Source: a bacterium | GTDB taxonomy: Bacteria > Armatimonadota > UBA5829 | Direction of reading: 5' to 3' | Assembly (NCBI GenBank): GCA_021373255.1 | Contig: JAJFTD010000036.1 | Location: 1-34,298 of the forward strand | DNA length: 34,298 nt | Shown: positions 1-34,298 of the stretch, in pieces | Numbering within the stretch: the stretch's first letter is position 1 | Layout: each line of letters starts with the position of its first letter | The notes under the pieces: generated by a model | The model's database searches: none | Told to the model about the DNA's origin: nothing | What the model saw: only the letters and a program-made list of their open reading frames with translations | Translations under genes and position numbers: made by a program

Positions 1-43
1 GAGCGTCATACCACGAGTAAGGCTACGCCGGGCCGTAAACGGT

Positions 44-73
44 TTGACCCGGCAAGCGGCGCTGTGCTATAAT
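44..73 (+). promoter_or_regulatory. sigma70-type promoter of the histidine kinase gene
   Basis: TTGACC at 44-49 and a perfect TATAAT at 68-73 are separated by 18 bp. The predicted transcript starts near 80, leaving a leader of about 195 nt before the TTG start at 275. That leader holds two small hairpins: CGCATT/AATGCG at 93-113, and a 7-bp stem with a TTTT loop at 183-200. No U-tract follows the second one, so it is not an obvious attenuator. Confidence 0.65.
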
Positions 74-274
74 CCGATAAGCTGGACAATTCGCATTATT
101 TGGAACAATGCGGGTAAAGGCTATTGGATTGTATTGCAGCATTGGTGCGGCGTGTTATATGTAAGCCGCGCCGTTTTCTTTGGCGGTCCTTTTGGACCGC
201 ATAATCTGATCTGCGTTATTCATTATCAATCGGTATTCTATCACGGATAATGCGGGCTAAGCGAGGTAACAGAG

Positions 275-2080
275 TTGAGCGCCGACGTGAACACTCTCCA
301 AGCGACCGTTCAGGAGCTTGAACAGCGGCTGAAAGAGAAAGAAATGGCTATCGGCGCGCTCGAACAGGCCAATAAGCGCCTGGAAGAACGCGTCAAAGAA
401 AACGAAGCCGGTGCATCCGGCCCCACCCCACTTACCGAACTCGAAGAGACACTGAAAAGGCTTGTAATGAGGATCAGCATGATCCTCCAGGCCGAGAAGT
501 GCGTCTTTATGCTCTACGATCACGATTCCGGTGAGCTGCAGGCTGCAAAGCCGGGCATAGGGATCACCGATGAGCAGTTGAAAGTCTTCAAAGTCTCCGC
601 CACCCAGGGTGTCGCGGGCGAAGTGTTCAGAGAACAGAAGCCCATTATCCTCTACGATGCGGTAAATGACCCGCGCACCATCAAGGAAAATGTAGGCATC
701 CTCGGGATAAGCAACGGCGTTTGCGTACCACTGGTTATCGAAAAGCGCGACGAGGACACAAACAAAGTTACCGAGCGCAAGATCATCGGCGTTATGTGGG
801 TGTTCAACAAGCGCTACGGCAATGTGTTTATCCAGGAAGACGTTAACCTCCTGGACCGCCTCTCCCGCAACGCGGCATCAGTCATCGCCAGCGCGCAGAT
901 GTATCGCGAAGTGGTCAAGGAAAAAGAAGAACTCGAGCACGTTATCGAGAGCGTCTACGCCGGTATCATTATGGTGCACAACAGCGGCAGGCTTATGCAG
1001 GTAAACCCGTCTGCTCGTGAGATGCTGGGGCTTGATGAGGACGCAAAGCTGACCGGCGATTACCGAGTAGCAATCGAGAACGAAGCAGTCCGCACATTGC
1101 TCTCAAAGGCGTTTGAAGAAGGCTCGGATGTTCAGGAAGAGATTACCCTGCCTGACCTTAAGGCAGAAGAAGAGGGTGCTGAGCGTTTCTACCAGGTCCA
1201 GACGGCACTGGTAAAAAGCGAGGAGCAGAGCAACATCGGTATAGTCGCTATCTTCAACGACATCACCGACATCCGCAGCATCGAGCGCATGAAGACAGCG
1301 TTCGTTTCCACCGTATCCCACGAACTCAGGACTCCTCTGACCTCGATCAAGGGCTTCATATCCACCCTGCTGCAGGACACCGAGGGGTTCTATGATCCTG
1401 ATACTGTCCACGAGTTCTACACCATTATCGACCAGGAGTGCGACCGCCTCACACGACTCATCAGCGACCTGCTGAACGTGTCCAGAATTGAAGCCGGACG
1501 CGCACTGGACCTCAACCCGGTGCCGGTGGATATTCCTGTGATAGTCGACAAGGTTGTGGCAGCTCAGAAGTCCTACACGAACAAGCACGAATTTGCTATT
1601 GATCTCGACCCTGATATCCCAACAATTGTGGGAGATATGGACAAGATCGACCAGATACTCACCAACCTCACAAACAACGCAGTCAAGTATTCACCCAACG
1701 GTGGAACGATTACCGTGAGTGGAAGAAAGATGGATGGAGTTGTTCGGATGTGCGTTGCAGACCAGGGCATGGGAATCCCAAAGGATCACCTGGCCAAGGT
1801 ATTCGACAGGTTCCACCGCATCGACAACCGCGACACCCGCAAAGTCGGCGGCACGGGCATCGGTCTTTACCTGGTAAAGCACCTGGTGGAGGCTCACGGC
1901 GGCAAGATATGGGTCGAGAGCGAAGCAGGAGAGGGATCACAGTTCATCTTCGAGCTTCCGAAATGCCCGCCTCAGTTTGAAGACGAGATGGGCGAAGGCG
2001 CCATTCCAGCCGGACCGACGAGCAACCAGCCCGGAATGAGGCCGATGGGCATAGACGAAGAGACCCCTGCGTCGAACTAA
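275..2080 (+). CDS. Soluble GAF-PAS sensor histidine kinase
   Basis: A 601-residue cytoplasmic sensor kinase that should autophosphorylate on His and pass phosphate to a response regulator. In order: an N-terminal coiled coil (about 5-45), a GAF domain (about 55-210), a PAS domain (about 225-335), a HisKA dimerisation domain with the H-box SHELRTPLTS (His349), and a HATPase_c domain. The ATPase part shows the N-box NLTNNAVKYSPNGG, G1 DQGMGIP and G2 GGTGIGLYLVKHL. There is no membrane segment or signal peptide, so the input is probably a cytosolic ligand or partner. The start is TTG at 275 with GAGGT about 8 nt upstream; no better in-frame ATG lies near. The tail after the ATPase domain is a low-complexity Pro/Gly/Glu stretch. 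No response regulator lies in the window, so the partner is unknown. The family call is certain, the signal is not. Confidence 0.96.
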   Translation: MSADVNTLQATVQELEQRLKEKEMAIGALEQANKRLEERVKENEAGASGPTPLTELEETLKRLVMRISMILQAEKCVFMLYDHDSGELQAAKPGIGITDEQLKVFKVSATQGVAGEVFREQKPIILYDAVNDPRTIKENVGILGISNGVCVPLVIEKRDEDTNKVTERKIIGVMWVFNKRYGNVFIQEDVNLLDRLSRNAASVIASAQMYREVVKEKEELEHVIESVYAGIIMVHNSGRLMQVNPSAREMLGLDEDAKLTGDYRVAIENEAVRTLLSKAFEEGSDVQEEITLPDLKAEEEGAERFYQVQTALVKSEEQSNIGIVAIFNDITDIRSIERMKTAFVSTVSHELRTPLTSIKGFISTLLQDTEGFYDPDTVHEFYTIIDQECDRLTRLISDLLNVSRIEAGRALDLNPVPVDIPVIVDKVVAAQKSYTNKHEFAIDLDPDIPTIVGDMDKIDQILTNLTNNAVKYSPNGGTITVSGRKMDGVVRMCVADQGMGIPKDHLAKVFDRFHRIDNRDTRKVGGTGIGLYLVKHLVEAHGGKIWVESEAGEGSQFIFELPKCPPQFEDEMGEGAIPAGPTSNQPGMRPMGIDEETPASN

Positions 2081-2103
2081 CGCAATACACAACTTAGCAA
2101 TTA

Positions 2104-2151
2104 GCAGCCGGTGATGTGATAGAAGTATCTTGTCATCGGCTGTTTTTGTTT
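2104..2151 (+). terminator. Rho-independent terminator of the kinase gene
   Basis: An 11-bp stem, CAGCCGGTGAT at 2105-2115 with GTCATCGGCTG at 2132-2142 (one G-T pair near the middle and one at the loop end), is followed at once by TTTTTGTTT. It starts 24 nt after the kinase stop codon, a classic intrinsic terminator that separates the kinase from the next gene. Confidence 0.85.
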
Positions 2152-2181
2152 CGGGATTTCCGCTTCGCTCAAATTCCGAAA
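2149..2181. repeat. Hairpin repeat, CGCTTCGCTC-loop family, copy 1
   Basis: TTTCGGGATT at 2149-2158 pairs with AATTCCGAAA at 2172-2181, with one mismatch, around a loop reading TCCGCTTCGCTCA. The same loop recurs with different stems at 5252-5294, 6131-6175 and, in decayed form, 13431-13459. It sits directly behind the terminator of the kinase gene. Confidence 0.75.
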
Positions 2182-2246
2182 TAAATGTCTGTGTGAGACT
2201 GAGTGATCTTATTTTTGCGTTGTCTGGTTAGAAATGATAGGGGTGA

Positions 2247-3215
2247 ATGGTGATGACTGTAAGTTTCTCGAGAGATCGAATGCTGCTTTTGATAATTGTG
2301 ACAGTGTTTGTTGAAATCCTTGTTTTTGGCTCAGACAGCACGAAATTACGCGCTTCTGAACATGAGGAGCCACGCATGGCTGGTATAGTGTGTATTGCGA
2401 CGGATATCAAAGGTTATGTGTACGCAATGACAAGTGGCTCTGCTTTAATCCTAAAGATAAACCAGTCAGGAAGAACAGTTGCGTCGTTTGGACATACGGA
2501 AAAGAGTGGGCATTATGAGTGGGGCGGTGGGATAGCTATTGATTCTAATGGCAGTATTTATGTTATCTGTGATTGGCCTCGTAAACTGGTAAAGTTGAAC
2601 TTGAAAGGGCAGCGTATAGCAGAATGGAACTTGGAGACTGGTAAAGATCTTGGCACCTTTCCTAATTATGTCACTGTTGATAGAAAAGGAGATATTTACA
2701 TATCGGGCGGGCCATCTGAGGTAATCCACAAGTATGATTCTTCAGGAAAGCTGCTTGCGAAATGGGGGAAATCAGAACAGGTCAAAGCGCCAGGTCCTCT
2801 TGTTGTGGACTCTGAGGGAAGCGTGTACATACTCGATGTACTTGGTGGTGTTCGCAAGTTCACTTCGTCAGGCGAGGATGTTGGTGAGGTTATCCTACCC
2901 AAGAAGCAACCAAACGGGCATTTTGCAATGTATGGTGGACTTGCTATTGATACGCACGATAATCTTTATGTGACTGATCCCACCAACGGATATATACGCA
3001 AGTATGATATGCATGGCAAGCATCTTGCTGATTGGTATGCAGGAAAAGAAGCGTATGTAAACTTGATTGCAGTGGGACCACATGGAGATATTTATGTATC
3101 GGATTGCATTCCGCTATTCAGCGATTGTGGCATATTGCACCTAGACGCTTTAGGTAAAAAATTGAGCCGCTGGCCCAACCTAGACAAACCATCGTGGACA
3201 GCTAGTGACCGGTAA
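2247..3215 (+). CDS. Exported NHL-repeat beta-propeller protein
   Basis: 322 residues. The N terminus is a hydrophobic export signal or anchor (about residues 12-28, rich in Leu, Ile and Val). The rest is built of about six repeats of the form hydrophobic-x-D-x-x-G-x-hydrophobic-Y-hydrophobic-x-D, for example IAIDSNGSIYV, VTVDRKGDIYI, LVVDSEGSVYI, LAIDTHDNLYV and IAVGPHGDIYV, each followed by a strand such as VRKFTSSGE or IRKYDMHGK. This is the NHL blade pattern, which folds as a six-bladed propeller used for protein, nucleic-acid or polymer binding. ATG at 2247 has GATAGGGG just upstream; ATG at 2253 is an alternative. No catalytic motif is visible, so a binding or scaffold role outside the cytoplasm is the most that can be said. 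It stands alone after the kinase terminator. Confidence 0.85.
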   Translation: MVMTVSFSRDRMLLLIIVTVFVEILVFGSDSTKLRASEHEEPRMAGIVCIATDIKGYVYAMTSGSALILKINQSGRTVASFGHTEKSGHYEWGGGIAIDSNGSIYVICDWPRKLVKLNLKGQRIAEWNLETGKDLGTFPNYVTVDRKGDIYISGGPSEVIHKYDSSGKLLAKWGKSEQVKAPGPLVVDSEGSVYILDVLGGVRKFTSSGEDVGEVILPKKQPNGHFAMYGGLAIDTHDNLYVTDPTNGYIRKYDMHGKHLADWYAGKEAYVNLIAVGPHGDIYVSDCIPLFSDCGILHLDALGKKLSRWPNLDKPSWTASDR

Positions 3216-3235
3216 GTGAGCGATAAAGAAGGATA

Positions 3236-3274
3236 CTTCGGTTGCACGCAGCCGAGGCCGTGACCGCAGGTCAC
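3236..3274 (-). repeat. Solo arm of the 190-bp inverted-repeat element
   Basis: This 39-bp stretch is the reverse complement of the right end of the 190-bp elements (arm plus the GTGACC/GGTCAC hairpin), with a single mismatch. Homology stops sharply at the hairpin edge, so only one arm remains. It lies 20 bp after the NHL gene stop codon and 204 bp before the first full copy. Confidence 0.75.
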
Positions 3275-3477
3275 TTGGACTTTGCCTGTTATAGCAACCG
3301 GACTCACATCAATGGAGCGGTGGAGATAGACCACTTCGAACGTGTGATGCAGTCACCAGAGCCATCTGTGAGTCTGTTTGATTCGAGTTTTGACAGGGTC
3401 GGTATCCTGTATCAGTCACAACGACCCTGTCAAAACTCTCAAAGCCTGCTTGCAGAAGCTCGCGCCTGTACTCTTTT
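3275..3477. other. Non-coding stretch with a perfect 17-bp inverted repeat
   Basis: No convincing gene. The one clear structure is a perfect 17-bp inverted repeat: GAGTTTTGACAGGGTCG at 3385-3401 and its complement at 3422-3438, with a 20-nt loop. No T-run follows on either side, so it is not a standard terminator. Open frames here run straight on into the neighbouring repeat element and are not believable as genes. Confidence 0.6.
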
Positions 3478-3667
3478 GTTGCTTCGGTTGCATGCAGCCG
3501 AAGCCGGGTTTAAAGGACCCGCAATCACCGATCAATCCTAAACGCTGTATGTGCAGAAGAACGCATGACCATCAGGATAGTTGTTGTGCCATCTTGACAT
3601 GTGCTTATACATTACGCTATTCGCGTGACCTGCGGTCACGGCTTCGGCTGCGTGCAACCGAAGCAAC
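3478..3667 (+). repeat. 190-bp inverted-repeat (MITE-like) element, copy 1
   Basis: The ends are 27-bp inverted repeats (3478-3504 and 3641-3667) with one mismatch, starting GTTGCTTCGG and ending CCGAAGCAAC. Each arm is itself nearly palindromic around TGCATGCA or TGCGTGCA. Next to the left arm is a hairpin CGGGT/ACCCG (3505-3521); next to the right arm is a hairpin CGTGACC/GGTCACG with a TGC loop (3624-3640). Between them is a core of about 100 bp with no credible gene. A second copy at 5001-5190 has the same length and differs at 5 positions by eye. Both copies are preceded by CTCTTTT and followed by TAAA. No transposase is encoded, so movement would need one in trans. Confidence 0.85.
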
Positions 3668-3806
3668 TAAACAGAAGTTAGGTGGCGACTGCGATTTGCA
3701 TTGGGCATGGGCGATTAAGGAACTGTTTGCTGATAATGATGATGAAAAGGCTGAACAGGTATTATTTGACTTGCTTCACGAATACTTGCAGCATGATGAA
3801 ACCTGA
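3668..3806 (+). pseudogene. Possible 3' remnant of a small gene, cut by the repeat element
   Basis: Right after the element, one frame reads a well-balanced helical tail with motifs HWAWAIKELF and EQVLFDLLHEYLQ and ends in TGA at 3806. It looks like the C terminus of a real helical protein, yet the open frame upstream is only repeat DNA and there is no start codon with a ribosome site inside the fragment. I read it as a gene end separated from its start by the element at 3478-3667. I do not recognise the family. A chance open frame remains possible. Confidence 0.3.
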
Positions 3807-3814
3807 TATGCATT

Positions 3815-3842
3815 GCTTCGGGACGAAAAGCAGTCCCGAAGC
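3815..3842. repeat. Hairpin downstream of the 3870 gene
   Basis: GCTTCGGGAC (3815-3824) and GTCCCGAAGC (3833-3842) form a perfect 10-bp stem with an 8-nt loop. It starts 28 bp past the stop codon of the minus-strand gene ending at 3870 and may stabilise or terminate that transcript, although no T-run follows. Confidence 0.6.
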
Positions 3843-3869
3843 ACACAAACACAGTCTGCAGGTTGCAGC

Positions 3870-4844
3870 CTACGACTTCGGTGTTTCAGTGGTCACGGTG
3901 CACAGACTGTCACCGGTCTGGCAGTCGATGACTCGAACGCTCACCACAACAATAGCCCCTCGATCAGATATGGAACCCGTTGCTATGTATTGCGCCTTAA
4001 TAGCTGAGCCTATCTGCTTAGCAGTAGTTGCGTTAAGCGGGTTGTCAGCCTCCAGCTTGAGTTCTGCTGTAGCGAGATCCCACTGCCGATTGTCCACCAC
4101 CTTGAAACCGCTGTGAGTGCTAAGAGCTGTGGCGAGATCCTCGCGCGCATTCTTGCCTACAGCCAGATCTAGTCTCATTGACTCTTTCTCTGCTCTTAGC
4201 TCGAATGCTGATACGGCGATAGTTATACCATCACCTGACGGAACCTTGCTTGCTATCTGCTGTGCAAGATCCTGGCATACCTTGGTGCTTAGCGATATAG
4301 TGTAAGTATTCGCTGCTGGAGTCGTGGCCGTAAGCACTGCTGCATTGTTGGCGGGGTCTATCATAGTATCTTGGTCAACATAGGCCGTAAGCTCTGTGCC
4401 CTTGTTTATGGTCACATCGCGACCGTTGATGAATACGCCAACGACGGTCAACAGCGCGGCAGTGGCAAGCATTGCACCACCGTTGCCCTTGCCACTTCTA
4501 ACCTCGCTACCACGCAGGGGTATCTTTGTTCCATCTACTGCTTTTGTATAGTCGCAACTAAACTCCAATTTTCCAGACCTGCCGAACATTCCGCGTTTCT
4601 TTGTCCTAATAATATGGCCGTAGGCTGGTGTCCCCTTCGTTGCTAGTAATTCCCGGTTGGGACCGTATATGTCTTCTCTTAGCTCGAAGTTTACTTCGTC
4701 ATTGGGCTTGCCTTGCCCTGATACCAGCGTTTCCAACAGAGCAACCTTTACGGTTGTTCGCTCAGCGAGATTCACCGGCGCTGCGGACACAACCGTACAC
4801 GCAACCACCAGCATGCACACTACGAGTAATACCAAATGTTTCAT
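3870..4844 (-). CDS. Exported protein with FlgO/CsgG-like C-terminal domain
   Basis: 324 residues with a signal peptide (about 1-22, ending VVSAA). The N-terminal half (about 25-150) is a beta-rich domain of the type seen in envelope proteins (VNFELREDIY, LLATKGTPAYGHI, GRSGKLEFS), interrupted by a short hydrophobic stretch GGAMLATAALLTVVGVF. The C-terminal half (about 185-320) has the pattern of FlgO, CsgG and LpoB relatives: DLAQQIASKV, TIAVSAFEL, a helix with VGKNAREDLATAL, FKVVDNRQWDLA, then IGSAIKAQYIATGSI and VSVRVIDCQTGD. Such domains act in the envelope and help assemble other structures, but the partner here is unknown. ATG at 4844 has GGAGGG about 12 nt upstream. It is alone between repeat-rich flanks. 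Confidence 0.8.
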   Translation of the reverse strand: MKHLVLLVVCMLVVACTVVSAAPVNLAERTTVKVALLETLVSGQGKPNDEVNFELREDIYGPNRELLATKGTPAYGHIIRTKKRGMFGRSGKLEFSCDYTKAVDGTKIPLRGSEVRSGKGNGGAMLATAALLTVVGVFINGRDVTINKGTELTAYVDQDTMIDPANNAAVLTATTPAANTYTISLSTKVCQDLAQQIASKVPSGDGITIAVSAFELRAEKESMRLDLAVGKNAREDLATALSTHSGFKVVDNRQWDLATAELKLEADNPLNATTAKQIGSAIKAQYIATGSISDRGAIVVVSVRVIDCQTGDSLCTVTTETPKS

Positions 4845-4933
4845 TGATTCCTTACCCTCCCATAAAATAGTAAAGCCCGCTGCACTTCCTGAACTGCCTA
4901 AAGCAACCTAGGAACTACAACGGACTCATTCGT

Positions 4934-4942
4934 ATTATAACA
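4934..4942 (-). promoter_or_regulatory. Extended -10 promoter for the FlgO/CsgG-like gene
   Basis: On the minus strand this reads TGTTATAAT, a perfect -10 hexamer with the TGn extension, about 90 nt before the ATG. No good -35 lies at 17 bp; a TTGACA lies only 11 bp upstream, which is too close. The promoter call rests on the extended -10. Confidence 0.45.
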
Positions 4943-5000
4943 TGTCTCGGTGTCAAATACTGTCACATGCAAACACTTCTATGTTTCGGGATCTCTTTTT

Positions 5001-5190
5001 GTTGCTTCGGCTGCATGCAGCCGAAGCCGGGTCTAGAGGACCCGCAATCACCGATAAATCCTACACGCTGTATGTGCAGAAGAACGCATGACCATCAGGA
5101 TAGTTGTTGTGCCATCTTGACATGTGCTTATACATTACGCTATTCGCGTGACCTGCGGTCACGGCTTCGGCTGCGTGCAACCGAAGCAAC
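5001..5190 (+). repeat. 190-bp inverted-repeat (MITE-like) element, copy 2
   Basis: Same length and architecture as the copy at 3478-3667, in the same orientation, with 5 substitutions. Left arm 5001-5027, right arm 5164-5190. In the left hairpin two of the five changes fall together: copy 1 reads GTTTAAAGGAC where this copy reads GTCTAGAGGAC. The C in this copy extends the stem to CGGGTC/GACCCG (5028-5044). A truncated TTTCGGGATCT at 4984-4994, resembling the start of the small hairpin family, abuts the left side, so the element may have landed in or next to another repeat. Confidence 0.85.
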
Positions 5191-5251
5191 TAAAAGACAA
5201 TTCGCCATCCCATGCTTTCTGGTAACCTCCTCGCATCGATTGACACCAATT

Positions 5252-5294
5252 AGGTGTTTCGGGATTTCCGCTTCACTCAAATCCCGAAGCACCT
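5252..5294. repeat. Hairpin repeat, CGCTTCGCTC-loop family, copy 2
   Basis: The arms 5252-5267 and 5279-5294 form a 16-bp stem with one mismatch; the loop is CCGCTTCACTC. It lies 33 bp past the stop codon of the minus-strand gene 5327-5893. Compared with the other copies the outer stem sequence differs but pairing is kept. Confidence 0.75.
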
Positions 5295-5326
5295 TTAATG
5301 TACCTAGCTTATGATCTCGCAGCGAC

Positions 5327-5893
5327 TTAATTGCTAATATCCCATATCGCTTTTTCTGCCGCATCACGCAGTTCCAGAGGGATATTCCTTGACCGCACTA
5401 TCCTCTGGAGATATGGGATCGCATCCTTGTCGTGTAGCAATGATGCCACGCGGACTACAATCTCATGCTGTTGAGACGAACCGCGTGAGAAATATTTGTA
5501 TAGGACCCGCCACTCTTTTGCGCTGACTTGTTCAGCTTCCTCATTGGTCAAGGTTTGTAGAATGATATTGAGTCTATCGACTACGAGCTTTCTTGTTATA
5601 GAATAGGGGACCATCTTCAGAAACCATGGCAGACACTCCTTGACACATGACATCGGAATGGTATCCGTGAGTGACCATGGCTGGATTATCAGATTGTAGG
5701 GCACTATCAGAAAGAGCGTTACTGCCATCAGAACATCAATGCTTCGGATCGCCTCGCCATGCAAGCTGCTATGCAATAAGGTATTGAACTTTATGATGAA
5801 CCCGATTATGCACAAATAGCTCACAATACGTAGCTTTATCATCTCGCGATTCAATTGATGAAGCATCGAATGCCGATCATCTCTTGATCTCAT
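5327..5893 (-). CDS. Small membrane protein with C-terminal HEAT-like helices
   Basis: 188 residues, family not recognised. The N-terminal half has two hydrophobic segments (about residues 22-40 and 50-68: IVSYLCIIGFIIKF and VLMAVTLFLIVPYNLII). The C-terminal half is helical and ends with a pattern like one HEAT repeat (VRVASLLHDKDAIPYLQRIV then LELRDAAEKAIWDIS), so this part may be a short protein-binding solenoid in the cytoplasm. The start at 5893 has GGAGG about 12 nt upstream and AAGGA directly before the ATG. Composition matches its neighbours. No function is proposed. Confidence 0.65.
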   Translation of the reverse strand: MRSRDDRHSMLHQLNREMIKLRIVSYLCIIGFIIKFNTLLHSSLHGEAIRSIDVLMAVTLFLIVPYNLIIQPWSLTDTIPMSCVKECLPWFLKMVPYSITRKLVVDRLNIILQTLTNEEAEQVSAKEWRVLYKYFSRGSSQQHEIVVRVASLLHDKDAIPYLQRIVRSRNIPLELRDAAEKAIWDISN

Positions 5894-5964
5894 TCCTTGG
5901 AAATCCTCCAGTCGCTCTTCAGGTGTTTCCAGCTTTCCGCTCCTCTTAATCTTGCAACGCCACC

Positions 5965-6131
5965 CTAGAAACTCCCCGTCACCCCAAATTAGCTGTGCTG
6001 GCTAGAGTCGTAACCGAGCTGTAGTCCTATTCGGCCTGCTAGGTGGAGCCGGCAACCGATTAGTCCGGCTAGTTGGGCATTGGTAACCTCGCCACCGTCC
6101 CATCTCCAGCCTGTGGCGTTTGATATTTTGG
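5965..6131 (-). pseudogene. Truncated, stop-interrupted copy of the 3' end of the 11053-11850 gene
   Basis: Read on the minus strand, this stretch encodes about 52 residues alignable without gaps to the C terminus of the protein at 11053-11850 (from SNATGW to the final TGSF). About 45 of 52 positions are identical. In the motif SSQHSYFG the Tyr codon TAC has become TAA, so the copy is broken, and there is no upstream part or start codon. Homology ends right at the hairpin repeat 6131-6175. This is the leftover of a duplicated gene, probably truncated when the repeat arrived or by recombination there. Confidence 0.85.
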
Positions 6132-6175
6132 AGGTATTTCGGGACTTTCGCTTTGCTAGAGTCCCGAAATACCTC
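6131..6175. repeat. Hairpin repeat, CGCTTCGCTC-loop family, copy 3
   Basis: A perfect 16-bp stem (GAGGTATTTCGGGACT at 6131-6146, complement at 6160-6175) carries the loop TTCGCTTTGCTAG. It lies 17 bp past the stop of the serine hydrolase gene and forms the exact upstream border of the pseudogene 5965-6131. In two bases the stem sequence differs from other copies on both sides (GGGACT/AGTCCC instead of GGGATT/AATCCC), so pairing is preserved. Confidence 0.8.
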
Positions 6176-6191
6176 GGAGTGTATAGAACTG

Positions 6192-8492
6192 TTACTTCAC
6201 AAGTCCATTCCCTATCGCTTGCAGGAAGTGCCGTTCGTAATAGCTATAATTATCACCGGGAGTGTTTCTGTTTAGTGTAATCACAAGATCGTTATCCAAG
6301 TCTACTCGTAGGATAGCACCAGAAGCGGCGCCATGTCCGATAGTGTTGGAGCTCAGATCTACATTTATTGGATTCGGATCTTCCGCGTATTTGTAGTATA
6401 CCAAGCCTACTCCCCACTCGACATTTTTTACTTCGGGGTAGTACTTATCCAGATTCTTAGGCATTATCTGCTCGAATGTATTGGGAGAGAAGAACTCCGT
6501 ATCACCGTATGAACCGTGGTTCAAAAGCAGTTGTCCCATCTTTGCAACATCTTCTGCAGTACTTTGAGTAGCGCAAGCTAGATCATCATTAGTCGTGTGA
6601 GTTGCGCCTAGCGGAGTAAAGAAGTTCTCTTTGAAGAGCTGGAATATGCCCTTGCCGGCAACTACTTCCATTACCTTGCCTGCAAGATCATAACCCATTC
6701 CGTTATATTCATGTCTCTTGCCTGGTTGAAGCACTGGAAGTGCGTCAGCGATCACATTGTCCAGCCAGGGATTGTGCATTCCACCCCAGTTGTAATGGCC
6801 CCAGAGACCACTAGTGTGCGTGAAGCAATGTCGAAGAGTGATAGCCTTGTTGCCTGTGGTAGGAAAATCGGGAAGATATTTTCCTACAGGATCATCAAGA
6901 TTAATAAGCCCTTGATCCATAAACTGGGCGAACAGCATTCCAGACATCGCCTTGGTGATTGATGCCATTTCCATTGGCTTATCTACAGGGATTTGCTTAC
7001 CGTTTTCATCAACGCCGAATGACTCATGCATCGCTACAACGCCATGACGAACAATGCAGATGGCAAATGGTATTTTAGTTGTCTCAGCCCACTCTCTGCA
7101 TACCTTGCGCACATTTTCCGGCATATCCGGTTTGATACCGGCTTCTTCCAGTGTGCCTGGGTGTAAAGCCGTTGCGGGATTACCAGCTTTTTTGTGCGGC
7201 ATCTGGAGTGGTTTATACTTGCCTTCCGCTCCGATTAGCTTAAGTTTAACGGCTAGTTGAAAATCATCGCTTGCGGAAGATGGATTACTAGTAGATGCTT
7301 TAGCCTTACCGGATTCCAACTCAGATAGGTATGCAACGAGCACAGCACCGCTGGGCGTATTATCGAGGTTAGAATATATATTGTTACCTACAGCCTTTGC
7401 TATTTCTTCTCGATACTCGGTCCAAACACTAGAGCTGACTGGGAAGCCCGGCAGAGGATCCAAATATGCCTTAGGCTCGTGCTCCCAATATCTCCATTCA
7501 GATGGACGGCAATAAACAGTCAATGCCCGGCAGACATGGGTGCCATTTTTAGCATTGCCCTCTATTATAACGGAATATTTGCCTGCCTTTTTAGGAGCTT
7601 TAACCTCATTCAATTCTGAATCGAACCAGCGTAACTTGAGAGGTAGTTCGCCTATGACTCTATTTACATTGTTTGGCCTATCCCAACAATACCCGGGAAC
7701 TTCATCACTGGTGAATACATAACCGGCCCATGGACGGTTGGGCACAATCTGAGCATCTAAAAACGCACTTATATTATCTCTAGCCTTAGACAGAGCTTGT
7801 TCTTCAGCATGTTTCGCTTGTTCTTCACGACGCTGATTCTTGGTCATTGAATCAAACGAATAACCCCAACTGAGTGCCCCGTTCACCACTTTTACCATCA
7901 CGGTATTGAGGCCTTTGTGGAGATTTGCAGTAATGAACTGCTCATGAGGTATCGTGCCGGTTTCGGTTGTCTTATAAACGACTTGCTTGCCATTTATCCA
8001 GACCCTTGCATAATCATCAGCCCCAAAGCCGAAATATGCTTTCGTATCGCGGTCAGAATCTATATATGTAAATGCGTATGCGGTGAAGTAGTCCTCAGTG
8101 CCATCATCATTCTTCGGGCCCAATACATTGGAAAGATTGATATCAGGGATCTGGTTGCCGCCAAGGTTGGCAATTATTGGTTTAGCTTTAGCTGATTTGA
8201 CTTTACCAACGATTTTATCTGCAACAACTATCTGTCCATCAATCAGTTGTGCTTTTGATTCGCCCCCGATTGAATCCAGGAAATCGCAATCAAGATTCAA
8301 TTTTAAGAGCTTACTGGTATCTCCGCCTGTGTCCTGATTAACGGTAAATGGTCCCAATATTAACCACTGTGTTATCTTCCCATCAGCTTTGTTGATTGGA
8401 AGCGATGCCGCTTGTGCTGGCAGAATAATGCAGCTCATTAGCAACAAGGTTGTAATAGTACAGACGAGATGGTGCAACTTAACAGTCTTCAT
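6192..8492 (-). CDS. Secreted serine hydrolase, class C beta-lactamase fold, with N-terminal binding domain
   Basis: 766 residues. Signal peptide about 1-28 (ends LPAQAA). Residues about 38-215 look like a PA14-like or lectin-like sandwich (WLILGPF, AYFGFGADDYARVWINGKQV, GLNTVMVKVVNG), followed by a charged helical linker and an Ig-like stretch. The C-terminal 300 residues are a beta-lactamase/transpeptidase-like domain (Pfam PF00144 type): the nucleophile motif SITK (Ser511, Lys514), RHCFTHTSGL, and IGHGAASGA in place of the usual HTG-type box. The second motif, usually Y-x-N, reads EYNGMGYDLAG. Members are esterases, D-aminopeptidases and cell-wall enzymes, and few are true beta-lactamases, so resistance is not implied. 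The ATG has AGGAGGAAGA directly upstream. It lies 45 bp after the BtrH-like gene and is probably co-transcribed with it. Confidence 0.88.
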   Translation of the reverse strand: MKTVKLHHLVCTITTLLLMSCIILPAQAASLPINKADGKITQWLILGPFTVNQDTGGDTSKLLKLNLDCDFLDSIGGESKAQLIDGQIVVADKIVGKVKSAKAKPIIANLGGNQIPDINLSNVLGPKNDDGTEDYFTAYAFTYIDSDRDTKAYFGFGADDYARVWINGKQVVYKTTETGTIPHEQFITANLHKGLNTVMVKVVNGALSWGYSFDSMTKNQRREEQAKHAEEQALSKARDNISAFLDAQIVPNRPWAGYVFTSDEVPGYCWDRPNNVNRVIGELPLKLRWFDSELNEVKAPKKAGKYSVIIEGNAKNGTHVCRALTVYCRPSEWRYWEHEPKAYLDPLPGFPVSSSVWTEYREEIAKAVGNNIYSNLDNTPSGAVLVAYLSELESGKAKASTSNPSSASDDFQLAVKLKLIGAEGKYKPLQMPHKKAGNPATALHPGTLEEAGIKPDMPENVRKVCREWAETTKIPFAICIVRHGVVAMHESFGVDENGKQIPVDKPMEMASITKAMSGMLFAQFMDQGLINLDDPVGKYLPDFPTTGNKAITLRHCFTHTSGLWGHYNWGGMHNPWLDNVIADALPVLQPGKRHEYNGMGYDLAGKVMEVVAGKGIFQLFKENFFTPLGATHTTNDDLACATQSTAEDVAKMGQLLLNHGSYGDTEFFSPNTFEQIMPKNLDKYYPEVKNVEWGVGLVYYKYAEDPNPINVDLSSNTIGHGAASGAILRVDLDNDLVITLNRNTPGDNYSYYERHFLQAIGNGLVK

Positions 8493-8537
8493 TCTTCCTC
8501 CTGATGATTAAATGGTTCACTTAAATCTTGAAACACA

Positions 8538-10799
8538 TTAAATAAATATTTCTTCTAGCTCCAACAAAGCATGTTCTTCCAGGGCGATAGCTTTCGTAAG
8601 TAAATCGACTTCTCGCTCTCGCACATCCGTGCCCCAATCGGCTGCGCTCTTCTTGCCACCCCACCAGCAGATGAAATCCTTGTTTTCCTTGTTGAATGTG
8701 CTCACCAGCTCAGCCTCCTGGCGATAGAAATCCAGAGCGCGTTCCGCTGCCGCCATCTGCTTTGCATCCAGTAGATCTTTATGCGATTCAAAGAACTTGA
8801 TCGCTGTCTGCCGCGCGTCGGCAAGATTCAGCATACACCACCAGTTTGTCATGAACAATGAATCACGCTCATCTTTTGTGTAGCTATCGTAACCTTCAAG
8901 ATCACTGCGCCAAGCCTTCATCGCTGCATGTCCAAAGTAGAAACCATCTTCAGCGCTTCTTCGGCCATTACTGACAGCTATGCGTATCCCCTCCAGAAAT
9001 GCCATCTTCTGGGAAATAGGGTTATCGTGCTTTATGAGGAAGATATATGGCGACTGTAGCATTGCATCATCATACGGCACCATTACTTCCGCCTGGTCGG
9101 ACCTCTGCACATCCCTCATTGCAAGATCCCTTTTCCAGACGAAGTAACCGTACACGGTTGCGAGATCGGTATTATAATTTACGATAACCGGCAATCCTGC
9201 GCAGACAGATGCCACGATATTTGTTGTCAACCGCTCCTGCTCGAGCTCTTTATTCTCTTTCGGTAAATTTCGTATTTGCATCTGCCACCCCGTACCATTT
9301 GTCAGTGCTGCAATCACATCGCACTGTTCCCCGTGCGGGCTTACCGGGTGCCAGCGGCCACTTCCCCAGGATGTTTCTTTCTTTTCAGGATTATGGAACC
9401 AACGGGTGCGAAACGCAAGACCGGAGTATCCCATCAGATCGGTGTAGGAATAAGGGTAATCCGTGGGTGCAAGAGCAGTTTCAAGAGCATTTACAAATGA
9501 ACATATATTGCGGTTCCACCAATCAAACTGCGGAACCCCATCGATAAACGTGCCCATCTTAGGTATGAACTCATTAAAGCTGGTTTTACAAGGCACTTCC
9601 GCCGCGATATCCCGAGTGTCGGGCAAGATAGGGGGCACCGTTGGCAGAACCGGCAGGTCTTTTTCCTTGTATCCCAGCTTAATAAGAGCCTTGCGGATAT
9701 ACTCGATTCCTTCGAGATCCTTCCTCTGAGTGAGCTGTACTATCGATGCCAACTCTCGCCGGCCCTCCAACTGTGGAACCATCGGGTCCGGGCTGGTTTT
9801 CCTCATAGTATCTATGGTATGCCAAAACCGGTATTGCAAGTCGTGAAGCATTTGCCAACTGCGCTGAGCACCGGTCAATTCTCTCTGGACTTCAGGCAGC
9901 ACCCCCATAGCAGTTATAAGGAACGCTCCGCCGTAGCACCGCCGTTCGGCAATATCGCCGGCTCCCATGTCGAGGGTGTTATGCAGATCCTTATCTGCCT
10001 TGCCATAACGTGCATCATCCAGCAGCGCCTTCGCCCACTCTGTGTATGATGCAATGCCGGCAGGGCAATCCATAGTTCCCTGATAGCACAACATATCCAA
10101 TGCACGTCTTAAAGCCAGGCGATATTGTTCTGCCTTGGTCGGCATATCGCGCTTTTCACCGATTAATATGATTCCGCTTGTATCTGCAAACCAGCTGCGC
10201 TTGCGGAAGCACCCGGACGGTTCAAACGATACCCGGGGATCGTTTTTTTCTTCATTCTGGAAGAAATTCCATCCGATGAGCACGTCACCATTCTCGTCAT
10301 AACCAGTAATAACGCATGGCTCCGGCGGCCCGATCACACCTATCGCAATCACCGGGCGCTTCTTTTCATAAATATTCTCGATGATCTTGCGGCGGAATTC
10401 GGCTTCGTTATTGGAATGCGCCCCAGTATAATCGAGCGCCGCTGCATACTCATCTTTCATCAATGGCTCATACGAGTATCCGGCAGCCTCGAATGCATAT
10501 TCGTATATATCAAGGAGATTGCGTCCAAGATAGAACTCATCTACTCCACCATGTTTTACGGCGCTAGATATGAACCTGAATCCTGTGCCCGAGAAACCGT
10601 GCATCATCCCACAGACTTCCCACTGCCAACCTGACTTGTTTTCAGCCATACCCTTGATGCTGCAGTCGTTCCCGACATACTCCATGCACGACCGCATCAC
10701 ACTTGGAAGCGGATAATCTTCAGGACCCTGCGTGCCATTCCAAAAACCGATGCGGGCGAAATTCTCCAGAACTGCGCGAGATGGTGCGGATACAATCAT
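8538..10799 (-). CDS. Tandem BtrH/C39-peptidase-like protein
   Basis: 753 residues, no signal peptide, so probably cytoplasmic. Two related halves are visible. The first (about 10-215) has LPSVMRSCMEYVGND, VCGMMHGFSGTGFRF and PVIAIGV..CVITGYDENGDVLIGW. The second (about 410-600) has NICSFVNALETAL, YTDLMGYSGLAFRTRW and LPVIVNYNTDLATVYGY. This is the layout of BtrH N-terminal-like domains, which share the papain/C39 fold. Aligning the halves puts Cys433 of the second at the usual nucleophile position, where the first has Pro, so perhaps only the second is active. The ends are helical. BtrH itself transfers an acyl side chain in butirosin synthesis; no such pathway is here. ATG with AGGAG 8 nt upstream, and a strong promoter at 10936-10965. 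Confidence 0.65.
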   Translation of the reverse strand: MIVSAPSRAVLENFARIGFWNGTQGPEDYPLPSVMRSCMEYVGNDCSIKGMAENKSGWQWEVCGMMHGFSGTGFRFISSAVKHGGVDEFYLGRNLLDIYEYAFEAAGYSYEPLMKDEYAAALDYTGAHSNNEAEFRRKIIENIYEKKRPVIAIGVIGPPEPCVITGYDENGDVLIGWNFFQNEEKNDPRVSFEPSGCFRKRSWFADTSGIILIGEKRDMPTKAEQYRLALRRALDMLCYQGTMDCPAGIASYTEWAKALLDDARYGKADKDLHNTLDMGAGDIAERRCYGGAFLITAMGVLPEVQRELTGAQRSWQMLHDLQYRFWHTIDTMRKTSPDPMVPQLEGRRELASIVQLTQRKDLEGIEYIRKALIKLGYKEKDLPVLPTVPPILPDTRDIAAEVPCKTSFNEFIPKMGTFIDGVPQFDWWNRNICSFVNALETALAPTDYPYSYTDLMGYSGLAFRTRWFHNPEKKETSWGSGRWHPVSPHGEQCDVIAALTNGTGWQMQIRNLPKENKELEQERLTTNIVASVCAGLPVIVNYNTDLATVYGYFVWKRDLAMRDVQRSDQAEVMVPYDDAMLQSPYIFLIKHDNPISQKMAFLEGIRIAVSNGRRSAEDGFYFGHAAMKAWRSDLEGYDSYTKDERDSLFMTNWWCMLNLADARQTAIKFFESHKDLLDAKQMAAAERALDFYRQEAELVSTFNKENKDFICWWGGKKSAADWGTDVREREVDLLTKAIALEEHALLELEEIFI

Positions 10800-10911
10800 A
10801 TTCTTCTCCTATGCGTAGATGTTGGTTCCTGTAAAAATTATGGCCAGCGCTAGAACGATTGTATATGTTGTCCTAAACATCATCAGTCTACTTGAAAACT
10901 CACGGCTGGTT

Positions 10912-10965
10912 CACTAAGCAAACGTGTGTTCGGTTATTGTAAACGTTCGAGCTTAGTGTTGTCAA
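10912..10965 (-). promoter_or_regulatory. Promoter and operator-like dyad for the BtrH-like/serine hydrolase operon
   Basis: On the minus strand TTGACA (10960-10965) and TACAAT (10936-10941) are 18 bp apart. The -10 lies inside a dyad CACTAAGC/GCTTAGTG (10912-10919 and 10951-10958). Just inside the dyad is TGTAAACGTT (10939-10947 region), which resembles a LacI-family half operator. This arrangement fits repression by a LacI-type protein, which is an inference. The rest of the 253-bp gap shows nothing else. Confidence 0.6.
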
Positions 10966-11052
10966 GTACATTTAGTGGAGTATTAAATCTTGAGGCGTAG
11001 CGATTTTGTAAGGCTAGTGTATCTAGCCGACACTTAATACCCACCACCCGCT

Positions 11053-11850
11053 CTAGAAACTCCCCGTCAACCCAAAGTAGCTGTGCTGGCTGGAGTCGTA
11101 ACCGAGTTGTAACCCTATCCGGCCTGACAAGTGGAATCGGCAGCCGATTAGACCGGCTAGTTGGGTGTTGGTGTCCTCGCCGCCATCCCATTCCCAGCCT
11201 GTGGCATTGGATACGTCCGTATACTTGGTTTTACTAGTCGCGATTCCAACCCCCAGGAGAAGTGCGGCGTTTGAGTTACCGAGGCAATATAAGCCCTGGA
11301 TACCGTAGCCTGTTTTATCGGTTTCTACATAATAATCATTGTGTGGAATAGCTGCGTGGATGGCGTCATCATCGCCGCCGAGGTTGCCTGTCGTCCAGAG
11401 CCCGATTCCCCAGCGCCGGTTGCTAATCCACTGAACGCCGAAAGCTCCTGCCTCATCGAATCCACCCGGAGCATAAACCAACGCGACGCTGTCTGTCCTT
11501 ATCGGACCGCCTCCAAAACCACTGAAGATGTTGCTCGATCCGCTGGAAGATGATTCTGTATGACTGTCGTAAACATCATAATCGTCGTGATCATGATGCT
11601 CGGTTCTGTCACGCCTTCTCTCTTCCCGTTCGACCTCGCGCCGTTTCTTCTCTTCCAGCTTGCGCTCCTCTTCCTTGCGCGCTTTTTCCTTGTCTGATTC
11701 GGCGGCCTTTGTGGCGTCTTGTGTTGTGCTGTTGGTGTTTGTCACCTCAGTGGTCTGCGCGGGCTGTTGGTCTTCGGCTGTCGCAGGTAAGGCACAGAAA
11801 ATGAGTGTAAGAGAAGCGATGAGTATTGCAGTAATGATTCCGGTTTTCAT
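11053..11850 (-). CDS. Exported protein with charged coiled coil and beta-barrel-like C terminus
   Basis: 265 residues from the ATG at 11850. I prefer this start to one 45 bp upstream because GGGAGGTG lies just before it and the protein then begins with a clean signal peptide (MKTGIITAILIAS... to PATAE). Next come a Gln/Thr/Asn stretch, a highly charged helix (KEKARKEEERKLEEKKRREVE), a His/Asp/Ser linker, and a C-terminal domain of alternating strands with Gly and aromatic residues (SVALVYAPGG, FGVQWISNRRWGIGLW, YGIQGLYCLGN, AALLLGVGIATSK, GLIGCRFHLSGRIGLQLGYDSS). It ends in Phe, as many outer-membrane barrels do. Family unknown; an outer-membrane or surface role is inferred. A broken copy of its 3' end lies at 5965-6131. 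Confidence 0.75.
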   Translation of the reverse strand: MKTGIITAILIASLTLIFCALPATAEDQQPAQTTEVTNTNSTTQDATKAAESDKEKARKEEERKLEEKKRREVEREERRRDRTEHHDHDDYDVYDSHTESSSSGSSNIFSGFGGGPIRTDSVALVYAPGGFDEAGAFGVQWISNRRWGIGLWTTGNLGGDDDAIHAAIPHNDYYVETDKTGYGIQGLYCLGNSNAALLLGVGIATSKTKYTDVSNATGWEWDGGEDTNTQLAGLIGCRFHLSGRIGLQLGYDSSQHSYFGLTGSF

Positions 11851-11905
11851 AAAGCACCTCCCACATGGATCAGGTTCTTTCATCCAGGCTATCACACTGT
11901 TTGTT

Positions 11906-11935
11906 ATTATACTTTAGACGAATGAGATATGCCAA
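11906..11935 (-). promoter_or_regulatory. Promoter of the 11053-11850 gene
   Basis: Minus-strand TTGGCA (11930-11935) and a perfect TATAAT (11906-11911) are 18 bp apart, about 50 nt upstream of the chosen ATG. Its position also supports the downstream start at 11850. Confidence 0.6.
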
Positions 11936-11998
11936 TGTTAGCCGGAATTTAGATAATTTCTAGTATTTCGGGGTTTCAATTTTATCTGAGTGCTATCC

Positions 11999-12025
11999 GG
12001 GTGGCGATTCGGCAAATCGCCACCC
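11999..12025. repeat. Hairpin with GGCGATTCGG core, downstream of the 12066 gene
   Basis: GGGTGGCGATT (11999-12009) and AATCGCCACCC (12015-12025) form an 11-bp perfect stem with loop CGGCA. It starts about 40 bp past the stop codon of the minus-strand gene 12066-13313. The stem and loop resemble the hairpins at 26663-26790. Confidence 0.7.
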
Positions 12026-12065
12026 AAACACTAAAGAGGAGTTTCCGAACCCCACCCCAATTTGG

Positions 12066-13313
12066 TTACTCAATCCTGGGAGCTGTAGGGACTGGGCTGT
12101 TATGCGGGGGATAAGTAAAGGGCTTAATATCAGAGCCTTTCCAAGGAAAACTCACGACTGAATCGCCTGAGCTGATATCGACAGTGTATGCTGCAGGTCG
12201 CGAGTCTTTTTCCCCCCAGATAAGTGCATAAGGACCGAGGAGATCATAACCCTGCAGAGCAAGGTCGGGTATCTTTGCAACCACGTTGCGATCGCCTGTA
12301 AACCAGACACGCGCCACTTCCACAGCCTGCTTGCCATTCTCTTTGGCTTCACTTATCTCAAGAGTCTCACTCTTGTTGAGCATAAAGCGATTTTGGCCGG
12401 GGAAGTTGTACCAATTCACCTGCTTCCAGGTAGGCGATTCGGCATTGGGAGAAATCTCGTAAGTGGTCCTGCTATCGTCCTTTTTGGTTACTATCATCAG
12501 CGTGTCATCAGACCATGCGATCTGCGTTGGTCGCGTTCCCTCAGGCAACGGCAGTACCTGAGATTTTGATATCTCCTCACCAATGCGGCCTACAACTACA
12601 GTCCACTCAAACCCAAGCCTTGGCCTGACACATGCTGCCCACGTTTTATTATCACTTTTAAGTGCTGCAGCCTCAAAATCCATTGCGCGGTAGAGGATAG
12701 TTTCTTTCTCGGGTTGGCTCGCATCGATATAGAGGAGATCGTGCCCGGAGCGTGATGTGCGCCGCTTGGCAATAATGCTCCCTTTGTCCTGGGGGTAATA
12801 GTCTGTGATTTCAGAGGCCAAGCGGATGCTGTTGGTGCCGAGCAATGAACACTGATACAGATCTTTATTCAAGTTTGGGTCGTTGGGCACCGACTGCAGA
12901 TACAGCATCGAGTAAGCCCATGTTTGCAGAGGCCCACCGTACTTGAATGCCTTATCACTGGTTACATAGAGATACAGCCGATTGTCAGCCTGCATAAATA
13001 ATTTCTGCCCAGGGGTTTTCACCTGCGCGTATACCTTGCCTATCTCCGGCATACCAAGTGCGGCGTTCGGCCAGACTATGGTCTGCGCGTCTGCAAGTTT
13101 GATATCCTGCTCCTTCAGCTTGAGCCTCTTTGCCAGATCCGCTCTGCATTTCGACAGAACAGAATCAGCCTGCTTAACGACCGGCGCAGGTTTGCTTGCC
13201 GCTGCAACGGCTCCACCGCTAAATGCGGTGAGCATCATCACAGCAAGTAACCCAAAGATTTTGAAGAGTCTCCCAGAGCTTAGCTGGTTGCTTCCATTCA
13301 TATAATCCTGCAT
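12066..13313 (-). CDS. Exported protein of unknown function
   Basis: 415 residues. The N terminus has a signal peptide after a short lead (hydrophobic FGLLAVMMLTAFSGGAVAAA, about residues 20-39). Residues about 45-135 match a short domain common in bacterial exported proteins, with the pattern VWPNAALGMPEIG then VYAQVKTPGQKL and YLYVTSDKAFKYGG; the usual form of this motif is W-P-D-x-S-L-G-C-P-x-P-G, and here the Cys is Met. The remaining 280 residues are rich in strands with repeated W, Y and charged positions (SLLGTNSIRLAS, TQIAWSDDTLMIVTKK, YALIWGEKDSRPAAYTVDIS) and could be a beta-propeller. GGGAGGATAAGGG lies before the ATG at 13313; ATG at 13301 is also possible. No enzyme motif seen. 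Confidence 0.75.
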   Translation of the reverse strand: MQDYMNGSNQLSSGRLFKIFGLLAVMMLTAFSGGAVAAASKPAPVVKQADSVLSKCRADLAKRLKLKEQDIKLADAQTIVWPNAALGMPEIGKVYAQVKTPGQKLFMQADNRLYLYVTSDKAFKYGGPLQTWAYSMLYLQSVPNDPNLNKDLYQCSLLGTNSIRLASEITDYYPQDKGSIIAKRRTSRSGHDLLYIDASQPEKETILYRAMDFEAAALKSDNKTWAACVRPRLGFEWTVVVGRIGEEISKSQVLPLPEGTRPTQIAWSDDTLMIVTKKDDSRTTYEISPNAESPTWKQVNWYNFPGQNRFMLNKSETLEISEAKENGKQAVEVARVWFTGDRNVVAKIPDLALQGYDLLGPYALIWGEKDSRPAAYTVDISSGDSVVSFPWKGSDIKPFTYPPHNSPVPTAPRIE

Positions 13314-13356
13314 CCCTTATCCTCCCAAGGTCTATATAAAGACATCTGGCGCACCA

Positions 13357-13365
13357 ATTATATCA
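13357..13365 (-). promoter_or_regulatory. Extended -10 promoter for the 12066-13313 gene
   Basis: The minus strand reads TGATATAAT, a consensus -10 with TGn extension, about 44 nt before the ATG. No good -35 is seen. Confidence 0.4.
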
Positions 13366-13430
13366 GATTGCGTGGCTGCCACATTAATTTAGACTCTGCA
13401 TAAGGGAAATGCTTCAGATTATTTTCTATG

Positions 13431-13459
13431 TTTCGGGATTTCCACTTCGCTCAAATCCC
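13431..13459. repeat. Hairpin repeat, CGCTTCGCTC-loop family, decayed copy
   Basis: TTTCGGGATTTCCACTTCGC and on shows the same left arm and loop (CCACTTCGCTC), but only GGGATTT/AAATCCC (13435-13441 and 13453-13459) still pairs. It ends 5 bp before the stop codon of the minus-strand DUF1622 gene. Confidence 0.6.
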
Positions 13460-13464
13460 TCAAC

Positions 13465-13812
13465 TCACTGGTGTGTCGGTGGCTGCCATGGCCAGCGGCC
13501 TTCGAGTTCTAGTTGGAGGGATGTGCTGAGGAATGTTCGGATCAACACGATGACGCCGAGGACGGCGACGTTGCCTAGGGTGGGTGCAACAACGACGGTG
13601 CGGATAATGTCGCCGGCGATCAGGAACTCAAGCCCGAGCAGGATCGCTCGCCCGATGTCCTGCCGGTAGGACTGATACGAAACGCCGCCGCGGCCGTAGC
13701 GGCCAAGCAAAAGTCGACCAGTAGCAATAAGCGCACCAACGAAGATCACAATGACCCCGATGGCATCAATCAGCGTTCCGACAGTTCCCATAACCTCTCG
13801 ATAAGGATTCAT
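13465..13812 (-). CDS. DUF1622 family inner-membrane protein
   Basis: 115 residues with three hydrophobic segments: about 11-33 (VGTLIDAIGVIVIFVGALIATG), 55-72 (GRAILLGLEFLIAGDII) and 75-95 (VVVAPTLGNVAVLGVIVLIRTFL). The signature YRQDIGRAILLGLEFLIAGDIIRTV, then IVLIRTFLSTSLQLELEGRWPW, is diagnostic of DUF1622 and the length is typical. The function of the family is unknown. The ATG has GAGGAG about 9 nt upstream. It follows the U32 gene by 24 bp on the same strand, so the two are probably co-transcribed. Confidence 0.92.
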   Translation of the reverse strand: MNPYREVMGTVGTLIDAIGVIVIFVGALIATGRLLLGRYGRGGVSYQSYRQDIGRAILLGLEFLIAGDIIRTVVVAPTLGNVAVLGVIVLIRTFLSTSLQLELEGRWPWQPPTHQ

Positions 13813-13836
13813 ACCAGGACTCCTCGCTGTGCTCTG

Positions 13837-15039
13837 TTACGAGTATACCCGTCGCAGGACAGCATAAGGTGGCAGATCGTTGTTTAGCAGAATAACATCC
13901 TGATTATTTGCATGGTCGATGCTCTCGCCTTCGAGAGAGACTAGCGGGTTCGGAAGAGTGTAGCTCGATACTCCGTTCGGCGTTAGGAGTTCCAACTGCT
14001 CACCAGCCTGGATCGTGTTTTTAACTCTGCAGACTCTTTGTTCCCCGTGCATCTGCTCTGTTGTGCTGGCAACCATAACGGAAGTCGATTGATACTTGTG
14101 CGTGCTGGTTTCGTAATCGTCCGGTGTTATCCGGCCCTTCATAAATCCGAAAGTGTAGCCGCGGTTGCTCACGCGTCCCAGCATCTTATATGCGATTTCT
14201 TCAGGCATGGCTTTCCCATCCAAAACAGCCCGGTAGACAGACAGCACAGCCGCCAGATAATGCACATTCTTCATGCGACCTTCTATCTTGAGTGACGCAA
14301 CTCCACAATTCACTAAATCCGGCACGAATGGGAACAGCGCGAGGTCACGGCTGTTGAACAAATACAAACCGCGTTCATCCTCAAAAACCGGGAAATGTTG
14401 GCCGGGGCGTTTTTCTTCCATAAGAGTGTAGTTCCACCGGCAGGGTTGAGTGCACTCGCCCCGGTTCGCCATTCGGCCTGTCAGGTAATCGCTGATTGCA
14501 CACCTGCCGGAGTATGAAAAGCACACGGAGCCGTGGATGAAGACTTCCGTTTCCACCTGCTCCCCCTCAAGGTTGCGCTGAATCTCCTTGATCTGCTCCA
14601 TCGAAAGCTCGCGAGCAAGATTCACACGTTTCGCCCCCAGGTCCCGATAGGCGAGAACAGCCTGCCAACTGGTGGTGTTGGCCTGGGTGCTGACATGAAT
14701 CGGCGTCTTTAAATTCAACTGCCGCAGAGCGCGCATTACACCAAGGTCCGATACAATAAACGCATCTGCGCCCATTTCATCCAACTCTGCGGCCGTACGC
14801 ATGAGTTCATCGTATTCATTGGAAAATGGATAGATATTGAGAGTGACATACCCCTTGCGGCCATTCTGGTGAAGATAATCCAAACCCAGGCGAGCGTCAT
14901 CCAGCGTGAAATTGCCGGCAAAACTCCTCAGTGAAAAGTCTGTAATTCCAAAATAAACAGCATCCGCACCATATACAACAGCCCACTTCAACCTCTCAAG
15001 ATTTCCAGCGGGAGCCAATAATTCCGTCTTCAATGCCAA
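13837..15039 (-). CDS. U32 family peptidase-like protein (TrhP/YegQ type)
   Basis: 400 residues, cytoplasmic. The N-terminal TIM-barrel-like part begins ELLAPAGNLERLKWAVVYGADAVYFG, as in all U32 members. The family signature follows at about 165-205: E-x-FIHGSVCFSYSGRC, then SDYLTGRMANRGECTQPCRW, with the conserved Cys residues thought to hold an Fe-S cluster. A short C-terminal beta domain ends the protein. U32 members of this type (TrhP, also called YegQ) make 5-hydroxyuridine at position 34 of some tRNAs, using prephenate; others act in ubiquinone synthesis or as collagenases. The domain order and length favour the tRNA role, which I infer. The start is TTG at 15039 with AGAGGT upstream. 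A possible extended -10 lies at 15254-15262. Confidence 0.9.
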   Translation of the reverse strand: MALKTELLAPAGNLERLKWAVVYGADAVYFGITDFSLRSFAGNFTLDDARLGLDYLHQNGRKGYVTLNIYPFSNEYDELMRTAAELDEMGADAFIVSDLGVMRALRQLNLKTPIHVSTQANTTSWQAVLAYRDLGAKRVNLARELSMEQIKEIQRNLEGEQVETEVFIHGSVCFSYSGRCAISDYLTGRMANRGECTQPCRWNYTLMEEKRPGQHFPVFEDERGLYLFNSRDLALFPFVPDLVNCGVASLKIEGRMKNVHYLAAVLSVYRAVLDGKAMPEEIAYKMLGRVSNRGYTFGFMKGRITPDDYETSTHKYQSTSVMVASTTEQMHGEQRVCRVKNTIQAGEQLELLTPNGVSSYTLPNPLVSLEGESIDHANNQDVILLNNDLPPYAVLRRVYS

Positions 15040-15253
15040 TTCGATTTTACCTCTGGGGTTATGGTCTGGTTTCTACATGCTATCAGGAAGAAGAACGGAC
15101 GTCCAATGACAGCTCCGCAACCCAGCAATAATTAGAATTGATCTTTGACTTTACTTGGTACATCATGCAATCAAGACAATTGCGGCTTTTGGCAAATTGG
15201 AGCGGATCACAGATCCTGGACCATTGAAGTTTTCGCCCCTTCGCGCTGTCGCG

Positions 15254-15262
15254 ATTATAACA
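15254..15262 (-). promoter_or_regulatory. Extended -10 promoter for the U32-DUF1622 pair
   Basis: The minus strand reads TGTTATAAT, a consensus -10 with TGn extension, in the gap just after the stop codon of the glycosyltransferase gene. It would leave a leader of about 210 nt. The rest of the gap 15040-15253 shows no credible gene. Confidence 0.4.
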
Positions 15263-15266
15263 CACT

Positions 15267-16439
15267 TCACGAATGAAACGCCGCCACGCGTGTTCCACGG
15301 TCCATTCTCGATCTTGGGTCTTCTAGGGCGTTTGTGCCTGTGAGGCAGGTGATGTAGGCTTCTTGAAGGAGGGGGATGTTGGTGTCGTAGGAAAACTCTC
15401 TTGATATTACTCTTCTGGCCAGGTCGCCCATGGTGGAGGCGGTATCGGGGCGGGTTAGGAACCAGATTATAGCGTCGGCGAGTTCATCGGACCGGCCTGG
15501 GCGCACCAGGGTGCCCGTTTGGCCTTGGACGACTACCTCATCGACCGCTCCCACCTCGGATGCCACAACCGGCTTGCCCGCCGCGCAGGCTTCCAGGAGG
15601 GCCAGGGGCAGCGAGTCTTTCATCGATGGAAGCACGAACAGGTCGCTCGACTGCATAATATCCCCCGGCACCGGAGAGAAACCGGCGAACTTGACCGAGC
15701 GCCCTACCCCCAGGTAACTCACAAGCCGTTCCAGCCGATGTCGCTCCGGGCCGTCGCCTGCCAGCACCAGCCTTGCCGATGGAACCCGCTTAAGCACCTT
15801 CGGCCATGCGTCCACGAGATACTTATGCCCCTTCTCAGGGCTCAACCTGCCGACACTGCAAACTGCGGGACCGGGCGTGTTATAGCGGTCCACGGGAAGA
15901 ACACATCTGATGAGGCCGGGATCCACGGAGCTGGGGATGATAAAGAGCTTTGATTGATGTACACCGAGCTTGCTCAGGCAATTATGCACCTTGCGTGACG
16001 CGCAGATAATGCCATCCATTCCGCGCAGGGTGAAATGGTTAAGCAGCCCGTAAAGCCTCATGCGTGGGGAATGACTCAACTGGCTGTGAACGGTGGCAAC
16101 CACAGGCAAATTGAGGCTTCGCCCCGCCATCAGGGCATAGATATTAGACCTGTAATCCTGCGGACAGAGCATATCGATCTGCATCGTCCGCGCCAGCTCG
16201 GCAAGATGAGCTGCCCCGCTTGTACCCGCACCATGAATCGAACGAATCGTGGCAGTCGCAATGCCACATTCACCAGCAGCCTGCATGAACTGACCAGCGT
16301 AAGGCAAATCATCATCAAAAGTCACGATCGTGGGAATAAACACACGAGGATCAAGACGCTGCGCGTATCCGATGATCTGGCGTTCGACGCCACCATAGCG
16401 ACGGGTGCTGCGAATAAGCATAATGCGGGTAGGAATCAC
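15267..16439 (-). CDS. GT4 family glycosyltransferase
   Basis: 390 residues with the GT-B fold. The N-terminal domain opens with the acceptor-side motif RRYGGVERQI, as in many GT4 enzymes that add sugars to polysaccharides, lipids or proteins. The C-terminal domain has CSVGRLSPEKGHKYLVDAW (donor-site start), RLVLAGDGPERHRLE, VKFAGF, and LFVLPSMKDSLPLALLEACAAGKPVVASEVGAVDEVV, where the last Glu of the family E-x7-E pair is kept and the first is Asp. No signal peptide or membrane segment, so it works on the cytoplasmic face. The GTG start has GGAGG about 8 nt upstream. It stands alone, divergent from the GH32-like gene. The donor and acceptor cannot be read from sequence. Confidence 0.92.
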   Translation of the reverse strand: MIPTRIMLIRSTRRYGGVERQIIGYAQRLDPRVFIPTIVTFDDDLPYAGQFMQAAGECGIATATIRSIHGAGTSGAAHLAELARTMQIDMLCPQDYRSNIYALMAGRSLNLPVVATVHSQLSHSPRMRLYGLLNHFTLRGMDGIICASRKVHNCLSKLGVHQSKLFIIPSSVDPGLIRCVLPVDRYNTPGPAVCSVGRLSPEKGHKYLVDAWPKVLKRVPSARLVLAGDGPERHRLERLVSYLGVGRSVKFAGFSPVPGDIMQSSDLFVLPSMKDSLPLALLEACAAGKPVVASEVGAVDEVVVQGQTGTLVRPGRSDELADAIIWFLTRPDTASTMGDLARRVISREFSYDTNIPLLQEAYITCLTGTNALEDPRSRMDRGTRVAAFHS

Positions 16440-16622
16440 AGTGAGCCTCCGTACAGCCGAAAACTGGTGCTGGACAGTAATACAATGCCAACACCTAAAA
16501 CTAAGTTGTTATATTTCCGCAGAAGAGGCTATGTTAAACATGAGTTTGAAAATTTATTCTGAAGGAATGCATAGCTTGTTCAGCGCAACATACTTAAGTA
16601 ACCAACTTATAGAGGTACAGCA

Positions 16623-18056
16623 ATGCCATTCTTTTACAAACCCGACGATGGATATACCGCGGATTTTATTCCGTTTTACTGGAATGACAGCTATCATCTG
16701 TTCTACCTGAAGGATTATCGCGATGTGGATAAGCACGGTGAGGGGACGCCATGGTTTCAGATAGTGACCAGGGATTTTGTAAATTTCGAGGACTGGGGTG
16801 AGGCGATACCCAGGGGCGCACAGGGCACGCAGGATTTGTGGATATTCACCGGATCGGCAATCGAGGCCAACAGCGAGTTCAGCATCTTTTACACAGCCCA
16901 TAACCACCACATGATGGAGCAGGGAAAGCCGTGCCAGGCGGTGACATTGGCCACTAGCCCCGACCTCAGGACGTGGACCAAGCACCCCGAGGTTATGATG
17001 TATGCTCCGGGCGATAAGGGTTATGAGCCGCACGACTGGCGAGACCCGTTTGTGTTCTGGAACGAAGAAGCTGGGGAGTATTGGATGCTGCTGGCAGCGA
17101 GGTTAAGCGCGATCAAACCGAGCAGGAACAGAGGCTGCACGGCGCTTATGGCAAGCCCGGACCTCAAGACCTGGGAACTCCGAGACCCCTTCTGGGCACC
17201 GAACGAATATTTCACGCACGAGTGCCCGGACCTGTTCAAGATGGGGGATTGGTGGTATCTGGTTTACTCAACGTTTACCGAGAGATGCGTCACCCACTAC
17301 AGAATGAGCCGGAGCATAAATGGCCCCTGGCTCGCACCTGCAAATGATGCATTCGACACAAGGGCATACTACGCTGCAAAGACCGCCAGTGATGGTGACA
17401 AGCGATACATATTCGGATGGCTCGCTACTCGCGATGGCGAAAAGGACGAAGGCGGGTGGCAGTGGGGCGGATGCCTGGTGGCTCACGAGATAACCCAGCA
17501 GCCGGACGGCACACTTGATGTGCGAGTGCCCGAAAGCGTCCCGGCGGTGTTCACTGAACCGCACAGCCTCTCCTCAAAACCCATGCTCGGTAAGTGGGAC
17601 ATCGGGGGCGGTCACATAGCATCAGCATCAGTGGGCGAGCAGTCGATGATCACCCTGGGCGAGATGCCGCAGGAGTGTATGATCGAAACCGAGATCACCT
17701 ACCATCCCGGCACCTACAGCTTCGGCTTGCTTCTCCGGGCGGATGAGAACCTGGAGAACTACTATCAACTCAGGTTCGAGCCTGCAAACAGCAGAATGGT
17801 ATTCGACCGCTGGCCCCGGCCAGGCGATGTGCCGTTTATGTTCGAGCGCCCACTGGAAATGACCCCCGGCAAGCCAATAAAGCTGCGAGTAATAGTAGAC
17901 GGCACCGCCGTAGTGGCTTATGCAAACAACAAGATCGCGCTTTCGTGCAGGATGTATAACCACCCCACCGGCGCGCTGGGGCTGTTCGTAACGGAAGGCG
18001 AAGCTGATTTTGGTGGAGTGTCGGTCAGGACGCAGCAGGTATCCAATAGAGCATAA
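16623..18056 (+). CDS. GH32-like glycoside hydrolase (beta-fructosidase family)
   Basis: 477 residues, no signal peptide. The N-terminal five-bladed propeller carries the three clan GH-J acidic positions: Asp14 in TADFIPFYWND (nucleophile place, in the form seen in divergent GH32 members instead of WMNDPNG), Asp141 in WRDPF (RDP motif), and Glu200 in HECPDLF (EC motif, acid/base). Repeats such as TSPDLRTWTKHPE and ASPDLKTWELRDP are typical. The C-terminal about 150 residues are a jelly-roll sandwich (YSFGLLLRADENLENYYQLRFE). Family enzymes release fructose from sucrose, levan or inulin; with no signal peptide, a short imported substrate is likely. ATG with AGAGGT 9 nt upstream. The 183-bp gap to the divergent GT4 gene has no clear promoter. 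Confidence 0.85.
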   Translation: MPFFYKPDDGYTADFIPFYWNDSYHLFYLKDYRDVDKHGEGTPWFQIVTRDFVNFEDWGEAIPRGAQGTQDLWIFTGSAIEANSEFSIFYTAHNHHMMEQGKPCQAVTLATSPDLRTWTKHPEVMMYAPGDKGYEPHDWRDPFVFWNEEAGEYWMLLAARLSAIKPSRNRGCTALMASPDLKTWELRDPFWAPNEYFTHECPDLFKMGDWWYLVYSTFTERCVTHYRMSRSINGPWLAPANDAFDTRAYYAAKTASDGDKRYIFGWLATRDGEKDEGGWQWGGCLVAHEITQQPDGTLDVRVPESVPAVFTEPHSLSSKPMLGKWDIGGGHIASASVGEQSMITLGEMPQECMIETEITYHPGTYSFGLLLRADENLENYYQLRFEPANSRMVFDRWPRPGDVPFMFERPLEMTPGKPIKLRVIVDGTAVVAYANNKIALSCRMYNHPTGALGLFVTEGEADFGGVSVRTQQVSNRA

Positions 18057-18259
18057 AGTGTCGCTATAGTTGCCATGTCATACTGCAGCACTCGTTTTGT
18101 ATATGTGTGAGTTAACACAAGTTCAGACATTTCATGACGAGTGCAGCACCTCCTTGAATCAACCGGGCACAAACATATTGTTGCATTACTCATATCCATA
18201 AACTCGAACCTAACCACGATAATATTGCCTGAATATGCCTCTGTCTGAACATTATTGTC
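18057..18259. promoter_or_regulatory. Upstream region of the ABC/rhamnosidase operon with two TGTCTGAAC sites
   Basis: There is an exact TGTCTGAACA at 18242-18251, just upstream of the -35 box, and a second copy in inverted orientation (AGTTCAGACA, 9 of 10) at 18120-18129. An 8-bp inverted repeat GCACTCGT/ACGAGTGC flanks the second copy on both sides within about 60 bp. These look like binding sites for a sugar regulator; the protein at 26928-28046 is the obvious candidate. No gene is seen in this stretch. Confidence 0.55.
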
Positions 18260-18288
18260 TTGACATGCCGTGATTCATACTCTACAAT
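18260..18288 (+). promoter_or_regulatory. sigma70 promoter of the ABC transporter/rhamnosidase operon
   Basis: A perfect TTGACA (18260-18265) and TACAAT (18283-18288) are separated by exactly 17 bp. The promoter overlaps what would be the most upstream possible start of the binding-protein gene, which shows that the true start is further down, at GTG 18314. Confidence 0.8.
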
Positions 18289-18313
18289 ACAAATAATCCT
18301 GTGGAGGTTCGAC

Positions 18314-19624
18314 GTGCGTATTTATTTATCTGCAATGCTCACGGTTCTGTTGCTTTGTGTAGGATGTAATTCTCAGGATTGCACCAACGCTACCAGAACA
18401 ACGCCACGCAACGAAATCATCGTATGGCACTCTTGGGGCGGCGCTCAAAAGGAACTCCTAAGTAGAGTTATCGACGAATTCAACCGCTCACATCCGAACA
18501 TTCATGCAAGGGCGCTTTTCACTCCGATAGAGACAGGCTCCAGCCAGAAGTTCTTCACCGCAGTCGCCGCAAACAGGCCGCCGGATGTCATATTCACTGA
18601 CGGCATGCAGACCATCGCATACGCAGAACAAGGTGCATTATTACCCCTGGATAAATACGCCGGGAGATCAGGCGTCAAACCCAGCGACTACTTCGCCCCG
18701 TCCTGGAACCAGAACTACTACAAAGGCCATGTGTGGGGCCTGACATACTGCGCGGACCCGAATTTCGCGCTGGCGTGGAACAAGAAAGTCTTCCGCGAAG
18801 CAGGCCTCGACCCCAACAAGCCGCCGAGAACAATAGAAGAACTCGATAAATATAATGATAAGTTGACAGTTAAAAAAGATGGCCGGATTGTCCGAATGGG
18901 CATCGTTCCGTGGGGGCAGTATGGGACAGCCAACTCGCTGTTCACATGGGGATGGGCGTTCAAAGGCCGGTTTTATAATGACAAGACACATAAAGTGACT
19001 CTGAATGACCCCGGAGTCTTTCGGGCTTTTGCGTGGATGGTCAACTACGCTAAGAAGTTTGATGTCACCAAGATAAACGCCTTTTCCTCCGGGTTCGGCA
19101 GTCGCGATCAGGACCCGTTCTACACAGGCCAGATCGCAATGAAATGCATGCACATCTCGTGCATCGAAGATATCAAGCAGTATGCTCCGAATTTGGATTA
19201 TGGCGTAGCCGGGATGCCTGCCCCCAAGGGCGGTGAGCTGAACTCGTCGTGGATCGGAGGGTGGTGTCTGGCTATCCCGAAGGGCTCAAAAAAAGCCGAC
19301 GCCGCGTGGGAGTTCATCAGATGGTGCTGCCACGACCCCAAAGGCACAAGCATTGTCGGCAGGACGCAGGGAATGCTGCCCGGATATCGCAAGTCTCCGT
19401 ATTTCAAGGAAGTCGAGAACAAGCCGATTTACTGCGAGTTTGTGAAGATACTCAAGCAGTGCCGGCACCAGAGGCCTGTAATGCCGGCGATGTCTTTTTA
19501 TAGCGGCGCTATCGAAAAGGCGACGGACTACGCTCTCTACGGGCGCAAAACACCCAAGCAGGCACTCGATGATGCAACAAGAGACACTCAGATCGAACTG
19601 GATGTGAGATTGGCAGGGAAGTAA
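18314..19624 (+). CDS. ABC transporter sugar-binding lipoprotein
   Basis: 436 residues from GTG 18314, which has GGAGG 6 nt upstream and follows the promoter. The N terminus is a lipoprotein signal: a short hydrophobic run then LLLCVGC, with Cys18 as the lipid-modified residue. The mature part is a type 1 extracytoplasmic solute-binding protein: IIVWHSWGGAQKELLSRVIDEFNRSHPNI, PPDVIFTDGMQTIAYAEQGALLPLD, YYKGHVWGLTYCADPNFALAWNKKVFREAGLDP and SWIGGWCLAIPKGSKKADAAWEFIRW are hallmarks of the MalE/UgpB-type family. It catches an oligosaccharide outside the membrane and hands it to the permeases. First gene of an operon with 2 bp to the next. The rhamnosidase downstream suggests a rhamnose-containing substrate. 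Confidence 0.93.
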   Translation: MRIYLSAMLTVLLLCVGCNSQDCTNATRTTPRNEIIVWHSWGGAQKELLSRVIDEFNRSHPNIHARALFTPIETGSSQKFFTAVAANRPPDVIFTDGMQTIAYAEQGALLPLDKYAGRSGVKPSDYFAPSWNQNYYKGHVWGLTYCADPNFALAWNKKVFREAGLDPNKPPRTIEELDKYNDKLTVKKDGRIVRMGIVPWGQYGTANSLFTWGWAFKGRFYNDKTHKVTLNDPGVFRAFAWMVNYAKKFDVTKINAFSSGFGSRDQDPFYTGQIAMKCMHISCIEDIKQYAPNLDYGVAGMPAPKGGELNSSWIGGWCLAIPKGSKKADAAWEFIRWCCHDPKGTSIVGRTQGMLPGYRKSPYFKEVENKPIYCEFVKILKQCRHQRPVMPAMSFYSGAIEKATDYALYGRKTPKQALDDATRDTQIELDVRLAGK

Positions 19625-19626
19625 GT

Positions 19627-20538
19627 ATGAAAACAACAAAATCCACGACCGATCGCCAGAATTTGAGAAACGGCTTGCTGTTTTGCTCGCCGATTATCAT
19701 GGGGCTGTCGGTATTCACACTGTATCCGGTGCTGGCATCGCTGTATTACTCGTTTTGCAATTATCCCATGCTCAAACCGCCTGTGTGGGTCGGAATATCG
19801 AACTATAGAACGCTCTTCCACGACCCCGTGTTCTACACATCCCTGTATAACACGGCCTATTACGCAATATTCGCTACACCAATCGGCCTGGGAGTCGCGT
19901 TTCTGCTCGCATTGCTGCTGAACCAGAAAGTAAAAGGGATGGCGCTGTTCCGAACGATGTTTTTTGTCCCGAGCATCGTGCCTATGGTTGCGGGATCGGT
20001 GCTCTGGCTGTGGCTTTTGAACCCGCAATACGGGCTTATCAACTCCCTGCTCATATCGATGCACGTTCCAGCAAATCTAATTCCCGGATGGATGGCCGAC
20101 CCGTTGTGGTCCAAACCCGCCCTGATATTAATGAGCACGTGGGGAGTCGGCGGAACTATGCTCATATACCTGGCGGGGCTCCAGGACGTGCCGGTAGACC
20201 TGTACGAAGCCGCCGATATCGACGGCGCAACGTCGTTGCAGAAGATGTGGAATATCACAATCCCGTTTATGAGCCCGCATATATTCTTCACGTTGGTGAT
20301 GGGCTTTATCGGCGCCGCGCAGTATTTCACGCAGGCGTTTGTTATGACAGGCGGCACCGGCGGACCCGTGGACTCGACCAGGTTCTTCTCGCTTTATCTC
20401 TTCCAGAACGCATTTCAATACTGGAAGATGGGATACGCCTGCTCCATGGCTTGGATATTATTCATAGTAATACTTCTGTTTACGCTGCTTCTATTCAAGA
20501 CTTCTGCCAGGTACATCTACTACGGAGGTGAGAAATGA
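19627..20538 (+). CDS. ABC sugar transporter permease, MalF type
   Basis: 303 residues with six membrane helices, a normal length. The cytoplasmic EAA loop reads DLYEAADIDGATSLQKMWNI (Glu194) and is followed by TIPFMSPHIFFTLVMGFIG; this loop docks on the ATPase. The N terminus LLFCSPIIMGLSVFTLYPVLASLYYSFCNY is typical. It forms the channel with the next protein. The gene starts 2 bp after the binding-protein stop and overlaps the next gene by 4 bp (ATGA), so translation is coupled. Confidence 0.95.
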   Translation: MKTTKSTTDRQNLRNGLLFCSPIIMGLSVFTLYPVLASLYYSFCNYPMLKPPVWVGISNYRTLFHDPVFYTSLYNTAYYAIFATPIGLGVAFLLALLLNQKVKGMALFRTMFFVPSIVPMVAGSVLWLWLLNPQYGLINSLLISMHVPANLIPGWMADPLWSKPALILMSTWGVGGTMLIYLAGLQDVPVDLYEAADIDGATSLQKMWNITIPFMSPHIFFTLVMGFIGAAQYFTQAFVMTGGTGGPVDSTRFFSLYLFQNAFQYWKMGYACSMAWILFIVILLFTLLLFKTSARYIYYGGEK

Positions 20539-21554
20539 AGAAGAGTAAATGGATAACTACCCTCACATATGCAGCCTTGATCATATTCGGCACATCGTTT
20601 ACGCTGCCGTTTTTCTGGCTGATATCGACGTCTTTCAAGCCCGCAGCGCGTATACAGAAATGGCCGCCCGATATACTGCCGATGCAGCAAGTATATGCAC
20701 ATCAAGACGGCAAAAGCCTTGCAGTTTATATAATAAATGCACCTGATAAAAAAGCCGGCGACGTGCTGCTGCTCAATAAACTCAAAGAAGGAAACGCACT
20801 GGTCAAATACGCGGATAACCCCCGGTCAACGCCGATGGTCGTCAGCTTCGATAACCTTACAGAAAAAGCAAAGCCGGGGCTGGAATGGAAGAACTACACC
20901 AAGGGGCTTACCTTCATTCCATTCCTCCAGGAACTGCGCAACACGCTCACCGTCAGCATCCTGAGCGTCATCGGCACGATCTTATCATGCAGCCTCGTAG
21001 CTTACGGGCTCGCAAAAATAGACTGGCATGGAAGAAACAGCCTGTTCATCATAATGCTCTCGACAATGATGCTGCCTGCACAGGTGACGATGATCCCGAT
21101 ATTTGCCATATTCGTAAAACTCGGCTGGGTGGACACATTCCTGCCGTTGATTATACCGGCATTCCTGGGAAGCCCTTTCTTCATTTTCCTGCTCAGGCAG
21201 TTCTTTATGGGTATTCCTAAAGAGCTTTCCGAGGCGGCGAGGCTCGACGGCTGCTCCGAGTTCGATATCTATAGAAGAGTGGTTATGCCCCTATCCAAAC
21301 CGGCGCTGGCTACTGTGGGGTTGTTCACATTTATGGGAGCTTGGAACGACTTCCTCGGCCCGTTGATCTATCTCGTCGATGAATCGAAATATACGCTTTC
21401 GCTGGGGCTGGCGATGTTCACCGGGCAATACGGCAATGAATACGGCATGTTGATGGCAGTGTCTACCGTGGTGACCATCCCCATTATCGTTATGTTCTTC
21501 TTCACTCAAAAAACATTCATACAGGGAATGACAATGAGCGGGATCAAGGGCTGA
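20535..21554 (+). CDS. ABC sugar transporter permease, MalG type, with enlarged outer loop
   Basis: 339 residues, against about 275-280 for most MalG-type permeases. Six helices and an EAA loop ELSEAARLDGCSEFDIYRRVVMP (Glu233) are present, and GAWNDFLGPLIYL is typical. The extra length sits in the first outer loop: about 60 residues (roughly 50-112, including LAVYIINAPDKKAGDVLLLNKL) between the usual PPDILP and the usual W-x-N-Y motif before helix 2. The insert may touch the binding protein. GGAGGTGA precedes the ATG. No ATPase gene follows, so a shared MsmX/MalK-type ATPase elsewhere must drive the transporter. Confidence 0.94.
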   Translation: MKKSKWITTLTYAALIIFGTSFTLPFFWLISTSFKPAARIQKWPPDILPMQQVYAHQDGKSLAVYIINAPDKKAGDVLLLNKLKEGNALVKYADNPRSTPMVVSFDNLTEKAKPGLEWKNYTKGLTFIPFLQELRNTLTVSILSVIGTILSCSLVAYGLAKIDWHGRNSLFIIMLSTMMLPAQVTMIPIFAIFVKLGWVDTFLPLIIPAFLGSPFFIFLLRQFFMGIPKELSEAARLDGCSEFDIYRRVVMPLSKPALATVGLFTFMGAWNDFLGPLIYLVDESKYTLSLGLAMFTGQYGNEYGMLMAVSTVVTIPIIVMFFFTQKTFIQGMTMSGIKG

Positions 21555-21576
21555 GAAGCAGGAGTTTTTTGCAACT

Positions 21577-24447
21577 ATGAACTGGAAAGCAAAATGGATA
21601 TGGAGCGGGAGCGACCCCTCGCCAATAAACTACTATTGGTGCGCCCGCAAAGAGTTTAACCTCAATAAAATCCCAACCAATGCGCAGCTTCATATCACTG
21701 CCGACAGCCGCTACAGCGTCTGGGTCAATGGCTCATATGTAGGATACGGCCCGATACGGTCGTTTACGCAAATCTGGCGATTCGATACTTATGACATTGC
21801 ATCATATCTAAAACCCGGCGCTAACTGCCTCTCGATTCTCGTGCAGCATTACGGAATCTCGACGTTTCAATACTTGCAGGCGCGTGGTGGACTGCTCGCC
21901 CAGATCGATTGCGACGATGAAGCGATTGTATCGACTGATAAATCATGGAAATGCTCAGAGCATCCATCATATTCACGCCAACAGCCAAGAATGGCGTGCC
22001 AGCAGGCATGGACGGAAGAGTTCGATGCACGCTGTGAACCGGTCGGTTGGACACTACCCGTCTTCGACGACACAAACTGGGAATCAGCCGAAAAGATCGG
22101 TGATGCCGATTGCGAGCCTTGGGGTGAATTGATCGCCCGTGACATTCCGTTTCTCACTCAGGAGCCGATATATCCTGCGCGAATATCCGGCATCCGGTGT
22201 GTGCAGCCGCCACGGCAGGTTTGGTGCATGGACCTCAAGCCAAATCTGCTTCCCGGCGACACAACATGCAATCGCGTTCCGGTAAAGGGACTGGCAGCCA
22301 CCGTAATCAATTGCTCCGAGCCCATGCATCTCTCAATCACCACCGTGTGTAACTACTTCGGAACGATGCGCATAGACGGCATTGATTACTCAACCGAGCA
22401 ACTCTCCAGTGGCATCGATATCTCGCAGGGAGAGCATTTGTATCTCATCAAAGTGAGCGGGGAATTCCACGAGCTATCCGCTACTTTTGCGTTCGATTAT
22501 GCCAACGGTGATTTAGTAATGACATCTCCGCGAGGTGATGTCGACGCTTACCCGTTTGTCGTTATGGGCCCGTTCGATGAGTGCGACACTCAATCATTTG
22601 ATGATGCGTGGAATGCAAAGTCACGTTCCGAGCTTATACAGCACGCACAGGCAAACACACAGATTCCCAAGCGCATATACCCCGTCCACGTCTCCGCGCT
22701 CACATCGCTGGCTAAAGGGATTGATGTCCAACCTGTCGTTACAGAGCCCAACGCTATATTGGCAGAAGATGACAACTGCATGCGCGTTCTTCCCAATGGT
22801 GCCGGAGACACGGAACTCCTGGTCGACTTCGGCATCGAGGTGAGCGGATTCGTGGAGATTGCGTTATCGGCGCCCGAAGGAACGATCATCGATTTCAACG
22901 GATTCGAGCACATGCAGGATGGCGACATTCAGTGGACAAGCGGCATGAACATGAACAACACATTCAGGTATGTCGCAAGGCAGGGTGTTTCGGGAACTTG
23001 TTCCCGAAACGGGAAACGCGCTATCGCGCGTACGGGATGGCAGCAATGGCGATCAGTGGTGCGCAGAGGCTTTAGATATGCGACCATCACTGTGCGTATT
23101 CCAGAAAACTGCAGCGAAGCGGTCGAGATACGCAGCATAAAGTGCATTCAAAGCGTGTATCCGTATTCCGATAAAGGGCAGTTCGAGTGCAGCGATGCTC
23201 TCCTGAACAAGATCTGGGATATATCGAAACGCACTATCCGGCTGTGCAGCGAGGACACGTTTGTTGATTGCCCTGCCTACGAGCAGACATTCTGGGTGGG
23301 CGACGCCAGAAACGAGAGCCTGTTCGCGTATACGGCGTTTGGGGATTACCAACTTGCCCGGCGATGCCTGAAACTGGCCGGTGAGTCGCTGCAGCATTCG
23401 CCAATTGTGGAGAGCCACGTACCGAGCGGTTGGCACAACATTCTTCCCGCCTGGAGTATGCTTTGGGCTATTGCATGCAACGAGCATTATCTGTATACAA
23501 ACAATGAGTGTTTCCTGCGGGACATTTACCCGATGATCCGCGAGCAGAATATCAACATCTACGGGCAGTTCATCAACAAGGACGGGCTGTTTGAGATTGA
23601 CGGCTGGAACATGCTCGACTGGGCCGCTATGGACACCCCCGACAGCGGTGTTGTGACTCATCAGAACATGTGGCTGGTGGAAGTACTTCGCCAAAGCGCC
23701 GCAATGGCTGATCTGCTGGGTGAATACTGTGATGTGCTGCTGTTCTCGGAGTGGGCGGAGGACCTTAAATCTGCTATAAACACTCATCTCTGGGATAATG
23801 ACAACCAGGCATACATCGACAGTATCCACGCCGACGGCAAGCGCAGCAATGTCTTCAGCCAACAGACACAGACCATAGCTTATCTATGTGACATCGTGAA
23901 GGAAGACTTGAAAGACAAGTTCGCGCAATATGTAACTGAGGTTCCTGAGCATTGGGCCAAGGTGGGAAGCGCCTTTATGATGGCGTTCAGCATAGAAGCC
24001 CTGGAAAAAGCAGGCAACCGGTCTAAGATTCTAAATCTGATTCGCAAATGGTGGGGACTGATGATCGACAGCGACGCCACCGCCTGCTGGGAAACTTTCT
24101 CTTCCGGTATTGATCAAAAGTGGCCCACAAGAAGCTATTGCCACGCCTGGAGCGCCGCTCCCGCACACGCCCTACCCTCGTACATCCTCGGCGTCAAACC
24201 GCTGGAGCCTGGTTTCAATAAGTTTGAGGTAAAACCATATCTGGAAGACCTGGACTGGGCGCGCGGCGAGGTGCCGACCCCGCACGGACAGATAATCGTC
24301 GACCTCAAACGCACCACTGACAACACCATTGAGCTTCGCCTGAGCGTGCCACCCTGCACCGTTGCAACCATCGACGGTTTAGAATACGCAGCCGGCAACC
24401 ATACGATCGATGTATGTGACAAAGATACCATGATGAGTACAATGTGA
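21577..24447 (+). CDS. GH78 alpha-L-rhamnosidase
   Basis: 956 residues, no signal peptide, so it acts on imported substrate. It removes terminal alpha-L-rhamnose with inversion. The N-terminal sandwich (LHITADSRYSVWVNGSYVGYGP) and a second beta domain precede the six-hairpin catalytic domain (about 535-870). The active-site string D-C-P-x-x-E-x-x-x-W-x-G-D is complete: Asp564, Glu569, Trp573, Asp576, with the same spacing as in Bacillus RhaB. The second acid is Glu839 in ACWETFS. A C-terminal strand domain follows (FNKFEVKPYLEDLDWARGEVPTPHG). Odd: residues 471-487 are encoded by a 51-bp pair of hairpins (22987-23037) that looks inserted in frame between ARQG and WQQWRS. Fourth gene of the operon, 22 bp after the permease. 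Confidence 0.93.
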   Translation: MNWKAKWIWSGSDPSPINYYWCARKEFNLNKIPTNAQLHITADSRYSVWVNGSYVGYGPIRSFTQIWRFDTYDIASYLKPGANCLSILVQHYGISTFQYLQARGGLLAQIDCDDEAIVSTDKSWKCSEHPSYSRQQPRMACQQAWTEEFDARCEPVGWTLPVFDDTNWESAEKIGDADCEPWGELIARDIPFLTQEPIYPARISGIRCVQPPRQVWCMDLKPNLLPGDTTCNRVPVKGLAATVINCSEPMHLSITTVCNYFGTMRIDGIDYSTEQLSSGIDISQGEHLYLIKVSGEFHELSATFAFDYANGDLVMTSPRGDVDAYPFVVMGPFDECDTQSFDDAWNAKSRSELIQHAQANTQIPKRIYPVHVSALTSLAKGIDVQPVVTEPNAILAEDDNCMRVLPNGAGDTELLVDFGIEVSGFVEIALSAPEGTIIDFNGFEHMQDGDIQWTSGMNMNNTFRYVARQGVSGTCSRNGKRAIARTGWQQWRSVVRRGFRYATITVRIPENCSEAVEIRSIKCIQSVYPYSDKGQFECSDALLNKIWDISKRTIRLCSEDTFVDCPAYEQTFWVGDARNESLFAYTAFGDYQLARRCLKLAGESLQHSPIVESHVPSGWHNILPAWSMLWAIACNEHYLYTNNECFLRDIYPMIREQNINIYGQFINKDGLFEIDGWNMLDWAAMDTPDSGVVTHQNMWLVEVLRQSAAMADLLGEYCDVLLFSEWAEDLKSAINTHLWDNDNQAYIDSIHADGKRSNVFSQQTQTIAYLCDIVKEDLKDKFAQYVTEVPEHWAKVGSAFMMAFSIEALEKAGNRSKILNLIRKWWGLMIDSDATACWETFSSGIDQKWPTRSYCHAWSAAPAHALPSYILGVKPLEPGFNKFEVKPYLEDLDWARGEVPTPHGQIIVDLKRTTDNTIELRLSVPPCTVATIDGLEYAAGNHTIDVCDKDTMMSTM
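22987..23037. repeat. 51-bp palindromic insert inside the rhamnosidase gene
   Basis: Two hairpins sit side by side: GTTTCGGGAA/TTCCCGAAAC (22987-22996 and 23001-23010, loop CTTG), and ACGCGC/GCGCGT (23016-23021 and 23026-23031, loop TATC). Together with the flanking bases they make exactly 17 codons (Val471-Gly487) that keep the frame. The first hairpin has the same stem as the intergenic hairpin at 26836-26861. Confidence 0.75.
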
Positions 24448-24531
24448 GCATGCTGAGCCTGTCGAAGCGTGCGACTCCGAAGAAACATGTGCCTAAGATT
24501 GGTCGCACCCTTCGACGGAGCTCAGGATGCT
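24447..24531. repeat. Imperfect 29-bp inverted repeat behind the rhamnosidase gene
   Basis: 24447-24475 and 24502-24531 are inverted copies with a few mismatches, each containing CTGAGC, TCGAAG and TGCGAC. The left arm begins at the rhamnosidase stop codon. No T-run follows, so it may work as a transcript-end structure but is not a standard terminator. Confidence 0.65.
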
Positions 24532-24610
24532 GGGTTGTACTATTGTGGTTACTTCTTCTCTCGGTGGCGATTTCCGAATCAATGTTGTCGAAAGTTAGCC
24601 ATCGGACATA

Positions 24611-24767
24611 GTTGCTTCGGACCGCGAAGCTGCCGAAGCCGGCCTCGAAGAGGCCGAAAAGACCACGTTTCGCATAGTTTACAGGCTTGGTCTACCACTG
24701 ATACGTTGTTTCGCCGCCTTCGGCGGCGGCTTCGGCAGCTCCGCTCCACTCCGCAGTCCGAAGCAAC
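24611..24767. repeat. 157-bp inverted-repeat element, divergent relative of the 190-bp element
   Basis: The ends are GTTGCTTCGGAC (24611-24622) and GTCCGAAGCAAC (24756-24767), a perfect 12-bp inverted repeat with the same first and last 10 bases as the 190-bp elements. A second perfect 13-bp arm follows (24628-24640 with 24728-24740). Inside lie two hairpins placed as in the 190-bp elements: GGCCTC/GAGGCC next to the left arm (24641-24655) and CGCCGCC/GGCGGCG next to the right arm (24712-24728). The core is different and shorter. No open frame here is convincing. The flanks 24532-24610 and 24768-24879 hold nothing more than a tandem ACCTGTC near 24845. Confidence 0.75.
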
Positions 24768-24879
24768 CTCAGTTTGCTCGCTAACTACTGGCGTGGTTTT
24801 CTCGACCGGTAAATGTTGTCTCGTCGACCAATAGCCCATAACCGACACCTGTCACCTGTCACCCGAAACCCTTACCAAC

Positions 24880-26505
24880 CTACCAAAACTTCCAATAAGC
24901 AGCTACCCAGATAACGGCAAATACGCCAAACCACAGTGCCACGCTCTGATACCACGGGCGGGATATGCCATCATTGAGTTGTTTCAACTGCGACGGGAAC
25001 CACTGGAACGGTTTCCACTGTGACTCGGCAGGCGCGGGGTGTCTCAACGCTACAATAATCATTCCTATAGCTATGATAACCTGCGCGATGAACCCCTGGT
25101 ATATCCAGTGCAGCCCATTCGGTATCCCCCACTGCGCGTAAATGCCGTTCGACCGCAGTAGATGGTCGGCTATGATAACCCCGATCAAGATCACAATTCC
25201 GCCAATCAAGCCGAATCTGGCAGCTTCATAGTTGGTCCTTTTCCACAGCAGGCCGAACAGCACAACGGTTATGAACGGCACAGCCAGATAGGTTACACCG
25301 GTCTGGAAATACATGAATATGCCGATCTTTGAGACCACCGGGGCAATGATGCCTGCTGTGATCAGTGCAATCATAGATGCAAGCCTTCCCACCTTTACAA
25401 GCTGCACATCCGAGGCATTCTTGTTGATAACCTTGTGATACACATCGAGGCTGAATATGGTGGCAGTGGAATTGGCGAGCGCGCTTATTGTAGACATCAC
25501 TGCAGCCAAAAAGCCGGCCAGAATAATTCCCCTAAGCCCCCATCCGGGAGCAAAGTTTTGTAGAGCGAAAGGAAAGGCATCATCAGGCTTTGCGAGAGCA
25601 GGCGCCTGGTGCATAACATTGATCCAATGATACACTATAAGCCCAAGGAAGCACGTAACCAGAGGCCTGGCCATATTGATGATCCCGGCAAACACTATTC
25701 CCATCATGCCATCCCAAAGAGACCTCGCTCCGAGCACTCTTTGGATCATCACCTGGTTGCCTGCCGAGTAGAATATAAATACACCAACAGAACCCAACAG
25801 CATCCCCAGGAACGGAGCAGCAGGATCGCTGGGGGGATAGTAGAGATGGAACCGCTGCGGATTAGCATGCACCATAACATGCCAGCCGCCGGGTATTTGC
25901 GCCAGCGCGATAAAGAAGAGTATGATACCGCCGCCAAGAAGCATCGAGCACTGAACTGCATCGGTCCACATAACGGAGCTCAAGCCGCCCTTAATCGAAT
26001 ATGCTCCGACAAGTATTATCGTGACCCACAGCACCGCGTAGAAGTTGAACCCTGTCAGCATGGAGAATGTCAGGCTTCCGCCGTAAACCACCGGCACAAG
26101 AAAGATCACAACGTAGGCAAACAGCATCACCCAGCTATATATATCCCCGCAGAGCTGTCCGAAGCGCCGGGTGAGGAAGTCGGGAATTGTCGTGATTTTA
26201 CTTCGCAGGAACATCGGTATAAAAAACACAATGAGCATGCTGTATACCGGCAGGCTCCACCATTCCCAGTTCGCAACCCCCATCCCTGACTTATAGGCCT
26301 GCCCCACCGTACCGACTATCTGCTCACTCGATACACTGGTAGATACAAACGCCGCCCCGATTATATACCACGGCAGCCTGCCTGATGCGAGAAAATAGCC
26401 CTTAGCAGACTTATCCTGATTTCGCGATGCAATTAAGCCGACAATCATAACTATCAGGATAGATGCCACTATAATGACAACGTCTATCGCACTTAAAACA
26501 AACAC
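24880..26505 (-). CDS. Sodium/solute symporter, SSS (SLC5) family
   Basis: 541 residues with about 13-14 membrane helices. Family marks: GYFLASGRLPWYIIGAAFVSTSVSSEQIVG near the N terminus, IKGGLSSVMWTDAVQ, and the helix LRGIILAGFLAAVMSTISALANSTATIFSLDVY, which carries the Ser pairs of the sodium site in SGLT-type proteins. It couples sodium entry to uptake of a sugar or similar small solute; the neighbourhood suggests a monosaccharide released by the glycosidases. GTG start at 26505 with AGGAGGAGAGGAA directly upstream. Same strand as the regulator and two glycosidases, but 422 bp of repeats and its own promoter separate it from the regulator. Confidence 0.94.
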   Translation of the reverse strand: MFVLSAIDVVIIVASILIVMIVGLIASRNQDKSAKGYFLASGRLPWYIIGAAFVSTSVSSEQIVGTVGQAYKSGMGVANWEWWSLPVYSMLIVFFIPMFLRSKITTIPDFLTRRFGQLCGDIYSWVMLFAYVVIFLVPVVYGGSLTFSMLTGFNFYAVLWVTIILVGAYSIKGGLSSVMWTDAVQCSMLLGGGIILFFIALAQIPGGWHVMVHANPQRFHLYYPPSDPAAPFLGMLLGSVGVFIFYSAGNQVMIQRVLGARSLWDGMMGIVFAGIINMARPLVTCFLGLIVYHWINVMHQAPALAKPDDAFPFALQNFAPGWGLRGIILAGFLAAVMSTISALANSTATIFSLDVYHKVINKNASDVQLVKVGRLASMIALITAGIIAPVVSKIGIFMYFQTGVTYLAVPFITVVLFGLLWKRTNYEAARFGLIGGIVILIGVIIADHLLRSNGIYAQWGIPNGLHWIYQGFIAQVIIAIGMIIVALRHPAPAESQWKPFQWFPSQLKQLNDGISRPWYQSVALWFGVFAVIWVAAYWKFW

Positions 26506-26530
26506 TTCCTCTCCTCCTATGTTCGTTAAT

Positions 26531-26594
26531 TATTTATCACAGGCATTGATTATTTTCAACAGTGATCGCGTAGGCATGGCCTGTTGTTCAGACA
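26531..26594 (-). promoter_or_regulatory. Symporter promoter with upstream TGTCTGAACAAC site
   Basis: Minus-strand TTGAAA (26554-26559) and TAAATA (26531-26536) are 17 bp apart. About 26 bp upstream of the -35 lies TGTCTGAACAAC (minus strand, 26583-26594), identical over 12 bases to the site in the regulator leader at 28072-28083. Confidence 0.55.
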
Positions 26595-26662
26595 CATGCG
26601 GTAGGTAGGTTAAATCTGCTTAATAGGTAGCAGCATGAAGGAGCACTTAACGCGCTCATGAT

Positions 26663-26824
26663 AGGTGGCGATCTCCGAATCGCCACCTCAAGGCCAAGAA
26701 TGGGGTCTCCGAACCCCAAAACCTGTGCCGAAGAAACCGGATTCGGAGATCCGGCATTAGCTGTGGGGAGGCGATTCGGAGATCGCCTCCAATCAAGCCA
26801 TTCGGAGATCGCCTCCCATCAAGC
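26663..26824. repeat. Cluster of hairpins sharing the loop CTCCGA/TCGGAG
   Basis: Four perfect hairpins have different stems but the same 6-base loop (read on one strand or the other): 26663-26688 (10-bp stem AGGTGGCGAT), 26701-26718 (6-bp TGGGGT), 26737-26754 (6-bp CCGGAT), and 26767-26790 (9-bp GGAGGCGAT). The right half of the last one is repeated in tandem with a 26-bp period (26774-26798 and 26800-26824, one mismatch). The whole gap 26595-26927 has no gene. Confidence 0.8.
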
Positions 26825-26835
26825 AGCTTTAGGTT

Positions 26836-26861
26836 GTTTCGGGAAACCCTTTTCCCGAAAC
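26836..26861. repeat. GTTTCGGGAA hairpin
   Basis: GTTTCGGGAA (26836-26845) and TTCCCGAAAC (26852-26861) form a perfect 10-bp stem with a 6-nt loop. It has the same arms as the hairpin within the rhamnosidase gene at 22987-23010. It lies about 65 bp past the stop codon of the regulator gene. Confidence 0.75.
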
Positions 26862-26927
26862 CGCCGAACACACAACGTGATTTGACATGAGCTGCTTTAT
26901 TTCTTTCGTATTTCTAAATTTCGTGCC

Positions 26928-28046
26928 TTAATCGTCAAGCGCGGAAGTTCTAACCCTGATCGGCACCGGCAGTACATAGGTGGTGGGGTCTGCAATCCTG
27001 CCCTCGAGCTGCTGAACAGCAAGGCTGACAGCAATCTTTCCTGCAAGAGCCATATCGGGATTTGTCGTCGGGAAAGTTGCGCCTAATCTATTAGCCAGAT
27101 CGAGGTTATCAAAACCGACAACCTTCAAATCATCAGGCACAGATATCCCCAACTCACGGCCCAGGGTGATAATCTGCATGGCATAAAAATCCTCAAGCGC
27201 AATTATTGCTGTTGGCCTGTCCGGCATTTCTTTCCAGCGCCGCAGAAGGGCTATCAGCTCATTGTTCATCAGATCTTCGTCTTGAGTATACCAGGCCTTT
27301 ATCAACCACCTGTCTTCTGGACAAGGAACAATACCCGCCGATCGTAAAGCTCTCAGATACCCATCGCACCGCTCCCAGTTCGACCTGTGCATGAGATTGC
27401 CGTCCGAGCTATTAGACTCCATAAACGCGATCTTTCGATGCCCTTCATTCAAGAGCAGCTTGGTCATATCGTAGCCTGCGTTGAAATTGTCCAGAATGAC
27501 CTGCGTGTGTTTTTGCTCAGGATAAGCGACATCCACAAGGACCATCGGATAAGTCGAAGGGATGCTTTTCAAATAGTCATGCTTGATCTGTTTTCGCGTT
27601 CGTATAACCGGTGTAACAATCACAGCTTCGCAGCCGACATCTATCAGCCGCATCACCTGCTGCTCCTCAATCTCATAACTCAGATTCGCGCTCGCGCTTA
27701 TTACCTGATAACCAAATTCCCGGCAGGCCTCTTCAACCCCGGTATGAATACGCATCACAAAATTCGGCTCGGTCATCGCAGGCACAACGCTGCCTATCAT
27801 CTTCGGCATCCGCTTTTCAGTCAGCTTCGCTTCCGATGCAACATAACATATGCCATCGGATTTCTTCTCGATAACTCCACGTGAATCCAATAAACCGAGG
27901 GCGTGCACTATTATGCTGTTGGATCTGCCATACTGCCTTTGTAGTTCCCTAATAGTTGGAAGGCGGCCTCCACATTTTATAAGGCCGCTCTCAATGTAAT
28001 CTGTATATATTGAACTTGCTATTTTATCAGGCAATGTCTTGCTCAT
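26928..28046 (-). CDS. GntR-LacI fusion transcriptional regulator (AraR-like architecture)
   Basis: 372 residues from ATG 28046. A winged helix of the GntR type (about 1-70: LPDKIASSIYTDYIESGLIKCGGRLPTIRELQRQYGRSNSIIVHALGLLDSRGVIEKKSDG) is joined to a LacI/periplasmic-binding-like sensor (about 85-372: MIGSVVPAMTEPNFVMRIHTGVEEACREFGYQVI, GHRKIAFMES, DRPTAIIALEDFYAMQIITLGRELGISVPDDLKVVGFDN). The same build is seen in Bacillus AraR, where a sugar releases the repressor from DNA. A longer frame reaches TTG 28127, but that TTG is the first half of the gene's own -35 box, so translation starts at 28046 or 28055. It probably regulates its own gene and the sugar genes around it. Confidence 0.9.
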   Translation of the reverse strand: MSKTLPDKIASSIYTDYIESGLIKCGGRLPTIRELQRQYGRSNSIIVHALGLLDSRGVIEKKSDGICYVASEAKLTEKRMPKMIGSVVPAMTEPNFVMRIHTGVEEACREFGYQVISASANLSYEIEEQQVMRLIDVGCEAVIVTPVIRTRKQIKHDYLKSIPSTYPMVLVDVAYPEQKHTQVILDNFNAGYDMTKLLLNEGHRKIAFMESNSSDGNLMHRSNWERCDGYLRALRSAGIVPCPEDRWLIKAWYTQDEDLMNNELIALLRRWKEMPDRPTAIIALEDFYAMQIITLGRELGISVPDDLKVVGFDNLDLANRLGATFPTTNPDMALAGKIAVSLAVQQLEGRIADPTTYVLPVPIRVRTSALDD

Positions 28047-28150
28047 AGCAACCATGTCTCCCGTATCTGCTTGTCTGAACAACGCACTTGACAGACTAAA
28101 TATACCAGTAGATATAGCGTTTGTCAAGAGTGGCTGACATGGTTGCTATG
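28044..28150 (-). promoter_or_regulatory. Promoter and nested inverted repeats in front of the regulator
   Basis: Minus-strand TTGACA (28122-28127) and TATATT (28099-28104) are exactly 17 bp apart. The promoter lies in a 42-bp dyad with ends CTTGACA/TGTCAAG (28087-28128). Around all this is a perfect 14-bp inverted repeat, CATAGCAACCATGT at 28044-28057 and its complement at 28137-28150, whose inner copy covers the start codons. TGTCTGAACAAC lies at 28072-28083, between promoter and start codon, where a bound repressor would block transcription. Confidence 0.7.
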
Positions 28151-28169
28151 CGTAGTAATCGTGTCTTAG

Positions 28170-28179
28170 TAAACGTTTA
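28170..28179. promoter_or_regulatory. Palindrome TAAACGTTTA, LacI-family operator-like
   Basis: A perfect 10-bp palindrome with a central CG, of the kind LacI-family proteins bind. It lies between the stop codon of the NPCBM glycosidase gene and the regulator promoter, about 43 bp upstream of the -35. TAAACGTT recurs inside the promoter dyad at 10940-10947. The binding protein is not in the window, since the regulator here has a GntR-type DNA-binding part. Confidence 0.4.
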
Positions 28180-28211
28180 TGAAATCGATCATAATCACAT
28201 TACTACTCCCC

Positions 28212-31200
28212 CTAATAATCAGCGCGGACTATGATATTGCCGGCGCCGGTTGGTCGAATAGTGACGCACTCGCGGCTGTTGTCGAAGTCTTTCGTCTGAA
28301 CCCCGTTTACAGTGACCGATTTCATCTTCTTGCCTTCGGGGTGTCGCAGCCGGAGAACTATCTCCCTTGGCATTTCACGAGTGGGAGGAGCAATAACAGC
28401 CTCAATATAACCTTCGGCTGCATGAGAATTGATGCTATAACTAACACAACCAAACCCGGTCGGAGCTTTCTTCGCGGCAACTGTCATGCCGTCTTTTAGC
28501 CAGTTATTGGTAACAAACGGTGCCAGCCAGAGTTGATCGCCGCGCGTCATCACCATCATGGTTGCGCTCTGATGCAGGAAATAGCCTGTCTCGTGAGTCT
28601 TGTTATACGCTCCGTTGTGGAAATGCTCCCACAGAGACAAATCTTCACGGTTCAGAAGCGATATGATGGTATTAAAGTAACTGCGAACGAACGCCTTAAC
28701 GTCATCCTGCTTAGCATAAATTTCAGCATTTCTCGCATAATACGGCTGGACTTTGGCAAATCCACCGAGGTTGAACCAGTCTTTGCGATTTTGCTCAGCG
28801 GGATAAAAGGTCCAACCGTCGGCGATGAATTGTACGTCCTCCATATGATCCATCATCCAACGCGCGTCCTTGCTGTTGGGGTCCATAACTCCCTGCGGGA
28901 TGATATGATGCGCGCCTAACTCGACATCGTAACACCAACTGCGCCCGAAGTCCTCACCTTTATAGAAGTTCTCTATAGGCGACGGGCAGTATACATGAGT
29001 GGGATACTCCGGCACCCATGTGCCATTTTGCAGCGGGAATAGCGGAGCCTGGGACTGCGTCCACTTGAAAGCACGCATGATCTGCTGCTTAAGATCCTCG
29101 GCATTCTCAAGAACCCTCTTTGCCGCCGGGTCTCCGATATCCGCAAGGGCTCTGCCTGCGGCGTTCAGCCCGGCGTAGTAGTATCCATTGAGATACATAT
29201 AATAAGCATAGACTTCCCAGTCCGCCATCACACCGGGAGGCATCAGACCCCACTCGGGAACCCTGTTACCGAACGCATCGACTTTCATCGTCTTCCGGCG
29301 CTGGGCTATGATCCAATCGCACATTTTAACGACAGTCGGCGCAGCACTTTTCAGCCATACGGAGTCTTTGGTAAGATCGTAATACTCGCCGAGTGACCAC
29401 AACATCCAGCCTGTACCCATTAAGGTGTAGCCGGTGGTGAGGTATCCCTTGTCATTAACTTTATTAAGGAAGTAATCGAGCCCTCTGCGGGAGAAGTCGG
29501 TGTTACCCATAAACTCCATACCACGGATGATCGACTGCGCCTCGCTCTCAAGCGGACCATAACTAATACTGCCGATCCACGGAGCTACACTCTTCGCATC
29601 ATGGTTTCTCGCGGCGAGCATGCAGTGCACCTGCGATGCTTTTATCGCGTTCTCAAGAGTCGCATTGGGGATGTCCACCTGCATTCCCTCAGCCATAACC
29701 TTATGCCAATAGGCAACTGTGGCTGCGGCAAGATCATCATCACCCTTCAGATTGACTATCTCATCCTCACTTACGGCCCAGCCGGGGATATAGGAAAGAA
29801 TGCGGACCTGTGACTTCGCGGGAAGCACACCACTCAGCACATATGCACCATCAACAATGGTTCCCTTCAACGCGGAGGCACCCAACGAATTCACAACAGC
29901 AACCGGCTTATCATCACGATAGGCAACCACACCACTTGGAACTACCTTGAGCTCCGCCTGCAGGCCCTTGTTATAATCGCGAAGAAATTCCAGCTTCGCA
30001 CGCACATCAGCAGCCATAGCCTGGGGGTTCTCTATAGTTATCTCAACAACACATAGAGGCTTCTCATTCCACCAAACCGGCTTATCCGCCGGAAGCGAGG
30101 TTTTGTCGTATGGCGCAACAAACGTGCGTTGATTATAAACCACGCCATTATCGGTGACACTCATCACAGGGATTGGTATCCAGCCATCAGTCAGGTGACG
30201 GGTGATATTATCACGGTTGCCCGAGCCGAATTCCGGTCTGAAGTGGCACGCATACCAATGCGGAGCCTCGTGGTCAATACAATCATAAACCGCAGGATCA
30301 TTGTCCCACTCGATGTGGCCATCTTTGTATTGAGCGAACTTATGGTTATTACATGCCAGCGAAAGCATTGTCGGCCCATTATCAGCGGCAGCTCGATGCA
30401 CGTGCTCCATAGCCTGCTCAAATGTCTGATCCGGCATTGAATTCACACGTTCCAGCACAGTCTTCTTGCCTGCTATCTGCTTCTTATAATCAGCCAGGCT
30501 GATTTTCTTGGCCTCGGACGTTGCGAAGAAACCGGCATCTTTGAAGTAGACGCAGCCGTTGGCCAATATATCGTCAACCGCCACGCCGAATTCAGCGCCA
30601 GGCAGTTTGACGCGAACCACTGTGCGATCCGTAAGCCGACTTTTAGACCAATCATACCGGACGCGAATATTCAGCGGTTGGGAAAGATCCCATTTCTTGC
30701 TCAAAGTATTTGCATCCGACCCAACAATCTCGCCATTATATACTTTGATCTCGGCAGTCTTACCGGGCAGCGGATTTTCGAGCTGTAGAACCAGACCGGT
30801 GGTCTTCCATTTGGAGTCGGAATATGCGGTCAACTCGCGAATGGAGACGGGCATCGCTGAAGCCGCGAATATCCAGCGGACTTTCAGGGTGCCGGTACGG
30901 CGGTTCGGACTATTGGCCCAATCGATATCATATATCCACCGATTGCCGTTTTGGGTGAGATTGCCCTTCAGCGGCTCCCACTTGCCCTGCCAGTTCGATC
31001 CACCAGGAGAAGACCCAGCCTTGGTCATCACCCAGTACTCCACCTGAACATCACTTTTCGACGGTATCTGAGCGTTATCAGCAAACAAAACACCTATCCG
31101 GCTTAGTCTACGCCGCTCCAACCACTGCAATCCAATGCACCCACGGCCATCGGCAGCTTTTGGCACGACGTATGCTCCATCAGCATTCGGCACCACATCC

Positions 31201-31859
31201 GTCTCAAGGAACAAATCCTCCGCGGCAAACTCACCGGTGCGCCCATTTCTAGCGCCATCATTTCGAGAAGGATCGTATGTAACTGTGCGGCCGAATGAAG
31301 CAAGGTTTACCTGCTCTGCATCGTATTGCTTCGTTGCATTCAGGTCTGGAACCAATCGAGCATCCGCCCAATCGGCATAATCAGCCATGACTCCATCTCC
31401 CTTGCCACTGCAAACCAACCGCAGCTCCTGAACTCCGCTAACATCTATACTTACAGGCTCAGCGGCAGTCGATTCACCCATAGCACCGGTCTCAAACACT
31501 TTCTTGCCGTCAGCAAACACCTGGAAAGCAACCAATCCGCCGCCACCGAGCTGCCACTGTACGCCAACCTCGGCTTCAAACCTGCTGAATTCTCCATTCA
31601 AATCAAGCACAATCTCACCAGGCGCGTGGCTGCCAAGCCCTTTTGCATAGGTTTTGTCCTTAATCTGCAAAGGCATTGTCTTTGAACCATTAAGGTAAGC
31701 GGCTATATCCACACCCAGTTCACTCCAACCCTGGCGAGCGGATGCAATACGATCCTGCATATCACTAATGTAAATCGCGGTCGCTGGTTGAGCCGCATCA
31801 GACCCTGCGCATAAATTCATGAGAACCATTCCCCCCAACAAAACTGTAACTAGCCGCAT
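28212..31859 (-). CDS. Exported NPCBM-domain six-hairpin glycosidase-like protein
   Basis: 1215 residues from ATG 31859, chosen because AGGAGG lies 6 nt upstream and a clean signal peptide follows (MRLVTVLLGGMVLMNLCAGSDAA). Residues about 28-175 are an NPCBM carbohydrate-binding domain (GWSELGVDIAAYLNG, PLQIKDKTYAKGLGSHAPGEIVLDLNG, FQVFADGKKVFETG). A discoidin-like sandwich (about 185-360) and further beta domains come next. From about 730 to 1130 the sequence looks like an (alpha/alpha)6 barrel: IGSISYGPLESEAQSIIRGMEFMGNTDFSRRGLDYFL, GTGWMLWSLGEYYDLTKDSVWL, LWEHFHNGAYNKTHETGYFLHQSATMM. The C terminus is a small beta domain. The fold is that of GH63, GH78 and GH95 relatives; the exact family and bond are not readable. 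It should break down a polymer outside the cell, feeding the transporters nearby. Confidence 0.75.
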   Translation of the reverse strand: MRLVTVLLGGMVLMNLCAGSDAAQPATAIYISDMQDRIASARQGWSELGVDIAAYLNGSKTMPLQIKDKTYAKGLGSHAPGEIVLDLNGEFSRFEAEVGVQWQLGGGGLVAFQVFADGKKVFETGAMGESTAAEPVSIDVSGVQELRLVCSGKGDGVMADYADWADARLVPDLNATKQYDAEQVNLASFGRTVTYDPSRNDGARNGRTGEFAAEDLFLETDVVPNADGAYVVPKAADGRGCIGLQWLERRRLSRIGVLFADNAQIPSKSDVQVEYWVMTKAGSSPGGSNWQGKWEPLKGNLTQNGNRWIYDIDWANSPNRRTGTLKVRWIFAASAMPVSIRELTAYSDSKWKTTGLVLQLENPLPGKTAEIKVYNGEIVGSDANTLSKKWDLSQPLNIRVRYDWSKSRLTDRTVVRVKLPGAEFGVAVDDILANGCVYFKDAGFFATSEAKKISLADYKKQIAGKKTVLERVNSMPDQTFEQAMEHVHRAAADNGPTMLSLACNNHKFAQYKDGHIEWDNDPAVYDCIDHEAPHWYACHFRPEFGSGNRDNITRHLTDGWIPIPVMSVTDNGVVYNQRTFVAPYDKTSLPADKPVWWNEKPLCVVEITIENPQAMAADVRAKLEFLRDYNKGLQAELKVVPSGVVAYRDDKPVAVVNSLGASALKGTIVDGAYVLSGVLPAKSQVRILSYIPGWAVSEDEIVNLKGDDDLAAATVAYWHKVMAEGMQVDIPNATLENAIKASQVHCMLAARNHDAKSVAPWIGSISYGPLESEAQSIIRGMEFMGNTDFSRRGLDYFLNKVNDKGYLTTGYTLMGTGWMLWSLGEYYDLTKDSVWLKSAAPTVVKMCDWIIAQRRKTMKVDAFGNRVPEWGLMPPGVMADWEVYAYYMYLNGYYYAGLNAAGRALADIGDPAAKRVLENAEDLKQQIMRAFKWTQSQAPLFPLQNGTWVPEYPTHVYCPSPIENFYKGEDFGRSWCYDVELGAHHIIPQGVMDPNSKDARWMMDHMEDVQFIADGWTFYPAEQNRKDWFNLGGFAKVQPYYARNAEIYAKQDDVKAFVRSYFNTIISLLNREDLSLWEHFHNGAYNKTHETGYFLHQSATMMVMTRGDQLWLAPFVTNNWLKDGMTVAAKKAPTGFGCVSYSINSHAAEGYIEAVIAPPTREMPREIVLRLRHPEGKKMKSVTVNGVQTKDFDNSRECVTIRPTGAGNIIVRADY

Positions 31860-31935
31860 CGGTTGCCTCCTGTGCCGTAGATTATCACAACGCACCATTT
31901 CATCTTGATTAGTAACGTATCACAAATTATAGTAC

Positions 31936-31979
31936 AGTATAGTATATTACACGGGCGATGTAAATAATAAACTGAACAG
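31936..31979 (-). promoter_or_regulatory. Promoter of the NPCBM glycosidase gene
   Basis: Minus-strand TTTACA (31959-31964) and TATACT (31936-31941) are 17 bp apart, about 77 nt before the ATG. Just upstream of the -35 lies TGTTCAG (minus strand, about 31973-31979), the first seven bases of the reverse complement of TGTCTGAACA. This match is too short to count alone. It also shows that this gene can be transcribed independently of the gene at 32003-34298. Confidence 0.55.
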
Positions 31980-32002
31980 CCAAAAGTTAGATCAGTAGAG
32001 AT

Positions 32003-34298
32003 TTACTGTTTCGGGCTTGCATCGAAATACACTACAACGGTGTTCTCCCCACCATGCGCAGCCGTACCGACGAGATCTACGTAGAAACAACCAAGGCCTC
32101 TATTTCGCGGATAACGATAATCTCGAACATCAAGCGGGACGCCGTTAATCCAAGCCTTGATAGTTGCTACTCGATCTTTGCGTATAAACGGCAGGACTAA
32201 AATCGTATGATCTTCAATACGCGGCTCACTCCCACCCGCCCAGTACATAAACGGCAGATAGAAAGAAGTCTGCAGCCACCAGTTGCCATTACGGCTCTTC
32301 GCCTCAGAGGAAAGCGGCGCGATACCCGGTAAACTCTTATTACTTATAAGTTCACTAGGTTTGCTGAGAGGTGCTCCGGTAGTTTCCAGATCGATCCAAG
32401 TTTCCTGCTCCTCCTGGAACGCGTTATCTATATAAGCACCGCAGAAGTTAGCCAGCGGCCCGAGATCAGTAGAATCAGCATTAGAGTCCCACATAGGCAG
32501 CTTCACACCGGCATCGTCCACATCAACAAACAGCGGGAAATGCATTTCAGCAGCATCAGCCACACCGTTGGAAAAACCACCACTCAAGCCTGTCGCGAGA
32601 TCACACGACCTGGCTTTCCAGTTTCTGAGTTCACCAGGAGCCGGATCCCTGCGGAATGTTATGTCCAGCGTCAACGACTCAGGTGAGGTTTCAACAATAC
32701 TCACTGGAGTCGCGGACCACAATCGCTTGGGCTGCTTGGGCACATCAGGCCTTGTCTTTTCCGATAACACGCTCTTGCTGCCCCGCGGAAGGAGTATAGT
32801 GCACCGCCGCGATACTCCCTGCATCCCCGTTGTCTTTAGTACATAGCCGTCACCCTGAACATCAACACTTCCAGGCAATCCATAAAGTCTGGGCTTAGTG
32901 ATATTAGCGGGAGCAGGGCTGATTTGCAGCACAAGCACCTGCTGCGGCTCTATATAGAAAGGAACAGTTGTGCCGAGTGAAACAAAAGGCCCCTGAGCCG
33001 TCAGGCGAAGCTGCTGCGTCGGGTAAAGCTCCTTTACCTCGACATTTCCTCTACCCGAAAAACCGAGGCGCGCCCCCAGCGGCACTTCGACCGTCCGTCC
33101 CCAGTAATTCGGATTTACAATGAACACAAACCCGGAACTACCCGACGCGTGGCCATATATTTCAACAGCCCCAACCCCAGGGCGCTCACCTACACAATAT
33201 GTCTTCTTCCAAAGCTGAAAATTCGTCTTCAGGAAATCAGTCCAATGCTTGTAGAACGACTGGACTCGCTCCTGATCAGCAGCGGAAAGGCTATCGTACC
33301 ACGGCCTCACTTCTCCCAGAGTCAGATTTGGTGTGACAGCGATAGTCGACAGCGCGCCATACTCAAAGTTTCTAATATCAGGCACTATGGAGTTCTGGCA
33401 GAAGAAATACTGGCAGTTTGACAGGCATCTATATGGCACAAATGTCGAATAATGAAGCGATACCATCTGTTCACGCCGTGCATCATCAAGCAGGCGGGTC
33501 ATGTTAAGCCCCTGCCAGGGATTTGAGATACATGGATCTGTGAGATATAAGTTCTCGTTCCACCAGGCTATCTTGGGCAGGAACTGGCTCCAGTTTCCTG
33601 AATTAGACCAAGTCATCATATCGGGCGAGACTGAGTTCAGGCCCTTGAGGATACGTACCAAACCGGATATCTGTGCATATATGCTCTCTCTACCGATCGG
33701 ATGACCATGATTGGGATTATCGCAGGGCTGAATATTGAGAAAGTCCAAACAGTGAATCTGAAAACCATACTTCTTGCAATTCGCCACGACCTGACTTGCA
33801 TAAAAATCAACGAACCTGGGATTGCCGAAGCACGCATCTGAGTTGGTGAGATGCCATTCAGGATAATCCGCCAATGTCTTGCAATACTCATTGTAATGTC
33901 CACAAAACACGGAATTACAACCCGAGTAATCGCCCAGCCTAAGGCCGATCTTATTGCCAAACGCAACAACACTTTTAACGTAGGCAGGATCGGGGTCATC
34001 GGGAACAGAGTCGAATGGGCCAGTCCATACCTGGTAATACTCCATGCCGAGTTTAGGCAAAAGCGTCATCTCACGCTTGAGCAAATCAGGATTGAAGCTC
34101 AGTGTGGGGTGATCTTTCATAGTGTAGAACACAGCTCCACCGCCGAGCTGCGTGTAGCGATTATTAATGCAAGTGGAAATAAACATCGGGCGCTCAAACC
34201 GTGGTTTGAAGCGGTTTTGAATATAACTGTCCATTGCATCCACTTCGCCATCATCGTAGTCATAGCTCGAGTGGCCGGTAAGCCTGGTCACACCAACT
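32003..34298 (-). CDS. TIM-barrel glycosidase-like protein, 5' end beyond the window
   Basis: At least 764 codons; the frame stays open to the window edge, so the start is missing (GTG 34291 is internal or at best a weak start). The visible N-terminal 350 residues alternate strands and helices like a TIM barrel: FNPDLLKREMTLLPKLGMEYYQVWTGPFDS, VVAFGNKIGLRLGDYSGCN, VANCKKYGFQIHCLDFLNIQP, SPDMMTWSNSGNWSQFLPKIAWWNENLYL, resembling clan GH-D and GH13-like enzymes in style, with acidic residues at strand ends (LDFLN, WWNENLYLTDP). Residues after about 360 are beta sandwiches (GFVFIVNPNYWGRTVEVPLG). I do not recognise the family. It lies upstream of the NPCBM glycosidase on the same strand with 143 bp between. 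A role in polysaccharide breakdown is inferred from context. Confidence 0.6.
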   Translation of the reverse strand, partial: VGVTRLTGHSSYDYDDGEVDAMDSYIQNRFKPRFERPMFISTCINNRYTQLGGGAVFYTMKDHPTLSFNPDLLKREMTLLPKLGMEYYQVWTGPFDSVPDDPDPAYVKSVVAFGNKIGLRLGDYSGCNSVFCGHYNEYCKTLADYPEWHLTNSDACFGNPRFVDFYASQVVANCKKYGFQIHCLDFLNIQPCDNPNHGHPIGRESIYAQISGLVRILKGLNSVSPDMMTWSNSGNWSQFLPKIAWWNENLYLTDPCISNPWQGLNMTRLLDDARREQMVSLHYSTFVPYRCLSNCQYFFCQNSIVPDIRNFEYGALSTIAVTPNLTLGEVRPWYDSLSAADQERVQSFYKHWTDFLKTNFQLWKKTYCVGERPGVGAVEIYGHASGSSGFVFIVNPNYWGRTVEVPLGARLGFSGRGNVEVKELYPTQQLRLTAQGPFVSLGTTVPFYIEPQQVLVLQISPAPANITKPRLYGLPGSVDVQGDGYVLKTTGMQGVSRRCTILLPRGSKSVLSEKTRPDVPKQPKRLWSATPVSIVETSPESLTLDITFRRDPAPGELRNWKARSCDLATGLSGGFSNGVADAAEMHFPLFVDVDDAGVKLPMWDSNADSTDLGPLANFCGAYIDNAFQEEQETWIDLETTGAPLSKPSELISNKSLPGIAPLSSEAKSRNGNWWLQTSFYLPFMYWAGGSEPRIEDHTILVLPFIRKDRVATIKAWINGVPLDVRDYRYPRNRGLGCFYVDLVGTAAHGGENTVVVYFDASPKQ

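Follow-up and report, generated by a model that had tools for sequence, protein, structure and literature searches.

The window, a stretch of 34,298 nt from an Armatimonadota genome (G000; 4.19 Mb in 201 contigs), carries two copies of a 190-bp element that we interpret, with a probability of roughly 0.86, as a miniature non-autonomous transposable element (REPIN/MITE-like), formed by a 411-bp internal deletion of a 601-bp end-RAYT-end element and later copied by the RAYT in trans. Copy 1 (3478-3667) and copy 2 (5001-5190) both lie on the minus strand, given here as the orientation of the transposase gene, and both are located between recognisable genes. Each is exactly 190 bp long and they differ at five positions. 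The two 27-nt arms repeat each other in inverted orientation (one mismatch in copy 1, two in copy 2); each arm is itself nearly palindromic and is adjoined on its inner side by a separate 17-nt hairpin, so that each end is a two-hairpin module. On the left (gene-start) side, hairpin 1 (GTTGCTTCGG...CCGAAGC) occupies 3641-3667 (5164-5190 in copy 2) and inner hairpin 2 (CGTGACCGCAGGTCACG) occupies 3624-3640 (5147-5163). On the right, inner hairpin 2, of the CGGGT..ACCCG type, is found at 3505-3521 (5028-5044) and hairpin 1 at 3478-3504 (5001-5027), all on the minus strand. When folded as DNA, the whole strand reached -47.9 kcal/mol compared with -27.7 ± 3.3 kcal/mol by chance (z = -6.1), whereas the 100-nt core folded alone was not above chance (z = +1.1); structure is therefore confined to the ends. 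This layout of equal lengths, five differences, 27-bp inverted arms, near-palindromic arms and separate inner hairpins had been described in an earlier sequence-only reading and was borne out. The plus strand at 3236-3274 also holds a lone, decayed left-end module; it is of the same class and matches the end of the 190-bp element at 97%.

Read on the minus strand, the core consists of the first ~24 codons of a RAYT gene joined to the 3′ end of that gene, and the element family was identified from these two joined ends. The remnant of the gene start (MYKHMSRWHNNYPDGHAFFCTYSV, then a stop) spans 3540-3612 in copy 1 and about 5063-5135 in copy 2. Stops differ between copies and the start is lost in some, so the remnant peptide is not conserved. 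The earlier statement that no transposase is encoded is hence correct but incomplete, as the core is itself what is left of a transposase gene.

A candidate parent was found in the same genome. Contig C118 carries the same left end as the 190-bp copies, followed by an open RAYT frame up to the contig end; contig C102 starts with the same 64 nt as the end of C118 and continues through the last codons of the gene and the right end. Joined through this 64-nt overlap, the two give a 601-bp unit encoding a RAYT of 163 aa. This apparent autonomous relative with the same ends, which the sequence-only reading had proposed searching for, is pieced together from two contig ends with no contig spanning both, and its halves may derive from different copies. 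Alignment of the copies to the 601-bp unit revealed a single deletion site at which 411 bp are missing, making the short form, as in a MITE, an internal-deletion derivative with ends common to a larger element. The deletion sits between CGTACAGGATTGGTCG and CGTGCAGGGTTGATCG, imperfect 16-nt direct repeats identical at 13 of 16 positions, with the junction at 3529-3544 (5052-5067 in copy 2; minus strand). Every copy in which the site is readable has it at the same place, and the junction reads either GGATTG or GGGTTG. Contiguous end-RAYT-end elements were found on contig C139 of this genome (660 bp), in G017 (610 bp), in G018 of the same order (607 bp; L081, contig JAUSEB010000092.1) and in G005 of the same family (607 bp; L114, contig JAPLCU010000129.1). 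Inverted repeats thus bracket the RAYT gene in four contiguous cases as well as in C118/C102.

The 163-aa protein matched the NCBIfam model for REP-associated tyrosine transposases (NF047646) with E = 2e-20 and 73 bits, just below the curated cut-off of 80. Its match to the IS200 model NF033573 was E = 0.08 (13 bits, cut-off 55), and it is not of the IS200 type (subclass 1.1, Y---Q). Among solved structures the top match was E. coli TnpA_REP (4er8, E = 4e-9). An alignment of five proteins showed invariant HxH and YxHxNP motifs, as found in Y1/HUH transposases of the RAYT class (HuH, Y---NP motif). The C-terminal HTH domain of the TIRtron subclass 2.1 was sought in the RAYTs of 158-163 aa, and only Y1_Tnp matched.

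Searching the genome recovered five complete copies of the 190-bp element (two in the window, which is contig C26, two on C130 and one on C140), all of them inverted pairs of constant length, and two partial copies (C127, cut by the contig end; C168, truncated), while the matches on C118 and C102 are the two halves of the longer element. The copies are spread over at least five contigs. Their number is low, a point against the favoured reading. The two complete copies on C26 are 1.5 kb apart and the two on C130 are 0.8 kb apart, in each case in the same orientation, and likeness is greater within these pairs than between them; such close pairs may reflect local copying or conversion. Had only the two window copies existed, the sequence-only reading would have favoured a single local duplication; three further complete copies, two partial ones and the two parent halves lie elsewhere in the genome. 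The full element was found in none of the 60 relatives searched, in which the recurring sequence was the end module, and the one longer match (in G017) was the start of a complete RAYT element. No such ends were found in viral contigs. The RAYT-start motif occurs 10 times in this genome, whereas none of 290 other genomes of the phylum has more than two matches, so the burst is seen only here.

The left flank, in gene orientation, is TTTA in 7/7 readable copies (TAAA on the window strand, at 3668-3671 and 5191-5194), with a frequency of TTTA of 0.003 per position, and the right flanks are mostly A-rich and variable. Apart from TTTA and other small dispersed repeats, the flanks share no homology, and we infer from these two observations that the copies were inserted independently. 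In one respect the element departs from a MITE: no target-site duplication was found in the flanks of the copies, TTTA being on the left only. Taken together, the flanks favour independent insertion events that show a sequence preference and produce no target duplication. TTTA was not seen beside complete elements of the other end classes, and it is therefore either class-specific or inside the element. An empty site was also sought and none was found, the region having no alignable counterpart in four genomes of the same genus. The earlier proposal of a non-autonomous mobile element agrees with the dispersed copies, their unrelated flanks, the constant one-sided TTTA and the apparent autonomous relative. 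Its suggestion that one insertion had hit a gene just after copy 1 found no support: the 45-codon tail has no homologue in the 60 relatives and the reading frame has no Pfam match.

The end module belongs to a wider family. Exact matches to the end pattern numbered 65 in G000, 136 in G005, 65 in G017, 51 in G018, 8 in G004 and 1 in G010, with none in the remaining 13 genomes of the order and 0-1 with the reversed pattern as a control; named records with the pattern were mostly from Armatimonadota, and GTTG two-hairpin ends with matching RAYTs also occur in other members of this phylum. G005, G017, G018 and G004 each have one closely matching RAYT and their own loop class, and G000 has three end classes with three RAYTs. 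End class thus agrees with the RAYT of each genome, and in G018, G017, G000 and G005 (51-136 exact ends) the repeats are dispersed with one class per RAYT. Covariation in the inner hairpin is strong: of 43 distinct stem sequences, 34 pair completely at three variable positions, with 16 different triplets, whereas 2000 shuffles never gave more than 10. Covariation, which the sequence-only reading had suggested looking for in the core, was found in the inner hairpins of the ends. As in a REPIN, the inverted repeat pair is the copied unit in class A, which is dispersed as paired 190-bp elements; classes B and C occur mostly as single ends. The tetranucleotide at the hairpin foot is GTTG, which the search pattern itself required and which a relaxed pattern also returned at the far end of the class-C unit on contig C9. 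The ends were tested for GT[AG]G and carry GTTG in its place, so they are not canonical REPs. The 190-bp element would work like a REPIN, though not as a canonical REP.

Several related elements were observed alongside this family. The class-C RAYT of G000 is frameshifted and lacks the HxH motif (C9:28167-28811, L192:1501-2145; a 645-bp unit with PEHYQ in place of HxH); nine class-C ends are present in the genome, and this RAYT is apparently in decay. A 184-bp element with class-C-like ends on C155 (23177-23360; L230:1001-1184) has a core with a RAYT-like start, of which 36 nt read MSRWHNHYSDGW, but its alignment there with the class-C RAYT unit covers no more than 19 nt; a second, independent remnant-bearing miniature is possible, and the match is suggestive only. 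The window also holds a 157-bp sister element with class-B ends (24611-24767), whose core is not recognisably derived from a transposase. This class-B two-ended element has seven copies of 148-158 bp in the genome (L193, L201, L204, L205, L208, L218, L227) with conserved flanks AGCCGACGGACATA / CTCAGTTTGCTCGC, and the orientation of the core relative to the flanks is opposite in some copies (L193 vs L208), as if inverted through the arms.

Other repeats in the window include a small dispersed hairpin family (TGTTTCGGGA...TCCCGAA) at 2147, 5255, 6135, 13429 and 26835; this family has many genomic copies, with some also present in G004, and may be an additional REP class served by a transposase of its own. 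Two 166-nt direct repeats (5960-6125 and 11048-11213), 84% alike, adjoin neighbouring minus-strand genes. A cluster of inverted and direct repeats of the GGCGATTCGGAGATCGCC type lies at 26659-26822, and a similar motif is present in G011 (L025).

Origin by deletion, dispersal and site preference can be read from the sequence comparisons themselves, and mobilisation in trans by a RAYT is the most likely route of spread. The 601-bp end-RAYT-end element would have lost its internal 411 bp while keeping the hairpin ends recognised by the enzyme, after which the 190-bp form would have been copied to new sites with the RAYT supplied in trans. By analogy with the single-strand action of IS200/IS605 and E. 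coli TnpA_REP, the Y1/HUH transposase would bind the folded single-stranded ends (GTTG plus hairpin) and cut next to them, and the element would be joined after TTTA without target duplication. Those TnpA_REP enzymes that have been tested act on repeats tagged with GTAG, cutting at CT or CA (PMC8266576), so the cut site at GTTG ends is not confidently predictable. With GTTG substituted for GTAG, the Stenotrophomonas enzyme no longer cleaved, and the E. coli enzyme tolerated no GTAG mutation (PMC8266576). Given this dependence, the GTTG ends count against copying by a RAYT in trans.

Other explanations were weighed against this reading. The 190-bp form could have been made repeatedly, by deletion between the same 16-nt repeats in separate full-length copies, without the short form ever having transposed. 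The 13/16 likeness of the junction repeats means that the deletion could recur, and the junction does differ among copies; however, this would require several full-length insertions to lose the same 411 bp, only one class-A full-length parent is seen, and the similarity within pairs (1 difference on C130 and 5 on C26) is more easily explained by copying of the short form. We therefore regard it as unlikely. Those same near pairs in one orientation are what local or segmental duplication of a single sequence would produce, but homology stops at the element ends, the flanks of paired copies are unrelated except for TTTA and dispersed repeats, and copies lie on at least five contigs, which makes duplication in place of transposition very improbable.

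A structured regulatory RNA or DNA module (riboswitch-like, terminator-like or an attenuator), kept for a host function and spread by chance, would fit the strong hairpins at both ends and the position of both copies between recognisable genes. The sequence-only reading had also entertained a structured module. An Rfam scan of the window gave no match, the core is unstructured and consists of decayed transposase coding sequence with stops that differ among copies, and the flanks are unrelated; this explanation is already largely refuted and we consider it improbable. The 27-bp terminal inverted repeats resemble ordinary MITE ends and could belong to a different (DDE) transposase, with the RAYT remnant captured by chance, yet in four genomes intact RAYTs lie between these same ends, similarly spaced, with end classes corresponding to the RAYT, and there is no target-site duplication, so that a DDE origin is scarcely credible.

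The miniature RAYT-derived element that we favour resembles several known systems. Like REPINs in REP-RAYT (REPtron) systems (Nunvar 2010, PMC2817692; Bertels and Rainey 2011, PMC3116915), it is a dispersed inverted pair of palindromic ends, every class has a Y1 transposase of its own that lies between those same ends, and movement is thought to occur in trans. It differs in having GTTG in place of GT[AG]G and two hairpins per end, and in a spacer that is a recognisable remnant of the transposase gene, so that the element still resembles its parent's deletion derivative. TIRtrons (Di Nocera 2013, PMC3733652) similarly comprise RAYT-like genes (TIRYTs) bracketed by long inverted repeats, some of which are double palindromes and some of which form small dispersed families (PMC3733652); however, most TIRYTs are longer subclass 2.1 proteins with a C-terminal HTH (PMC6006769), in contrast to the 163 aa without such a match here, and the ends of the 190-bp element lack the GGGGWSAS motif. 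Insertion-sequence MITEs are likewise short and parent-dependent, with inverted ends and a mostly deleted transposase gene, but the 190-bp element has no target-site duplication and its parent encodes a Y1/HUH single-strand enzyme, not DDE. With IS200/IS605 it shares a Y1/HUH transposase, hairpin ends and insertion beside a fixed tetranucleotide without duplication, although the transposase fits the RAYT model and not IS200, the ends are true inverted repeats and the Y motif is YxHxNP.

RAYTs flanked by repeats or by double-palindrome TIRs, as well as REPINs as miniature elements, are already known (PMC2817692, PMC3116915, PMC3733652, PMC6006769). No REPIN whose core is a RAYT remnant was found in the literature searched, with subscription journals and preprints outside its coverage. 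How REPINs evolved was described as unknown by Bertels and Rainey (2011), who proposed, but did not show, an origin from repeats flanking an ancestral autonomous element (PMC3116915). The present elements bear on this open question of the origin of bacterial REPs and REPINs, as the genome still holds the apparent parent: the intermediate is visible, since a single genome contains apparent parent, deletion derivative and derived copies, and the position of the deletion can be narrowed to a 16-nt repeat. They also bring Armatimonadota, with a GTTG two-hairpin end, into the range of RAYT-associated repeats, and provide a new end/RAYT pair for testing how the tetranucleotide guides cleavage. We tentatively suggest, at somewhat less than even odds, that this is a REPIN caught soon after birth, which would be direct sequence evidence that such elements can form when an end-RAYT-end transposon loses its interior, here in a lineage where the RAYT unit may have remained mobile and not become domesticated.
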